From the NCBI GenBank assembly GCA_021646465.1, contig SOET01000025.1, positions 1-64,000 of the forward strand: a DNA stretch of 64,000 nucleotides, in the 5' to 3' direction. Position 1 is the first letter of the stretch. The number at the start of each line of letters is the position of its first letter. Positions 1 to 64,000 of the stretch are shown here, piece after piece. Both the position numbers and the translations under genes were made by a program. Origin of the DNA: Candidatus Kuenenia hertensis. Lineage in GTDB: Bacteria; Planctomycetota; Brocadiia; Brocadiales; Brocadiaceae. The notes beneath the pieces are model-generated. The model ran no database searches. It saw nothing but the letters and a program-made list of their open reading frames with translations, and was not told where the DNA came from.

Positions 1-52
1 ATTGTACCGCAGAATTGCCTGTTGCCGTTTTTGTTCAAATGGTTTTTTTCAT
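1..52 (-). pseudogene. possible start of an HTH transposase-like gene, cut by the window edge
   Basis: A strong Shine-Dalgarno (AAGGAGG on the minus strand, about 58-66) sits 6 nt before an ATG at 52. The ATG frame stops after five codons. Removing one A from the A7 run right after the ATG gives MKKPFEQKRQQAILRYN, which runs open to the window edge and resembles the N-terminus of helix-turn-helix transposases. It is a frameshifted copy, a slippage-regulated gene or chance; too little is visible to decide. Confidence 0.3.
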
Positions 53-144
53 GAATGCCTCCTTATTAAAGTGGGAAAACATACATGTTACCATATACTG
101 GCTACCATTTTGTCAAAGAACATTGTCCACGATGTCCTGGCACT

Positions 145-160
145 TATCAGTTAACTGATA
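145..160. repeat. 16-bp perfect palindrome
   Basis: TATCAGTTAACTGATA is perfectly self-complementary and lies 10 bp before the ATPase start. It could be an operator or the outer end of the insertion element suspected at 1-52. Confidence 0.35.
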
Positions 161-170
161 CAAATGGTTA

Positions 171-1913
171 ATGGATATCAGGAAAGATTTGAAAATAATG
201 GGAGAAAGAATGCAAGGCAAGGAGACATTAATTCAATCATTCATAAAATTAGAAGGGAAACCATACCCGGCGTATAAAGCATTAAAGAATGGGTATCAAT
301 ACGATGACTATGAAGTATGGATTGACCATGTGCAGGGCGACCCTTTCGCGCTGCCCAGTAAGGTAAGGATTCGTATGCCGATAAATGTCGCTAAGTTTCC
401 GGAGGACACTTTTTCAAATAAGAGTCGGGAAACGGCCTTGTGTGACTTTCTTTTAAGGAGATTTGCCCGTTCGATAGACAACTATAATAAGGAAAAGGAA
501 GGATCAGGGAAGAGCGGTGTGATTGATATTGACCGCCCGGGACAGGAAGTATTGGCAAGGTCTTCTGTGGTTAAAAAAAACGATTTTTTGGAGGTACGCT
601 TTCTGGTTGGCTTACCGGCATTTGGACGTCGTATCGCAGGTAAGATTGCCGCCAAAATATTTTCCGAAACGATTCCAAGGATTATTGATAATTCTCTCTA
701 TTTTCAAAACCTTCCGTACGAAGAATTATACAAATACATAAAAATTATTGAAGATGCCGATTTCATACGCTCAAAATTGTCTGAACAAAACTTGATTGCG
801 TTTATTGCCGATTCATCGATCCTTCCCCGTGCCAGCGGGGTTGACCCCAGGCCAATGCGGGAGAACCATGTTGTGTCGTTTGAGTCATGCCAATCGTTAC
901 GCGTTGGTTTTCAGTTGCCGAATCATGGATACATTACCGGTATGGGGATCAGAAAAGGGGTGACCCTTATTGTCGGCGGGGGATATCATGGAAAATCAAC
1001 ATTGTTGAATGCTTTGGAGCACGGCGTTTACAATCATATTCCCGGTGATGGACGTGAATTTGTGATAATGGATCATGATGCGGTAAAGATTCGCGCAGAG
1101 GACGGACGCAGCATAAGGAATCTGAATATTTCCCCTTTTATTTCCAATCTGCCGTTTGGAAAGGATACGATCCGGTTTTCCAGCAGTAACGCAAGCGGGA
1201 GCACATCTCAGGCCGCAAATATTTTAGAGGCGATAGAAGTGGGCGCCCAAACTTTGTTATTGGATGAAGATACTTTAGCTACCAATTTTATGATACGCGA
1301 CAAACGGATGAAGGCATTAATTACAAGGGACAAGGAACCAATTGTCCCTTTTATTGATCATGTGCGCAGTTTATATGAAAAAAATGGGATTTCAACAATT
1401 CTTGTGATGGGAGGGTGCGGTGATTATTTGGAATGTGCCGATGTGGTAATAGGGATGGTTGAATATAAACCGTACGATTTAACAGAGCAGGCGCATCAAA
1501 TAGTAAAGATTGACAGCCCTGCGAAAGGTATTAATGTAACTTCCGTCCCTGCTATCTTGCGCATTCCTTGTAAAAATTCCTTTGATGCGTCAAGAGGGAA
1601 AAAATCTGTCAGTATAAACACTGAAGGTATTACCGTGTTGAATTATGGCGTTTATCGGATTCAGGTATGGGGCTTGGAACAACTCGTGCATCCGGGACAG
1701 CTCATGGCAATAGGGTATGCAATCTATTACGCGCAGCGTTATGTTGATGAAAAAAGGACGATGAAAGAAATAGCTGGATTGGTGTTAAAAGATATAGAAG
1801 AAAAAGGCCTGGACTGCCTTTCTTTACAGGAACCAAGGGGGGATTTTTCCTGGTTTAGAAAATATGAATTGGTTGCAGCAATAAACCGTTACCGGGGCTT
1901 AAATATTAAATGA
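171..1913 (+). CDS. ABC-class ATPase (PF09818 family)
   Basis: This is a 580-residue cytosolic ATPase of the predicted 'ATPase of the ABC class' family; its biological role is not established. The Walker A motif GGGYHGKST is at residues 269-277. An ABC-signature-like SGSTSQAANI precedes the Walker B TLLLDEDT around residue 365. Residues 1-250 match the family's extended N-terminal region, and the length is normal for the family. The start is uncertain: Met1 has no clear ribosome site, whereas Met14 is preceded by GGGAGAAAG. The gene stands alone and is followed by a cluster of hairpins. Function is a family assignment. Confidence 0.85.
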   Translation: MDIRKDLKIMGERMQGKETLIQSFIKLEGKPYPAYKALKNGYQYDDYEVWIDHVQGDPFALPSKVRIRMPINVAKFPEDTFSNKSRETALCDFLLRRFARSIDNYNKEKEGSGKSGVIDIDRPGQEVLARSSVVKKNDFLEVRFLVGLPAFGRRIAGKIAAKIFSETIPRIIDNSLYFQNLPYEELYKYIKIIEDADFIRSKLSEQNLIAFIADSSILPRASGVDPRPMRENHVVSFESCQSLRVGFQLPNHGYITGMGIRKGVTLIVGGGYHGKSTLLNALEHGVYNHIPGDGREFVIMDHDAVKIRAEDGRSIRNLNISPFISNLPFGKDTIRFSSSNASGSTSQAANILEAIEVGAQTLLLDEDTLATNFMIRDKRMKALITRDKEPIVPFIDHVRSLYEKNGISTILVMGGCGDYLECADVVIGMVEYKPYDLTEQAHQIVKIDSPAKGINVTSVPAILRIPCKNSFDASRGKKSVSINTEGITVLNYGVYRIQVWGLEQLVHPGQLMAIGYAIYYAQRYVDEKRTMKEIAGLVLKDIEEKGLDCLSLQEPRGDFSWFRKYELVAAINRYRGLNIK

Positions 1914-1921
1914 TAGTCCTA

Positions 1922-2062
1922 TTCTGGTTCAAACTTGCAGATTGAACCAGAAGTTTTGGTCGATTATGAAAAATATCAAATGTTTCGGTTCAATCGAGGA
2001 CGATTGAACCACTATAAGCATAAAGTTGTTTGTCAGCAAAGGAGGGTAGGCAATGCCTACCT
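1922..2062. repeat. cluster of three hairpin palindromes
   Basis: Three inverted repeats follow one another: arms 1922-1932/1942-1952 (TTCTGGTTCAA), arms 1987-1996/2001-2010 (GGTTCAATCG, 4-nt loop) and GTAGGCAATGCCTAC at 2046-2060. Similar GGTTCA-type palindromes occur near 9306 and 9424, so this looks like a genome-wide intergenic palindrome family. It lies between convergent genes and may also end transcription. Confidence 0.6.
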
Positions 2063-2068
2063 TTATAC

Positions 2069-3310
2069 CTACCTGCCCTTTATCGCTTTTATTCTTTCCA
2101 ATACCGGCGGATGCGAATAATGGAAAGCTGCATAGAGCGGATGTGGGTAAAGATTGGAAAGATTATCTTTTGAGAGCTTTACAAGGGTGCTGATCATGCT
2201 CTTGCGGTCCTTTGTAATTTCATAAGAAAACGTGTCAGCCTCATATTCGTGTTTTCTTGAAAAATAGAGAGGAAAGGGAGTGAAAGGGAATGATACGATA
2301 GAACCTAAAAATCCAATGAGAACAATTTTTGAGAAAAAAGTGCTTTCTTTCAAATTGAAAAGATGTATGAGCCCTTCAGTTTGTACTATTTTGAACGATA
2401 CAAACATTACGATAATTGCAAAAATTTCAGAAACGATAAGGTGTTTTAAAAGATGTTTTTTCTTCCAGTGTCCCGCTTCGTGTGCAAGTACAGACAAAAT
2501 TTCGTCTTTGTCCATCTTTTCCAGCAACGTATCGTAAAGGACAATTCTTTTTACCTTGCCGATGCCGGTAAAATACGCATTTGTGTGTTTCGTCCTCTTT
2601 GACGCATCCATCGTGAATACACTCTTTACGGTAATACCTACCTTTTGCATAAGCCCACGTATTCTTTCCTGAAGCGATTCATCTTCAACAGGGGTAAATT
2701 TATTGAAGAGCGGCGCTATTACGTAAGGGAATACGTACATCATGAGGACGCTAACGCATAAGAAAAAACACCAAATCCAGAACCACCAGAAATTGGGACT
2801 CACCTGTACAATGAGGAATCCTATTGAAATTATCAGAGAAATAATGATGGTAGTGATCAAAAGTGATTTCCAGAGGTCTGTTAACCATAGCTTCATAGTT
2901 GACGTTGTGAATCCGTATTTATTTTCAATGACAAAAGTATGGTACCATTTGAAGGGGATCATTATGATGGTATCGGCATAAAGCAGAATCAGAAAGAAAA
3001 TTAATCCTGATACGATAAAGGGCATTTTCAGGGAAGAAATCCATGAATTGTAAATATTAAGCAAACCACCGAAGAGAAAGATCAACAAAATTACATTATG
3101 AAACAGAGAGCTGAAAAAGTCGAACTTTGTGTTTTCAATAACATACCGCTGCGTCTTGTTAAGTAATTCCTGGTCTATGTGGCCCTCAAAGTCAGGAGGG
3201 ATTTTGTTGCCACGTTTTTTTAAGTGCGAAAGATTAAGATAGTCAAGCCAGTACCCTGCAAATACCACACAAATATATGCGATGAATATAATGATGAGAT
3301 ATGTATCCAT
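2069..3310 (-). CDS. M48 family (Ste24-like) membrane metalloprotease
   Basis: This 413-residue integral membrane zinc protease is of the CAAX prenyl protease 1/Ste24 type. Hydrophobic segments occur at about residues 3-22, 66-90, 96-115, 148-172 and 175-200. The zinc site HEAGH is at residues 277-281, with a downstream glutamate in the RKHEYEADTF motif near 357. In this family the enzyme cleaves membrane-linked substrates; bacterial members usually act in membrane protein quality control. It has no operon partner. Confidence 0.88.
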   Translation of the reverse strand: MDTYLIIIFIAYICVVFAGYWLDYLNLSHLKKRGNKIPPDFEGHIDQELLNKTQRYVIENTKFDFFSSLFHNVILLIFLFGGLLNIYNSWISSLKMPFIVSGLIFFLILLYADTIIMIPFKWYHTFVIENKYGFTTSTMKLWLTDLWKSLLITTIIISLIISIGFLIVQVSPNFWWFWIWCFFLCVSVLMMYVFPYVIAPLFNKFTPVEDESLQERIRGLMQKVGITVKSVFTMDASKRTKHTNAYFTGIGKVKRIVLYDTLLEKMDKDEILSVLAHEAGHWKKKHLLKHLIVSEIFAIIVMFVSFKIVQTEGLIHLFNLKESTFFSKIVLIGFLGSIVSFPFTPFPLYFSRKHEYEADTFSYEITKDRKSMISTLVKLSKDNLSNLYPHPLYAAFHYSHPPVLERIKAIKGR

Positions 3311-3657
3311 AGTTAAAAATAAATGAAATAATCTTTGTATACCCGAACTCCGAAATGGGAATCAGGTAAATACTGATAAAAGTAATATCTACGACACGCA
3401 TTTTAACATCTATAACAAAAATGCCAAGTTTTTCCTGTATAATGCAAACAAATGATAATTTCACAATTTTGTTATGTTTTTTCTTATTAAATACTTAACC
3501 GCTGTATATCTTCAGAATTATTTATTGGAATCTCACTCCGGAATGCATAAAATATTCATACTATATACTCTTTGAAATATAGACAAGAGTGCTATAGATT
3601 ACAATATTGTTGCAATGTTGTACACACATACAAATTGTTTTTCGGATAATAACCACC
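3311..3657. other. intergenic stretch between divergent genes
   Basis: This AT-rich stretch separates the protease from the next gene. No RNA, repeat or convincing gene is seen. It must hold the promoters of both flanking genes, but no strong -35/-10 pair stands out. Confidence 0.4.
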
Positions 3658-4164
3658 ATGAGAAAGAAGAGGGTAAAGGTTAACGATTTGATGCAGAAGG
3701 ACTACACCTATTTCCTGACAGAACCGATGGGGAGGAACTTTTCCTCTGGATTTAAACCCGAACTGACACCAAAAGAAATGTTTGAACTTGGGGTGTTTGG
3801 GGGTAAATACATGACCGATTGCACAAAAGAATTTCCGGAAGATTGGTTTAAAAACGCAAAGTTGTGTCATGAATATCACAATCCGGAATTAAACTATTTT
3901 GGCATCAATGCATCGAAACCCCTCTCCTATTGGAAGAAAAAGGGATGGATTTATCATGAGGATCCCAGAGGTTGGTTTCAGTGGTATTGCAGGTATTATA
4001 TGGGAAGAAGATGTCCTGATGATGAATATCAAATTAAACGATGGAAGGCAATGATACGCCATATCTCTCAAATAAAAAAACACTGTCAAAAGGGAGATTT
4101 GAATTGCCGCAGAAAACAACGTCAGGCATTACTGCACTGGGCATATGATAGCAGGATACTATAG
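3658..4164 (+). CDS. conserved hypothetical protein rich in aromatic and basic residues
   Basis: The protein is 168 residues from the ATG at 3658; an upstream in-frame ATG at 3607 gives 185, but the extra residues look non-coding. No named domain is recognised. It is soluble and very rich in Trp, Tyr, Lys and Arg, with a central WFQWYCRYYMGRRCPDDEYQIKRW stretch split here as WFQWYCRYYMG and RRCPDDEYQIKRW. Cysteines are scattered without a clear metal motif. The composition suggests a nucleic-acid or metal-binding protein, but that is a guess. It stands alone, followed by degraded sequence. Confidence 0.65.
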   Translation: MRKKRVKVNDLMQKDYTYFLTEPMGRNFSSGFKPELTPKEMFELGVFGGKYMTDCTKEFPEDWFKNAKLCHEYHNPELNYFGINASKPLSYWKKKGWIYHEDPRGWFQWYCRYYMGRRCPDDEYQIKRWKAMIRHISQIKKHCQKGDLNCRRKQRQALLHWAYDSRIL

Positions 4165-4438
4165 GAGATTCCCCCTTTCACAACACCTTGTCTGCTCTGC
4201 ATGTCCCCATCGGTTACACCTTGTTCAGATTTTTTCACACACATTCTCCCCGTTATACAGCAATAATGTTATTCATGCCCTACATATTGGGTATGCAGAC
4301 CCTAATATCTCTGTTCGGGACTTTTTGCTTTTTATTATAAAAATGTTTTTATCTTATATTTTTTCAAATCTGGTTTTGTTTGGTGATATTTTGAATTTTT
4401 TATTGGTTATACAAATTGAAAGCGAAAGGAAACCCGTC

Positions 4439-5185
4439 ATGCGAATGCGTAAAATACTCATTGTTCATGAAACCCGGATATTATGAACATTACTCAAAAC
4501 ATACATTATATCGGAACTTAATGATGTTGATGTGATCGAGGCTTCTTCTGTATCAGAAGCTTTGGAGAAATTTAAAGAACAAAAATTCGAGGCAATTCTT
4601 TGTGGAATGCAATTTAAAAAAACTGATGGTGTAAATCTCTTTAAAGATTTAAAAAGGAAGAAATTAACAGGGATACGCCCTTTATTATTGTAACTTCAAC
4701 AGGAACGGTATTCAACATTATCTCATATCCCCCTTTACACCAATAGAATTAAGGGAAAAGTTCAATACCGTTTGCGGTCCCCGCCAATGGCGTACGCACG
4801 ACAGAATAAGCATACCAGGAGCTAAGGCCATAATTTACATGAACAGCGACTCTATAGAAGCAGATGTAATTAACATGAGTTAAGAAGGGATACTTTGCGA
4901 CATTACATGTATAAACTCTTACAACGATTTGCTAAACAGCACACACATTACTATCGTATTCCCTGCCCAATTTGATAACGCACAGATTAAAATCTTATGG
5001 TGCAAACTCCTTCGGGTGAACATTTCAGCTGGAATGAAGTATACGTTCCGAAATGTACTTCCGAACACATGCGGGTTGTATGGCAAATTATAAAAATGTC
5101 AGATGAAGATAAGGAAAAATTTCAGGAAATCTGTAAAAAAATCGAAAAAGAGCATAAGAATATAGAGGCAGTTAAGAAACAGTAA
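4439..5185 (+). pseudogene. decayed response regulator with receiver and PilZ domains
   Basis: An N-terminal MRMRKILIVHE at 4439 starts a CheY-like receiver that hits TGA at 4484, continues in the same frame (VIEASSVSEALEKFKEQ), and frame-shifts near 4665 into DTPFIIVTSTGT. From about 4800 another frame reads as a PilZ-like segment (RISIPGAKAIIYM, then INMS-stop-EGILCDITCIN), and from 4997 a third frame gives the C-terminus (WNEVYVPKC). The order of pieces is intact but at least two stops and two frame changes break it. PilZ domains bind cyclic di-GMP in known cases. Confidence 0.7.
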
Positions 5186-5263
5186 AAGAATTTTACGTTA
5201 CATTTGGTTTCTGGCCATTAATCGACTTATTCGGGAAACGCTGGTTTCTCTAAATAAAATTAC

Positions 5264-5326
5264 GGTCGGGTTTCTTACCCGATAATACCAATCGGAATAA
5301 AAAGTTGTCGGGTAAGAAACCCGACC
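5264..5326. repeat. 19-bp perfect inverted repeat
   Basis: Arms 5264-5282 (GGTCGGGTTTCTTACCCGA) and 5308-5326 are exact reverse complements around a 25-nt loop. Each arm also contains a smaller near-palindrome. There is no T-run, so a simple terminator is unlikely; a miniature repeat is more probable. Confidence 0.65.
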
Positions 5327-5398
5327 TTATATGTGACCTCCAAAGCCAATAGTATTGTGCTATTTATGCAAGGATAATAGTTATCCTATAAATCCAAT

Positions 5399-5521
5399 TT
5401 ATTCCGCATTCTTCCACCTTGCTCTCAGATTACGGAACTTTTCCAAAACAAAGCAGAGTAATGCGCCAACATTGATTAAAATAACCGCTAATAAAATTGC
5501 TTCTGTTATATTGTTACACAT
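5399..5521 (-). CDS. 40-residue single-pass membrane peptide
   Basis: The minus strand encodes MCNNITEAILLAVILINVGA followed by LLCFVLEKFRNLRARWKNAE. AAGGAA lies 7 nt upstream of the ATG. One hydrophobic helix (about residues 8-26) is followed by a basic tail, a typical layout for small regulatory or accessory membrane peptides. It lies 85 nt downstream of the large subtilase on the same strand. No family is recognised. The ribosome site and membrane topology favour it over the overlapping plus-strand reading. Confidence 0.5.
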   Translation of the reverse strand: MCNNITEAILLAVILINVGALLCFVLEKFRNLRARWKNAE

Positions 5522-5606
5522 AGATAATTTCCTTATTCATTCATTTTTAGGTAAAGACGGAAAAAATAGCATTTTACTGCTAAAGTAAAAAAACATAGCA
5601 GAGGAA

Positions 5607-8600
5607 CTACAGATTATATAAATCAATCACTTCCTGGCCTGTTAATGCGCGGTGATAAATGCGGACCTCATCTATTGTCCCGAAAAAGAAATGTTTCGGA
5701 GCATAACCGGTGGCGCCGATTTTTGTAACAATGTCATTTTCATTGGTTACAGAGATATCACCATTGGTGTCTACAAGGCTGCCATTGAGATATAAGGACA
5801 TTCCATCTGCCGTATCAAATGTTACCGCTACGTGGTACCATATACCAGGAGCAAGCCCTGCATTATAATTTATCGGGGTCATAGAGTTTCTTTGGAATAT
5901 TAGATTCCCTTCCGGTGATATGAAAAACTGATACGTTTGATATGTTTTCCCCACTATCATGAGCTTGCCCAAACTGGTTATCTTTATCCAAGCGGTAATG
6001 CTGAAGGCATCAGCAAGGTCCATGTCTCCTATGTCTACGTAACTATCTGCTCCGTCAAAATCAAGCCCTCCTCCGTTTCCGTTTTCACCGGTCGTCCAGA
6101 CGGCACCACCATTGATTGTGCCATTGTTCACGTTACCTGAAGAATCAGCGGCAACTTGCCCGCTACCCTCCTCGAAGGCATAATAGGACAACAGACCATT
6201 GGTATCTAGCCTGCCGTATAAATTTTGTATTTCCAGACTCGTTAGTGCCTGACGATAAATGCGGACATCATCAATTGTCCCGAAAAAGAAATGTTTCGGA
6301 GCATAACCGGTGACACCAATTTTTGTGGCAAGGTCATTTTCATTGGTTACAGAGATATCACCATTGGTGCTTACAAGGTTGCCGTTGAGAAACAGTGACA
6401 TTCCGTTTGTCATATCAAATGTTACCGCCACGTGGTACCATGTATCAGGAATAAGCCCCGCATCGTAATTTATCGGGGTAGCAGAGTTTCTTTGAAAAAC
6501 AATATTCCCTTCCGGTGAAACAAAAAACTGATACGTTTGAAATGTTTTCCCCAAGATCATGAGCTTGCCCAAACTGGTTATCTTTATCCACGCTGCAATG
6601 CTGAAGGCGTCAGTAAGGTCAATGTCTCCTATATCCACATAGGTATCTACTCCGTTAAAACCGAGCCCTCCGCCATTTTCACCGGTCGTCCATGCAGAAC
6701 CGCCCATAATTGTACCATCATTGCCATTGCCGGAGGAATCACCTGCAATAGCGCCAGCTCCCTCGTCAAAAGTATAGTATGCATAAAGACTATCTTCTTG
6801 AACCGAAAATTGTATTGCTAAGCCATTTGAAATAGCAGCAGAATTATAAGAGTATAATTTTCCGATATTACCATTTGCATCTTCAATACCTACTGTTGCA
6901 GAAAGACCGTAATCAAAATCACTATCACCAAAAGAAACCTCCTCATACTGAAAGAGGATATTATTACTCCCTTCATAAAGGGTTACTTCAAAAGTAGCCT
7001 GACCTATATCAGAATAATGAGGAATATTGTGCCACTCAATAGTGAATGTCCTGTTTGGACTCGTTCCCTCAAGCAAGTAATAAATTGCACCTCCCTTCGA
7101 TGGATTTAAATCGTCCCAAAACGGTGCGATTATGTTGTTGGGAATATTTGAAGACGGTATGATACTATTATACCATACCGAACCATCTGTATCGCCGAAA
7201 GCAAGATAGCCATTAGAGGATACTTTAACAGTATTGTATGTATTGCCATAAAATTCAAAGTCAAATCCTATGGATATTTCTGTTGATGAATCATCATCTT
7301 TTATTCCGGTATTTACGCCTGTCGTAGCATCTATCCAGTTGTATGTTGTCTCGTCATTACACGCGTAATTTTTAATTACCGTGCCTGAAATAAACTCAGT
7401 TAATGTATTTCCAGCATAAGAAGCCTCTACAGTGAGTGTCAATTGCCCCACTAAGGACGGAGTCCAATTTCCTGAGTATATACCATCGTTTGCAGCAGTA
7501 TCGGGCAATACTCCGTCATCCAGGAGGTTGAAAGATACACCTTCAGAGGTAACAACAGTTACCGTTGCACCGATAATGGAAGTGCTGCATTCGGAAAGCG
7601 TTGCAAAAACAGAAGTGTTCGCATCGTAATCTGCCTCAAATCCATCGCCAGGAGAAATATACATTCTAAGATTACCGCTTTCACATGATAAGGCATTGTT
7701 AACATTCAACCGGCCTCCGGCAATAGTATAAGCGGACAATGGGGACAATGGGTCAACAGTGTTCATAATCAAATTTTTTATTGCTATATAATCGGCAGAC
7801 AAGTTTTGATCCCAAACAAGTGCAACTGCACCGGCAACATGGGGGGTTGCCATAGAGGTCCCGCTTTTATATGAATATGCATTTCCTGGGATAGTGCTTA
7901 ATATATTACTGCCGGGCGCCGCTAAGTCTACGCTTGTAACCCCATAATTAGAAAACCCCGAAAGTTCATCATTGTTATTTGTTGCCGCAACTGAAATTAT
8001 ATTATTTAAGTTGTAGGATGACGGGTAATGTGGCGTTGCGTCTGTATCCAAACCGTCATTGCCCGCAGCGGCAACAAATAACATGCCTTCATTTTCAGTT
8101 GCCTGTATGGCATCGTAAAGGGCCTGTGAATATTCTCCTCCGCCCCAGCTATTACTGGTTAATTTTACATTAACTCCATTCATTTTATGGGTCAATATAT
8201 ATTCAAGACATTCTATGGCGTCGGTGGTATATCCAAAGCCACCGGAATCAAGGAATTTACATGCCATAATTTTTATATTCCAATTAATACCAACAATACC
8301 AATTCCATTATTACCGGCAGCGCCAATGGTTCCCGAACAATGAGTGCCGTGGCCATTATCGTCATAAGGATCACTATCTTTATTGGCAGTATCAATACCA
8401 TAGATATCATCAATATAACCATTGCCATCATCATCGATATTATTTCCGGCTATTTCGTAAGGATTTATCCACATATTTGCGGCAAGGTCCTCGTGTGTAT
8501 AATCTACACCGGTGTCAATTACCGCCACAACTATATTTGCATTCCCTGTAGTAATATCCCATGCTTCCGGGGCATCGATATCAGCATCAGCGGTACCAAA

Positions 8601-9050
8601 AACACCTGTATTGTGTAATCCCCATAGATCATTAAAAGAAGGATCATTAGGGGAAACATCTGCTTGCATCACATAATCAGGTTCCGCATATTTTATAAGA
8701 CTAGATTCATTAAGATCTTTAATCATTGTTTCTATCGTCTTATTTTTATTTTTCACCTTGAGTATGGTTATTCCAGTCTTTTTGCATTTTTTCTTCACCT
8801 CTACACCAATATCAGCAAAAACTGTTTCAGCATCAGTTTCTTGTATACCGTCTTTGTATTTAATAAGTATTGTTTCAGAAGAGTATTTTTTCTGTTTTTT
8901 ATCGTTCTTGTCAGATTTATCCTGCGTCTGTTTAGCATGCTTTCTTTGGGTTTTATTACGATCTGAATTTTCAGCGGTAACTATATGGAAGTCAAAAATA
9001 ACCATTAAAATACTTACTAATGCTATACATATGGATAGTTTCTTTTTCAT
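5607..9050 (-). CDS. exported subtilisin-family (S8) serine protease with two LamG domains
   Basis: This 1147-residue secreted protease has a signal peptide (1-26), a Lys-rich linker, and an inhibitor-I9-like propeptide (about 58-130). The S8 catalytic domain (about 150-455) shows Asp179 in VIDTGVD, His237 in GHGTHCSG and Ser399 in GTSMATPHVAG. An Asp-rich stretch (DDDGNGYIDD) suggests calcium binding. A middle region (about 560-790) looks like an adhesion module. Two concanavalin/LamG-like domains occupy about 800-955 and 990-1147; they are nearly identical and encoded by a 600-bp tandem duplication. It probably acts at the cell surface on protein or glycan-bound substrates (inference). An AAGGAATAA ribosome site precedes the start. 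Confidence 0.93.
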   Translation of the reverse strand: MKKKLSICIALVSILMVIFDFHIVTAENSDRNKTQRKHAKQTQDKSDKNDKKQKKYSSETILIKYKDGIQETDAETVFADIGVEVKKKCKKTGITILKVKNKNKTIETMIKDLNESSLIKYAEPDYVMQADVSPNDPSFNDLWGLHNTGVFGTADADIDAPEAWDITTGNANIVVAVIDTGVDYTHEDLAANMWINPYEIAGNNIDDDGNGYIDDIYGIDTANKDSDPYDDNGHGTHCSGTIGAAGNNGIGIVGINWNIKIMACKFLDSGGFGYTTDAIECLEYILTHKMNGVNVKLTSNSWGGGEYSQALYDAIQATENEGMLFVAAAGNDGLDTDATPHYPSSYNLNNIISVAATNNNDELSGFSNYGVTSVDLAAPGSNILSTIPGNAYSYKSGTSMATPHVAGAVALVWDQNLSADYIAIKNLIMNTVDPLSPLSAYTIAGGRLNVNNALSCESGNLRMYISPGDGFEADYDANTSVFATLSECSTSIIGATVTVVTSEGVSFNLLDDGVLPDTAANDGIYSGNWTPSLVGQLTLTVEASYAGNTLTEFISGTVIKNYACNDETTYNWIDATTGVNTGIKDDDSSTEISIGFDFEFYGNTYNTVKVSSNGYLAFGDTDGSVWYNSIIPSSNIPNNIIAPFWDDLNPSKGGAIYYLLEGTSPNRTFTIEWHNIPHYSDIGQATFEVTLYEGSNNILFQYEEVSFGDSDFDYGLSATVGIEDANGNIGKLYSYNSAAISNGLAIQFSVQEDSLYAYYTFDEGAGAIAGDSSGNGNDGTIMGGSAWTTGENGGGLGFNGVDTYVDIGDIDLTDAFSIAAWIKITSLGKLMILGKTFQTYQFFVSPEGNIVFQRNSATPINYDAGLIPDTWYHVAVTFDMTNGMSLFLNGNLVSTNGDISVTNENDLATKIGVTGYAPKHFFFGTIDDVRIYRQALTSLEIQNLYGRLDTNGLLSYYAFEEGSGQVAADSSGNVNNGTINGGAVWTTGENGNGGGLDFDGADSYVDIGDMDLADAFSITAWIKITSLGKLMIVGKTYQTYQFFISPEGNLIFQRNSMTPINYNAGLAPGIWYHVAVTFDTADGMSLYLNGSLVDTNGDISVTNENDIVTKIGATGYAPKHFFFGTIDEVRIYHRALTGQEVIDLYNL
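5638..6790. repeat. tandem duplication with 600-bp period (LamG coding region)
   Basis: The segment starting GATAAATGCGGAC at 5654 recurs at 6254, exactly 600 bp away, and similarity extends to about 6790. The copies differ at scattered sites only, so the domain duplication is recent or kept alike by gene conversion. Confidence 0.85.
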
Positions 9051-9250
9051 TATTAGTTATTCCTTTTATCAAATTAAGACATGCTATTAATTCCTCTCCT
9101 TATATATAAAGTTGTACTTTCATTGTTTAATTTTTCAATACCCGAAAATGTATAGACCTGTTTGGGTGGGGGTGGAATACTGCGCAATGGGAAGGCAAGC
9201 GTACTCTCTTGTTATTATAAATGTCAGACAAAGACGCTTGATCTCCCTTT

Positions 9251-9483
9251 ATTGTAATACGGGAGCATTCCCGGTTTTTTGTAGCACATCATCTTAGAGG
9301 ATGGGTCCTTGCGGGTTCAGATTTATAATCTGAACCCAAAGTTTATCTGCTAAACAGCGATATATACATTCCTGCCTGTCGGCAGACAGGTCGTGGCTAA
9401 ATTGCCACGTTATGAAACGTGGAGTTCAGGTCACAGACCTGAACCCGCCGGGGGAATTTTGCAAAAAATTTGGGAATGCTCCC
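9251..9483. mobile_element. MITE-like palindromic element
   Basis: The terminal inverted repeats GGGAGCATTCCC (9261-9272) and GGGAATGCTCCC (9472-9483) are perfect over 12 bp, and similarity extends outwards and inwards for about 30 bp. Inside lie further palindromes: GGGTTCAGA...TCTGAACCC near 9305, CCTGCCTGTCGGCAGACAGG near 9373, and GTTCAGG...CCTGAAC near 9424. No gene is encoded. Partial ends of the same element recur near 10082, 39231 and 41755, so it is a dispersed family. Confidence 0.65.
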
Positions 9484-9552
9484 TGCAATACCGTCTCAAA
9501 GCGGGAGTTTGGAAACGAAGTAAAGGGTTTTTGCTCTGCATTTTCACAAAAA

Positions 9553-10035
9553 TTACAAAAACGCTTCTTTTATTCTGTAAACAATTGATTCAGGAGAGTG
9601 AGAGACATCGATAATAAAGGCATCCCGCGGTTCTTCTAATGTTTCAAACTGACTTAAAAGGAGATTCGCGTCTATAAAATGTCCCTTCCGTTTATTTACC
9701 CTTTGACGGATAAGGTCATAATCTCCTTTTAAATATACAAACCGAACAGATTCGCAATTTCCTGCAAGATATTCGCGATATGATTGCTTAAGGGCGGAAC
9801 AGGCAATAATGGCGTGTTCTTTCTTTGTTATTGTGTTCTCGATGATTTTTCTCAATGTAGCCAACCACGGCCATCTTTCGGTATCGGTTAAAGCAATTCC
9901 TTTCTTCAGATTTTCAACATTGGATGAAGGGTGATAATCATCGCCGTCGTAAAAAGTCCATCCAAGATTATCGGCAAGCAGGTGGCCAATTGTTGTCTTG
10001 CCGGAACCCGATACTCCCATTAAAATAATAATCAT
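9553..10035 (-). CDS. gntK: gluconokinase-family carbohydrate kinase
   Basis: The protein is 160 residues from ATG 10035; an upstream start at 10065 adds ten residues, but P-loop kinases of this family begin just before the P-loop. The motif GVSGSGKTT lies near the N-terminus, followed by DGDDYHP and a SALKQSYR motif typical of gluconokinase, which phosphorylates gluconate to 6-phosphogluconate. The length is normal for the family. It is separated from aspA by 97 nt that contain an end of the dispersed repeat. Confidence 0.85.
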   Translation of the reverse strand: MIIILMGVSGSGKTTIGHLLADNLGWTFYDGDDYHPSSNVENLKKGIALTDTERWPWLATLRKIIENTITKKEHAIIACSALKQSYREYLAGNCESVRFVYLKGDYDLIRQRVNKRKGHFIDANLLLSQFETLEEPRDAFIIDVSHSPESIVYRIKEAFL

Positions 10036-10081
10036 ACACACATTTGACCTGTAATATAAAACCATGGCAACCGGAAGACAA

Positions 10082-10105
10082 AGGGGAGCAATTCCGATTT
10101 TTTGC
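10082..10105 (-). repeat. solo end of the GGGAGCATTCCC repeat family
   Basis: GGGGAGCAATTCC followed by GATTTTTTGCTA matches the left end of the 9251-9483 element with few differences. No partner end is nearby. Confidence 0.45.
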
Positions 10106-10132
10106 TACTCATCAATAATGTCAATCTCATTG

Positions 10133-11563
10133 TTATTGATGAATTTTCTTGTTTTGCTGCAAATCAATGCTTTTGGAACAGGGTTCTGTCATAGAGATGG
10201 GAGACAATAGCTTCTCCACCTGTTCTTTCGTGAGAATTTTTCTTTCCAGGATAATTTCCTTTGCCGTCTTACCCGTTTTCATTGACTCCTTCACAACTTC
10301 CGCGGCATTTGCATAGCCGATAATGGGATTTAATACGGTAACAATTCCTAAACTTTTCATAGCATAATATTCACACTTTTCCTTATTTACGGTAATTCCC
10401 TGCACACATTTTTTATCAAATACTTTCAGCGCGTTTGTAAGGATTAATAGAGAATCAAGCATTTTATATTGAATCAACGGCATCATGACGTTTAACTCAA
10501 ATTGTCCTGCCTGGGCTGCAAGCATGATTGAAGTATCGTTGCCAATAACGGAAAAACACACCATAGTCAACATTTCAGGGATAACGGGATTCACCTTGCC
10601 CGGCATAATGGAAGACCCCGGTTGAACTGCAGGCAGATTAATTTCTGCCAATCCCGTATTTGGCCCGGAATTCATTAAACGTAAATCATTCCCGATGCGA
10701 ATCAACTCCACGGACAACGCACGAAGTGCCCCGGAAAATTCCACAAATGGCCTGTTACTTTGCATGGCTTCAAAACGATTTTTTGATGCAACTATATCCA
10801 GACCGGTAATCTCTTTCAAATATTCAATCATCTTAGATACATATTCAGGATGCGTATTAATTCCTGTGCCCGCAGCACTCCCCCCAATCCCCAGTTCCCT
10901 TAATGATTCACAAGCCTTTTCAATGCCGGTGGCCGTTTTCAGTAGGGATTCTTTGTACCCGGAAAACTCCTGACCTACCCGAACAGGTACGGCGTCCTGC
11001 AGATGGGTACGTCCGGATTTTACCACCGTGTCAAATTCCTTTGCTTTACAGTCAAATGCATTCACTAATGCATACAAATCTACTAGCAATTCGTTTGATG
11101 AGAATACCGCCGCTATGCGTATGGCTGTGGGATATACGTCATTTGTTGATTGCCCGCAGTTTACATGGTCATTGGGATGAACAACAGAATAGTCTCCTTT
11201 TTTCCCTCCAAGCATTTCAATCGCAATATTGGCAATAACTTCATTCACATTCATATGGTGTGATGTTCCTGCCCCTGCCTGGTAAACATCAACACAAAAC
11301 TGTTCCTGAAACTCACCTTTTAATATGCGGTCACATGCCTGGATAATAGCATTGCCAACTTTGCTATTAAGGTGTCCTATTGCAACATTTGTCTTTGCAG
11401 CAGCCTTTTTAATGGAAACGATTGCCCTGGTAAAAATTATCTGAGACGTACAGCCGCTAATGGGGAAATTTTCGATTGCCCTTGCGGTTTGCACGCCATA
11501 ATATGCTTCCGCCGGGATTTTCATTTCTCCCATATAGTCTTTTTCTGTCCGAAATGTTGCCAT
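10133..11563 (-). CDS. aspA: aspartate ammonia-lyase
   Basis: This 476-residue cytosolic enzyme of the fumarase/aspartase superfamily interconverts L-aspartate with fumarate and ammonia. The superfamily signature SSIMPGKVNP is present. The N-terminal YYGVQTARAIENF and the overall length match aspartase better than class II fumarase, though the two are close relatives. The start ATG is 4 nt downstream of the ferritin-like gene's stop, so the two are probably co-transcribed. It could supply ammonium or fumarate in central nitrogen metabolism. Confidence 0.88.
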   Translation of the reverse strand: MATFRTEKDYMGEMKIPAEAYYGVQTARAIENFPISGCTSQIIFTRAIVSIKKAAAKTNVAIGHLNSKVGNAIIQACDRILKGEFQEQFCVDVYQAGAGTSHHMNVNEVIANIAIEMLGGKKGDYSVVHPNDHVNCGQSTNDVYPTAIRIAAVFSSNELLVDLYALVNAFDCKAKEFDTVVKSGRTHLQDAVPVRVGQEFSGYKESLLKTATGIEKACESLRELGIGGSAAGTGINTHPEYVSKMIEYLKEITGLDIVASKNRFEAMQSNRPFVEFSGALRALSVELIRIGNDLRLMNSGPNTGLAEINLPAVQPGSSIMPGKVNPVIPEMLTMVCFSVIGNDTSIMLAAQAGQFELNVMMPLIQYKMLDSLLILTNALKVFDKKCVQGITVNKEKCEYYAMKSLGIVTVLNPIIGYANAAEVVKESMKTGKTAKEIILERKILTKEQVEKLLSPISMTEPCSKSIDLQQNKKIHQ

Positions 11564-11567
11564 TCTT

Positions 11568-12110
11568 TTAGATTTTCTTGTTTATCATATCCATCCATAA
11601 ATCATAAATACGCCCTTCTTTTTCTGCCTCCCATCTCTCTTTATCTTCAATATATTCGAGCGTATTTTTCAAAACATTAAGATGAATCTTTTCTTCTTCA
11701 GCAAGGAAATGAAAGGATTTTTTCTCCTTTTCATCTGTTGATTCATTTGCAGCCTTTTCATAAAATTTTAGCCCTTCCTCTTCAAGTTTTATTGCCAATT
11801 TAACCGCCTCAATATCATTCGTGCTGACAGTAACAGTCTTTTTCAGTTCATCACCCATTGATTGGAAAACGGTAATTAATCTTTCTTTAGGGCTATCAGC
11901 AACTTTTTCTTCCGACGGAATAGATTCTTTTTCCGCCGGCAGTAATGCCTGAATCCTTTTTATATGCTGTTTTTCATCCTCTGCAAATGACCGAAACATC
12001 GCTTTGCCAATCGGATGGAGAGTTTTATTTGCAAGATCGCTATAAAACTTTACTCCATCCATTTCCATTTGCAGGGCAATGGATTTAATATCTTTTGCAT
12101 CATTACTCAT
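11568..12110 (-). CDS. ferritin-like (rubrerythrin-type) diiron protein
   Basis: The 180-residue protein has two similar helical halves. Each carries diiron-type spacing: glutamates (DGVKFY, EEGLKFYE) followed by EDEKQH and EEEKIH motifs. That fits a ferritin-like four-helix bundle. There is no C-terminal rubredoxin zinc ribbon, so it is an erythrin-type rather than a true rubrerythrin. Such proteins handle iron or peroxide. It is the first gene of a two-gene unit with aspA. Confidence 0.8.
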   Translation of the reverse strand: MSNDAKDIKSIALQMEMDGVKFYSDLANKTLHPIGKAMFRSFAEDEKQHIKRIQALLPAEKESIPSEEKVADSPKERLITVFQSMGDELKKTVTVSTNDIEAVKLAIKLEEEGLKFYEKAANESTDEKEKKSFHFLAEEEKIHLNVLKNTLEYIEDKERWEAEKEGRIYDLWMDMINKKI

Positions 12111-12202
12111 AAATATTATTCTCCGTAAAATTTAAAATACAACTTAAGCTTGAATTGTGCAGCAGACGATAGCCTATCCGCTCAAGTGAAATGTTACCTT
12201 AG

Positions 12203-12520
12203 TTATGCTGCCTCTAATTCTAATTTTTCTTTTGTGATATGGAGCAATCGCACAGGAGCAAAAAATTTTTCAGGGTACAAATAATCTTTACCGGATTCGT
12301 CAATAACTCTTACCTGGTAATGTTTTTCAGCTATCCTGTCAGTTAGCACTTCGTATAGTTTTCTTTTTTCCAATGATGATTCATAGCCGTGATTATCTAT
12401 GCACATCATAAAATGTTTTTTCGTTACCGTTTCCTCATAAGTATCTTTTAATTTTAAGTTCTTTTTTCCCGATGCCGTGGCCCTCGTACCAGTGTACTTC
12501 AGCATTGAGAATTGTATCAT
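12203..12520 (-). CDS. small conserved hypothetical protein
   Basis: The conserved part begins at Met38 or Met39 (MCIDNHGYESSLEKRKLYEV, then VRVIDESGKDYLYPEKFF) and ends in an acidic tail. The true protein may therefore be about 68 residues starting at 12409; the N-terminal 37 residues look unlike protein. The pattern is that of small proteins with an SH3-like beta barrel and a 'GY-E-SLE-RK-Y' core. No function is known to me. Confidence 0.6.
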   Translation of the reverse strand: MIQFSMLKYTGTRATASGKKNLKLKDTYEETVTKKHFMMCIDNHGYESSLEKRKLYEVLTDRIAEKHYQVRVIDESGKDYLYPEKFFAPVRLLHITKEKLELEAA

Positions 12521-12845
12521 CTTCCAGTTTTATCTGGCAAATACCTTTTAACTTTCTCCAGAATGTTTTTCCATTATACTTTATTTAATTTTACGTCCAG
12601 TAGCAATTGCTTCCGTTTCCCGTATCTTGCCAATTATTTTGAAATACCTGTTTAATTTTAATTATTCCATCATATGCAATAATGGATTGTGCTTTCCTTA
12701 TACTTTTTACTAAAGAAAAGTCTAAGCTTTGAATCTGGAATTATTTGTTTAGCTTGATGCAAAAATAAAAGGCAAAAGCAATAGTAGAACGATCGGAGTA
12801 GTTTGGATTATTTTGAGTTTCATAAAGCCTAAATTTCTAAAAGGT
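12521..12845. other. intergenic stretch without recognised gene
   Basis: No gene, RNA or clear repeat is seen. It separates the small hypothetical gene from the attC-like site of the Mrr cassette. Confidence 0.4.
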
Positions 12846-12952
12846 GCATAATGCTTAACTCAGTGAATCGAACCACTGAATATTTTCATATCTCAAAAAT
12901 AACTGTTCGAAAGCACTATGTGGTTTGATTTCACGGTAGGGTATTGTTATCC
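12846..12952 (-). other. attC-like recombination site, partly decayed
   Basis: Read on the minus strand, the site starts GGATAAC (R''-like) at 12952-12946, overlapping the end of the Mrr gene. It continues GTGAAATCAAACCAC and ends with GGTTCGATTCACTGAG, TTAAGC and ATTATGC at 12852-12846. Arms and inner sequence closely match the attC at 61864-61996 (GTGAAATCGAACCAC and GATTCGATTCACTGAG). The R' core has ATTATGC instead of GTTRRRY, so recombination activity is doubtful. Confidence 0.55.
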
Positions 12953-13848
12953 ACCACTTTTCCAAGATATTCGATAAATGGTTCAAAAAAAGGTAAATCC
13001 ACCTCATACACAATTTTTTGTTTCATTCCAAGTTCAACTTTTTTAAACATCTCGACAAGTTTTGTCCCGTCAACAAGTTCAATCTTGGGAGCACCTTCAC
13101 GATTGGCTTCTTTTATCGCATCAGAAGAGAATGAACCCGTAGTCGTAATTATTCCTTTTTCAGCTCGTCCTATCATTGCGTTTCTAAAATCACCAATATC
13201 TTTTCTTCCAACAGTACCCTGATATTTTTTGCATTGGAATAATACTTTAAAACTGACAAAGGGGTTAATTTCTAATATCCCGTAACCATCGATGCCACCA
13301 TCTTTGGGGCGACCTGTTACAGTTACATTTTCAAAACCTGATTCACGCAAAAGACGGCTGCAAATTTGTTCAAAGCCCGCAGGCGTTAATTTTTGTAATA
13401 TCTCTAACAGGTCTGGCTTATAGCTTGTTTCAAATATATCTGGCTCTGTTTCTTCTTGTTCTTCAACAATATCAGCTTCAGTCTTATTTTTTCGAGCTTT
13501 CTGATGAATACCAACCCACTTCTTAAAGATTTCTATTGATTCTTTTTCGTTTAACGTTGTCAGAAGCCCTTTTTGTGTTAAAGCCCAAATTCCATGCTTA
13601 GAAGAATCAATTAGTCCTTCCCAAACAAGATATTGTCGTGCCCATGCAACTTGATTATGAAATTTTGGTGCTCCAGACTTTAGGGTAGCTTTCTCAAGTG
13701 TTTCATCGGAAAGGTTTAGATCTTCTGCAATCCTTGACGATGCTTCTCGAGGTCTTCCAGATCCTCCAAGTTGCCTCAAAGCCTCAAGGAGAGGACCAAA
13801 CCATTTCACAAATTCCGCCTGAGTTCCTTTTCCCTTTTTCTGTTTCAT
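12931..13848 (-). CDS. Mrr-family restriction endonuclease with N-terminal winged helix
   Basis: The protein is 305 residues from ATG 13848; a TTG start at 13875 would add nine. Residues about 1-120 match an Mrr_N-type DNA-binding winged helix. An acidic linker (EEQEETEPD) leads to an Mrr catalytic domain with the PD-(D/E)xK signature GGIDGYG...FQCKKYQ. Enzymes of this type cut modified or foreign DNA. The stop codon lies inside an attC-like site, so this looks like a single integron gene cassette inserted downstream of ndk. No cognate methylase is nearby. Confidence 0.85.
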   Translation of the reverse strand: MKQKKGKGTQAEFVKWFGPLLEALRQLGGSGRPREASSRIAEDLNLSDETLEKATLKSGAPKFHNQVAWARQYLVWEGLIDSSKHGIWALTQKGLLTTLNEKESIEIFKKWVGIHQKARKNKTEADIVEEQEETEPDIFETSYKPDLLEILQKLTPAGFEQICSRLLRESGFENVTVTGRPKDGGIDGYGILEINPFVSFKVLFQCKKYQGTVGRKDIGDFRNAMIGRAEKGIITTTGSFSSDAIKEANREGAPKIELVDGTKLVEMFKKVELGMKQKIVYEVDLPFFEPFIEYLGKVVDNNTLP

Positions 13849-13935
13849 TTTGGAAATTTCATTATCATCAAGCAACGAAATAAATTTTTAGCCATAATTT
13901 TAAGTAGATAATTATTTAGTATGATGTAAAAACAA

Positions 13936-14406
13936 TCACACAACGTCTCCCTCGGAAATATCATATACCCATGAAAAATCAATCGGCTGATAATCAAGGA
14001 GTTCTTCTTTTGTAAAAAACGTAGTTATTTCTTTTTCAGCGGAAGAAGGGGAATCTGAGCCATGGATTAAGTTAAAACGGTTGCTTACTGCATAATCGCC
14101 CCGGATAGTTCCCGCTTCAGCTTTTGAACCAAACGTAGCTCCCATCATTTTACGCACTATTTCTATGGCATTTTTCCCCTTTACCACGATAACAACAACG
14201 GGAGAAGAGGTGGTGTATCTTACCAAAGGTTCGAAAAAATCCTTCCCTTCATGGGAGGCGTAATGTTTTCTCGCCATAGATTCTGGAATCAACATCATCT
14301 TCATCCCGACGATCTGAAATCCTTTTTCTTCAAACCGGGCAATAATCTTGCCAAGCAGGCGTCTCTGTATCGCATCCGGTTTTAGTAGAATTAACGTTTT
14401 TTCCAT
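13936..14406 (-). CDS. ndk: nucleoside diphosphate kinase
   Basis: The 156-residue enzyme transfers the gamma-phosphate between nucleoside triphosphates and diphosphates through a phosphohistidine. The active-site signature NLIHGSDSPSSAEKE contains the catalytic histidine. It is slightly longer at the C-terminus than the usual 140-150 residues. It is the last gene of a minus-strand unit proS-DUF4416-ndk, starting 6 nt after the DUF4416 stop. Confidence 0.95.
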   Translation of the reverse strand: MEKTLILLKPDAIQRRLLGKIIARFEEKGFQIVGMKMMLIPESMARKHYASHEGKDFFEPLVRYTTSSPVVVIVVKGKNAIEIVRKMMGATFGSKAEAGTIRGDYAVSNRFNLIHGSDSPSSAEKEITTFFTKEELLDYQPIDFSWVYDISEGDVV

Positions 14407-14412
14407 ATGTGG

Positions 14413-14958
14413 CTATCCTTTCATTCCCTTAAGTTTCTTAACATAATGTTCTCTGACTAAAAGAAAAAAGTTGTGATATTCAGATGATTTGTAATCGGGA
14501 AACGTCCATGGGAAGGTTTCATATTTGCCTCTGCGATAATTCAGCGTAACTTCGGCATAAATGCCATCCCGTAAATAAATCCGATGAGAAAAATCCTTGG
14601 TGGAAGCTAAAATAAGTCTACTTTCATTAATATATCCCGGATCAAGATTTACCGGACGAGTTACGATATATTTTTTTTGTGAAGCAATTGTTTCTTCCAG
14701 CAAGTTTGTACGTATTTTTATGTCCGCGATCTCATCCGGCATAATAAGTTTTTCAAAACTAAGAAATTGCCTCATTATGCCTTCGCCCATTTCTACATTA
14801 TAGTATGTGGTATAGTGAAAAGGCTGTATCGCACTGCGAAGGTCGCTTTTCCCAAAATATCCTTCCAGTGTTTCGCCTACCTGGGCAAAAAGCTCATATA
14901 CGCCTGACAATATTCCAATGATTAAATTTACCGGTTTTGGTCTTCCTATTTCACCCAC
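14413..14958 (-). CDS. DUF4416 family protein
   Basis: The 181-residue cytosolic protein matches the DUF4416 family by its GRPKPVNLIIGILSG start and the NLDPGYI and KDFSHRIYLRDGIYAEVTL segments. The function is unknown. The family is frequent in Deltaproteobacteria, Nitrospirae and anammox planctomycetes. It is tightly linked to proS (24 nt) and ndk (6 nt), suggesting one transcript. Confidence 0.85.
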   Translation of the reverse strand: MGEIGRPKPVNLIIGILSGVYELFAQVGETLEGYFGKSDLRSAIQPFHYTTYYNVEMGEGIMRQFLSFEKLIMPDEIADIKIRTNLLEETIASQKKYIVTRPVNLDPGYINESRLILASTKDFSHRIYLRDGIYAEVTLNYRRGKYETFPWTFPDYKSSEYHNFFLLVREHYVKKLKGMKG

Positions 14959-14982
14959 TTTAGATTAATTTGCTTCCTTGCC

Positions 14983-16698
14983 TTATATCTTTATTTGATC
15001 CTTCAGGATACGTTCTAACTCCTGTTTGATGTTTTCAATGTGAACTAAAAAAACTTCACCGCTTTTTCTTAATTTGATCTCCACTTCTTTTGTTTCAGTA
15101 TATTTTTTCCCAATAATTATCTTTATTGGAATACCTATCAAATCGGCGTCTTTAAATTTTACCCCTGGCCGCAAATCCCTGTCATCGAATAATACATCGA
15201 TTCCTTTCATTGCACTTATGTTATCGTAAATATCTTTTGCCGCATCCATACATATTGGATCTTTGACATTCACAGGGATAATGATAATATGGTAAGGAGC
15301 CAGCGACATTGGCCATATAATCCCGTTATCGTCATGGGATTTTTCTATAATCGCCGCAATAATCCGATTAACTCCAATGCCATAGCATCCCATAACTTTC
15401 GGCTTTTCTTTTCCATCTGAATCCAGATAATGCGCTTTTAAAGCATGACTGTATTTTGTTCCCAGTTTAAAAACATGACCAATTTCAATTCCCTGCGATA
15501 TCTCAAGGACATGGTTGCAACGTGGGCAGTTATCTCCTTCTGTTACATAACGAATATTTGCAATCTGATCAATTTTAAAATCTCTTTTATAGTTAACGTT
15601 TAATAAATGGTAATCTGTCTTATTTGACCCCGTAACAAAATTAGATAATGCCGTTACCGCCTGATCTGCAATAATCTTCATTTTCAAACCCACAGGGCCT
15701 GCAAAACCCACTTCTGCACCCGTAATACGCTCAATAGTCTCACGGTTTGCCAATTCAACTGATTCCAAACCTAAAACACTTGTCAGTCTGGTTTCGTTCA
15801 CTTCATGGTCGCCGCGAAGGAGAACTGCAAAAAGCTGATCCTGAGAAGAATAGATCAAAGTTTTGACCATTTGTTGGGGGGATATCTTCAAAAAATCACT
15901 GACTTCCTGGATGGTATGTTTGCCAGGAGTGAATGCCTCTTCGGGTTTTTGCAAGGCAGGATTCTCTTGTTGCGGTATTGGGGCAGCTTCAGCCCTTTCT
16001 CGATTTGCGCTGTACCCGCAATTCTGACATAAAATCAATACGTCTTCTCCCACAGGACTCGGAACCATAAATTCATGAGAAGCATCACCCCCCATAGCCC
16101 CCGAGTCTGCCTCTGCAATAATGTAGTCAAGACCGCATCGGTCGAAAATACGGCAATAAGCATCATACATCAGCTGATAACTGTTGTTGAGCCCCTTCTC
16201 ATCGATATCAAAACTATACGCGTCCTTCATAATGAACTCTTTGCTCCGCAAAACACCAAAACGGGGCCTCATTTCATCTCTGAATTTCGTTTGAATTTGA
16301 TACAATGTGATAGGAAGTTGTTTATAAGAATTGATTTCATTTTTAACAATATAAGTGATAACTTCTTCGTGGGTAGGACTTAATACGGTCTCTTTACCAT
16401 GCCGATCCTGAAAGGTTATCAGGTCTGCACCAAAAACTTTTAATCGGCCACTTTCCTTTAGCAAGTCTAAATGTTGTAACGCAGGGAGAAATACTTCTAT
16501 CGCTCCCGCGCGATTCATTTCCTCTCTCACAATAGCAATAACCTTGTTTAAAACTAACGTACCTAACGGCAGATACGCATATGCCCCAGAGGTTATTCTC
16601 CTTATAAGGCCAGCACGGATCATAAGTTTGTGACTGTCAATTTCAGCTTCGGAAGGGCTTTCCTTCAACGTAGGAATTAATGTTTGAGACCATTTCAT
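14983..16698 (-). CDS. proS: prolyl-tRNA synthetase
   Basis: The 571-residue class II aminoacyl-tRNA synthetase charges tRNA-Pro. Its length and the insertion between motifs 2 and 3 (about 220-400) identify the bacterial type with an editing domain. Class II motifs are seen in GAYAYLPLG, TKFRDEMRPRFGVLRSKEFIMKDAYSF and GCYGIGVNR. The C-terminal anticodon-binding domain begins near residue 460. It heads the proS-DUF4416-ndk unit. Confidence 0.96.
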   Translation of the reverse strand: MKWSQTLIPTLKESPSEAEIDSHKLMIRAGLIRRITSGAYAYLPLGTLVLNKVIAIVREEMNRAGAIEVFLPALQHLDLLKESGRLKVFGADLITFQDRHGKETVLSPTHEEVITYIVKNEINSYKQLPITLYQIQTKFRDEMRPRFGVLRSKEFIMKDAYSFDIDEKGLNNSYQLMYDAYCRIFDRCGLDYIIAEADSGAMGGDASHEFMVPSPVGEDVLILCQNCGYSANRERAEAAPIPQQENPALQKPEEAFTPGKHTIQEVSDFLKISPQQMVKTLIYSSQDQLFAVLLRGDHEVNETRLTSVLGLESVELANRETIERITGAEVGFAGPVGLKMKIIADQAVTALSNFVTGSNKTDYHLLNVNYKRDFKIDQIANIRYVTEGDNCPRCNHVLEISQGIEIGHVFKLGTKYSHALKAHYLDSDGKEKPKVMGCYGIGVNRIIAAIIEKSHDDNGIIWPMSLAPYHIIIIPVNVKDPICMDAAKDIYDNISAMKGIDVLFDDRDLRPGVKFKDADLIGIPIKIIIGKKYTETKEVEIKLRKSGEVFLVHIENIKQELERILKDQIKI

Positions 16699-16869
16699 AT
16701 ATCTATTATTCCTTGATAAATTTTAGTTTATACTTTATTTTGCCAAGCAACTACGAGAAAAACATTATAATTCCATATTCTTTGCGTTCAAGAGATAAAA
16801 ATCTCTACTATGTTTCATATATAAGAGTAGTTAATACATATAAATAACTTATTGCTGCGATGAAAATAT

Positions 16870-16897
16870 TTGACATGCTATATTTTTGAATTATAAT
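16870..16897 (+). promoter_or_regulatory. sigma70-type promoter for the cytochrome gene
   Basis: Perfect consensus TTGACA (16870-16875) and TATAAT (16892-16897) with a 16-bp spacer lie about 100 bp upstream of the cytochrome start. They predict a leader of about 90 nt. Confidence 0.7.
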
Positions 16898-16994
16898 GCG
16901 GTTTTCTATGTTTAAACCTAATTCTTATGACTAGATTTTAGAATTAAAATCTTGTGGTAAGCGTAGACATTTTTGTAATGGAGGGAAAAAAGCA

Positions 16995-17495
16995 TTGCGA
17001 AGCAAAATTCTGTTAATAAGTATATTTTCAATCGTTATCTTTGGCATATCAGGTACCACTACTTGTTTGTTTGCCGAAGAAGCAGCTCAAGTTGAGGGTG
17101 AAGAAGAGGAAAAAAGTGAATTAGCCATACTTATGAAAGAAATAGATAAGAATTATAAGGCTACAGAAGAAATATCAGGTTACTATAACTATAAAGATGA
17201 AGAATGGAAGATTATAGGAGATGCAAGCGCAAAGCTCATAGAGCTATGCAAAATAGCTGTAAAAAAATTCGCACGTCCTGATGATGAAAAATATCAGAAA
17301 CTTAACAAGACGATGCTGGAAGAGGCAGAAAAAATGCACGAAGTATATGAACGGAGAGACCAGGTTGGCGCACTAGAGGACGCTCAATGGCAGGTCAGAC
17401 GTTTGAGGCAAACATGCGCATTATGCCACAAGCATCTAGGCATCCATTTATATCCCAATTTATATCCTGGTCATACTGATTGGGGTGTAAAATGA
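16995..17495 (+). CDS. exported monoheme c-type cytochrome (c'/c556-like)
   Basis: The 166-residue protein starts at TTG; GGAGGG placed 9-10 nt upstream decides this start and no nearby ATG competes. A signal peptide (about 1-29) is followed by an acidic stretch and a helical domain. The single heme motif CALCH is at 141-145 near the C-terminus, the layout of cytochrome c'/c556-type four-helix bundles. It probably works in periplasmic or anammoxosome electron transfer (inference). A consensus promoter lies upstream. Confidence 0.85.
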   Translation: MRSKILLISIFSIVIFGISGTTTCLFAEEAAQVEGEEEEKSELAILMKEIDKNYKATEEISGYYNYKDEEWKIIGDASAKLIELCKIAVKKFARPDDEKYQKLNKTMLEEAEKMHEVYERRDQVGALEDAQWQVRRLRQTCALCHKHLGIHLYPNLYPGHTDWGVK

Positions 17496-18098
17496 TGGAT
17501 AAAACATTAAACCGATAATAAATTAAACGAAGATTAAGCAGGGGGAAATTAAGGCAGAAGACGTGATAATATTTCGATACGGATTTTTTTAAAGTTATCC
17601 ATGTAAACTTTCTTCTCAATTTCAAGACTGTTTCGTCTTCAAATTTTTGCTTGACTCACTTTGTTTTCAATGATATATTGGCCAACTCTGAAAAAACTAT
17701 ACCGTTCCAAAATTTAGTGTCTTGAAGGTGCCATTTATGGAATTTATAAGGCAAGCGATAATAGCATAAATACCTTTAATTACTCAATGATTGCCTTTAC
17801 CGCCAGAATAAAAGACATTATCCATTCTTCTGTGAAAGCAATAAAATCAGCGGAGCGGAGTGATAGCATTAAATGCTTTAGGCAGTAGTTTGTTAGTTGT
17901 TACTTGGATTCTTTGTTTAGCTGACTGAGAAAATGGAATTGTAAATACATGCTGCTTCAAATATTTTTGCGCGAAGGGGGGTGAAGAAGTATCTAATTTA
18001 ACAGCATAATTACTTGTTTCAGAGATTCTGAAATGCAAGCGATAAGTATGTAAACTTTTGATTAATATAATATAAATAAGTGAGGAGGGAAAGGAAAA
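17496..18098. other. 603-bp gap between cytochrome genes
   Basis: No convincing gene is present. A TTGACT-17 bp-TATATT promoter-like pair starts near 17651. A minus-strand open frame at 17847-18038 (63 codons) has no ribosome site and looks like a relic. The 10-mer GCAAGCGATA occurs at about 17752 and again at about 18037 in the same orientation. TTTCAGAGATTCTGAAA near 18017 is palindromic. A TATAAT at 18066-18071 lies just before the next gene. Confidence 0.4.
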
Positions 18099-18506
18099 AT
18101 GAAGCTAAAAAAAGGCATTTTAGCTGGGATTTGCGCAATGGTTGTTTCTGGGGTAGCGTCAGTTGGATACAGCGCGACACAACAGGAGATATGTAAGAAT
18201 ATGTGGGATCCGTTTCAGTCTATGAGGGCTGTAACCGGTTTGATGGATCTTACAGCAGAACAGAGTGCTCAGGTTTCAAAGGATGCAGCGGTGATTTTGG
18301 CGGGTGCAAAAGATTCTCACGATAGCATTTCTGTTGATAAAAATTATAAAGTTTTAAACGATGAGGTTACTTATCATGCTGCAAACATTGATGCTGCAGC
18401 AAAGGCTAGTGATTTAGAGGAAATCCAGGTGCAATTTAGAAGGATGACTATTGCATGCAGGAATTGCCATAAGATTTACAAGTCAGAGCAAAGACTCGTT
18501 CCGTAA
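18099..18506 (+). CDS. exported monoheme c-type cytochrome (c'/c556-like)
   Basis: The 135-residue protein has a signal peptide ending at SVGYSA and a mature helical domain with the heme motif CRNCH at about 120-124, close to the C-terminus. A strong GAGGAGGG ribosome site precedes the ATG. The next cytochrome starts 46 nt downstream, so both are probably one transcript. Its sequence is distinct from the 16995 gene, but the fold type appears the same. Confidence 0.87.
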   Translation: MKLKKGILAGICAMVVSGVASVGYSATQQEICKNMWDPFQSMRAVTGLMDLTAEQSAQVSKDAAVILAGAKDSHDSISVDKNYKVLNDEVTYHAANIDAAAKASDLEEIQVQFRRMTIACRNCHKIYKSEQRLVP

Positions 18507-18552
18507 TATAAAAATGCCTATGTTAATTTCCAGATAGTGAGGAGGGATTATT

Positions 18553-18933
18553 ATGAAGTTGTTCCGTTTAAAATATGTATTACCGCTTGTTGCAGGTTTG
18601 GGTTTGTCCTTGACAGGCACAGCTTGGGCTTTGACTGAGCATACCGCAGGAGATACAACAAAGAGTCCTTATACAATATACGCTGGTCTTGGTTTTGCGG
18701 TGCAGGAAAGTTGCTATTATTGCCATGGTAATGGTGGTAAAGGAACTTCAAAGGGACAAGAATTTGGTGTTCCTGATTTTACCAGTGCAGAATTTCAATC
18801 TTCTAAAACAGATCAACAATTGATAGATCATATCAATAAGGGAAAAGGGAAATGCCCTTCTTACCAAGGTAAAATGTCTCCTGAAATGATTGAGAAAATG
18901 GTCGGTATTGTCAGGAATTTTGCGGCAAAGTAA
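18553..18933 (+). CDS. exported class I c-type cytochrome
   Basis: The 126-residue protein has a signal peptide cut near AWA (25). The heme motif CYYCH is at 54-58 followed by GNGGKGTSKG, and a likely distal Met ligand is in GKMSP near 108. This is a soluble class I electron carrier. GAGGAGGG precedes the start. A strong terminator follows, closing the cytochrome pair. It could be a redox partner of the c'-type cytochrome upstream. Confidence 0.9.
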   Translation: MKLFRLKYVLPLVAGLGLSLTGTAWALTEHTAGDTTKSPYTIYAGLGFAVQESCYYCHGNGGKGTSKGQEFGVPDFTSAEFQSSKTDQQLIDHINKGKGKCPSYQGKMSPEMIEKMVGIVRNFAAK

Positions 18934-18979
18934 ATCCACATCTTGGTTATTATTAACTAACCTTTGAGACGCGAAAACC

Positions 18980-19017
18980 AAAGGGCATATGAGCGTGCGG
19001 TTCATATGCCCTTTTTG
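18980..19017 (+). terminator. rho-independent terminator after the cytochrome pair
   Basis: AAGGGCATATGA (18981-18992) pairs with TCATATGCCCTT across an 8-9 nt loop and is followed by a run of T. Confidence 0.9.
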
Positions 19018-19186
19018 TTGCAAATACGTTAATATGCCTTTTCCTTCACTTGAATTCTGATATATTAACCGCTGTTTCATCTCTCAATTAATTAACATTG
19101 TACCACTTTCAAGTTTTTATAAAATTGCCGGGGATATTATGCAAAAATTTTGTACATTTTAATAAAGATTTATTAAACTTCTCACT

Positions 19187-21703
19187 ATGGATACAAAAAC
19201 AACAATTACAGAAAACTATTTTTATAATTTATTAAAAAGAAATTATCATACTTCAGAAATAATACGCACGCAAATAGCTGAAATTAAAGAAAAAACACAA
19301 AGTATTATTCAAAGAGAACCATTAAAAGGCTTCACTGTTAAATTTCAAGGACAAGTTGTAGGTTATTCTTTCGAGAAAACCCTGAAAATAATTGCCAAAC
19401 GTTTATTTAGCAAAGGGAAAGTCAACAATATCAAAACTTTAAAGGAACAAAACTCCGTAGAAGTTGATATCATGGCAACACAAACTGAAGTGGAAGAGCT
19501 AATACGTTTTCTGATGAAACGTCATGGGGTTTTGCATTATAAAAAGGGCGCTGCAAAAGGGATTAGTAATATGCTAATCATTGATGAAAATGAACAAAAT
19601 CAATTAGGAAACTTCATTCCTGATTCGCTTTATTTTAATTATTCGTCTTATGTTGAAGCTTCTGAAAAATACACCGGCAGATTGGATGATTATCTCATTC
19701 TCAATGGTTTACCATTAACAACAGAAAAACTTGGCAGGGAACTACGATTTAATAAAATTGAAACAAAAAATAAGGTTTTCACTAGTACCGGATTAAAAGA
19801 AATTTACTTAAATTTACATTTTATAACCCTAATCCTTATGTTAGATCTGGAAGAACACTATTTGAAGCTTAGAATATTTCGTGAGCAGGAAAGAACTCTT
19901 AAATCGGTAGAGGAAAAAATTGACAACCTTGGGTTTTTTGCGGATATTTTTCATTATATCGCAAATGAAGATAATCCTTTGTTGTTTAACAAAAGCTTGT
20001 TCATCGATTTAATGCGGATTGAACATATTATAGAAAAAGAAGACTGGAAATCGCTCCCGGCATATGCAGGTTATATTTATTCAGCAACAAGTAAACTTAA
20101 CGAACATTTTAAACTCATGGAGGAATATAATCTTTTTTTAACATATGCCAATTGCATTGAAAAGTTTTTGTCAAAATTACAAAAAAAACTATTTAAACCC
20201 AAATCAGACTTTAAAAATGAACATAACAATTTGAATGCAAACTACAATGAATTAAAAAAGCTACAAATTATATCCAACCATCCCCCTTTAAAAAATATTT
20301 ATCAGGATATTCTGAATTCTTTTAGTAAATTATTGGCGTACGTGGACTTTATGTCTATAGACAACAAAAGTCTCACCGCTGAACAAAACGCGAAATTGAA
20401 TACATATTCCCATAAAAAAACAATATACAATTTTACATCGATCATAAAAAAGATTACAAATTCTGTTTTTGGGCATGCATCAGATATTTCTATAAATTCG
20501 TTTCCTGCAAAAAATGAACACCTAGCTCCCGGACAAGAAAGCGATGCACAGAAACTCATAGACAAACTGAAAAGTAATCTTCAAAAACTATCTCAATTGA
20601 AAACTGCTTCAGGAGCTGATGCCTATTTGGAGGCAAGGAAGTGCGTACCATTACTTACACATTTATCTGATATTTTAGATCAACTAAATGAAATCATGAA
20701 AAAAGATGAGTTGGGGAAGGATACACAAGATTTATTTAAGAATGTTTTTGTTAAAACCAATAAATTCACCACCCTTTTTAATGAATTGAGCAACTTAGTT
20801 ACATTTGACGAAGAAGAAGAAAAGGAATCTATCCGTAAAATATTGATTGACTTACAGAAACTCCTTTATAATAAGCCATTAAAGGAAGTCAATTATGTTA
20901 AAATTATAGATAACATTAACGCGTTGGAAAATTTTGTAATAAGTAAAAATAAACTACACTTCGAAAAGGTTGACTCAATACATTCCTTTACACAAAAAAT
21001 GAATCAAAAGACCATCTTTAAAAATATAATTGATATAAAAACTGAACTCAAAAAAATAATTGAGACAGAAAAAGAGTTTTTGCAAATTGACACTTTTAAA
21101 AAAGAAGAGGCATTTTTTTCCTATAGCAGCAAAGAACTGAGTTCCTTTCTTGAGGAAATAATAAAGTTCAATAAAAAATTAAAAGCGAGCAGTTATTGGA
21201 ACAATAAATCAAACTTTGAAGCAATCGAAAAAGAATTTGATCAATTGATTAAAGAGGTAAACGATATTGAAAACCGTATTGCTTCAAACACGAGAAAAGA
21301 AAACAATCTGGTGCTTAAAGAGACCGTAAAATATGTCGATTATTTAAAAAGTTCCGTATTAGCAAAAAGGAATTTAGAAAAGGCCATTATTCTTATACAA
21401 AACCAAATTTCTCAAATATTGGGATTTATTAGTGCGATTAAAGATTATCTTAAACAAAAATCATTTGTCCACTCTGGAGTCTCTACAAGCGTACTTTTCG
21501 ATCAAATAACATTTTTGTTAAGTAATATTGATGTAAAATTATTAGATATGGGTAAATTAACAGAAGATATGTTTATTGATTGCATCAACACCATATCTCG
21601 TTATCAAGTAGGGGAAACGTTTAAAGAACCACAAAATGAGGATATTGATCGTTTAATGCAGGAAATTAGAAAAAAAGAGACAATCAAAATTTATAAGAAT
21701 TAA
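19187..21703 (+). CDS. large orphan coiled-coil protein (838 aa)
   Basis: No domain is recognised. The protein is 838 residues, with neither a signal peptide nor membrane segments, and rich in Lys, Glu, Asn, Ile and Leu. Residues about 1-130 look globular (mixed beta/alpha, GQVVGYSFEKTLKIIAKRLF). The rest is mostly predicted helix with long coiled-coil-like stretches. The coding sequence is noticeably more A-rich than its neighbours. It has no clear Shine-Dalgarno and no operon partner except possibly the small gene 68 bp downstream. A filament, scaffold or structural role is possible but unproven. Confidence 0.75.
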   Translation: MDTKTTITENYFYNLLKRNYHTSEIIRTQIAEIKEKTQSIIQREPLKGFTVKFQGQVVGYSFEKTLKIIAKRLFSKGKVNNIKTLKEQNSVEVDIMATQTEVEELIRFLMKRHGVLHYKKGAAKGISNMLIIDENEQNQLGNFIPDSLYFNYSSYVEASEKYTGRLDDYLILNGLPLTTEKLGRELRFNKIETKNKVFTSTGLKEIYLNLHFITLILMLDLEEHYLKLRIFREQERTLKSVEEKIDNLGFFADIFHYIANEDNPLLFNKSLFIDLMRIEHIIEKEDWKSLPAYAGYIYSATSKLNEHFKLMEEYNLFLTYANCIEKFLSKLQKKLFKPKSDFKNEHNNLNANYNELKKLQIISNHPPLKNIYQDILNSFSKLLAYVDFMSIDNKSLTAEQNAKLNTYSHKKTIYNFTSIIKKITNSVFGHASDISINSFPAKNEHLAPGQESDAQKLIDKLKSNLQKLSQLKTASGADAYLEARKCVPLLTHLSDILDQLNEIMKKDELGKDTQDLFKNVFVKTNKFTTLFNELSNLVTFDEEEEKESIRKILIDLQKLLYNKPLKEVNYVKIIDNINALENFVISKNKLHFEKVDSIHSFTQKMNQKTIFKNIIDIKTELKKIIETEKEFLQIDTFKKEEAFFSYSSKELSSFLEEIIKFNKKLKASSYWNNKSNFEAIEKEFDQLIKEVNDIENRIASNTRKENNLVLKETVKYVDYLKSSVLAKRNLEKAIILIQNQISQILGFISAIKDYLKQKSFVHSGVSTSVLFDQITFLLSNIDVKLLDMGKLTEDMFIDCINTISRYQVGETFKEPQNEDIDRLMQEIRKKETIKIYKN

Positions 21704-21770
21704 CAAAATGCAGGGTAACGTTGTAACTAAAAGATTTTAACCACGAAACGAACAGATTTAAAGATATCAT

Positions 21771-22307
21771 ATGTGTTTTACTTATGAAGAACTTCCATTG
21801 ATCGACTTTTCCGCTCCAAAGGTTATAAATAACCGAAAGAGAGAAAACAAAGAAATGGCACCGCAAGATTATGCACAAAATAAAGCAGACGCAAAATCGG
21901 TTCTGAGTTGTGCAAATTTAGCTAATGGCCAATACTTGGAAAACATCATTGAGGTTGCAGAAAAATATATGATTGAAACACAACCTCATGACCCTCAAAA
22001 TACGAAAAAATCTATTCGTGCAAACCTCAATCGCTCAGACAAGGTAAGATTACCGCATTATACACACCTGATGAAATTGAATAATCGATTGGTTTTTCAA
22101 GCAGCTTGTTGTCTGCCATTAAGAGTACTTGCAGCAAATCTTGATGGTAAATCTGTCTATGGCAAAACTTTGTTTAAAAGCCATTCAAATTCGGGAGGGG
22201 GGAAGTTGGTATATGAATTTTTAGGAATGGGAAACGAGTTAATAATTGACTTAAAACGCGGAGATAGTTCCAAAGCGCAACGTCTTACCTTTCTAATATT
22301 AAAATAA
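21771..22307 (+). CDS. orphan hypothetical protein
   Basis: The protein is 178 residues from ATG 21771, or about 150 from MAPQDYAQNKADAKS. No family is recognised. It is soluble; the middle has ANGQYLENIIEVAEKYMIETQPHDP and the end has a Gly/Ser-rich SNSGGGKLVYEFLGMGNELIIDL. It lies 67 bp after the 838-residue orphan on the same strand and is closed by a terminator, so the pair may be linked. Confidence 0.5.
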   Translation: MCFTYEELPLIDFSAPKVINNRKRENKEMAPQDYAQNKADAKSVLSCANLANGQYLENIIEVAEKYMIETQPHDPQNTKKSIRANLNRSDKVRLPHYTHLMKLNNRLVFQAACCLPLRVLAANLDGKSVYGKTLFKSHSNSGGGKLVYEFLGMGNELIIDLKRGDSSKAQRLTFLILK

Positions 22308-22340
22308 AAAATCCCTGAGCAGAACACCCAGGGATTTTTT
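22305..22340. terminator. bidirectional rho-independent terminator
   Basis: AAAAATCCCTG and CAGGGATTTTT form a stem around a 12-nt loop with A/T tracts on both sides. It can serve both the plus-strand orphan and the minus-strand hemerythrin operon. Confidence 0.85.
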
Positions 22341-22376
22341 ATATTTTTTAAAAAAAAAATATCTTTTTATTAAATA

Positions 22377-22838
22377 TCAAATCCATTCTTCTGATAAAAC
22401 TCCACCTTCAATACCAACAACAACTTGCTTGATCGGTATCTTGCGGGTCGCCTTTTCTGCACCTCCTTTTGCCACTTGAACTAACCCAAAACAACAGGGT
22501 ACTTGCATAATTATAACCGTCAAAGTATTAATTTTTGAATCATCGATTAAGGATTTTACTTTTTCTATGTAAACCTCTTGATCTGAATCCAGTTTTGGGC
22601 AAGCTATAGCAATGCTTTTCCCTTTTAGGTAATCCTTATGGAAATCTGCTAGTGCAAAAGGAACACAGTCCGCAACGAGCAGAACGTCTTTTTCCTGAAA
22701 ATAAGGCGCTTGGGGCGAAACCAAGTGCAACTGTATTGGCCACTGTCTTAATTGAGACTGGCGTTTGCCTGTTTCACTCTCGTTTTGAACGTCCTTTTCG
22801 CTAAAATCCATTGTTCTTGACCCTGGACAACCACTCAT
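22377..22838 (-). CDS. short homologue of an iron-sulfur oxidoreductase-type protein
   Basis: The 153-residue protein has SGCPGSR at its N-terminus and SQLRQWPIQLHLVSPQAPYF, VLLVADCVPFALADFH and PCCFGL segments. These are known from proteins usually annotated as 4Fe-4S ferredoxin-like, but the classic CxxCxxC domain is missing here. The remaining cysteines may bind a cofactor. Its start overlaps the hemerythrin gene's stop (ATGA), so they are translationally coupled. The role is probably redox sensing with hemerythrin (inference). Confidence 0.65.
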   Translation of the reverse strand: MSGCPGSRTMDFSEKDVQNESETGKRQSQLRQWPIQLHLVSPQAPYFQEKDVLLVADCVPFALADFHKDYLKGKSIAIACPKLDSDQEVYIEKVKSLIDDSKINTLTVIIMQVPCCFGLVQVAKGGAEKATRKIPIKQVVVGIEGGVLSEEWI

Positions 22839-23632
22839 TTTACAACCTCCTTTAAAAATTTTTCTTCCAATTTATTAATAAAATTTTCGTACTTTTTTGG
22901 TAACTCATCTCCGACTGAGGCATCTGCCTCATTACATCTGCGAAACATTTCACCCACTTGGGTGTCAGACAACTGACGATCAATCCAAGGATAAAGGATT
23001 TCATCTTCTTTTTTTATATGCTGTGTAAGCAAGTCCCTGTATCCAAACAAGTGTTCCTTTATCTGAGCTTTATTACCATTCTCAGCCCCTTCCACTACCT
23101 GCCGAATGTGATTTCTTCCGGTATCATGATCTTTATACATAACCTGTATGATCTCTGCATTTTCATCAACATATTTAAACAAAATATCTTCTTCCTTCAT
23201 GTGGTGATATTTGTCGGCATAATTACGTATAAAGTCAACGCAACGTAAAACCAGCTCTTTATCTACTTCGACATTATTTTCGATATATTCTACAACGGAG
23301 GGGATAAGAGCCAAAAGGCGTTTAATTAAAACATGTTCATCTACAAGTTTTTTTACCGGAGGTGAATACATAATTTTCTTAGGTGCAGCCTTCTTTGTCA
23401 GATCAACCTTCGGCTCGGGAATATCCCTACCCGGATAAACAGCCTTTTCTATTCGATACATCAATGTTGCTTCCTGCTGAGGATCAAGATTGTGAATTCC
23501 GACGATATCCTTCATCAGGCAACTCCCTACAGAACATGGCGCACACCCTATACCATATTCTTCAAGAATCTTGCCTACCTCCGGATAAGCATCAATAATC
23601 CCTTTTATTTCTTTATCCAATATATTTTCCAA
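22835..23632 (-). CDS. hemerythrin-domain protein with N-terminal DUF1858-like domain
   Basis: The 265-residue cytosolic protein begins with a DUF1858-like domain (YPEVGKILEEYGIGCAPCSVGSC is the region, residues about 15-38). From about 110 it has a hemerythrin HHE domain with ligands in DEHVLIKR, KYHHMKEED, YKDHDTGR and HIKKEDEILYP. It should bind a diiron site and oxygen or nitric oxide. It is transcribed with the downstream Fe-S-like gene from a near-consensus promoter. Confidence 0.85.
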   Translation of the reverse strand: MENILDKEIKGIIDAYPEVGKILEEYGIGCAPCSVGSCLMKDIVGIHNLDPQQEATLMYRIEKAVYPGRDIPEPKVDLTKKAAPKKIMYSPPVKKLVDEHVLIKRLLALIPSVVEYIENNVEVDKELVLRCVDFIRNYADKYHHMKEEDILFKYVDENAEIIQVMYKDHDTGRNHIRQVVEGAENGNKAQIKEHLFGYRDLLTQHIKKEDEILYPWIDRQLSDTQVGEMFRRCNEADASVGDELPKKYENFINKLEEKFLKEVVK

Positions 23633-23692
23633 AAAAACCTCCTTGATTCAATGCTGTAATAGTACCAATATAATTGCAATTCTGAATAAGAA

Positions 23693-23722
23693 ATTATAGC
23701 CAATAATTGTATAATATGTCAA
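23693..23722 (-). promoter_or_regulatory. sigma70-type promoter of the hemerythrin operon
   Basis: On the minus strand TTGACA (23722-23717) and TATAAT (23698-23693) are separated by 18 bp, about 60 bp upstream of the hemerythrin start. Confidence 0.65.
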
Positions 23723-23924
23723 GCAAAGAAATGTATGAAAATTTGCATGAAAATACACGAACCGGAGGCTTTTTTGGCTCTTGCAATTATTAATTATTTT
23801 TATTATATTTAGAAACATAGTGAGGATAATTTATGTTATTTTATTAAACAATATTGTTTTCAAGCCGATTCGTTGATATTTTTTAGTTTGTTCTGACTGT
23901 TACGTTTTTTTTAAAGAATTACAA

Positions 23925-24437
23925 ATGAATATTGTTATCTATCCGGACACTGTATTGCGTAAAAAAGCAAAACCCCTGACAGAGATCAATTTGGAAGTGC
24001 ATAAAAAGGCTGAAAAAATGATTGAATTGATGCGCCAATCACAGGGTATTGGTTTGGCAGCACCACAGGTAGGCTGGTCAGTTCGTTTATTTATTATCGA
24101 TTTTGGGGGAAATAGTTCCGGCGATAAAGTATTTATTAATCCATCAATCATAGAAGAGGCCGGTGAAACAAATAAAGAAGAAGGATGCCTAAGTTTTCCA
24201 GGCATTATGGGAAAAGTTATAAGAGCTCGTAGAATAAAGGCGTGTGCTTATAATCTTAAGGGACAAAAAATAGAAGTTGTTCTGGATGATTTACTCGCTC
24301 GTGCATGGCAACATGAGCTTGATCATCTTAACGGATGCCTTTTCATTGATAGGATGAGTCCTGCCAGCAGGTTTGCCGCATCTCCACAGTTAAAAGAATT
24401 AGAACGGTTGCACAAAAAAACCAGGGTTCCTGTTTAA
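23925..24437 (+). CDS. def: peptide deformylase
   Basis: The 170-residue metalloenzyme removes the N-formyl group from new proteins. All three family motifs are present: GIGLAAPQVG, EGCLSFPG and QHELDHLNG, giving the Cys and two His metal ligands. It is the first gene of the def-fmt-DUF116-rsmB cluster, 63 bp before fmt. Confidence 0.96.
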   Translation: MNIVIYPDTVLRKKAKPLTEINLEVHKKAEKMIELMRQSQGIGLAAPQVGWSVRLFIIDFGGNSSGDKVFINPSIIEEAGETNKEEGCLSFPGIMGKVIRARRIKACAYNLKGQKIEVVLDDLLARAWQHELDHLNGCLFIDRMSPASRFAASPQLKELERLHKKTRVPV

Positions 24438-24500
24438 TATATCTCTTTACATACATTTGGAAAATGGAATGGATAAATGGAACATTTGGTTAATTAAATT

Positions 24501-25463
24501 ATGAATGTTATTTTTATGGGAACTCCGGAGTTTGCGGTTCCCAGTCTGAGCACTTTGGCAAAATCAACTTATAATGTTGTTGCAGTCATAACCCAACCAG
24601 ACAGACCAAAAGGAAGAAGCAAAACACCCTGTCCTTCACCTGTGAAAATAAAGGCAAAGGAATTGGGACTTGAAATATTACAGCCAGTTAACGTAAATGA
24701 TGAACCGGTAATCAAACAATTAAAGGGATATGCCCCTGACTTTATTGTTGTTGTAGCGTTTGGGCAACTTCTTTCCAATCAGATAATTAATATTCCACGA
24801 TTCAAATGTATAAATATTCACTCATCATTGTTGCCAAAATATCGTGGAGCAGCTCCAATAAATTGGGCAATTATTAAAGGAGAGACTGTTACGGGGGTAA
24901 CCTCAATGCTAATGGTACTCAAAATGGATGCAGGGGATATTATCGCACAAAAAAGCACTTCGATATTTCCTGATGAAAACGCAGGAGAACTTGAAAAAAG
25001 ATTATCTTTTATGGGGGCTGAGTTATTATTGGAATCGCTGGACCTTATTACAACAGAAACAGCACGATATAAGAAACAGGACGAAAAGGAAGTAACTTTT
25101 GCTCCAAAACTGAAAAAAGAAGACGGGTTGATTTCATGGTCAGAAAAAACACAGGAAATTCACAATCGCATACGCGGTGTCTTTCCCGCCCCCGGGGCAT
25201 ATTCGTTTTATAATAAGAAAAGTACATCGGAAGCGAAAAAGAGAATCATTCTATTGAAGACACATATTCATGAGGGATGTGGTACAAAAGAATCTGTTAA
25301 ACCCGGAACAATCGTTGAAACGGCAACATGTGGTATTCATGTTGCTACATATGATGGATCTATTTGCATTACCCGGTTGCAGCCTGAAGGTAAGCGTGCA
25401 ATGGATGCGCAGGATTTTATCCGTGGTTACAAGATAATACCCCAAGACATGTTCACTTCATAA
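24501..25463 (+). CDS. fmt: methionyl-tRNA formyltransferase
   Basis: The 320-residue enzyme formylates initiator Met-tRNA. The N-terminal domain has MGTPEFAVPSL and the active-site region IHSSLLPKYRGAAPINWAI; the C-terminal OB-like domain starts near 210. It pairs functionally with def just upstream. Confidence 0.96.
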   Translation: MNVIFMGTPEFAVPSLSTLAKSTYNVVAVITQPDRPKGRSKTPCPSPVKIKAKELGLEILQPVNVNDEPVIKQLKGYAPDFIVVVAFGQLLSNQIINIPRFKCINIHSSLLPKYRGAAPINWAIIKGETVTGVTSMLMVLKMDAGDIIAQKSTSIFPDENAGELEKRLSFMGAELLLESLDLITTETARYKKQDEKEVTFAPKLKKEDGLISWSEKTQEIHNRIRGVFPAPGAYSFYNKKSTSEAKKRIILLKTHIHEGCGTKESVKPGTIVETATCGIHVATYDGSICITRLQPEGKRAMDAQDFIRGYKIIPQDMFTS

Positions 25464-25494
25464 ACATTAACATTTTTATAAGAGGCAGGTAATT

Positions 25495-25938
25495 ATGGAA
25501 TTTATTGATAAGAAATTTGTTTCTATCAATAATCTTATGGTAAAATTTCGGAAGAAAAAATGTTCTCCAAAAAACTTACTTCTTCTCTTCCCGCATTGTC
25601 TTCAATATTCTGAGTGTAAACAAAATGTAAGGAACGATTTGAACGAGTGCAAACGTTGCGGCAAGTGCAAGATAAAAGATCTGATAGAATTTTCTGAAAA
25701 ATACGGCGTCCATATCTCTCTTGCCACCGGAGGACGTGTTGCCCTTCAAAGAGTAAAATCAGAAGAAATTCATGGAGTTATTGCTATTGCCTGCGAAAAA
25801 GAATTAAGAACAGGTTTGATGGCTGCTGCACCTAAGACTATTTTTGCAGTACCAAATCTCAGGCCACATGGATATTGCAAGGATACTGACGTGTATTTGG
25901 ACGAAGTAAAAGACGCTATTGAAAAATTCCTCAAATAA
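25495..25938 (+). CDS. DUF116 family protein
   Basis: The 147-residue protein is rich in cysteine (PHCLQYSECKQN, CKRCGKCKI), consistent with binding a metal or Fe-S centre. It matches DUF116, which often sits beside def, fmt and rsmB in anaerobes. It has no signal peptide; a GAGGCAGG ribosome site precedes the start. Its end overlaps rsmB by 20 nt. The function is unknown. Confidence 0.85.
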   Translation: MEFIDKKFVSINNLMVKFRKKKCSPKNLLLLFPHCLQYSECKQNVRNDLNECKRCGKCKIKDLIEFSEKYGVHISLATGGRVALQRVKSEEIHGVIAIACEKELRTGLMAAAPKTIFAVPNLRPHGYCKDTDVYLDEVKDAIEKFLK

Positions 25939-27322
25939 AATAGATGTACGCTTTGAAAGTATCCGCATCCTGAGAGAGATTGAGGAAAAAGATATTTTCG
26001 CGCAGGAACTTATTGAGGAAAGATGCCAACAAACAAATGTGTTGGAACGAGACAAACGCCTCCTATCAGAACTTGTAAATGGCATTACCCGTCATCGATT
26101 CTCCCTTGATACCATTGTTTCTTCTTTTTCTAAAATACCGCCAAAAAAAATAGAACCATGGATACTGTATGCATTGCGCATGGGTATCTATCAAATGGTT
26201 TTTTTGGATAAAATTCCCCATTCAGCCGCCATAAATACGTCGGTAGAACTTGTAAAAAAATTAGTGCGGCGTACTGATGCCACTCGATTTACGAATGCGG
26301 TTTTACGCACGGTAGAACGAAATATAAAGAATAAATACTCCGGCGACCATGAAAATGTTAATTCGCAAAAATTATTACACAGGAAGGAAAATTTATGGTG
26401 TGAATTTCATACATCGATCTTCCCTGATCCGGCCAGAAACCCTTCATCATATATCGCAAAGCAGTATAGTCATCCGGAATGGTTAATAAAACGCTGGCTC
26501 AGCAGATACGGGAATGACAAAACCATAGAAATATGCAAGGCGAACAATTACGTACCTCCATTATCGCTGCGTGTTAATCTCAACAAAATTTCAATCAATG
26601 AATTTGCTTTCCTCCTTGAGCAAAAGGCCATTCAAACGCATGTTATAGACAATGCAATAATTGTAAACAATATTGTTGTTTCAGATATACCGGGATTTTC
26701 CGAAGGATTATTTTCGGTACAAGACATAAATGCCATGAAAGTAGGTACATTTTTTATGGCAGAAATACCGCATACCAGAACCATCACTATTTTAGATCTC
26801 TGCGCGGCGCCAGGTGGAAAAACGACACACATTGCCGAAATAGCACAAAACAAAGGTACGGTTTACGCATTAGACATTTCCATGGAAAGATTGCATTTTG
26901 TAAAGGAAAACTGCCAAAGGTTGGGCATCAAAAACGTTATCATTGTCTGCGGCGATGCTTCAGAAGGAAAAGCTCCCTTCCGTGGTAAGTTTGACAGCGT
27001 ACTTGCAGATGTACCATGTTCCAATACCGGCGTACTTTCACGACGGGTAGAAGCCCGATGGAGAATAACAGAAAAAAATATAAAACAGTTAACAACACTG
27101 CAATATTCTATTCTAAAAACAGGTTCCTCCCTGCTTAAACCAGAGGGTATTTTGGTGTATAGCACATGTAGTATCGAACCGGAAGAAAATCAGGAAATTG
27201 TAAAAAAATTCCTTAAGAACGAACCCCAATTTTATCTTGATAAAGAAGATTGCTATTTTCCGGAAAGAAACAAAGGTGACGGAGGATATATGGCAAGGAT
27301 TCAAACAAAAAAACCAGCATAA
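25919..27322 (+). CDS. rsmB: 16S rRNA m5C967 methyltransferase (RsmB/Sun)
   Basis: The 467-residue protein has an N-terminal NusB-like RNA-binding domain (about 1-140) and a Rossmann methyltransferase domain. The SAM site is DLCAAPGGKTTH. The two catalytic cysteines are in DVPCSNTGV and YSTCSIEPEEN. It methylates cytosine 967 of 16S rRNA in known members. The start overlaps DUF116, implying translational coupling; the operon ends here. Confidence 0.94.
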   Translation: MKNSSNKIDVRFESIRILREIEEKDIFAQELIEERCQQTNVLERDKRLLSELVNGITRHRFSLDTIVSSFSKIPPKKIEPWILYALRMGIYQMVFLDKIPHSAAINTSVELVKKLVRRTDATRFTNAVLRTVERNIKNKYSGDHENVNSQKLLHRKENLWCEFHTSIFPDPARNPSSYIAKQYSHPEWLIKRWLSRYGNDKTIEICKANNYVPPLSLRVNLNKISINEFAFLLEQKAIQTHVIDNAIIVNNIVVSDIPGFSEGLFSVQDINAMKVGTFFMAEIPHTRTITILDLCAAPGGKTTHIAEIAQNKGTVYALDISMERLHFVKENCQRLGIKNVIIVCGDASEGKAPFRGKFDSVLADVPCSNTGVLSRRVEARWRITEKNIKQLTTLQYSILKTGSSLLKPEGILVYSTCSIEPEENQEIVKKFLKNEPQFYLDKEDCYFPERNKGDGGYMARIQTKKPA

Positions 27323-27481
27323 TTACCAAAAACAATTCTGATCAGGTTATTTGCATAGTGCGAAGGCCATATCAGTTAATCCATAAGGAAGATGCAATTA
27401 TAGTTTGTCTTATTTACTCTTACAAGTAACAACAAATTTTATCATAAAGCAGAAAGATTATTGTGCATTAATTACAACTTT

Positions 27482-28003
27482 CTATGATTGATTTTCCTCC
27501 AATTCGAAAATTCTGCCAAGGTGATCAAATTTCATACGCCTTTTGTGAAAACTGCCACAACTGCAATTATAGTTATATACTGTCCATATCCCGCCGTCAT
27601 CAATATAAATTTTAAAACCTTTGTAAGCACTTCTGTAATCTCCAATGATAACTAAAACACGCGCTATTTCATTCTCCAGCCTTGCTATGTTTTCTGAAGT
27701 GTCGGGAAGCACTACAAGCCCCGGATTTCTGTGCGGTGGAAAGCGAAAATTATCTAAAAAAAAATCCTGATTCTGCGTAAGCAGAACCCTGTCATCCTTC
27801 CATGCAAAGGAAAAAATACTTTCATGAGAGCATTCATCCATGCCGGCATCATCAATATACACTGTATCCCATCCTAAATTTTTGATAATTTTTGCTATTT
27901 CAGGGCCAAGGGTCTCGTCGACAAAAAATCGCGCTTTTTTCTTATGCATCCTTTCGAATGCTAATATTTGTTGTTCCGTTAATATAATTTGGTTTAAATT
28001 CAT
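27482..28003 (-). CDS. PIN-like (DUF5615/Mut7-C type) protein
   Basis: The 173-residue protein has an 18-residue N-terminal extension and then RFFVDETLGPEIAKII, IDDAGMDECSHESIF and RVLLTQNQDFF. These are the acidic PIN-like pattern of DUF5615 proteins, often toxins or RNases. The C-terminal 50 residues contain NYNCSCGSFHKRR, perhaps a metal site. AGGATACAAA before the first ATG supports the long start. No antitoxin gene is adjacent. Confidence 0.7.
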   Translation of the reverse strand: MNLNQIILTEQQILAFERMHKKKARFFVDETLGPEIAKIIKNLGWDTVYIDDAGMDECSHESIFSFAWKDDRVLLTQNQDFFLDNFRFPPHRNPGLVVLPDTSENIARLENEIARVLVIIGDYRSAYKGFKIYIDDGGIWTVYNYNCSCGSFHKRRMKFDHLGRIFELEENQS

Positions 28004-28079
28004 TTTGTATCCTATCTGATTTAACCATATCTAAAAAATAACTACTTTCACAAAGAGAATTTTCACGTAATAAATCCCC

Positions 28080-28502
28080 TTACTTTTGCGTTTTACCACT
28101 TTTTCTTAAATAAATTCCAAATTTTTTATCTTCTTTTGCAATATGATTTAATAGCCAATCATTTACCTGCTGTTGAATTCCTATGCCCAAGAATAAGGTA
28201 GCGCCTTGTTCTTCAAATCTTTTTTTCAAAGCGGTAAATGTTTGAGAAAACTTGACGTGTTCTTGCTTGTGATTTGAAAAACTTTTTTCGTCATAATTAT
28301 ATTCAGACATAAAACCTTCTTCTGTGCCAAAATGCGCATTTATGTAATCCTGTAAAAATGTAAGCATTTTATTGATATATTCTCTTCCCTCTCCCCGTTC
28401 CATTGAAACAATAAATTCATTAAGCCGCCGAAATATTTCTTTATGCTGATCATCAATTTTATCAATACCTACCGCAAGGTTGGTAGTCCACTGTACTGCC
28501 AT
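28080..28502 (-). CDS. bacteriohemerythrin
   Basis: The 140-residue single-domain protein has the full hemerythrin ligand set: IDKIDDQHKEIF, HFGTEEGFM, NHKQEHVKF and HIAKEDKKFG. It should bind O2 (or NO) reversibly at a diiron centre in the cytoplasm. In oxygen-sensitive anaerobes these proteins are often linked to O2 protection or delivery. It has its own transcription unit. Confidence 0.93.
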   Translation of the reverse strand: MAVQWTTNLAVGIDKIDDQHKEIFRRLNEFIVSMERGEGREYINKMLTFLQDYINAHFGTEEGFMSEYNYDEKSFSNHKQEHVKFSQTFTALKKRFEEQGATLFLGIGIQQQVNDWLLNHIAKEDKKFGIYLRKSGKTQK

Positions 28503-28661
28503 ATTTCAATTACCAATTAAAATTAATCTGGAAATAGTATCACTATTAACAAAACCTGGCGCATCTGTCCCACTATATATAATTCATCGTAACGTATTTC
28601 TTAATTTAAATATAATCATAAACAGTTTTTCAAACAAGATATTTTAAATCCGGCTTTTAGT

Positions 28662-29411
28662 TCACTGCAAAACACCAAGCCAGTCTCTTAATAAAAATTG
28701 AATCCTTCCGATAAGTAACGATAATCTCCCCATTACAGTATATCCAAAAGACGCGCCAAACGAGATCATCAGAAACCAGACGCCAATCTTGGAGATTGCT
28801 CCTATAGAACCCTTATGTTCAACCGAAAAGATAAAATAAATAAGAACAGAAATAACGCCAAGCAGGATGAGCAACGTGTTAATACTGGAAAATATGGTTT
28901 CTCCGCCGGAAAATAGCGGATGCAAGGAAGGTTTTATTTGTTCAAGAATAAAAGCAGAAATCACCCTTGGAATACTGACGCCCGCGCCGAGGCCAACCAC
29001 AAACGCAAAAGTCCAGCGGCTTAACCATGATAATCTCCTTGAAAATCTAAGGAGCATGAATATTCCCAGCATCGATGGAATGATTAGTGCATACTGCGGA
29101 GATTTTTCGACTGCTGCAGAAAACAACGGCACAATAAGCGGGTCATACAAATCGGGTTTTAAAAAATTATACCACGTTATGATTATTGTATACCCTAACG
29201 AAACGCCGACATACAGGTTTTCAGCAATCTTAAACGCGGGATTGTCTCTGTAAAGAAAACTGTAAATTGCCAGCGTCAGTCCTGCCCCCAGAATAATTCC
29301 AAATCCATCCGAAGAGAAAGGCAACCGTCCCAATGCCATCAGGACAATATTGACACTGACAAACAAGATAATAGAGCCAATAAGAATATAATAATTAGAA
29401 TCTTTACGCAT
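28662..29411 (-). CDS. integral membrane protein, fourth gene of the DUF6754 operon
   Basis: The protein is 249 residues from ATG 29411, which is chosen because ATGCGTAA overlaps the stop of the preceding gene; a longer reading from 29459 is possible. Seven or so hydrophobic helices span its length with no soluble domain or signature. It is the last of four overlapping or closely spaced membrane genes. No function is known. Confidence 0.78.
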   Translation of the reverse strand: MRKDSNYYILIGSIILFVSVNIVLMALGRLPFSSDGFGIILGAGLTLAIYSFLYRDNPAFKIAENLYVGVSLGYTIIITWYNFLKPDLYDPLIVPLFSAAVEKSPQYALIIPSMLGIFMLLRFSRRLSWLSRWTFAFVVGLGAGVSIPRVISAFILEQIKPSLHPLFSGGETIFSSINTLLILLGVISVLIYFIFSVEHKGSIGAISKIGVWFLMISFGASFGYTVMGRLSLLIGRIQFLLRDWLGVLQ

Positions 29412-30219
29412 GCCGCGCCTTTCTGGAGGCAAAATAAATAACATTTCCAAAAATAACAAACAGAATGATTATTACATGCACAACACTTTGCGGTCTCATT
29501 CCGCTCACGGCGCTTGCCTCTTTTCCCACCAACGCTTCATATTCTGCCGCGCCTTTTAATCCTCCAAGCAAGCCCACCAACTGTTTTGACTGGAGAAAAG
29601 GGTACATATCCGGTCCCATAACAGCAGTACACCCGGCGCCAAGCTCAAATTTATATTTTTCCTTTCCGTAAACAATCCAGAGTTCTATTGTTGTACCAGC
29701 GGCAAGATCAAGCAATAATTCAATATCCCTTAACGACTCAACTCCCTTCAATATCGGCAAAGTAGAAGTTTCATTTCCATAATAATCTTTTGGAAAGGCC
29801 GTGTACAAATTCTCTCCCATATTTATAATGAGTGATGCGGAACCTGGTTTAAAACCGAGAAACGCATAATCAGTACCGTTTACTTTCTGATACTGATCCG
29901 CCACAGACACGATTGCCTGCTCCGCCAAGCCAGGCGAGCCGGGGTAATGAGTCATACCTATTACCTTTAAATTTCTCCGAAAACAGTGATGGAGAAAAGC
30001 AATTGCCATTGGTTGCAGTTCTTCCTTCGAAGAAGGGTCATAATCAAACGATATAAGCACATGTGATCCTTCAGGAAGCGATTCCACCTTGTTATATACT
30101 CCCCGAACCGGTATTGAAGCGGGTATCGGCAGTTCAAATCGTAAAACGAGAGAGACAATAACCGCTACCGCTATGATTGCAAAAATGATACGGCGATCGA
30201 CCCGCAATAATCTTTCCAC
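29404..30219 (-). CDS. membrane-anchored protein of the DUF6754 operon
   Basis: The 271-residue protein starts at GTG inside the sequence TAGTG that ends the upstream gene. One N-terminal helix (about 10-27) and one C-terminal helix (about 245-263) flank a soluble domain of about 200 residues. That domain contains VLISFDYDPSSKEELQPMA and GLAEQAIVS, resembling a sensor or peptidase-like fold, but no catalytic motif is recognised. It is coupled to both neighbours. Confidence 0.78.
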   Translation of the reverse strand: MERLLRVDRRIIFAIIAVAVIVSLVLRFELPIPASIPVRGVYNKVESLPEGSHVLISFDYDPSSKEELQPMAIAFLHHCFRRNLKVIGMTHYPGSPGLAEQAIVSVADQYQKVNGTDYAFLGFKPGSASLIINMGENLYTAFPKDYYGNETSTLPILKGVESLRDIELLLDLAAGTTIELWIVYGKEKYKFELGAGCTAVMGPDMYPFLQSKQLVGLLGGLKGAAEYEALVGKEASAVSGMRPQSVVHVIIILFVIFGNVIYFASRKARHA

Positions 30220-30872
30220 TATTCCCCTCCACCCAGATAAGAGCGTTCAATACCAAAAATTATTTTTATCGAAGTAGCAATAGCTCCAAAGCTTACTCCC
30301 AGCAAAATTCCTCTTTTTGCCGCAAGATTGGGAACTGCCATTATCCAATCGGCAACTGCCGGTATGTAATGAGAAATGTAGTTTCCGATAGGAACTCTCC
30401 CGAGCATAACAACAATGGCTGCGATAAGCAGCACAGCGGATTCCCTTGTACGGGCGCGGAAGGTTCTGTATGCTGCGGAGGCAATGAAAAATGCCAGGAT
30501 GGAAAAGATTGTCGCCCCCGCCGGAACTTGCACATAAGAGTATAGCCAGTCCAGCATCGTCCCTTCCTGCTTATCATGCCAGAAAAATTTCCCTCCGTTT
30601 AAGAGGCCAAATATAATGGTAATTGCAGCTCCAAAAAAAACAAAAATACTGTAACCCCACCCTTCGATTTTTCTCTTCATCCTTGTCCAATGGAGATGGA
30701 ATAAGCTGTATGCGCCAATAAATACAGCAAACCCCGCGATAATCCTGTCCCATCTTGTTACGACTTCAAGCAAATTCTGCGAGAGTTTATGAGGAACGTA
30801 ATATTGCATTGCCATGAGTAAGCCCATAACAAAGGCAATGATAAGTGGAATTGTCCGTTTTAAAAAATTCAT
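30219..30872 (-). CDS. integral membrane protein of the DUF6754 operon
   Basis: The 217-residue protein has about six transmembrane helices and short loops. No known family motif is recognised. It ends in TAG overlapping the GTG start of the next gene and begins 22 bp after the DUF6754 gene. It probably forms a membrane complex with its three operon partners (inference). Confidence 0.78.
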   Translation of the reverse strand: MNFLKRTIPLIIAFVMGLLMAMQYYVPHKLSQNLLEVVTRWDRIIAGFAVFIGAYSLFHLHWTRMKRKIEGWGYSIFVFFGAAITIIFGLLNGGKFFWHDKQEGTMLDWLYSYVQVPAGATIFSILAFFIASAAYRTFRARTRESAVLLIAAIVVMLGRVPIGNYISHYIPAVADWIMAVPNLAAKRGILLGVSFGAIATSIKIIFGIERSYLGGGE

Positions 30873-30894
30873 AAGTGATTGCCTTCTTTAAGTA

Positions 30895-32169
30895 TTAAAA
30901 TGCCTCAAACAGATGCGTAATAAATCTCAGTCCAAAACTCGCCATGAATGTGCCTAGCAATAAGATTATAATAAGGAGACCCTTTCCAACATCCTGTGCC
31001 CTAAGCGTGCCCATAAGCATTGGTTCTCTTGATAAATAAGCGCTCGCAGCGTAAAGCTCTTCCCCAATCAATGTGTAATCGCACGTAGTTATAAAAAAGG
31101 GCAGTTGTGTATAGGCATCGGTGCCCGCAATTTGTATCGCTCCTGTAGATGCACCTGTTTCTGCTAGCAGCAACGCCTCCGCATAGAAATATCCCATAAA
31201 AAAATTGGCTGCCGGTCTTTCACGCGTCATGATACCGCTTACCGCAGCCACATAAGGGAACTGCTCGGCAGCAACAAGAAATACGTTATCCTGATTGTAA
31301 GCATCAGGTCTTCCCGCTTCAAGATACGATTCCTTTACCACCTCCTGACTAACGGACATAACGATAGGGTCGCTGTTTACCACTTTAAGAATGGCATCGT
31401 AATCCGCAATCTTACGGGCAATCCTGCCCAGAATATTGGTGGCCGCAATCGTTGATATTGTTCCCATAGGGGTTAATCCATGTACAAAAAGCACCGGCTT
31501 ACCCATTTCCGTGGCGCGTCCCAGGGCTTCATCAACTGCCTCAAGACCTCCTATCTTCCGTAAAAACATATCAGGATTTCGGCGTGCGTGCAGAATGAAA
31601 TAGATGACAATGACAGAAAAGACAATCATAATGGCAAAATTGTTTGTCTTTTTTCTGTCCAGCCAGTTTCCCCGCGGTCTGGCAGAAACAATACTATCGG
31701 AAAAAACCTTTTCCTCTCCGGAAATCATGGCAAGTTTAAAATAAAACCGCTGATTTTTCTCCATTGTTTCCCCGTTAAAAACCTTTTGGGGATTTATCTG
31801 CACATAATGATAATCACCATTATCTTCTTTATAGCCATAAATTTCAGGAGCGCTTTTTCGATAACTTGTATTTGATTCGATACGTAACGCTTCCTTTTCA
31901 AAGGAACCATTCTTTTCTTTGTCCACATAAATAGCATAGTAAACATTTGCGCTATCGCTGGGAGAAGCAGACCATGTTAACGAAACAGTTTCTCCGGAGT
32001 CGTTTGGCGTGTCAAAGGCAGAAAACTCTTTTGGAGGAATGAGAAACGAAGGCAACTCCGCACAGATTGCAATCGCGGGGAAAAATACTATTAAACTGAT
32101 AATAAATATATAAGCATTTTTTCTTATTGTTGTTTTTTTTGAAAAGGGAAAAAACATGGAATATCGCAA
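30895..32169 (-). CDS. DUF6754-type exported membrane protein
   Basis: The 424-residue protein has a signal sequence (about 12-36) and an exported fibronectin-III-like domain (about 40-160; SPSDSANVYYAIYVDKE). A transmembrane helix (about 175-192), a conserved cytoplasmic region (GKPVLFVHGLTPMGTISTIAA, TYTQ-like segments) and a C-terminal helix near 400 follow. The conserved part matches DUF6754, found with the same small membrane partners in several anaerobes. The role is unknown. It is the first gene of the operon. Confidence 0.78.
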   Translation of the reverse strand: MRYSMFFPFSKKTTIRKNAYIFIISLIVFFPAIAICAELPSFLIPPKEFSAFDTPNDSGETVSLTWSASPSDSANVYYAIYVDKEKNGSFEKEALRIESNTSYRKSAPEIYGYKEDNGDYHYVQINPQKVFNGETMEKNQRFYFKLAMISGEEKVFSDSIVSARPRGNWLDRKKTNNFAIMIVFSVIVIYFILHARRNPDMFLRKIGGLEAVDEALGRATEMGKPVLFVHGLTPMGTISTIAATNILGRIARKIADYDAILKVVNSDPIVMSVSQEVVKESYLEAGRPDAYNQDNVFLVAAEQFPYVAAVSGIMTRERPAANFFMGYFYAEALLLAETGASTGAIQIAGTDAYTQLPFFITTCDYTLIGEELYAASAYLSREPMLMGTLRAQDVGKGLLIIILLLGTFMASFGLRFITHLFEAF

Positions 32170-32398
32170 ATCTATTAAGGCTAAATTAGGTAAAATCTTA
32201 TCGTTTTTTCATTATAATTTATTGCCCTCAAATTACAACAGGAAAGTCGTTGTATGTGACATTGAAAATAACAATCACAAAAATCACTTAAAACTATTAA
32301 TATCTTGAGCTTGCTAAACACCCCAACTTTGACTACATTGTATATTATTAACCCTTCAATGCTTACTTAACTTTTTATCACACTTTCTTTGATTATAA

Positions 32399-33232
32399 AT
32401 GAACAGTCACGCATCGCCTTTATTTAAAGTACTCACCATAGCCGGTTCGGACAGTATTGGCGGGGCGGGGATACAGGCGGATACGAAAACCATTACAGCA
32501 TTGGGTGGGTACGCGACTACTGCTATCACCGCCTTAACCGCGCAAAACACGCTGGGAGTGTACTCCGTTCATGCAGTTCCTGCGTCATTTGTGGCACAAC
32601 AAATCGATGCGGTATTATCCGATACGGGTGCTGATGCCGTTAAAACAGGAATGTTGTTAAACAAGGATATCGTCGGAACGGTCGCTGCCAAACTCAGCTA
32701 TTACGCGCTTACATCCGTTGTAGTCGACCCGGTCATGTTGTCAAAAAATGGCGCAGTGTTACTGACAGAAGATGCTATTCAGGCATTGACTTCTCAATTG
32801 TTTCCTCTGTCTTCTATTATCACGCCGAATATCCCTGAGGCAGAATACCTTTCTGGTTTAAAAATTCAAAACATATCTGATGCTGAAAAGGTAGCAAAAT
32901 GCTTATACAAACTTGGCCCCGCAAACGTGCTCATAAAGGGTGGTCATGCTATAGATTCGTGTGATATGAAGAACAGCAATAGAGTAACTGATCTTTTATA
33001 CAACGGGAAGTACTTTGAGTACATTGAAGATGAATACCTGCCGGCAAAACATGTTCATGGCACCGGATGTGTTTATGCCTCTGCAATTGCCGCGTATCTT
33101 GCAAAGGGATACGACATCACAGTGGCAGTTTCGAAAGCCAGGAAGTTTGTTACACGCTGTATTAAAAAATCATTTTCTCCGGGCAGGGGATATGAGGTTA
33201 TCGATCAGTTTGGGGCGTTACAATTCCCTTGA
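32399..33232 (+). CDS. thiD: hydroxymethylpyrimidine/phosphomethylpyrimidine kinase
   Basis: The 277-residue enzyme phosphorylates HMP and HMP-P in thiamine synthesis. Family motifs are clear: IAGSDSIGGAGIQADTKT, TALTAQNTLGV, VVDPVML, TPNIPEAEYL and HGTGCVYASAIAAYLAKG. The length is normal. It is monocistronic here. Confidence 0.94.
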   Translation: MNSHASPLFKVLTIAGSDSIGGAGIQADTKTITALGGYATTAITALTAQNTLGVYSVHAVPASFVAQQIDAVLSDTGADAVKTGMLLNKDIVGTVAAKLSYYALTSVVVDPVMLSKNGAVLLTEDAIQALTSQLFPLSSIITPNIPEAEYLSGLKIQNISDAEKVAKCLYKLGPANVLIKGGHAIDSCDMKNSNRVTDLLYNGKYFEYIEDEYLPAKHVHGTGCVYASAIAAYLAKGYDITVAVSKARKFVTRCIKKSFSPGRGYEVIDQFGALQFP

Positions 33233-33347
33233 ATTCACTTACTATGCTTGTTATAATTTTGAAATGGTATAGCCATTCCTGTTTTGAATTACAATAGATA
33301 CCACTCTATAAAAGTCCGTATTTGTTCGTAATTGAGGAAACGATAGT

Positions 33348-33983
33348 ATGCAACAGGTTATTGCACTGGAATCAAGCGTACTCGTATTAAACAAGTTTTT
33401 CATGGCTCTCCATGTAATCTCCGCGAAACGGGCATTTACATTGTTGTGTAAACAAATTGCGGAGGTTATTTACGTAGATGAGGGGAAGTATAGTTCTTAT
33501 AATTTTGAAAGCTGGAAGGATGTTTCTGCTTATAAGGCCACTCTCGGATTAACTGATGACGATAAAACGAGTTGGGTAAAAACTGTTTCTTTTTCAATTG
33601 AGGTGCCGAAGATTATCAGGCTCTTATCTTACGATAAATTCCCTCAATCTTCTTTGAAGTTTAACCGAAGGAACATTTTCGCACGAGACGAAAACAAATG
33701 CCAATACTGTGGCAAACGTTTTCCGGTTTCTGAACTGAGTTTTGATCATGTAGTGCCAAGGGCATATGACGGAAAAACTACTTGGGAAAACGTGGTATGC
33801 GCGTGTACTGAATGCAATAAACGAAAAGGTGGCAGAACTCCTGAACAGGCGGGAATGAAGTTGATCAGAAAACCTGTCAAACCAAAACACAGCCCTATAT
33901 TGAGATTGAAGCTGCGGTCAGAGAAATATGAATCGTGGAAACAATTTTTGGACGAAGCGTATTGGTCGGTCCCTTTAAAATAG
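33348..33983 (+). CDS. HNH endonuclease family protein
   Basis: The 211-residue protein has a C-terminal HNH domain with zinc-binding CQYCGKRF, the catalytic FDHVVPRAYDG and CTECNKRKGGRT. The N-terminal 100 residues (LNKFFMALHVISAKRAFTLL) are typical of the common bacterial McrA-like HNH group, which sits alone rather than in restriction operons. It probably nicks or cuts DNA, with the physiological target unknown. Confidence 0.88.
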   Translation: MQQVIALESSVLVLNKFFMALHVISAKRAFTLLCKQIAEVIYVDEGKYSSYNFESWKDVSAYKATLGLTDDDKTSWVKTVSFSIEVPKIIRLLSYDKFPQSSLKFNRRNIFARDENKCQYCGKRFPVSELSFDHVVPRAYDGKTTWENVVCACTECNKRKGGRTPEQAGMKLIRKPVKPKHSPILRLKLRSEKYESWKQFLDEAYWSVPLK

Positions 33984-34050
33984 ACCCTCTTTTAACGCCT
34001 TCAGACTATAAGCTGTCGCGACATTGCGAAAGTAATTAATCCTGCTTGCC

Positions 34051-35326
<1,276 letters not shown>

Positions 35327-35393
35327 ATATAATTCGGCAAATCATAAATTAGGTCGCCTTTGGCAGCACTTTTTTTTGATAAAATATTTTAAT

Positions 35394-35421
35394 GCAGGGG
35401 CTGAAAATCTTCAGCCCCTGC
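35394..35421. repeat. 12-bp perfect hairpin after the ferredoxin gene
   Basis: GCAGGGGCTGAA and TTCAGCCCCTGC are perfectly paired around a 4-nt loop. There is no T-run, so it is an imperfect terminator or a repeat-family palindrome. Confidence 0.6.
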
Positions 35422-35455
35422 CAAGTTTGAAAATTTCTATGCATAACAATACTCG

Positions 35456-36460
35456 TTGCTTTACCTCGTTAATACCGGGAACTCTGTCATGGAAGATCAA
35501 CATAATCACGAAATCAAAAAATATGCCCCTTTAGATTTCAGCAAGATCAATACCTATTCGATAAAGGAACGCCAGAACCTTTCCAATATCCATCTTTTTG
35601 CCAAACCGTCATTGCCCTCCGAAGGAATAAACACTTTTTTCGAATCCTTGCCGGAAATCCTTGCTTCGGCAAATCTGCGCAAGGTCATTGACGCCATCGT
35701 TTTGGCACGCCGGAACAAGCGCCCGGTTGTGATGTCCTTTGGAGCACACGTAATTAAATGCGGTTTGTCACCTCTCATTATTGATTTGATGAAACGAAAC
35801 ATTATAACCGCCCTTGCCATGAATGGAGCCTCAGCAATTCACGATTATGAGGTATCCCTGATAGGCGCAACTTCGGAAGACGTGGCAGAAAGCTTGAAAG
35901 ACGGGAGCTTTGGTATGACAAAAGAAACTCCCGCGGCATTTCAAATCGCTTCGGCAAATGGGGCAAAGGATGGGATTGGATTGGGAAGGGCAATGGGAGA
36001 GAAAATACTTGCTGATAATAATACCTATACCGACCTGAGTGTATTAGCCTGGAGTGCGAAACTAAACATACCGGCCACTGTACACGCTGCGCTGGGTACC
36101 GACACTATTTACATGCATCCGAATATTTCCGGCAAAGACATGGGAGAATCCAGCCACACTGATTTCAGGATTCTTGCCTCAATAGTCTCCGATCTGGAAG
36201 GAGGCGTCTGGCTTAACGTCGGGTCTGCGGTCATCATGCCGGAGGTCTTTCTTAAAGTGCTTACCGTGGCAAGGAACGTGGGGAACAAAGTGGAAAATTT
36301 TGTAACGGTAAACATGGATATGATCCAGCATTACCGGCCACAAACCAACGTATTGAAAAGGCCGACCCGGGCAGGGTACGCAATTACTGGCCACCACGAA
36401 ATCATGTTTCCCTTACTCAGGATGGGCATTCTTTCAAAACTTGGCGCTGAGAATGAGTAA
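35456..36460 (+). CDS. deoxyhypusine-synthase-like conserved protein
   Basis: The 334-residue cytosolic protein has PVVMSFGAHVIKCGLSPLII, IITALAMNGASAIHDYEVSL and WLNVGSAVIMPEVFLK. This order (G-hydrophobic-G, a 'D.E' acidic turn, then a Gly-rich loop) recalls the deoxyhypusine synthase fold, but the lysine-centred motif of true DHS is not evident, so I treat it as a distant homologue. The start could be ATG 35488 (MEDQHNHEIKK). It overlaps the endonuclease gene by 8 nt (ATGAGTAA). Confidence 0.6.
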   Translation: MLYLVNTGNSVMEDQHNHEIKKYAPLDFSKINTYSIKERQNLSNIHLFAKPSLPSEGINTFFESLPEILASANLRKVIDAIVLARRNKRPVVMSFGAHVIKCGLSPLIIDLMKRNIITALAMNGASAIHDYEVSLIGATSEDVAESLKDGSFGMTKETPAAFQIASANGAKDGIGLGRAMGEKILADNNTYTDLSVLAWSAKLNIPATVHAALGTDTIYMHPNISGKDMGESSHTDFRILASIVSDLEGGVWLNVGSAVIMPEVFLKVLTVARNVGNKVENFVTVNMDMIQHYRPQTNVLKRPTRAGYAITGHHEIMFPLLRMGILSKLGAENE

Positions 36461-37097
36461 GAAAAATACCCTTTTGAACATATACCAGAAGATGTTTGAT
36501 TCCCTTGGGCCTCAGCAATGGTGGCCAGGCGAAACGCAATTCGAAATCATCATTGGCGCAATATTGACCCAGAATACCAATTGGGCGAATGTCGAAAAGG
36601 CGATCAATAATATAAAAAAGGCAAAAAAACTTACCCCAAAAGAAATACATTCATTAAGTTTAGCTGAACTTGCGGAACTGGTTCGCCCGTCAGGGTTCTT
36701 TAATGTCAAGGCAAAACGCGTTAAAACATTTGTCGACTGGTTGTTTTCAAAATATAAGGGCAATCTCGCAGCCATGTTTAATCAGAACTACCAAACGCTT
36801 CGGGAAGAATTGCTTGGCATAAACGGCATTGGGCCGGAAACGGCGGATTCTATTCTGCTCTATGCGGGAAACATGCCTACTTTTGTTATAGATGCCTATA
36901 CGCACCGAATATTTTCCCGACACGGCCTCGTCCCTGAAGAAAGTACTTACGATGAAATGAAATCGTTCTTTGAAGACAACCTGCCGGAAGACACTGCATT
37001 ATTCAATGAATTCCACGCCCTGATCGTAAACATCGGCAAGTTGTTTTGCAAACCCAAAAGGGTGTGTGAGCAGTGCCCTTTGCTTGAGTTTTTGTAA
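36453..37097 (+). CDS. endonuclease III-like DNA glycosylase with Fe-S cluster
   Basis: The protein is 214 residues from ATG 36453, preferred because ATGAGTAA overlaps the previous stop. It has the HhH-GPD fold: TQNTNWANVEKA, the hairpin LLGINGIGPETADSILLYA, catalytic VIDAYTHRIF and the Fe-S loop C-X6-C-X2-C (CKPKRVCEQC) with a fourth Cys probably upstream. The pattern resembles the Mlr/MutY-related endonuclease III group rather than classic Nth. It repairs oxidised or mismatched bases (family inference). Confidence 0.85.
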   Translation: MSKKNTLLNIYQKMFDSLGPQQWWPGETQFEIIIGAILTQNTNWANVEKAINNIKKAKKLTPKEIHSLSLAELAELVRPSGFFNVKAKRVKTFVDWLFSKYKGNLAAMFNQNYQTLREELLGINGIGPETADSILLYAGNMPTFVIDAYTHRIFSRHGLVPEESTYDEMKSFFEDNLPEDTALFNEFHALIVNIGKLFCKPKRVCEQCPLLEFL

Positions 37098-37171
37098 CTA
37101 TTCGGCGTAAACATTACGGTCAAACATGATAGCATCAGGCGCTAAGCATTTATCGCATCACATCCTCCGTT

Positions 37172-37258
37172 GCCCAACGCCGCGCATCACCGGCAACAAA
37201 AAGCAGAGCGACTAAGGAGCGGCGCTTTTTGTTGCCCGAGTGAATGCGATTGTTAGAT
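37172..37258 (-). other. attC recombination site of the apeA cassette
   Basis: This 87-bp site on the minus strand starts with R'' ATCTAAC (37258-37252) and ends with R' GTTGGGC (37178-37172). The arms pair: AATCGCATTCACTCGGGCAA with TTGCCGGTGATGCGCGGCG, and the inner GGCAACAAAAAGC with GCTTTTTGTTGCC. The apeA stop codon lies inside R''. The R'' core is the exact reverse complement of the cassette's leading GTTAGAT at 38665-38659. Confidence 0.88.
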
Positions 37259-38642
37259 TTCATTGAACTTCTGCTTGAGTTTATAGTTATTTGTCAGTAT
37301 CCCTTGGATTTCCGACTCTGTGAAACCTAGCTGCTGTAGAAGATGGAGTTGAAAGATGGCTTCCATTTTTTGACACAACACCCATAAATCCATACCTTTA
37401 GCAGACTCCTCTTCTAACTCTTCACTATAATGGGTTAGGTAGTTTCTGGTATTGACTATCCCTCTAACTATTTTGTTGCGCTCCTTGCTATTCCCTAGAT
37501 ATGTCTTATACGGCTCGATAATTTTTTTAATTCTTTGTCCTAGATTAATTTCGTTACCGTGAAATAATCGACCTCTCAACCATTTTCGATGTTCTTTTGG
37601 CGCTAAGCAAAGCATGGTAGCTACGAGCTTCCTGAATTTGCCTCTATCCATAAGGGTTTCGGACGATGTTCTCCTATGGTAGGTCTCCAAACCTTGCGCT
37701 AGCGCTAAAAACTTCCCGTCTAAGTATTTGTGAGTTCCTGTGACAGCCGAAAAATATAAACCGAGCGCTGGCCTTATTGTTGAGTAAGCTTCAAGCCAAT
37801 TATTAATTATAACCTCGGCATTTTCACGAACTTGCCCAAATCGAAACAACATTCTATGGCTGTAGATTTTAGGTATCTCCTCAGAAAATGGGAGGCTTGG
37901 ATAATATACTTTAATAGGCACTGGTCTCTTTTTGCCATCCGACCCCTCGGTTATGATTTCATTTGAGGTGGCAGAAACATCACTGATGGTGACGGTTGCA
38001 TCAACTGCAAAACAGAGCAAATATGTTATCTGATGCAGTGTTGCAATGAAATCGGGAAGTTCTTTAGCTTCATCAGAAGATAATTTTAAATATGCTTGTT
38101 GGGTTATCTTTGCTTCAGTTGTGTTAGGGGGTTCTGGAAGTGTATAGCCAAAATAAATATGAAGTTTGAAACCATTTCTTAGGTTGTAAACAATTTCGTC
38201 TTGGGGTGTGTAGCTTATTGTGGCTGTCCTGTAATCATCGCCATATGACACAGATATCCCGCCTGATCCCAAGCCATTCATTTAGCCCCTCGACTGAAAA
38301 AGATACTGTGTTGAATGTAACTGCCTCGTCTTTTTCGTACGCAACGCCGCTTAACACTTGGTTTACATGCACTAATGATTTAGAAATTCCTCCGAACGCA
38401 AAATTCTTCTTTTTGTAAAAACAACTTTCTAGAGTTATCAGACCATCTTTTTCTACATGGCCAATAATTCGACTGAGATCATCTTCTCCATTAAGTGCTT
38501 TAATGCTTTCGTCAAAAAGCCCGACAACTTCCAGTTCAATATCACCACCATCCGATATAGTGAGAGTTTCCGGGATCTTCTTGCTCTCATTATCGGGAAG
38601 CCAAAAATAGCCGGACTTTTTGTATTCTTCTTTAATTCTCAC
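37253..38642 (-). pseudogene. apeA: ApeA-type HEPN anti-phage gene with a frameshift
   Basis: From the GTG at 38642 (AAGAGG 5 nt upstream) the first frame encodes about 120 residues of an ApeA N-terminal domain (YFWLPDNESKKIPETLTISD, ending EGLNEWLG). The rest lies in a second frame from about 38266 (SGGISVSYGDDYRTATISY) to 37253. It carries the HEPN motif RNYLTH (Rx4H) and ends KFNEI. One extra base near 38267 explains the shift. ApeA is a single-gene RNase-type defence protein in the literature. It is the only gene in a single-gene integron cassette. It may be a true pseudogene, a programmed shift or a read error. Confidence 0.8.
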
Positions 38643-38645
38643 GAG

Positions 38646-38680
38646 AGCCTCTTGGGAAATCTAACAAGTTATTAACAAGT
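38646..38680 (-). other. attI-like integron insertion point
   Basis: On the minus strand ATAACTTGTTAGAT ends at 38659, where the cassette begins. The core GTTAGAT fits GTTRRRY and is the reverse complement of the cassette's own attC R'' core. The preceding ATAACTTG is shared, apart from one base, with ATAAGTTG just before the first cassette at 60514. Confidence 0.7.
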
Positions 38681-38734
38681 TTTCTTCATTTGAACAAACA
38701 GGTATAGCGCACGTCAACCAAAAAAACATTTATG

Positions 38735-38763
38735 TTGACATATGAAGTCATCATAAATATAGT
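38735..38763 (+). promoter_or_regulatory. promoter of the integrase fragment
   Basis: TTGACA (38735-38740) and TATAGT (38758-38763) with a 17-bp spacer lie 56 bp before the integrase ATG, between the insertion point and the gene. Confidence 0.6.
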
Positions 38764-38818
38764 TTCTCACTCGTTAGCAACACATATTGAGTGATAACAG
38801 GAAATAGGATAAGTATTC

Positions 38819-39130
38819 ATGCTCAATATCCCTGTCGCTTTATTTTCAAAATACAGCATACTACTGAGAAAAAAATCGGTTACGGCTTCCCTTCATAATA
38901 ATTATAAAAAATGGTTGCGGTATTACCTCAATTTTTGCCATAAATACTGTTACGTGTATGCTGAACGGGAATTCCTTAAACATTTTACGGTCAAATTGCA
39001 TGAAAAACATCAATCTCCTGCAATGCAGGAGGAGGTAGCACAAGCAGTGTCCCTTTATTACGAGATGCTACAAGCCACCATTCACATTCCCGTCTTGTTC
39101 CCAAGTTCCTGCTTGGGAACACAATTGTGA
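38819..39130 (+). pseudogene. truncated integron-type tyrosine recombinase (IntI-like N-terminus)
   Basis: About 90 residues are a recombinase N-terminal SAM-like domain (FSKYSILLRKKSVTA, YKKWLRYYLNFCHKY, EEVAQAVSLYYEML), closely resembling the start of integron integrases from Nitrospirae, Deltaproteobacteria and planctomycetes. After about 39083 the reading enters a palindromic repeat element and stops at 39130. The catalytic domain with Arg and Tyr is missing. It is divergent from the apeA cassette, exactly the intI-attI-cassette layout. Confidence 0.7.
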
Positions 39131-39255
39131 ATGAAGCTCATGCTTCCTGTTATGAGAAGCGAACCTGACGGCAGGACAGGCGGACGTTCCAAAGCAGGAG
39201 TTTTGAAAGAGCTATGGTCTCTTTTGGAATTTTGCAAAAATTTGGGAATACTCCC
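39083..39255. mobile_element. palindromic repeat element truncating the integrase
   Basis: The element holds hairpins GTTCCCAAG/CTTGGGAAC (39097-39120) and GAAGCTCATGCTTC (39133-39146), then TTCCAAA...TTTGGAA, ending in TTTTGCAAAAATTTGGGAATACTCCC (39231-39255, quoted in part). The right end matches 9454-9483 (GGAATTTTGCAAAAA). The left boundary is fuzzy. It sits exactly where the IntI-like reading loses similarity. Confidence 0.55.
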
Positions 39256-39329
39256 CTCACATTGCGCTAATTTTGCGCTAAAATCAATCAAAGCAAATAG
39301 AATTGATTAAACCCATAAGGACAGATATA

Positions 39330-40667
39330 ATGCGACAATCCGAATATCAGAGACTTAAGAACATTTACTATTTTAGATTACAAAAAATGAATGAATTATT
39401 AATAAAAGGCGGTTATGTGGTCGACCCCGCTTCCGGCTTTGAAGGTTACGCAGATATTCTTGTAAAGGACGGGAAAATAGAGGCCGTTTCAACCAATATT
39501 ACTGCCAACCACTCCGTAAGGATTATTGATGCAACGAATAAACATATAATCCCCGGTCTGATTGACTGTCACGTTCACTTTCGCGAACCGGGGCTTGAAT
39601 ATAAGGAAGATATCTCTACGGGTTCCCGCGCCGCGGCAAAGGGAGGATATACCACGGTAATTTGCGAACCCAATACTAACCCCACCATTGATTCACCGGC
39701 CATGGTGGATTTGTTATCAGAAAGAATTTCAAAAAAGAGCGTCATAAACGTTTTCACCAAGGCGTGCATTACAAAAGGTTCTTTAAGTGAAGAATTAACG
39801 GACATTGCCGCACTGACAAAGCACAAACGTGTGAAGGCATTATCGGATGATGGCAATCCCGTGTTTAATGATGCATTAATGGAAAAAGCCTGCAAACTTT
39901 CCGCGCAGCATTCTATTATTATCAGCCCGCATTGCGAAGACTCTCCGGTTTATTTGAATAAGATAAAAGAAAATCCCAATGCGACTCGCTTTCCAGGCGA
40001 ACCCTATTCCCACGAAACCGATTTTGCAAAGCGTGACATTCGTTATACGGAACAAGCGAGAGGACGGCTGCATATTTCCCATATAAGTCTGAAGAATACT
40101 CTGGCGGCAATACAACAAGCCAAGGAAAGAGACATCGGAAAAATTACTTGTGAAGTAACGCCCCATCACTTATTATTGGATAACAGCTTCCGGGATAAAG
40201 ACGGAAATACACCGAAAACGAACCCTCCCCTGCGATCCCGTGAAGATAGGGACGCCCTGCAAAGGGGGTTGGTAAACGGCATTCTTGACGTTATTGCTAC
40301 AGACCATGCCCCGCACACTGATGATGATTTAAAAAAGGGAGCAACGGGTTTTGTTGGGCTTGAGACAGCCCTGGGCGTATTGCTTGCAAAACTTGTTCAT
40401 CCCGGTTTCATCACTTTTAAAGAACTTATAGCGAAAATGTCCACTAATCCCGCCCGCATTTTCCAAATAAATGGCGGCAGTCTTGCGGAAGGTATGCCGG
40501 CAGATATTGCCATAGTTGATATAAATAAAGAATGGACGGTTGACGTTAACGCATTTGAATCAAAGGGAAGGAACTGCCCCTTTCATGGCTGGAGGCTGAA
40601 GGGAAAAGTTTCAACTACTATTATTGATGGAAAGGTTATTGTAGATAATTACAGAATACAATGTTAA
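39330..40667 (+). CDS. pyrC: dihydroorotase
   Basis: The zinc enzyme interconverts carbamoyl aspartate and dihydroorotate in pyrimidine synthesis. Metal motifs are DCHVHFREPG and ATDHAPHTDDD, plus ISPHCED and HISHISL. The usual start would be MNELLIKGGYVVDP at 39387; ATG 39330 has AAGGACAGATATA in front, and an ATG at 39303 also exists, so the start is unresolved. It overlaps the NYN gene by 7 nt. Confidence 0.93.
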   Translation: MRQSEYQRLKNIYYFRLQKMNELLIKGGYVVDPASGFEGYADILVKDGKIEAVSTNITANHSVRIIDATNKHIIPGLIDCHVHFREPGLEYKEDISTGSRAAAKGGYTTVICEPNTNPTIDSPAMVDLLSERISKKSVINVFTKACITKGSLSEELTDIAALTKHKRVKALSDDGNPVFNDALMEKACKLSAQHSIIISPHCEDSPVYLNKIKENPNATRFPGEPYSHETDFAKRDIRYTEQARGRLHISHISLKNTLAAIQQAKERDIGKITCEVTPHHLLLDNSFRDKDGNTPKTNPPLRSREDRDALQRGLVNGILDVIATDHAPHTDDDLKKGATGFVGLETALGVLLAKLVHPGFITFKELIAKMSTNPARIFQINGGSLAEGMPADIAIVDINKEWTVDVNAFESKGRNCPFHGWRLKGKVSTTIIDGKVIVDNYRIQC

Positions 40668-41341
40668 TCATTATTGATGGTTATAATCTTATCTTTACTG
40701 TTCCGGAATTGGAAAAACATGTGGAAAGGAACTGTATTGAAGCGGTGCGCGATTTTGTAATATCCATCCTCTCCCAATACCGTCAGGAAAAACATTACGA
40801 TATAATCGTTGTTTTTGACGGCACGTATTCGGAAACGAGTTTGCCAAGGAAACTGCTTTGCGGCGGAATAAGAATAATCTATTCTAAAACAGGGGTTAAT
40901 GCAGACACCGAAATCATGAACATTACCAGTCAACTGAGAAATCCAAAAGACGTTTGCATTGTAACGTATGATAATGAAATAAAAAGACACGTAAAAAAAT
41001 GCGGCTGCCAGATTATGGATCCAAAATCATTGTACAGAGAAATGTACGATGTGCTTTATAAAGAGAATGATAAAAAATCCACCGAACCTGAAAGTAAATT
41101 GAAAGGACCTACTGAGGCTGATGCAAAGTCATGGAAAGGTGTTTTTCAGGAAGTTACCACTGAAGAGATCGATTTTCACATAAAGAATTCAGGGATATCA
41201 GATTTAAAGAAAAAGCAGGAACCTGTAATAATTGAAAATAAGACGGATGATACGCATCGGGAATCCCCGATGTCCGATTATGACACGCAATACTGGGTTC
41301 GCGTCTTTGAAGAATTTGAAAACAATGACAAGAAAAATTAA
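40661..41341 (+). CDS. NYN (YacP-like) RNase domain protein
   Basis: The 226-residue protein has a PIN-like NYN domain in the first 150 residues: MLIIIDGYNLIF, IIVVFDGTYSE, NADTEIMNI and DVCIVTYDNEI, supplying the acidic metal-binding residues. The C-terminal part is Lys/Glu-rich and ends DYDTQYWVRVFEEFE. YacP/Rae1 homologues cleave RNA. It is coupled to pyrC upstream and vanZ-like downstream by overlaps. Confidence 0.85.
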   Translation: MLIIIDGYNLIFTVPELEKHVERNCIEAVRDFVISILSQYRQEKHYDIIVVFDGTYSETSLPRKLLCGGIRIIYSKTGVNADTEIMNITSQLRNPKDVCIVTYDNEIKRHVKKCGCQIMDPKSLYREMYDVLYKENDKKSTEPESKLKGPTEADAKSWKGVFQEVTTEEIDFHIKNSGISDLKKKQEPVIIENKTDDTHRESPMSDYDTQYWVRVFEEFENNDKKN

Positions 41342-41702
41342 AATTCACTGGAGCCTGAAATGTGCCCTGACATGTGTTTATGCGTATATCATTTACGCTA
41401 TATCCTCAAGAGACACATCTTCCGTCCCTTTGCCAAACCATATAGATAAACTTATCCATTTTGTGGAGTATGGCATATTATGCACATTTGTCTGTTGGGT
41501 CGTTTCTTCTTTTCCAATCACGTCCGCGAAAATATTTTATTTGTTAACTATTGGTATAACTTCGCTGTATGGAATGTCAGATGAATTTCACCAATCTTTC
41601 ACCCCGCATCGTTCCGTAGAAATATTCGACTGGTTGGCGGATACCACCGGTGCGGCAGCGGCAAGCTTTTTCTGGCGGTTCTTTCTCCGAAAATACCTAT
41701 AA
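41325..41702 (+). CDS. VanZ-like membrane protein
   Basis: The protein is 125 residues from ATG 41325 (MTRKIKIHWS), 17 nt inside the NYN gene. It has about four transmembrane helices with the VanZ signature: ISSRDTSSVPLP, HIDKLIHFVEYG and SDEFHQSFTPHRSVEIFDWLADTTGA. The function is unclear outside teicoplanin resistance. It is the third gene of the pyrC unit. Confidence 0.85.
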   Translation: MTRKIKIHWSLKCALTCVYAYIIYAISSRDTSSVPLPNHIDKLIHFVEYGILCTFVCWVVSSFPITSAKIFYLLTIGITSLYGMSDEFHQSFTPHRSVEIFDWLADTTGAAAASFFWRFFLRKYL

Positions 41703-41718
41703 TTTTGCAATAACACAT

Positions 41719-41840
41719 AGGATCTGCGAAGCAGAATTGAACCTGACATATAGCGGAATGCTCCCCTCATAAAATGTGAATTTTAAATTGGTAACAGGGT
41801 GGTACGGACTGTGTAGAGACGCATAGCAATGCGTCTCTAC
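41719..41840. repeat. intergenic hairpins and solo repeat end
   Basis: TCTGCGAAGCAGA near 41722, a GGAATGCTCCCC end (41755-41766) of the dispersed repeat family, and a perfect 12-bp hairpin GTAGAGACGCAT/ATGCGTCTCTAC (41813-41824/41829-41840) with loop AGCA. The last may also stop transcription from either side. Confidence 0.6.
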
Positions 41841-41899
41841 TTGTGTAGTGAACTTGCACGGCATTGTCTGTAAGTAACAAATTGAGATTCCTAATGATT

Positions 41900-42478
41900 T
41901 TACTTGGCGCTCATTTCCAGAGTGGCAGTATAGACGGAATCATCCGCCTCACTTCCTTTGCCATCAGCATCAACGCCCGCAGCGTAAAATGTTATTGGAT
42001 CAGTAGCGTCTGTAGGAGCGGTCCACTTCACTTTCCAATTCTTTTTCTTCGTACCCTTGAATGTGTGTTCTATATATTTATTTTTGTCTGATTTATCAAG
42101 TCCCCGATAATCACCCGCCGGAATAACCTGTGTGGTATTCCCGATTTTTTTAAATTTTCCTACTCTGTTTCCATCTGCATCAACCGCGGTCATTTCAAAT
42201 CCTCTTTTTTCCCCGCTGAAATTGCTAAATGCTACCTTTAATTTGATAGTTTTTCCGGGTGTATAGTCAGAGGGGCCGGAAATTGAAAATTCAGCATCCC
42301 CGGAATCGGTGGTATAGGTAGCATGACAGCCGCTTGCATTACAGGTGCCGACGTCACCGGGAGATCCGGCCCGGTAAGCATCAGGACCGCTTGCCGAGGC
42401 AAATACAGCATTGGAAAACATACTGCATAATGATACCTTCAGCACCAAACACAGAAGAGAATATTTTATTATTTTCAC
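41900..42478 (-). CDS. exported CX4CH protein of the choice-of-anchor V/reeler-like type
   Basis: The 192-residue secreted protein has a signal peptide (1-27). The motif GDVGTCNASGCHA near residue 47 has CX4CH spacing. It is followed by a beta-rich domain (FSISGPSDYTPGKTIKLKVAF, GFEMTAVDADGNRVG, VKWTAPTDATDPITFYAAGV) typical of reeler-like/choice-of-anchor V proteins. In these proteins the cysteine pair may be a disulfide or bind a heme; which applies here is unknown. It has a promoter region of its own. Confidence 0.78.
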   Translation of the reverse strand: MKIIKYSLLCLVLKVSLCSMFSNAVFASASGPDAYRAGSPGDVGTCNASGCHATYTTDSGDAEFSISGPSDYTPGKTIKLKVAFSNFSGEKRGFEMTAVDADGNRVGKFKKIGNTTQVIPAGDYRGLDKSDKNKYIEHTFKGTKKKNWKVKWTAPTDATDPITFYAAGVDADGKGSEADDSVYTATLEMSAK

Positions 42479-42748
42479 GACACAACTCCTTTCAATAAAT
42501 TAAATGTATTAGACAGGCTGTTTCTTTTTTATAAATATTGTCACTCAACTGCGCATCTATCAAAAAAATAATACGCAACTGTAATACCAATGTAATTCAG
42601 GAATAAGACACATATCTTGTAAGTGCCTTAAGGATGATAAAGATAGGACAAAATAACACACTACATGCCATTTCGAAAATAGAAAGTGAAAAAACAAATT
42701 CTTGTAAATTTTACAGACATCCATTGTAATAGTTACATGTTATTCTTA

Positions 42749-43441
42749 TTATGCAAGGAGAGTTGCTGCTAACCCTGAAATAACGATGCCATCGAATGTT
42801 CCGGCGCCTCCTATACTGGCAATTCCGGTAAGCGTATCCTGTATTTTTCTTAAATGTAAAAGGTCTGCTCCCACAAGTGGTCCCATAACACCTGAAATAA
42901 AAGCAGTTAAAGGGGCAAGCTCACGGTTAAGCATGAACCCGCAAGCTGCGGCAACCAAGGCAGGTATCAATGGCGGCAATGCTATTCCAACACCCGGTAT
43001 CGGACGGGCAAAATAATAGCACACAGCTATATTAATAATAACTGAAATAACTGTTACCATTAGTGCATATTCTCCTTTCTGAAGAATACGCACTAATTCA
43101 TATATAACGATAATACATGGTACGATGCATCCGCCAACATTTACGGCAATGATCGTATATCTCCTATGTTGTACCATTTGGGGAAGTATACGATGGAAGC
43201 CAAACATCTCAAACCGTTTCACATCAATCACTTCTTTACGGGGAATCTGCTTGATGGGAATATTTATCATTCCTCCAATGAAAATGGCCATCGCAACGAC
43301 CACCGATACATCCGGGCTGAGACCAAGCTTTACGAGGGCTGAAAGCATCACATTGGCAAGAAACAACGGAAACAATATGAGTAAAAACAGGAAAATGGCC
43401 ACGGGCAAACAACCCCAGGGTATTATTGTAGGAGGACGCAT
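42749..43441 (-). CDS. DUF1614 membrane protein
   Basis: The 230-residue integral membrane protein has about seven helices. Family motifs include SPDVSVVVAMAIFIGGMINIPI, VNVGGCIVPCIIVIY and IGGAGTFDGIVISGLAATLLA. The role is unknown. It stands alone between two monocistronic genes. Confidence 0.85.
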   Translation of the reverse strand: MRPPTIIPWGCLPVAIFLFLLILFPLFLANVMLSALVKLGLSPDVSVVVAMAIFIGGMINIPIKQIPRKEVIDVKRFEMFGFHRILPQMVQHRRYTIIAVNVGGCIVPCIIVIYELVRILQKGEYALMVTVISVIINIAVCYYFARPIPGVGIALPPLIPALVAAACGFMLNRELAPLTAFISGVMGPLVGADLLHLRKIQDTLTGIASIGGAGTFDGIVISGLAATLLA

Positions 43442-43621
43442 GGGTATCTTTCGATAAAAGGGTGATAAAGAATATCTTTTTTCTCGAAGTAAGAATATGT
43501 ATTATATCCCCTGATATCTTTATGTCAAAAATTCCTTTTGTTTGAAAAATTTTCCGGGCATAATTAAAAATATGAAACAATTTAAATAATCTGTGTGATT
43601 TGGCAAACGGAACTGTAGTTT

Positions 43622-44902
43622 ATGAATAAATGTAAATATTTAGTATCACTCACTTCACTTTTCCAATTCTTTACCCTGTTGTTTCTTTTCACTTCGTGTT
43701 TTGCAGAAAAAACCGAATCTCGGGGACAATTGTTGATAAACAAATACCTGGAGTGTAATGATACAAACGAGAAGGAAAAAATCCTGAAATCTCTGGATAA
43801 TTTAAATGTCAGCCTGGACAATATAAAAAGCTGGATCAGAGGATCAGTACATTACAACGTAATTAAACCAGGTATATATAGGAAATTAGCGCCAATTGGA
43901 AAGAGAAAAGGCGAGTACTTTATTTACGTTCCTGCTTCCTACGTGCCAGATAGACAGTGGCCTGTTATTGTGGCGTTGCATGGCGTTGGAGGAAGAGGAA
44001 CTGACCAAATAAAAGCATGGATAAGTTCTTCGAACCACAATAACGAGTATATCATTATTGCTCCTACCTATGGTCCCGGCCTATGGTGGGAAGAAGAGGC
44101 AGAACAACTGTTCATTTCAGTTCTTGACGATTTCAGGAAAAGCTTCCCGATAGATACAAACAGGATATATCTCACCGGCTTCTCAAGCGGCGGGCATGCT
44201 GCCTGGTATTTTGCCATTCGGTATCCATGGCTATTTGCAGCTATAAACCCTATTGCAGGGGAATGCCCGCTTCCTTCTTTCATATCTAATATAATGCATG
44301 TACCGGCATACATAGTACATGGCGGAAAAGATACCGTCATTCCGGTAGAAGCAGCAAGAGATGCATATGCACGATTGCAAAAACTCAATTATCCTGTTTT
44401 GTATAAAGAGTTGCCGGAACAAACTCATCGGTTCCCGTTATCAGAAACGAAATCAACGCTTGACTGGTTTCGGACAAAACAACGAGTCATCTATCCGGGG
44501 CAGATTACCTATATTACAGATTCAACAAAATATGATATTGCCTATTGGATTGAAATCACCGAATTTTCAGAATTGGTGGGACACGTTTACGGAATGCAAA
44601 GAGATGCATATGGCCGGCTCTCAAAACCGGATGAATTGCCTGAAACGGCACAAGTGAAAGCGGGCATAGATGAACAAAAGAATGAAATTAATGTAACAGT
44701 CGATGGAGTAAAAGCCCTCCGCCTTTATCTGGAGGAAGAAATGATCGATATGAACAAGCCGTTACATATATTGATTAATGGAAAAACAGTGTTTATGGAT
44801 TCGATAAAGGTAAGCATCAGATCTGTGCTTGAAACAGCAAAAAAAAGAAATGACCGGGAAGCGTTATTTTCCAATTTTATAGATTTGAAAGTAAACCAAT
44901 AA
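43622..44902 (+). CDS. exported alpha/beta-hydrolase esterase
   Basis: The 426-residue protein has an N-terminal export signal (1-28) with FTSC near 27, an imperfect lipobox. The hydrolase core (about 90-290) shows IVALHGVGGRGTD, the nucleophile elbow GFSSGGHAAW (Ser), Asp in HGGKDTVIPVEAA and His in QTHRFPL. It resembles PHB-depolymerase/phospholipase-type esterases. The C-terminal 130 residues are beta-rich. It may be periplasmic or outer-membrane bound. Its substrate cannot be read from sequence. Confidence 0.85.
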   Translation: MNKCKYLVSLTSLFQFFTLLFLFTSCFAEKTESRGQLLINKYLECNDTNEKEKILKSLDNLNVSLDNIKSWIRGSVHYNVIKPGIYRKLAPIGKRKGEYFIYVPASYVPDRQWPVIVALHGVGGRGTDQIKAWISSSNHNNEYIIIAPTYGPGLWWEEEAEQLFISVLDDFRKSFPIDTNRIYLTGFSSGGHAAWYFAIRYPWLFAAINPIAGECPLPSFISNIMHVPAYIVHGGKDTVIPVEAARDAYARLQKLNYPVLYKELPEQTHRFPLSETKSTLDWFRTKQRVIYPGQITYITDSTKYDIAYWIEITEFSELVGHVYGMQRDAYGRLSKPDELPETAQVKAGIDEQKNEINVTVDGVKALRLYLEEEMIDMNKPLHILINGKTVFMDSIKVSIRSVLETAKKRNDREALFSNFIDLKVNQ

Positions 44903-44904
44903 AA

Positions 44905-45182
44905 AGGCAATATTCATGAAGGGATGCAGATGTTATTGCACGATGGGTGGTAACGAATTTGCCATTTTAATAACCGATATTGAAGCATTTAATGATGAAT
45001 TAGTCATATAAAGATTGCAAAAAAACGTAGACGATTACAATAGAAATGATTTGCCTTACAAAGTATCTTTAAGCTTTGGAATTGCTAAAAAAGAACCGCA
45101 TAATGACTGCACATTAGACGAACTTATTGAAAAGGCAGATGCTTTGATGTATAAGCATAAACAAAGCAAAAGGGCTTATTAG
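44905..45182 (+). pseudogene. fragment of a diguanylate cyclase (GGDEF) gene
   Basis: DADVIAR is followed, in another frame, by MGGNEFAILITD, then a TAA at about 45009, then RLQKNVDDYNRND, VSLSFGIAKKEP and ELIEKADALMYKHKQSKRAY. This is the C-terminal half of a GGDEF domain with one frame change and one stop. The upstream half is absent, replaced by the esterase gene's end. Confidence 0.75.
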
Positions 45183-45207
45183 AATAGGTGATGCGGTACA
45201 AAAATCA

Positions 45208-46752
45208 CTACTGATTCAGCGCATCCCTAACTTTCCTTGCCAGGGAATCAGGGGTGAAAGGTTTTTGGAGAAAAACCACTTGTTCTGGCATAATCCCATG
45301 GCGCATCACGGCATCATCTGTGTAACCGGAGATATAAAGCACTTTGATTTCCGGGCGCAGTGCACGGATAGTGTCCGCCACTTTTTGACCACCCATCTCC
45401 GGCATAATCACATCGGAAATCAACAGATGGATGGAACTCTTGTGTTGCTCACAAAGCTGAATCGCTTCATGTACATGACTTGCCTGAAGGACTGAGTAAC
45501 CAAACATTCTCAGGGTAAACGCGGTAATTGTCCGCACTTTCTTTTCATCTTCCACCAGGAGGATTGTTTCGGTGCCGATCAGTGATGAATGACTGATGGG
45601 GGTTTTGCGGGATGAGATTTCTTCTTTGACTAATGGCAGGTAAATCTTAAATACACTGCCGTGTCCTGGTTCGCTGTAAACCCAAATGTAACCCCCGCTT
45701 TGCTTGACGATACCAAAAACAGTAGACAATCCTAAGCCGGTTCCCTTGCCTTTTTCCTTGGTAGTGAAGAACGGCTCGAAGATGTGGGATTGGGTGGTTT
45801 TATCCATGCCGCAGCCAGTGTCTGCCAACGTCAGTATGACAAAACTACCTGGCGGAACTTCAGGGTGGGTTTGCGTATAGGACTCATCCAATTCAACATT
45901 GTGTGTTTCGATGGTGAGGGTGCCGCCGCGGGGCATAGCATCCCGTGCATTGATTACCAGATTCATGATGACCTGTTCGATTTGACTTGGATCGGCTTTC
46001 ACATGCCCCAACGTAGGATCCAAAAAGGTAACCAAAGTAATATCCTCGCCAATTAAACGACGTAGCATTTTCCTGGCGTTGCTCACCAGTTCATTGAGAT
46101 TAAGCACCATTGGTTTCAGCACTTGCTGACGGCTGAAAGCAAGGAGTTGGCGGATCAGAGATGCGCCCCGCTCACCGGCTTTTTTGATCTGTTCAATCTC
46201 TTCACGGACAGGATCGGAAGCAGGCAGTCTTTTGAGCAGGAGGTTACTATAGAGGGCAATGATCGTGAGCAGATTATTAAAATCGTGGGCCATACCTGCA
46301 GCCAGCTTGCCGACAGCCTCCATCTTTTGTGCATGCCTGAGTTGTTCTTCAGTGTGGAGCAGATTCGCCTCTGCCTTCTTGCGCTCTGTTATATCTATTG
46401 AAAGGATGAATACACCCTCCGGCACCGGCTCAAACCTGAGTTCGAACCATCCTTTTCCTCCATCAGGGAAGGTGAACTCGTTCTCCATTTGGTGAGGTTT
46501 CCGATCCTCCATGCACTGACGGAGGAATGAAAACACTTGTGTATTTTCAATGCCAGGATAAGCTTCCATCATAGTACTCCCAATGAGTTTCTCCTTGCAT
46601 TGGCGGCTATGAATGACAGCTGCATTATTAAGATAAAGGTACTTCCAGTCAAAGCCGATGACCTGGCAACCTTCGAGAAGATAGTCTAAGAATTCGTGTG
46701 AAATACTTCTTACCGGGGTGTTGGAATTTTTTGTGTTTAATATATCGCCCAT
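45208..46752 (-). CDS. hybrid histidine kinase (PAS-HK-receiver)
   Basis: The 514-residue cytosolic sensor kinase has a PAS domain (about 20-125) and an H-box LAAGMAHDFNNLL with His156. The ATPase has N (NLVINARDAMP), G1 (DTGCGMD) and G2 (GKGTGLGLSTVFGIVKQSGG). A C-terminal receiver (about 395-510) has the phospho-Asp in LISDVIMPEMGG. No membrane segment or output domain is visible, so phosphotransfer to a partner is expected. Confidence 0.92.
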   Translation of the reverse strand: MGDILNTKNSNTPVRSISHEFLDYLLEGCQVIGFDWKYLYLNNAAVIHSRQCKEKLIGSTMMEAYPGIENTQVFSFLRQCMEDRKPHQMENEFTFPDGGKGWFELRFEPVPEGVFILSIDITERKKAEANLLHTEEQLRHAQKMEAVGKLAAGMAHDFNNLLTIIALYSNLLLKRLPASDPVREEIEQIKKAGERGASLIRQLLAFSRQQVLKPMVLNLNELVSNARKMLRRLIGEDITLVTFLDPTLGHVKADPSQIEQVIMNLVINARDAMPRGGTLTIETHNVELDESYTQTHPEVPPGSFVILTLADTGCGMDKTTQSHIFEPFFTTKEKGKGTGLGLSTVFGIVKQSGGYIWVYSEPGHGSVFKIYLPLVKEEISSRKTPISHSSLIGTETILLVEDEKKVRTITAFTLRMFGYSVLQASHVHEAIQLCEQHKSSIHLLISDVIMPEMGGQKVADTIRALRPEIKVLYISGYTDDAVMRHGIMPEQVVFLQKPFTPDSLARKVRDALNQ

Positions 46753-47016
46753 AGTATTCTCTGTTTTTTGTAATGCACTTATGAAAGGTAACTCCTATGA
46801 AAGAATATTAGTTTCGGCACCTCTTGCCTGGTAACATTATTGGATAGTTTCTTTATAATTCTAAAAAATTTATTTGATGAATCAGGCTTTAAAACGTACA
46901 AAATAATCATACACTATTGGAGAATAGAAATAGTATAATTTATAAACATGGTCAGAACAAATAGACTAAAACCATTTAAACTACAGATTATAATTTTTTT
47001 TACTCCTTAACTCAAT

Positions 47017-49860
47017 ATGTTCCAATATCCACCGGTAGATTGCCTGAAATCTTCGTCTGAAATCCGGCAGTGGTACGAAGAGAAGTATTATTCCCTTTCC
47101 CTTGCGGGTCTTTGGTTAAAAGGGGGTGAGCCAAATACTATGCCCCCAGCCATGTTCGCGGTATCGGAAGTGAGATTCCTGATCTGCCGTCTCTCAACCT
47201 ACCGCGATGTGGCAACGTCTATCTCCCATGCCTTGGTAGCACAAATTGCGCAGGAAGTGGAAGGCGTCTTTACCGACTTTGCCTTTCTGCCTCCTCCCAG
47301 AGGTCTGCAAATAATGGCCGACGCAAAAATCCCTCTCTGGGTGGGAACTACCACAAAGGAACCTCCATGTGCGTTTGACGTCATCGGCATTAGCAATTCA
47401 TTTGTCCTGGAAATGCTTAATTTACCAAAATTATTACTTTTTTCCGGCATTCCCCTTTGTAAAAGTGAACGGATGAAACAAAACGCTATTCCCCTCGTTG
47501 TTCTCGGAGGCGCCAATGCCGCTGTTGCCCAGGTATTACATGGGGTCGTGAATGATGAAGGAAATGATAATCATTGTGGACTTGTTGATGCGGTATTTAT
47601 CGGCGAGGGAGAGTACGCCATAAGGCAATTTCTTGAAATTGTAAAGAAAGGAAAGGCGCTCGGTTGGGAAAAGGGAAAAATTTTGAGGGAATGCCACGGT
47701 AAAGTGGACGGGTTTTACGAACCGGATAAATATGCGCGCAAGTATAAGACAATCGTGCAAAACAATCACTCATCGCAGGAATTATCAGAAATTACTCCAA
47801 AGGAACATTACGTGGCGTATCCGGTAAAGAGCGCAATAGTATATGACCTTAATCAGGCGCGGACTCTGGAATCAGGCCCTATATGGTACGAAATGGAAAA
47901 TTTGGGCAGCAGCAGCATACAAATCAGTCATGGATGCCCGTGCTTCTGTTCGTTTTGTGCGGAGAGCTGGGAGAGAAAACCGTACAGGGAAAGGTCGCTG
48001 GCAAAATTAGCAGATTGTATGAAAAAGGCGAAGGCGCTTCAGGGACTCGATACCATAAATCTCATGAGCTTTAATTTCAATACACACGCAGAACTCTATC
48101 CTATAATTTTGTCATTTTACCGGGAAATGGACCATGTAAACCTGAAAAGCCAGCGATTCGACTTGCTCTCTACGGATAAATTTCTTGCTGAAGTGCAGAA
48201 AATTATTGGCAAGACTACCGTAAGCTGCGGTATGGAAGGCATCAGCGAACGACTGCGTCGTTATCTGCACAAAAATCTCACAGAAGATCAAATATATACC
48301 GCCTGTGAATATTTATTTGAAAACGGGATGAGGGAACTCAAGATATTTTTGATTTACACAGGACTGGAAACTGAAGAAGATATCGAGGAATTCAGCAGGT
48401 TTGTAAAAAGCCTGGCAGATTTAAAAAACCTCTCTCATTGCAAAACCCGGATTATTTTCAGCCTGACACGTTTGTACTATCCTCCCCACACGCCTTTGCA
48501 ATTTCACCTCTGCCAAACGGCGCTGGAAGAAAATAAAAAGATATTTGTCACCATAGAAAATATATGCAAAACCAATGCTATGGAATTCCGCGAAAGCGCC
48601 TCTCACGAAGATACATGGCTGATGCAACTTCTGGCAATGGGAGACCGGAGATTAACGCCTGCTCTTATTCGTTCGTCAATTGCCGATGATTTTGTTTATT
48701 ATACTACGGTACCAAAACAAGTAAAAAAGAACTGGAACATGTATTTAACGGAAATGGGATTATCAGAGAGTGACTTTTTCCGGAAAAAGAGTGAAAACCA
48801 GATACTTCCCTGGGATGAAATTGATACAGGCATTACAAAACACTTCTTATGGAATGAATACGAGCGTTCAATTCATTTTACGGAACAGGATTACTGCTTA
48901 GGCCGTGAAGGCATTGAAGCGAAATGCCTTGGTTGTGGCGCATGCCCTAACGCGAACCACATAAAAGCACTGACGCATCATAAGACAAGCTCTCCTTTTT
49001 TTATTGACGAAATAACACAGATCGCGAACAGCAAAAAAAGCACGCTTACATTGCGGATTGTAGTTAAAATCGAACACACCATGCGTTTAGTTCCAAAACG
49101 GTTTATCGGCATCTGCCTTGCACGTTCCCTCATGATGGCGCTGCCGGATATTACCCCATATTATCACTCCTTATCCGGCCATGTAAAAGAGTTCATGCAT
49201 GAAACTCCAGCGGCAGATTTTGTTTATGGCATAAATGTCTATCATCTTTCTTTCATCTCTAATACCATTGCAAAAGAATTATTACAAAAGGAAGCATTGG
49301 CCCAAAAGATTGAGAACATACAAAAATTTTGTTCAGGTTTTATAATTCAGGAATTTATACCGGAACCAACATTCGAATTAAACGTAAAATTCATCCTTTA
49401 CAAAATTCAATTTCCACCGGACATTTCGAAAACCCACATTGAACAAAGATTAGGAAAGTATCTTCACGATATCTACGTAAAACATACCTTATTGAAAAAA
49501 GATGGCTGCACTCTATTTAAGGTAGATGCAAAGAGCAGAAAAAAATCATCCGTAATGCTCGCCCAAATAAACAAAACTGACTCTGTAAATACTACGAAAA
49601 CAGGATTCCATCTCATCATGATCGTAACAGACCGCTTTGACTTCAAATCGTTTCTTGAGGAATGTTATGGCTTTGAAAGAAGGAGAGAGTTTGTTCGAAC
49701 ACAAATAGAGGCATTGGGATATTATGGCAAAAAAACTACTCAAAAAAATGGCAAAAAATGTATTCACTGCAACAATCATATTGACGAAATGTTTATCGCC
49801 GGTAAGGTTCTGAAGGACAATACCTGCCTTGTTTGTAGTATAGACTCTGATAAAATATAA
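47017..49860 (+). CDS. radical SAM protein with N-terminal B12-binding-like and C-terminal DUF2344-like parts
   Basis: The 947-residue enzyme has a B12-binding-like N-terminal region (LICRLSTYRDVATSISH, VFIGEGEYAIRQFL) and a radical SAM core from about 295. The cluster motif CPCFCSFC (about 307-314) provides CxxxCxxC with one additional Cys. A CLGCGACPN site lies near 645. The C-terminal part (KIEHTMRLVPKRFIGI) resembles DUF2344. It ends in CIHCNNH...CLVC, a possible zinc ribbon. The substrate is unknown; tRNA or cofactor modification is plausible. It stands alone. Confidence 0.85.
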   Translation: MFQYPPVDCLKSSSEIRQWYEEKYYSLSLAGLWLKGGEPNTMPPAMFAVSEVRFLICRLSTYRDVATSISHALVAQIAQEVEGVFTDFAFLPPPRGLQIMADAKIPLWVGTTTKEPPCAFDVIGISNSFVLEMLNLPKLLLFSGIPLCKSERMKQNAIPLVVLGGANAAVAQVLHGVVNDEGNDNHCGLVDAVFIGEGEYAIRQFLEIVKKGKALGWEKGKILRECHGKVDGFYEPDKYARKYKTIVQNNHSSQELSEITPKEHYVAYPVKSAIVYDLNQARTLESGPIWYEMENLGSSSIQISHGCPCFCSFCAESWERKPYRERSLAKLADCMKKAKALQGLDTINLMSFNFNTHAELYPIILSFYREMDHVNLKSQRFDLLSTDKFLAEVQKIIGKTTVSCGMEGISERLRRYLHKNLTEDQIYTACEYLFENGMRELKIFLIYTGLETEEDIEEFSRFVKSLADLKNLSHCKTRIIFSLTRLYYPPHTPLQFHLCQTALEENKKIFVTIENICKTNAMEFRESASHEDTWLMQLLAMGDRRLTPALIRSSIADDFVYYTTVPKQVKKNWNMYLTEMGLSESDFFRKKSENQILPWDEIDTGITKHFLWNEYERSIHFTEQDYCLGREGIEAKCLGCGACPNANHIKALTHHKTSSPFFIDEITQIANSKKSTLTLRIVVKIEHTMRLVPKRFIGICLARSLMMALPDITPYYHSLSGHVKEFMHETPAADFVYGINVYHLSFISNTIAKELLQKEALAQKIENIQKFCSGFIIQEFIPEPTFELNVKFILYKIQFPPDISKTHIEQRLGKYLHDIYVKHTLLKKDGCTLFKVDAKSRKKSSVMLAQINKTDSVNTTKTGFHLIMIVTDRFDFKSFLEECYGFERRREFVRTQIEALGYYGKKTTQKNGKKCIHCNNHIDEMFIAGKVLKDNTCLVCSIDSDKI

Positions 49861-49953
49861 CTATAAAATCCTTAAAATTCTTGCAGAATTTATGGTATTA
49901 TATGTGACGCCAGCATATGAGGATTGTATAGTCAAACAAATCCTTTCCTTAAA

Positions 49954-51339
49954 ATGAATTTTCTCGATAACCTTTTTCTTTCTTTTCCTATGAAACATTA
50001 CGAAGAAAAACCAAAAGAAGAATTGATAAACGAGTTAAAGTCTGCTGCAGGTAAACCTACCGTAAAAAATTGTTATGAAACAGCTATTTCTGTTACGGGA
50101 AATATTTTTTACGAATGGGATATGGTTTCGGATGAAGTTGTCTACGATGGGAACCTGGAAAAAATAATCGGTTTTTCCGCGGATGAAATGGCAGGCAGTA
50201 TGAAACGTTGGATTGCTTTGATTCATCATGATGATGTGAAATGTTTTAATGAAATAATAAAAACGAATATAGCAACGAAAGAACCCGTGCAACTGAAATA
50301 TCGTATCCGTAAAAAGAGCGGAGGCTATATGCAGGTACATGACAATATCAGATTTTTTTCGGATACTCATGATAATCATGTAAGGATGGTTGGTTTTGTT
50401 AATGACGTCTCCGTGTTTAAAGATCAACAAGCGGGTAATCTTAATTTTTTGAAGAAAACACTTATGGAGTTTACCCATGAGATTAATAATTCTGTCGGGG
50501 TTGTTTTCATTTGTGTAAAAGAAGTTAAAAGGCTTTTTACTCAATTATTAAGAGCAAATACGAGTACCGATACAAGATTCGATACTATCAATGACAAACT
50601 TCAGGCGCTAAGAAAGTTGGTTGATGAAAATAGCCTCTATAGTGATAAATGGATAGGGGACAAACCGGATGTTATTGACGAATTGTACATCAGCTTTGAA
50701 GAGCTACGGAAAACGATTGATGGTGTAAGCAGAAAAGGGACAAATATACTGGACTACCTGGAAGATACAATGAATGTGTCATTGCGGTGTAAGAATCTGA
50801 TTAAAAGTTTGGTTGGTTTCATGAATCAGAGTGAATCCGTAAAAACAAGGTACAAAATCAATAATGTTATAAAAAAGATAATAGAACTTTATGAATATCA
50901 GGCAGGCACTAAGCAAATTGACATATGCTGCACATATGATCCCGCTATTCCCGATATTCTGATGGATGTCAATCAAATAGAATTGGTTATTGCCAATATA
51001 ATTAATAATGCGTTCCAGGCCATAGAAGAATCGCAGAAAAACAAATTCATAACAGAAATGCAAAGGGTGGGAGTAATAACGATAGAAACCCATTTTTTCA
51101 GAGAAAAAAATGTGGTAGAAGTAGTTATAATGGATTCGGGTTCAGGGATTGCAAAAGATTATCTGCCAAAGGTATTTGACCCCTTTTTTAGCAAATTTAA
51201 GAAAAAGACAGGGACAGGTATAGGATTGAGCATTGCATACAAAATAGTACATATGCATAATGGAACTATTGAGGTGGAAAGCATGGTTGGGAAAGGAACA
51301 ACCTTCAGAATAACTTTGCCGTTGGATAATAGTTCATAA
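49954..51339 (+). CDS. PAS-sensor histidine kinase
   Basis: The protein is 461 residues from ATG 49954; a TTG at 49924 and ATG at 49990 are alternatives and none has a good ribosome site. A PAS/PAC domain (about 50-165) contains ISVTGNIFYEWDMVSDEV and VHDNIRFFSDTHD. The histidine region is TLMEFTHEINNSVG. ATPase boxes are NIINNAFQAIEE, DSGSGIAKD and GTGIGLSIAYKIVHMHNG. There is no receiver or membrane segment. Confidence 0.88.
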   Translation: MNFLDNLFLSFPMKHYEEKPKEELINELKSAAGKPTVKNCYETAISVTGNIFYEWDMVSDEVVYDGNLEKIIGFSADEMAGSMKRWIALIHHDDVKCFNEIIKTNIATKEPVQLKYRIRKKSGGYMQVHDNIRFFSDTHDNHVRMVGFVNDVSVFKDQQAGNLNFLKKTLMEFTHEINNSVGVVFICVKEVKRLFTQLLRANTSTDTRFDTINDKLQALRKLVDENSLYSDKWIGDKPDVIDELYISFEELRKTIDGVSRKGTNILDYLEDTMNVSLRCKNLIKSLVGFMNQSESVKTRYKINNVIKKIIELYEYQAGTKQIDICCTYDPAIPDILMDVNQIELVIANIINNAFQAIEESQKNKFITEMQRVGVITIETHFFREKNVVEVVIMDSGSGIAKDYLPKVFDPFFSKFKKKTGTGIGLSIAYKIVHMHNGTIEVESMVGKGTTFRITLPLDNSS

Positions 51340-51410
51340 GTATTGCTGTGTAAAAATTTCTTTAAAGTAATTCTCTCAACAGTGTAGAAATGGGCGAAAA
51401 TAATATGGGC

Positions 51411-51830
51411 TTAAAGAACTATGGGTTCATGTTTGTAGACAATGTGTGACACTTTGGAATGTTCAACATCACTATTGCATTTATTGCACCTTCGGTTATA
51501 AACGTCAAGACTAATAAATTTTTTGTTACAGAGAAGGCAGTGTCGTATCTTAGCGTTCGTGTAAACTTTTTTGATAGTGTGGTATTTTCTTGCAAGGAGT
51601 TTATTTTCCAATGCGTCATTCATGATAATTGAAGAATGAGCAGTTATCTTTTCTCCTTCCGGAATTGCTTCCCATATAAAGCCTCTGCCTGTATGCTTTT
51701 TTTTGTTTAAACAATAACTAATTGTTGCCTTGCTTACCCCGGTAAGTTTTGATGCCTCTGTGACAGAGGAGAATATATTCATTACTACACCGCTTATCGA
51801 ATCAATTTGTTTTACTTTTTTTGTTTCCAT
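51411..51830 (-). CDS. NUMOD1-type DNA-binding protein with zinc finger
   Basis: The protein is 139 residues from ATG 51830; a longer reading to 51923 would overlap the next gene. The DNA-binding helix-turn-helix (VTEASKLTGVSKATISYCLN, ending GRGFIWE) matches the NUMOD1 repeat of homing endonucleases. It is followed by a four-cysteine zinc finger (CLLCNKKF...CNKC). No GIY-YIG or HNH nuclease domain is present, so it is probably a stand-alone regulator or a remnant of a homing enzyme. Confidence 0.6.
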   Translation of the reverse strand: METKKVKQIDSISGVVMNIFSSVTEASKLTGVSKATISYCLNKKKHTGRGFIWEAIPEGEKITAHSSIIMNDALENKLLARKYHTIKKVYTNAKIRHCLLCNKKFISLDVYNRRCNKCNSDVEHSKVSHIVYKHEPIVL

Positions 51831-51900
51831 GGGCGAATTTAGATTGAGAAAAGTTTGTGAAATAAAAGTATTGAAAACAAGGTTATTCTTAACGTAATAA

Positions 51901-52362
51901 TTATTTGTATTTCTTCCAACCACTCCAAAGAGGGACGCCTTTCGTATCCCTGAGCGATAAAACCTCTCCGTCTTTTTTGATTTCCGCTGCGATTATTACC
52001 GGCTTTTCTTCAAAATTGACCCTTGAACCGGTAACTTCAATTTCATCATTCGGTTGAATCTTGGTCTCCTGGTTTTCTATGTACCATGCAGGTCCTGCAT
52101 GAATTGCTATTTCTTCTTTTTCTGAATTTACTATCACGTGGATACCACGGGACATCCCTTTTAAAGGAATTATTGCATCTACATCGATCACTTTGCCAAT
52201 AACAGTTTCTACGGTTTTAGGATTATATTTTTTCCAATATTGCCCATTTACACCCCAACCGCCACCGCCTTTCCATTCAATGCCTTTTTGTGTAAAAGAT
52301 TCCTGAGTAAACAACAAAGTAAGAAAAACGACTATTGCCATGAGAATTGCCAGATTTTTCAT
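51901..52362 (-). CDS. exported OB-fold-like protein
   Basis: The protein is about 153 residues from MKNLAILMAIV at 52362, with 12 nt upstream as an alternative start. A signal peptide ends near 25. The mature part has WKGGGGWGVNGQYWKKYNP, VIGKVIDVD, IHVIVNSEKEEIAIHAGPAWYIE and DEIEVTGSRV, a pattern known from small periplasmic proteins of anaerobes. The core resembles an OB-fold used to bind metals or nucleic acid, but no function is known. Confidence 0.75.
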   Translation of the reverse strand: MKNLAILMAIVVFLTLLFTQESFTQKGIEWKGGGGWGVNGQYWKKYNPKTVETVIGKVIDVDAIIPLKGMSRGIHVIVNSEKEEIAIHAGPAWYIENQETKIQPNDEIEVTGSRVNFEEKPVIIAAEIKKDGEVLSLRDTKGVPLWSGWKKYK

Positions 52363-52461
52363 TTTTACAGCCAATAAAAGAATGAAAAGAGTTATGTTAA
52401 ATGGTTAATGATTCAACCATGTGGCCAAATAAAATTTATAAGAACCTCATGACAGATCGAC

Positions 52462-52707
52462 TTATACCGAAAGCGAAAATCTATAGTAAAGGGGCGAAGC
52501 CTTTTTAATGAAGCATTCGTTTTTAGTGAATTCTTCGACTTCTATGGATTCCCGTGCAAAAGTGCCATGGCACATTTTGCAATGCCATAATTCGTGATTT
52601 TTAAACAGGCTTTTTTGCTTTTGCATTCCCAAATAAATAAAATTTATTCCTTTACAATGGGGACACAAGAATTTGTTTTTTATATTTTTTCCTTTCATAT
52701 GCGTCAT
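52462..52707 (-). CDS. small zinc-ribbon protein
   Basis: The protein is 81 residues from ATG 52707; a 97-residue reading from 52755 is possible. CPHC and CKMC pairs form a zinc ribbon (LCPHCKGINFIYLG, LWHCKMCHGTFA). The ends are charged. No partner is obvious. Transcription factor or translation-linked ribbons often look like this. Confidence 0.6.
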   Translation of the reverse strand: MTHMKGKNIKNKFLCPHCKGINFIYLGMQKQKSLFKNHELWHCKMCHGTFARESIEVEEFTKNECFIKKASPLYYRFSLSV

Positions 52708-52802
52708 TTCGAAAAATATTCTAAAAATAAATTCTATCACCTGAAGCCTCCGCAACTTTTGCTGACAGGAAGGGCAATATATTTATTCTCTTTTTTGGTA
52801 TT

Positions 52803-52923
52803 TATTCAGCGTGTTAATATACACCCCGTCAGCTACGCTGCCACCCCTCTTTTTAGAGGGAAAGATGGGAAGTCCCCTCTATCAAGAGGGGATTTAGGGG
52901 TGTGTTATAAATTACGCTGAATA
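52803..52923. mobile_element. 121-bp MITE-like element
   Basis: The ends are inverted repeats of about 25 bp: TATTCAGCGTG...ACACCCC from 52803 and GGGGTGTGTTATAAATTACG ending in CTGAATA at 52923. Inside are CACCCCTCTTTTTAGAGGG and CCCCTCTATCAAGAGGGG, both hairpins. No gene is encoded; the design is a typical non-autonomous palindromic element. Confidence 0.7.
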
Positions 52924-52955
52924 GATACCTTTTTTGTTTCATTTTTCCAGGTAAC

Positions 52956-53252
52956 TCATTTCAGATTATTTTTCTGCAATATATTAAAAAATGATTCTCG
53001 TTCTTTCGCTGCTACCCAATTAATTGCAAACGTTTCTATATCACCTTCGTACCCGTAGAAAAAATGCCGTAGTAAATCTTCTATATTATCGAATGCGTTA
53101 AAATGGTAATTGGAAAATCGTAAAGTAAAATTCTTCCACGTTTCGGAGTCCTTTTTAACCCACATTCTCCATACATCTACGGGATGATTTAAATCAATAT
53201 TTTTTGTATAGATATCCTTAACTTTCTTATACAGGTAATCCGAAAGGCTCAT
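52956..53252 (-). CDS. small hypothetical protein
   Basis: The 98-residue soluble protein is rich in aromatic residues (WKNFTLRFSNYHFNAFDN, HFFYGYEGDIETFAINWV). No family is recognised and the ribosome site is weak. It lies between a MITE and a long gene-free gap. It is probably real because the frame is well formed and unlike neighbouring shadow frames, but confidence is limited. Confidence 0.5.
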   Translation of the reverse strand: MSLSDYLYKKVKDIYTKNIDLNHPVDVWRMWVKKDSETWKNFTLRFSNYHFNAFDNIEDLLRHFFYGYEGDIETFAINWVAAKERESFFNILQKNNLK

Positions 53253-53672
53253 ATTATCTCTGTGATTATTATGCTATTAACGTTGTACTGTTGCATTCAA
53301 ACGTGAAAAAATTAAGTAACAATGAGATGGTTTTACAATTATTATGCCAAAATGTTTGCAGGGTTATCGGGTGGGATGTAAATCCTTTTTATAGTTAAAT
53401 CTTTATGAAAAAATTTTCTTTATAACGGTAGGAAATGACTGAAATGGTATCTATCGGTGAAAATGTCAGCGCAAGAATTGCAAATGAAGAAAGAGAGTCT
53501 TAACGTATTGAGATATAAGGATTATTAATTTGCAAAAAAATAAAATAATAGACAAAGGGTATCAAATTTCCCTTTTTTTTTACGCAATAATTGCGTAGGA
53601 GAAAGTATGGTTAATTGGTTTTAATTAAATTAACGCTTGCAGGAGCGGAATGGTAATGGTGTTTTTTAAAGG
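53253..53672. other. intergenic stretch without gene
   Basis: There is no gene or RNA. A perfect 17-bp palindrome TACGCAATAATTGCGTA lies at 53581-53597, preceded by a T9 run. Its orientation fits neither strand's terminator well, so it may be a regulator site. Confidence 0.45.
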
Positions 53673-56107
53673 CTAAGTATCCAGAATGTTTCTGATTTTT
53701 GCCAATAAAACATTTGGTGTGACTGGTTTATGAATAAAAGACAGCCCTTCTTCCTGTAGTGTTTTATTGGTGATAATATCGCTCGAATAGCCGCTTAAAA
53801 AGAGCGCTTTAATATCGGATCGCATAGTTTTTATTGTATCATACGCTTCTTTTCCATTTTTATTTGGCATCATTACGTCAAATAACAACATCTTAATAGT
53901 ATCTTTATGTTTTTCAAATTTGGCTACAGCATCTTCACCATCTTTAGCCGTAATTATTTTATATCCCTTCTCTTCGAGAATTTTTTGCAAAACATCCCGT
54001 ACGACATCCTGGTCTTCTGCTATTAACAACGTCTCCGTGCCTTCAAGGGAGACAAGAGATTGTTGCGTTGTTATGTTTTCTTCTTCTTCCTTTGGAATAT
54101 CAGTGAAAGGAAAATAAATTTCAAATCTTGATCCTTTCCCGGTTTCGCTGAAAACGTTAATGTAAGCGTTGTGTTGTTTTACAATTCCATAGACTATTGA
54201 GAGTCCCAAACCCGTTCCTTTTTCTTTTCCCTTGGTAGTGAAAAAGGGTTCAAAAATTTTTTCTTTTATTCCTTCATCTATGCCATGCCCAGTGTCTGAA
54301 ACAGAAACCATTGCGTATTTACCCTGGTTCTGTGTGGGGAATGTAGTGTGATCTGTTTCAACTACCTTAGTCCTTATTGTTATCTGTCCCTCTTTCGTAA
54401 TAGCATCTCTAGCGTTTATTACAAGGTGCAACAATATTTGTTCTATCTGGTTTTTATTTGCATTGATTGTACAAGGTTCATTGGTAAATTCAAATTGAAG
54501 CGTTATACCCTCCGCAATGGCTCGTGCCAGGAGAATTTCTACATTTTTTATAACAGTATTTAAATCCAGCGGTTTTAGTTCTAAAGGATGGTTTTTCCCC
54601 AGAGAATAAAGATTTTTTATAAGAGTAGAAGCCCTTTGTGCGGAGAGTACAATATTATCGAGATATTCCATTAATAAACTATTATCTTTTAACTTCATTT
54701 GTGTTAATTTCGAGTAACTTATTATTGCCATGAGAATATTATTAAAATCGTGGGCAATATTACCGATAAGCCTGCTGATTGTTTCCATCCTCTGGGCAAG
54801 ATAGATTTGCCTTTCAGCTCTTTTATGGTCAGTAATATCTCTCCATACATATCTGCTGCTGGTAATAGTTCCTTTTTCGTTGCATATTGAAGTAGCGTTT
54901 AAACTGACGTCTATAGTCATTCCATTTTTGCATTGTAGTAGTAGTTCGGCATCGTGAACTGCACCTTTTTCTCTAACTGTGGAAAATATTTTTTTTGCAT
55001 CTTCAATGCATTCATGAGGATAAACGTAGAAAACTGATTTTCCGATCAGTTCGTCCTTGTTATAACCGAGTTTGTCAACAGTGGTCTTATTGCATTGGAC
55101 TATTTCTGTTGTATTTGTATCAACCGTAACGTACATGTCCGGTGCGTTTTCATAAAGATCGCTCAGCCTTGATTCTGATAATTTCAGTTTGTTGCCGATA
55201 TTTTCTCTTTCTTCCAGAGCTGCAGTAAGGATAAGAGCGGTAACTGCGATAACCGACAGATAGATCTGTAACAGTAATAATGGATCATTATGAGGTGCTA
55301 TAATAAAAGGCCCGTAACCCTTTGCGGTAAAATAAGTGGCTATTATGCAGGTAAGCATAATAGAAATTGTTGCACCTCTTTTGCCATACTGGAAAACAGA
55401 CCATAAAATTATCGGGATAGTTAAATATTCAAGCCGGTGGAATTGTATATATTTCAGATGATTTTGAAAGGTAAACGTTAAAATTAAAATAAAAAGCAGG
55501 GATGCATAAATAATGGATATTTTTATTAAAGAAATATTCTTACTGAACTCTGATTTTTCTCGTATCCATACTAACATAAAAGGGGCAAGAACTAAGGCTC
55601 CTATCATGTTTCCTGCCCACCAAGTCCACCATAAATAGAAGAAATTTTTCCATTCGGCAAAAGACCACGAGCAAATACTGGCAACGCCAACGGTAGCGCT
55701 TATTGTTGTGGAGGTTATTGCTCCAAAAATAATAAATGTGATAATAAACCGGGCTTTCAGGAAAATGTTATTTGCCCCGATGTATTTACGGATCAGGTAA
55801 GCAGCGATAAAAGCTTCCAGCGTGTTTCCCGCGCCTATGCTCAGTGAACTGAAAAATGATGTGGCAAGAGAAAAACCATGGGTTGCAAACGTTAAGACAT
55901 TACCGTGAGTGCTCCGGCAAAAATACCAATACAGGAAACGTTACCCCATAAAAGAACGGATGCCAAAGCAAAACCTGTCGGGAGCCATATCGGCGAGGCA
56001 TTTGTATAGTCAACGGACATTAGTAGCCCTATTTTGGCGATGATAAAATAGCAAAAGGCAATAAGCGCTATTTTTACAAAAGACAGATGTTTTAATCGGG
56101 AAAACAT
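53673..56107 (-). pseudogene. MASE1-type hybrid histidine kinase broken by a frameshift
   Basis: Two readings belong to one gene. The first (56107-55892) gives the N-terminal MASE1 membrane domain (MFSRLKHLSFVKIALIAFCY, WLPTGFALASVLLW). The second (open from about 55890 to 53673) continues it (GNVLTFATHGFSLA, WWTWWAGNMIGALVLAP). It then has a PAS domain, H-box NIAHDFNNILMAIIS, ATPase NLVINARDAI-type boxes, and a receiver with LLFDVMMPNKNG. One missing G at about 55900 restores the frame. It could be real decay or a sequencing error. Confidence 0.82.
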
Positions 56108-56473
56108 AACGTTTTTAAATTAAAGTATTTATAAGGTTTATGGAAATTGGATTCTATTTACATGCATTTCTCAAATAATTATATATAATATATAATAGCA
56201 ATTGTTAATTGTAAAGAGTTACTGTTTATATGTTTCTTCTTTTAAAAAGTTATTTTGTATAAATGTTTTTTGTTAATAAGGAAAGAAGGGGAGGGAGGGC
56301 TTCCCGTTGCGTTTAAAAATGTGAAAAACATCCACAGAACAACCTGTTTATTCTGTTTTTCAAAAAATAATCTTGTCATGATTTTTTTTTGATAAAACAA
56401 TCATTGAAAGAATATATACCGAACTGAGCTACAGAATTTTGAGGTGGTAAGGAAGAAAATGGTTAGGGAGCTT
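56108..56473. other. intergenic stretch without gene
   Basis: AT-rich and free of recognised genes, RNAs or strong repeats. It separates the sensor kinase from the transporter. Confidence 0.4.
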
Positions 56474-57478
56474 TTAATATACCTCAAGTGAGATAGAGGA
56501 TATTTCAGGGAATCGTTCACGGATTGCCGTTTCCAATTTGTTGATTTCATTGCCGACAACCCTGACGGTTCTTTCTATGGTGTCAACAAGTATGGGCAAA
56601 GGTTCTTCTCCTTCCCGAATGAGTTCAGCATCGGCTTCGACTTGTTTTCTGTCAAACATGATTCCGCCATGAAATTCTATTTCAGCGGTGAGTTTTACCT
56701 GGTTTGGACCAAGGATTTGTGTTTTGAGGCTTATTACTTTTTCCACGGATGGATATACCTCTATGAATTGGCGAAGATCTTTTTCCTTTGCTTCACTTAC
56801 CGCCATGCCGATGAGTAAACGTCCATTTACGAATGCAAGCAATACTGCCATGACTCCCAGAAGCATGCCAATGATAATAGAGGCAATGGCGTCAGGCAAG
56901 GAACTTTGATATAAATGAGAGAGCCACAATCCTGCCAGAGCAATGGCAACGCCAACTACGGCGATGGAATCTTCGAGCAGTACCGCTACTATGGTGGGGT
57001 CATCACCGGACAAAATGGTATCCTTTAGCGAGCGCTTGCCTTGTTTCATTTTCATTTTTTTATATGCGATGACCAGCACACAACCTTCAACAAAAAAGGA
57101 CAAGGTAAGGATTGCAATAGGCAGCCAATATAATTCGGAGAGAAACGCTTCGTGAGGTTTAAAAAGGGAGCTGACGCCATGATACGTGGTTACGCCAAAC
57201 CCGATAAAGAATATGCCCACAGCCGAAATTAAATTCCACAGGTAGCGGGAGGAGCTTTGTCCCCACGGGAATTCACGGCTTGGACCGCTGCGACCATGTT
57301 TAATGCCTACATAAAGTAGGCCCTGATTTGCTGTATCTGCGAATGAGTGAATAGCCTCCGCCATCATTGAAGGACTTCCGCTAATGAGCCATCCGAAAAA
57401 TTTGGCGATTGTAAGAAGCAAGTTTCCGCAAATAGCTGAAAGAACGACTACAATGGAATCATCCTTTGAATGTTGCAC
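56474..57478 (-). CDS. cation diffusion facilitator transporter
   Basis: The 334-residue membrane protein has six helices. The CDF zinc-site helix contains MAEAIHSFADTANQGLL (residues about 38-54) and DSIAVVGVAIALAG around 165-180. The cytoplasmic C-terminal domain ends in EISSISLEVY. It probably exports a divalent metal such as zinc, iron or manganese by proton exchange; the exact metal is not readable. It has no partner genes. Confidence 0.9.
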   Translation of the reverse strand: MQHSKDDSIVVVLSAICGNLLLTIAKFFGWLISGSPSMMAEAIHSFADTANQGLLYVGIKHGRSGPSREFPWGQSSSRYLWNLISAVGIFFIGFGVTTYHGVSSLFKPHEAFLSELYWLPIAILTLSFFVEGCVLVIAYKKMKMKQGKRSLKDTILSGDDPTIVAVLLEDSIAVVGVAIALAGLWLSHLYQSSLPDAIASIIIGMLLGVMAVLLAFVNGRLLIGMAVSEAKEKDLRQFIEVYPSVEKVISLKTQILGPNQVKLTAEIEFHGGIMFDRKQVEADAELIREGEEPLPILVDTIERTVRVVGNEINKLETAIRERFPEISSISLEVY

Positions 57479-57828
57479 GAATGATATTCTCTCTGAACAA
57501 AAAAATTATTATTTTTCCCACCAGTAGTTATAAAAAGTGGCTAACTGAATTAATCAATAGTATATGCAATCAGGTTTGGCTGATTGCCACAAAAGTTCTC
57601 CTTATAAAAGAAGGCCTTCCCTTCTCCGTGAAGGGTTTGTCCTTCCGGCAAGAAGAAAGAAGGGGGCTTCAATTGCAGAATCTTTGACGAAATAATAAAT
57701 ATTGATCATAACATATTTTCCTGCTTTGTACACTATACCTTGAACGTTTTAGTGGAAGTTCAAAACAAAGGACAGATAAGAGATGCGTACCCATCTGCTG
57801 TTATTGCGGGGAGAAACGATGAAGCAAT
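57479..57828. other. intergenic stretch with small hairpins
   Basis: No gene is convincing. The hairpins GAAGGCCTTC and CCCTTCTCCGTGAAGGG near 57610-57640 resemble REP-like palindromes. Confidence 0.4.
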
Positions 57829-58185
57829 CTAATCTAATTTTTTGGGTATTAACGTTTCTTCCGGATTCTGGCTTACATCCATTACCACCAGTTCTATGTA
57901 CTTCGTTTCATTCATTTTCAAACTTATATCATTCGTTTGAGTTTGGTATCCTTTCTTTTCATAACAGAGCGTATAGGTACCAACCTTTAATGAAAGCGAA
58001 TAATGGCCGCTGCCGGAAGATTGTCCGCTATAACTTGCAGTATTATCTTGAGTAGATATTTCAACCGCCGGTAAAGCCTTTTTATTTGCATCGTATACAT
58101 ACCCATAAATATCACCAGCGTTCAATACCTTGGCGGTACTACATGCAAATAGACACAATGCAGCTGTTAATAACATTTTTTTCAT
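57829..58185 (-). CDS. exported carboxypeptidase-regulatory-like domain protein
   Basis: The 118-residue protein has a signal peptide (1-22, with LFACS near 15). A transthyretin-like fold follows: IYGYVYDANKKALPAVEIST, GHYSLSLKVGTYTLCYEKKGYQ. This domain is common in surface and periplasmic binding proteins. Membrane anchoring is possible through Cys15. The function is unknown. Confidence 0.8.
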   Translation of the reverse strand: MKKMLLTAALCLFACSTAKVLNAGDIYGYVYDANKKALPAVEISTQDNTASYSGQSSGSGHYSLSLKVGTYTLCYEKKGYQTQTNDISLKMNETKYIELVVMDVSQNPEETLIPKKLD

Positions 58186-58440
58186 GGTGTAAAATTCCTT
58201 TTTTAAGGTGATAAATCAAATTTTAAAACTAGCGGGAGAAAGAGAAGTTCCCAATGATGTGAGATAGAATGACAAAAACTTTCTTGAAGTTTTCGGAAGG
58301 ACAAAGCTCCTTTCACAATAAAGGATAACAATGCTGTCTTCGATAGTCAATTCACGGGAAATGAATAGAAGATAAAAAAAGTTTAGCACATGTGGTGTGT
58401 TAATGCAAGTACCATATCATAATTGATACAAATTTCGGAG

Positions 58441-58917
58441 TTATTTTATAAATTTGAAAATCAGGTCTCCTGTATAATGAGTCAATGATACAACAACTGC
58501 AACAATGAGCAAGTGTTCAAATATCACTTTCACTGGGTTATTATTTTGCGATTTGGCAATAAGGTAACTGAGCAATGTTATGGTCATGAACCCCCATCCT
58601 AAACTTACAATGATGGCAAAAGAAAGGTCAAACAAAAGAACGGGGATTATAAAAGTCAGTGCGAACAACATCTTTGTAAAAAAAGTAGTAAACGTTGAAA
58701 TCCAAATTTGTAATGTAGTATGCGTACTTTCCGATTCTTCAGAAATGTGTATCCCCAGCGCGTCAGAAAAAGAATCCGCTATGGCAATGGTAAGTATGCC
58801 GCCAAGAACAACCATTTTTGAATGCGTGCCGGAATGCAGCCCGACCATTAGCCCTAATGTCGTAATTGTGCCTGATGTTAAGCCGAAAGAAATACCTGTT
58901 TGAAGTGATTTTTTCAT
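58441..58917 (-). CDS. VIT1/CCC1-like membrane protein
   Basis: The 158-residue protein has four to five helices. The N-terminal GISFGLTSGTITTLGLMVGL and ADSFSDALGIHISEESES fit the VIT1/CCC1 iron/manganese transporter family. It is shorter than the usual 230 residues, lacking the cytoplasmic metal-binding loop. It could still transport metals, and the neighbouring CDF gene supports a metal theme (inference). Confidence 0.72.
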   Translation of the reverse strand: MKKSLQTGISFGLTSGTITTLGLMVGLHSGTHSKMVVLGGILTIAIADSFSDALGIHISEESESTHTTLQIWISTFTTFFTKMLFALTFIIPVLLFDLSFAIIVSLGWGFMTITLLSYLIAKSQNNNPVKVIFEHLLIVAVVVSLTHYTGDLIFKFIK

Positions 58918-59161
58918 GGGAATTTTTAGCCGGTAATCTTTCCCTGCAAGTGTAATTGTATTAAGAGACTATTATGTTTGTCATTATAAAAGAGGAGGTT
59001 TGTTTTGCAATATAATTTGCAGGAACGAAGTGTGAGCATGAGACAATCTACCCTAAAGGATTGGAAGATAAAAGAGAGTGCAAAACAGTTTTAAAAGTGA
59101 TTGCAAATAAATGAAATGAATGTGCTCTCATGGTTTCAAACACATGAAACCGTTATATTAC

Positions 59162-59207
59162 TGGTGGAGCTGAGGGGATTCGAATCCCTGACCTTTTGAA
59201 TGCCATT
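59162..59207 (-). other. tRNA 3' fragment, likely attachment-site scar
   Basis: On the minus strand GGCATTCAAAAGGTCAGG continues into GATTCGAATCCCCTCAGCTC and CACCA: the end of a tRNA from the anticodon stem to the CCA. No 5' half exists upstream. Such 3' halves are left by integration of elements that use tRNA genes. The T-stem has one mismatch to the expected pairing. Confidence 0.65.
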
Positions 59208-59368
59208 TCTTTAAAGACCATTTTTAGCAATTTTTATAACCAACTGGCTTCGTGTCTGTTACGACTGTAATTATTTACTTCTCAATATCTTACAACATAG
59301 AAAATTCCTGCCCGTTCCTTTTTATTCCTTTCGATTCCGCAGGGTTCGGTCACAATTTGGTCACAGTT
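59204..59368 (-). repeat. direct repeat copy A (165 bp)
   Basis: It begins CATTTCTTTAAAG and ends TTGGTCACAGTT, and matches the 165-bp copy at 60145-60309 along its whole length at roughly three-quarters identity. In minus orientation both copies share a short open frame (CDQIVTEPCGI versus CDQIVTESCGI), perhaps the tail of an integrase gene. It adjoins the tRNA fragment. Confidence 0.7.
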
Positions 59369-59423
59369 TTGATTTCAATATTCGTGATGAAATTATTCAT
59401 TTGGAGTTTAGGTCTTTACTGTT

Positions 59424-59693
59424 TTAATAAACTTCATCATGAGTTCCAATATCAATTAACAAAACTTCGTTATCTTCTATAAACTTAAAAACTACTCTAT
59501 GATCATAGGCTATGCTAAATGCCCAAAAGCCTTCAAGTTTTCCCACCAATTTGTGTGTTTTTAATCGTGGATTAAAAGGGGTTTTTGAAAATAACGTTAT
59601 AGCTTCCCAAAATTTGTTTTTAAGTTCGTCATTATATTTTATCTTCTTTTTGTAAATCCGCTTAAAACCCTGATCCCATACTATTTTAATCAC
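59424..59693 (-). CDS. RelE-type toxin
   Basis: The 89-residue protein has the RelE/ParE fold pattern: MIKIVWDQGFKRIYKKKIKY, HKLVGKLEGFWAFSIAYDHRVVFK and VLLIDIGTHDEVY. Members cut mRNA on ribosomes. Its start overlaps the antitoxin gene by 8 nt. The pair is flanked by direct repeats, consistent with a mobile origin. Confidence 0.85.
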   Translation of the reverse strand: MIKIVWDQGFKRIYKKKIKYNDELKNKFWEAITLFSKTPFNPRLKTHKLVGKLEGFWAFSIAYDHRVVFKFIEDNEVLLIDIGTHDEVY

Positions 59694-59901
59694 ATTCTAA
59701 ATCCTTATATAAATCTTTTATAGTACCTTTTTTAACCAATCCCTTTTTTAAATTACCCATAGACTCTTTGGCTCTTTTTGCCATAGCATCCCTTTTTGCC
59801 TCTATTAGTTGTTTTTTTATAACATCTATTGCATACTCCTTGTCCTCTAATGGTAACTTGCTAAAATCTTCGATTAATTTATTTAAAGTATTAGTACCCA
59901 T
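59686..59901 (-). CDS. antitoxin of the RelE-type pair
   Basis: The 71-residue helical protein begins MGTNTLNKLIEDFSKLP and ends in KKGTIKDLYKDLECD. GGAGGAGG precedes the ATG. Its position directly upstream of and overlapping the toxin identifies it; a DNA-binding motif is not obvious. Confidence 0.75.
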   Translation of the reverse strand: MGTNTLNKLIEDFSKLPLEDKEYAIDVIKKQLIEAKRDAMAKRAKESMGNLKKGLVKKGTIKDLYKDLECD

Positions 59902-60144
59902 TTTTCTATACCTCCTCCGGATTTTATCTGATAACTGTTTGAATTTATTTTATATTTTTTAAGCTAACTTGCCCACTTGTCAAAAATAGCAAATTAATTA
60001 GTAAATTCTTTCGAGGCTATGTTGAAATAAAAACTTATCTTTAACATAATTTCAATTAATTTCCCATAAGATTTCTAAGGTTTAAAATAGAGATTATCTT
60101 TTCTCATAGGGCTGTCCAATCTGAAAAATCACCCCAGATGGGGA

Positions 60145-60309
60145 CATTTCTTTAAAGGTCATTTTTGGCGATTTTTATAGCTAAATGGTTTTGTGTCTGT
60201 AATAAATGCAATTGTTTGTATTGCAAAATCTACATAATAAAGAAAATTCTGAACGTCCCTTTTTCTTCCTTACAATTCCACAGGATTCAGTTACAATTTG
60301 GTCACAGTT
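60145..60309 (-). repeat. direct repeat copy B (165 bp)
   Basis: It begins CATTTCTTTAAAG and ends TTGGTCACAGTT, the partner of 59204-59368 at equal length. The segment between the copies holds the toxin-antitoxin pair. Confidence 0.7.
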
Positions 60310-60501
60310 AAATATATAAAATTTTTAATGCTATAAAAATAATACCCGGAAAATCGTTAAAAGAAAAAGATTGCAAATTTGATAGAATTTGTTACATGTA
60401 TTAAATTGTAAGGTAAAAATGAAAGAAGGATTATAGAATTTATATTAAAATAAAGGTGTTTTTTTTCGGTTAACATACAAAAAGTAATGATATCCAGAAC
60501 T

Positions 60502-60520
60502 GTATAATAAGTTGTTGGGA
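60502..60520 (+). other. attI-like insertion point before the cassette array
   Basis: ATAATAAGTTGTTGGGA ends with the core GTTGGGA (60514-60520), the exact reverse complement of the TCCCAAC R'' core at 61088-61094. That marks 60515 as the first cassette's left edge. The preceding ATAAGTTG resembles the site before the apeA cassette. No integrase gene is seen nearby. Confidence 0.65.
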
Positions 60521-60548
60521 TATAAATAAGGAAAAAAAATATAGTTAC

Positions 60549-61058
60549 ATGAAATACAAAAAAACATTTTTCCACTGTGGCAATCAACTTCTCAACACAC
60601 TTTCGACAGAGATAAAAGAAATCGAGATGATCATAGAAAAAGTCAAATGGGCTAATTCATTTAAACATAACCAAAAAAATGAGATTACCTACGAACACCA
60701 AACGGCATACAATAAAGCTTTTGATGCTCAATTTATTAATTGCGGATGGGAATCTCAGCCTCTTCTAAGAGTTGAACCAAGACTCATTGGGGACTTTAGA
60801 AAGGGATTAGTTTTCGTAGAAATCCAGTTCGGTAATAGTTCAACACTTTACCGTGATTACTATAAGTTCCAGTACGGTTTGATTAATGGACTTTTATCCT
60901 TGTCAGTTCTTATTGTTCCAACAAAGCCAAGTGATTTTTTTCCTACAAGACCCAAAAGTGTTTTGAATATGGCTGAATACGATTTAGCATATTCATATTT
61001 AACGGTTTTACCGATAAATGTACCAGTGTTATTGATAGGGCTACTCCCTGAAAATTGA
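60549..61058 (+). CDS. BglII-like restriction endonuclease (cassette 1)
   Basis: The 169-residue protein ends with LLPEN. The catalytic core contains EPRLIGDFRKGLVFVEIQFGN with an Asp and the E-I-Q triad of the BglII-type PD-(D/E)xK fold, then YRDYYKFQYGLI. Such enzymes cut GATC-related sites in known members. The gene is cassette 1 of the array; no methylase accompanies it, so host protection must come from elsewhere or the enzyme is not a classical restriction enzyme. Confidence 0.75.
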   Translation: MKYKKTFFHCGNQLLNTLSTEIKEIEMIIEKVKWANSFKHNQKNEITYEHQTAYNKAFDAQFINCGWESQPLLRVEPRLIGDFRKGLVFVEIQFGNSSTLYRDYYKFQYGLINGLLSLSVLIVPTKPSDFFPTRPKSVLNMAEYDLAYSYLTVLPINVPVLLIGLLPEN

Positions 61059-61087
61059 AGCCGGAGTAATAGAATAACGAAATCGAA

Positions 61088-61154
61088 TCCCAACCAATGC
61101 CTGGAACTGACTTTTTGCGCGGGGCGCAAAAAGCAGCTCAGGCTAATGTTAGTC
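61088..61154 (+). other. attC site 1
   Basis: This 67-bp site has R'' TCCCAAC (61088-61094) and R' GTTAGTC (61148-61154). The arms AATGCCTGGAACTGACTTTT and AAAAGCAGCTCAGGCTAAT pair with a bulge, around GCGCGGGGCGC. R'' complements the array's first core GTTGGGA. Confidence 0.88.
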
Positions 61155-61158
61155 TCTT

Positions 61159-61869
61159 ATGACTAGACCAATACAAAAGCAATTTGAAATTTACTACGCT
61201 GATAGTTTAGCAAAGGCTATGGGCTATAATTGGATCATCTCTACTCCTCCCAATGAAACAGATTGGCCTGATCTTTTGATTCAAACTCCGGCTGATAATT
61301 TTGGTTTAGAAGTTCGTGACATATTTGTTGATGAGCACAGCAATGGCTCATTTGAAAAAAGAAGTGAATCATTCAGGCAAAAACTGTTAAACCAGTTATC
61401 AGCTAAATACTATGAAAAAAAGAATTCTCCCATCTTATTAGAGGTAAGCGGGCCTTTTGATAATAAAATTGCTGAATCTATTCTTAGCTATCTCCTATCT
61501 ATTGACTTTCAAGAGTGGAAAAAAATTGAGCACGATATAATTCTTAACGGAACTAAAACAAGATTATATGTTGATGGTCTGCCAAGTTCATTTGCAAATT
61601 ATAATAGATGGCGATACATTGATGACAATATAGGATGGGTTCAACGAATAAGCGATATAGATGTTGAAATTATTACTAAGGATAAAAGCCTTAACATTAT
61701 TAAATACAAAAAAAATAATAACAAAGTTTCGTTGCTCATTGTAGCAAACCGTATTAAAAATAGTGGTAAATTGTTATTGGAGAAGAATAGTCAAATCAAT
61801 ACGCATGGCTTTGATAAAGTATTTTTTTATATGCATCCATTAGATGCTATTGTTTACGGAAGCGACTAA
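61159..61869 (+). CDS. probable PD-(D/E)xK nuclease (cassette 2)
   Basis: The 236-residue protein is not recognised as a named family. A nuclease-like motif stands out near residue 30-50: PNETDWPDLLIQ, then FGLEVRDIF, that is D...ExR with a hydrophobic strand, fitting a PD-(D/E)xK core with Arg/Lys variation. The remaining sequence is mixed alpha/beta (VSLLIVANRIKNSG). The ATG lies 4 nt after the cassette boundary, and the stop is inside attC2's R''. A defence role is inferred from the neighbours. Confidence 0.65.
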   Translation: MTRPIQKQFEIYYADSLAKAMGYNWIISTPPNETDWPDLLIQTPADNFGLEVRDIFVDEHSNGSFEKRSESFRQKLLNQLSAKYYEKKNSPILLEVSGPFDNKIAESILSYLLSIDFQEWKKIEHDIILNGTKTRLYVDGLPSSFANYNRWRYIDDNIGWVQRISDIDVEIITKDKSLNIIKYKKNNNKVSLLIVANRIKNSGKLLLEKNSQINTHGFDKVFFYMHPLDAIVYGSD

Positions 61870-61996
61870 CAACGCGTTGCAGTGAAATCGAACCACACGG
61901 CACTGTTGGGGCAGGTTGGAGTTTGAGATTTGCAAATCGGTTGTTTTGCTCGGTGAAGTAATTCAGTGATTCGATTCACTGAGCTTAGCGTTAGGC
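61864..61996 (+). other. attC site 2
   Basis: This 133-bp site has R'' GACTAAC (61864-61870), the exact reverse complement of attC1's R' GTTAGTC, and R' GTTAGGC (61990-61996). The arms CAACGCGTTGCAGTGAAATC and GATTCACTGAGCTTAGCG pair imperfectly. The Mrr gene at 12931-13848 is followed by a very similar sequence. Confidence 0.88.
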
Positions 61997-61999
61997 TCT

Positions 62000-63352
62000 A
62001 TGAATGCTAGAGAGGTTTCAATGGAAATGACACCAGAACTATCAGACCTCATAACTATCAAGAAAAACATAGAAGATTATTGTAATGATTCCTTTGAAGT
62101 GAAAGGTTTTGAGAATTGGGCATATAGTTCTGACTTATTAGAGGTAATACTTGGACCGACTCTTTACCTTGAGACCATATCAACTGATTTCAATAAACAA
62201 TCGTCTAACAGAAAGTTAAAGCAATCTTTGCAAAAGTGGCTTGCATCAAATCCATCTCTACCCTCTGAGGAACAAGTAAAGGCAATTCAAGAATCTCATC
62301 AAAAATCTTACGAAGAACGAATTGAAATCATTAGAAAGAAATATGAAAGTTTAATTAAAGAGAAGGATGCAGAAATTATTAACATACTTCGAGAAAAGAC
62401 GATTGGATTTCCCTCTCTTGCTCGTGCTTTGGCATACTATGAAACGCTATCAGACTTCCACCATTCATATTTCCTAGAAAGAAAGTCACATCCAGCTGTT
62501 AATACTGCGGCAAAATTTTCACATTTGGCTACCGAAAAACGTGAACTATCAAGAAAGCTGAAAATTACTATTGCAAGACTCGATTACTATGAGAAGTTAT
62601 TCCCTTGGCTTGCCGACTATGTTGATGTCGATATAGATGCTCTACTATCTTACGTCTCAGAGCAAGATAAAGAGCCTGATGATGACCCAGTGCGTAAATT
62701 TTTAGCGATAGGAGAGTATGAAAAACTATCTACTGCTGAAAGAAATCAGCTTGCGCTTGAACGATACTGGATGGGGAAGAAAAAACCTTGGCAGCTTGGT
62801 AGAGACTATGAGCGATATATTGGTTATCTTTATGAGAAGGATGGTTTTGATGTTCGCTATTTTGGAGTAGAAGAGGGCCTCGGAGACCTTGGTAGAGATT
62901 TAATATGTACGCGTGACTTTGAAGTATTAGTTGTGCAATGTAAATACTGGACAGCTAACAAGACAATCCACGAGAAGCATATTTCGCAGCTCTTCGGCAC
63001 TACAGTTATGTATGAAATAGAGCAAAAATTGAGTAATGGTAATGAACAACAAAAATTCATACATTATAAGCCTGTTTTCATTACTTCAACTACTTTATCT
63101 GAAAAGGCATTTAATTTTGCTGAACATCTGAACGTGGAAGTCAGAGAGGGAGTTAAACTTGATAAATATCCATGTGTCAAATGCAACATAATTGGTCATA
63201 GTGGTGAGAAAATTTATCACTTGCCTATGGATCAGCAATATGACAAGTTAATAACGTCTCGGAAGGATCGGTTTTATGTTAAGTCGGCAATCGAGGCTGA
63301 AAGACTTGGATTTCGGAGAGCGTGGAAATGGCTTGGTAATAGACAAGCCTAA
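62000..63352 (+). CDS. Mrr-like nuclease with coiled-coil N-terminus (cassette 3)
   Basis: The 450-residue protein has a helical N-terminal half with a coiled coil around 100-140. A C-terminal Mrr-type catalytic domain (from about 268) has YERYIGYLYEKDGFDVRYFG, GDLGRDLIC and VVQCKYW: the D and Q-C-K positions of the PD-(D/E)xK fold. Members act on foreign or modified DNA. The ATG lies 4 nt after the cassette boundary, and its TAA overlaps attC3. It has no methylase or partner. Confidence 0.85.
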   Translation: MNAREVSMEMTPELSDLITIKKNIEDYCNDSFEVKGFENWAYSSDLLEVILGPTLYLETISTDFNKQSSNRKLKQSLQKWLASNPSLPSEEQVKAIQESHQKSYEERIEIIRKKYESLIKEKDAEIINILREKTIGFPSLARALAYYETLSDFHHSYFLERKSHPAVNTAAKFSHLATEKRELSRKLKITIARLDYYEKLFPWLADYVDVDIDALLSYVSEQDKEPDDDPVRKFLAIGEYEKLSTAERNQLALERYWMGKKKPWQLGRDYERYIGYLYEKDGFDVRYFGVEEGLGDLGRDLICTRDFEVLVVQCKYWTANKTIHEKHISQLFGTTVMYEIEQKLSNGNEQQKFIHYKPVFITSTTLSEKAFNFAEHLNVEVREGVKLDKYPCVKCNIIGHSGEKIYHLPMDQQYDKLITSRKDRFYVKSAIEAERLGFRRAWKWLGNRQA

Positions 63353-63482
63353 ACAACGCGCTGGAGTTGAACGAGTGCCGCAGGACGCTGTTCGAGCGTG
63401 TTGTTGGCTTGAGGAGGCCTAAGCAGTTTATGAGTCAGCGGGTGTGATTCAGTGGCGCTCATCACTAAGCTTAGCGTTATAC
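63347..63482 (+). other. attC site 3
   Basis: R'' is GCCTAAAC (63347-63354), one extra A compared with GCCTAAC, the complement of attC2's R' GTTAGGC. R' is GTTATAC (63476-63482). The arms ACAACGCG and GCTTAGCG pair weakly, and the site is 136 bp. This points to a further cassette to the right. Confidence 0.72.
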
Positions 63483-63881
63483 TGAAAATATATATTACTT
63501 AAAAAACTTCTTATTCAGTATTACGTTATTGATAAAACAAAATGGCAGCTGTAATTGATATTTCTGCATTTAAAATAATCCTCTTTTATTTATCACATCT
63601 GAAAAAACTACAATCCTATTTTAATAAATAATAATATAGTTGTAAAAAGAGCTAATTAAATATTCCGAATAGTTAACCGATAATTAATAAATCACAGCTT
63701 TCTTTGATCTTCTGTTTTGTAGAAGATGAAAGAATGCTGTGTTATGGGAACAGCTAAGAGGCAGGCTAAACAAATTAACGATGAAACCTTCGCTCTTAGT
63801 GGAACGTTTTTTGTGGAACTAAGAGGGAAGGGAATGACATGGGTGAAATAGGTTATATTTATATTATAAAAAACAAAATAT
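63483..63881. other. 399-bp stretch after the array
   Basis: AT-rich. It holds a hairpin CTCTTAGT...ACTAAGAG around 63803-63830. No GTATAAC core that would close a next cassette is visible before the window ends. Confidence 0.4.
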
Positions 63882-64000
63882 ATGAAAAAAACTGATAGTA
63901 GTTGCTGGAAAGAAAAAATAGACCCTGGTTTTAATTATTTCATTAAAGTATATTTAGACTTTATCAAAACGCTCCCATATCTACCCTATGAACAAGACAA
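63882..64000 (+). CDS. partial gene at the window edge
   Basis: ATG 63882 opens a frame of 39 codons (MKKTDSSCWKEKIDPGFN, then YFIKVYLDFIKTLPYLPYE) that runs off the end. A possible upstream core (GTTATAC) fits a cassette gene, but the 400-bp gap to attC3 is long for that. Too short to name. Confidence 0.4.
   Translation, partial: MKKTDSSCWKEKIDPGFNYFIKVYLDFIKTLPYLPYEQD

Follow-up and report, generated by a model that had tools for sequence, protein, structure and literature searches.

Three predicted nuclease genes in an integron cassette array at an attI-like site of Candidatus Kuenenia hertensis

In a 64,000-nucleotide stretch of the Candidatus Kuenenia hertensis genome, the sequence supports an array of integron cassettes that encode three predicted nucleases. 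This stretch (hereafter the window) comprises bases 1-64000 of the 65,115-base contig C9, in a draft genome of 4.17 Mb on 89 contigs. We consider it probable that the array is anchored at an attI-like site without an adjoining intI, and that its three cassettes are independent of one another, each encoding a predicted single-gene endonuclease that would restrict incoming DNA. Nuclease cassettes and integrase-less arrays are both known kinds. A class of dispersed attI-like sites, to which the anchor of this array appears to belong, was not found described in the literature searched, which lay largely outside subscription journals; these sites, mostly without intI, look new.

Cassette boundaries and the attI-like site

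The array consists of the following features, given in window coordinates.

60487..60516, + strand: attI-like site, crossover after G60514, no adjoining intI; 90% identity over ~30 nt to the C79 attI region
60514..60520, + strand: leading core GTTGGGA of cassette 1, exact complement to R'' at 61088
60549..61058, + strand: ORF1, 169 aa, BglII/BstYI-like predicted endonuclease (PF09195) with D82, E91 and Q93
61088..61154, + strand: attC1 (67 nt), hairpin and R boxes, end sequences atypical
61159..61869, + strand: ORF2, 236 aa, Pfam-orphan with a PD-(D/E)xK-like motif (P37-D38, FGLEVR with E51)
61864..61996, + strand: attC2 (133 nt), profile score 34.6 against a best shuffle of 26.7
62000..63352, + strand: ORF3, 450 aa, Mrr-type catalytic domain (PF04471; GDLGRD...QCK)
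63347..63482, + strand: attC3, ends similar to attC2, R'' with one inserted A

The original prediction had paired a leading core with the R'' of the same cassette throughout, and all three pairs are present. In cassette 1 the complement to TCCCAAC is exact (7/7), as it is in cassette 2 between GTTAGTC at 61148 and GACTAAC at 61864 (7/7). In cassette 3, GTTAGGC at 61990 pairs with GCCTAA(A)C at 63347, the bracketed A being the insertion. Two ORFs had also been said to start 4 nt after a boundary, which is correct for ORF2, but ORF3 starts after 3 nt. The last two ORFs do end inside attC as claimed, the stop codons of ORF2 (61867-61869) and ORF3 (63350-63352) both lying within R''.

The window was scanned for attC sites by R''/R' boxes, L''/L' complementarity and hairpin folding energy, with a threshold L of at least 21. 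Over the 64 kb, three matches were found, namely attC1, attC2 and a site at 37172, whereas 60 dinucleotide shuffles gave an expectation of 0.03. An attC profile was also constructed from 15 attCs, all from outside the window (class 1 integrons, Pseudoalteromonas, Shewanella, a Neomarinimicrobiota MAG and the same-genus C79 and G002 integrons). With this profile attC2 and the site at 37172 (score 35.6) exceed all shuffles, whilst attC3 by itself does not. The attC1 hairpin has a near-perfect stem and unusual ends. The 3′ 36 nt and the 5′ 16 nt of attC3 are 78% and 88% identical to those of attC2, respectively, and it was accepted because of this resemblance and because of its position. Judged by bottom-strand folding (R'', L'', L', R'), attC2 is clear, attC1 qualifies by its hairpin only and attC3 by likeness to attC2; neither of the latter two is canonical. 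A covariance model of reference attC ends was also attempted. However, RNAalifold gave zero consensus pairs because the spacer varies among attC sites, and a sequence-only version was left unused. Rfam and ARAGORN gave no matches over the window, and the DNA of attC3 had no further match in plasmids or elsewhere in its own genome.

The array withstood the attC tests, in that not all three sites fail. Were the boundaries chance inverted repeats with no integron present, the failure of attC3 alone to beat the shuffles and the atypical ends of attC1 would be readily explained. The excess of scanner matches, the two exact 7-nt cores, the stop codons within R'' and the attI match described below would not, and we regard this explanation as almost certainly wrong.

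The left flank of the array (to G60514) was joined to its right flank (from T63477) and searched against the collected sequences. Only one place matched, in the space that separates intI from the first cassette of the C79 integron. In both, the common stretch, ATGATATCnAG(A)AACTnTATAATAAGTTGTT, runs as far as the crossover, and the C79 attI match scores 45 at 60.5 kb compared with 30 at the best other place in the window. The attI core pattern (see below) is matched at 60499-60517. Moreover, the joined site forms an 11+1+11 near-palindrome with 9/11 pairs, matching the expectation for a tyrosine-recombinase core site. A related sequence, GAAAACTTGTTAATAAC(A)TTGTTAG, is found at the same position in the relative G378:C36, which has a full-length intI, and at the window's 38.7 kb locus. 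Upstream, the 60.5 kb site shows 75% homology over 190 nt to another attI-like site on C83.

A chromosomal IntI might instead have inserted the cassettes at a chance secondary (attG-like) site, in which case the resemblance to attI would be accidental. Integration at attG has been described and is proposed for ordinary CALINs (PMC12444791), and this genome does encode IntI. However, the ~30-nt match to the C79 attI stops exactly at the crossover, and the homology with the C83 site extends over 190 nt upstream; an attG origin is thus improbable in our judgement.

The array had originally been described as integrase-less. This is accurate for its surroundings: no intI lies beside it, no IntI remnant was found near the 60 kb array, and loss of intI at a contig edge is ruled out by 60 kb of contiguous sequence on the attI side. 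It is incomplete in that the array is anchored at an attI-like site and the genome carries two full-length integron integrases, which lie on C31 and C79 and exceed the curated cut-off, together with fragments, including a partial one on C63. Of the parts of a complete integron, the 60.5 kb locus has the attI-like site at its first cassette and lacks the adjoining intI. Like a CALIN, it has at least two attC with cassettes and no intI nearby; CALIN arrays are a known kind, and an IntI supplied in trans is able to mobilise them (PMC12444791, PMC9668308). It differs from a CALIN in its anchorage at an attI-like site common to the intact C79 integron and to many dispersed copies.

The array segment lies between two copies of a tRNA-Ala sequence, and its left side has the following features.

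59162..59208, - strand: partial tRNA-Ala(GGC), 3′ end, left flank of a putative island
59424..59901, - strand: YafQ-like toxin (PF15738, E 2.9e-9) and a small upstream gene, same putative island

The second tRNA copy is a 3′ part at the contig end, from contig position 65061 and therefore outside the window; the flanking repeat is about 48 nt long with one mismatch. A region of C14 encoding a phage-type integrase has sequence in common with the segment. The array segment would fit a tRNA-targeted island, although a clean empty site was not seen in relatives. Diverged copies of the sequence adjacent to the tRNA repeat occur at 59190-59370 and 60145-60324 of the window, as well as on C14, on C76 and in relatives, and are possibly traces of stacked island insertions. 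Just beyond the window, the same putative island encodes a NERD-domain protein with a topoisomerase-type zinc ribbon (C9:64213-64911; L016 6213-6911).

Our preferred explanation is that three cassettes, each of one gene plus attC, were placed in order at an attI-like site between the tRNA-Ala copies. Such placement would require an integron integrase, which may have been encoded by an adjoining intI that has since been lost, or elsewhere with IntI acting in trans.

Three predicted endonuclease genes

ORF1 and ORF3 belong to the families to which they had been assigned. ORF1 matches PF09195 (BglII) with an E value of 2e-8 and 34.6 bits, against a curated cut-off of 26, and contains the D...ExQ motif. 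In a weak alignment, its D82, E91 and Q93 are placed opposite D119, E128 and Q130 of BstYI, which we take to be the catalytic residues of that enzyme. Compared with the BglII/BstYI endonucleases, with which it has the family match and the motif in common, ORF1 is shorter and stands without an adjoining cognate methylase. The original prediction had stated that the array lacks methylases, and none was found within it; the adjoining cognate methyltransferase of a type II restriction-modification system is thus missing there. N6/N4 methylases are encoded elsewhere in the same genome. An AlphaFold2 model of ORF1 built from two sequences was discarded (pLDDT 41).

ORF3 matches PF04471 (Mrr_cat) with an E value of 1.8e-9 and 38.2 bits, against a curated cut-off of 21, and its catalytic D...QxK motif is present. 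It shares the Mrr_cat domain and GDxGxD...QxK with Mrr-type restriction endonucleases, to which it adds a long helical N-terminal region and a C-terminus containing CxxC. A sequence search found no relative of ORF3 with a solved structure.

The claim that ORF2 is PD-(D/E)xK-like fared less clearly. No Pfam family was matched, yet P37-D38 and FGLEV with E51 are common to thirteen relatives and the structure model is confident (pLDDT 87). On the other hand, a fold search with this model ranked nuclease folds first at E values of 0.09 or worse, none of them significant; the best-ranked matches include EcoRV, I-Ssp6803I and Holliday-junction resolvases, with unrelated folds ranking between them. 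ORF2 has a PD...E-x-(R/T) motif and finds its best fold matches among the PD-(D/E)xK nucleases EcoRV and I-Ssp6803I, but differs from these in that neither the sequence nor the fold match is significant and in that R or T takes the place of K as the third catalytic residue. Motif, predicted model and weak fold matches together make ORF2 a candidate nuclease.

Relatives of ORF2 were also sought elsewhere, as had been suggested, and are found bounded by attC in two other phyla. On a Shewanella contig (L044) the relative has the leading core GTTAACT at 4980, R'' AGTTAAC at 5691 and its stop inside attC. On a Neomarinimicrobiota contig (L042) the relative directly follows an attC, and the closing ATCTAAC complements the leading core GTTAGAT. 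No attC was detected around the remaining relatives. The occurrence of ORF2 relatives in attC-bounded cassettes of other phyla indicates that the family moves between phyla as a cassette; conserved synteny without attC, which would speak against a cassette, is not what these contigs show. The ORF2 family may thus be regarded as a new candidate nuclease family, cassette-borne across phyla. Two other matches were taken as chance, namely that of one ORF2 relative to PD-T7-1 in PADLOC (E 0.008) and an hmmsearch match to a fusion glycoprotein construct (E 0.012). None of ORF1-3 was found in the viral contigs searched, and neither ORF1 nor ORF2 in the plasmids searched.

The three genes had been read together as a cassette-borne defence set. 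This goes too far, as they look like independent single-gene cassettes, and any cooperation or anti-phage activity would be hypothetical. Each product is a predicted DNA endonuclease that would most likely act as a single-gene system in restricting incoming DNA. Modification dependence is probable for the Mrr-like product, whilst the BglII-like product would need either a modified target or protection of the host. A type II endonuclease on its own might do harm, which counts against our preferred explanation.

Dispersed attI-like sites and their cassettes

Thirty-three genomes of the family were screened for the attI-like core pattern ACTKKWTAATAASTTGTTR, allowing one mismatch, with the reversed pattern as a control. 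The core occurs 43 times in 19 of the 33 genomes, against 3 occurrences of the reversed pattern; nine sites are in G001, a relative from the same genus, and six in the genome of the window. Conservation is higher at positions -30 to -16 (0.52 bits) than at positions +7 to +24 (0.10 bits), the core itself having been left out of the count because it was selected by pattern. Beside the 43 sites, tblastn with three IntI proteins revealed one intact intI and five that are broken or truncated. At the other 37, no IntI was found in the available flank, which extends for at least 1 kb upstream at 35 and is too short at two. Of 37 testable sites, 18 have an exact complement of the leading core where an ORF ends, compared with a mean of 1.4 and a maximum of 6 in 300 permutations; 12 of the 18 are without intI. 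The 60.5 kb site would belong to a group of attI-like sites that are scattered over genomes of this planctomycete family and mostly lack intI.

Tandem pairs of attI-like sites, on the same strand and 1.2-3.3 kb apart, are present in loci L147, L149 and L144. G378:C60 (L079) has an attI-like sequence, but no attC was found there and it was left out as an attI-anchored array.

The window itself contains a truncated integron (37172-39130), with an intI stub, an attI-like site and one complete cassette.

38819-39130, + strand: intI stub, first 92 residues of an IntI, 82% identical across 92 aa to a relative's IntI
38662-38680, - strand: attI-like site of the truncated integron
37172-38665, - strand: ApeA-like HEPN gene cassette, in which the gene appears frameshifted into two ORFs

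Such loci bear on whether the 60.5 kb array is the remnant of a complete integron whose intI has been deleted, the other dispersed sites likewise being fossils. This is compatible with our preferred explanation except that it denies present service in trans. Broken or truncated intI at five other sites, the window's 38.8 kb locus amongst them, points this way. So does an intI-less site on G001:C6, where 182 nt are 97% identical to the leader found at a site with a broken intI, and so does G001 as a whole, which gave no full-length IntI match despite its nine sites. However, no trace of intI exists near 60 kb or beside most of the other sites, the conserved upstream stretch has a median of only ~55 nt at most sites, and the window's genome has two intact IntI. 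We give general decay slightly less than even credence. Two intact integrases and many sites without an intI trace leave room for service in trans.

The cassettes at these sites are mixed in content, and integron cassettes with defence genes are already known (PMC12444791; PMC9668308). First genes at attI sites of the family include a UG14-type DRT reverse transcriptase, TIR, NucS-like, PDC-S14, PDC-S31 and DUF4238; others have ordinary functions (TauE, DoxX, isochorismatase, aquaporin). PADLOC matched 7 of 20 first genes at E<=1e-5, a raw count without a background rate in which not every first gene is a demonstrated cassette. Amongst these seven is a radical SAM protein that matches pVip, possibly by superfamily only. 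The attC array of the C79 integron encodes a TIR protein, a DUF726 protein and a sub-threshold match to the MTES_1575 nuclease. Where the other full-length IntI is encoded (G000:C31:78001-81000; L011 950-2860), the first cassette carries an ORF without a family directly followed by an N6/N4 DNA methylase, and the attC at its end has an R'' complementary to the leading core; the two genes are plausibly a restriction-modification pair. Defence-type genes in cassettes of the genome and the family include TIR, the ApeA-like gene, an XhoI-type restriction-modification pair, DRT and further PADLOC candidates.

Two of these loci were observed in relatives. The first integron cassette of G123 (L082, G123:C1, 668-2378) contains the XhoI-type endonuclease and its methylase. 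The UG14-type DRT reverse transcriptase (L135; G001:C19, 264-1784, - strand; PADLOC E 2e-211) lies downstream of an intI-less attI-like site, and no attC was detected at this locus.

The nuclease-like cassettes might also have no role in defence, being passenger or decaying genes, or serving DNA repair or competition. The ordinary metabolic genes at other sites are in keeping with this, as is the frameshift in the ApeA-like cassette at 38 kb. PADLOC support for ORF1-3 is also slight, with a weak match only for ORF1 (E 7e-4) and no convincing match for ORF2 or ORF3. Set against this, ORF1-3 are all intact, ORF1 and ORF3 keep their catalytic motifs, and there are the seven PADLOC matches, bearing in mind that these are a raw count. 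We see a role outside defence as a genuine possibility towards which the evidence does not lean. According to works cited in PMC12444791, sedentary chromosomal integrons of Vibrio act as anti-phage libraries. As described there, they have cassettes with defence-type genes in common with the present arrays, which differ in being short and placed at scattered attI-like sites rather than forming one long array, and in that their defence role is predicted.

Tentatively, and with some doubt, we suggest that these genomes may contain a distributed integron, in which one or a few IntI would serve many attI docking sites scattered over the chromosome and its islands, every site having a promoter-like sequence of its own upstream. 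Cassettes would then each stand first at a site of their own instead of queuing in one long array, and the three-nuclease array would be one non-autonomous docking site. Integrons are usually described as one intI, one attI and one array, with intI-less arrays regarded as stray clusters of attC. In the present genomes, an attI-like site whose upstream sequence is conserved occurs in up to nine copies per genome, mostly without intI and often with a textbook-bounded first cassette. Sites that work in trans would escape the first-position limit on expression in an array, whilst fossil sites would form a record of many losses of intI.
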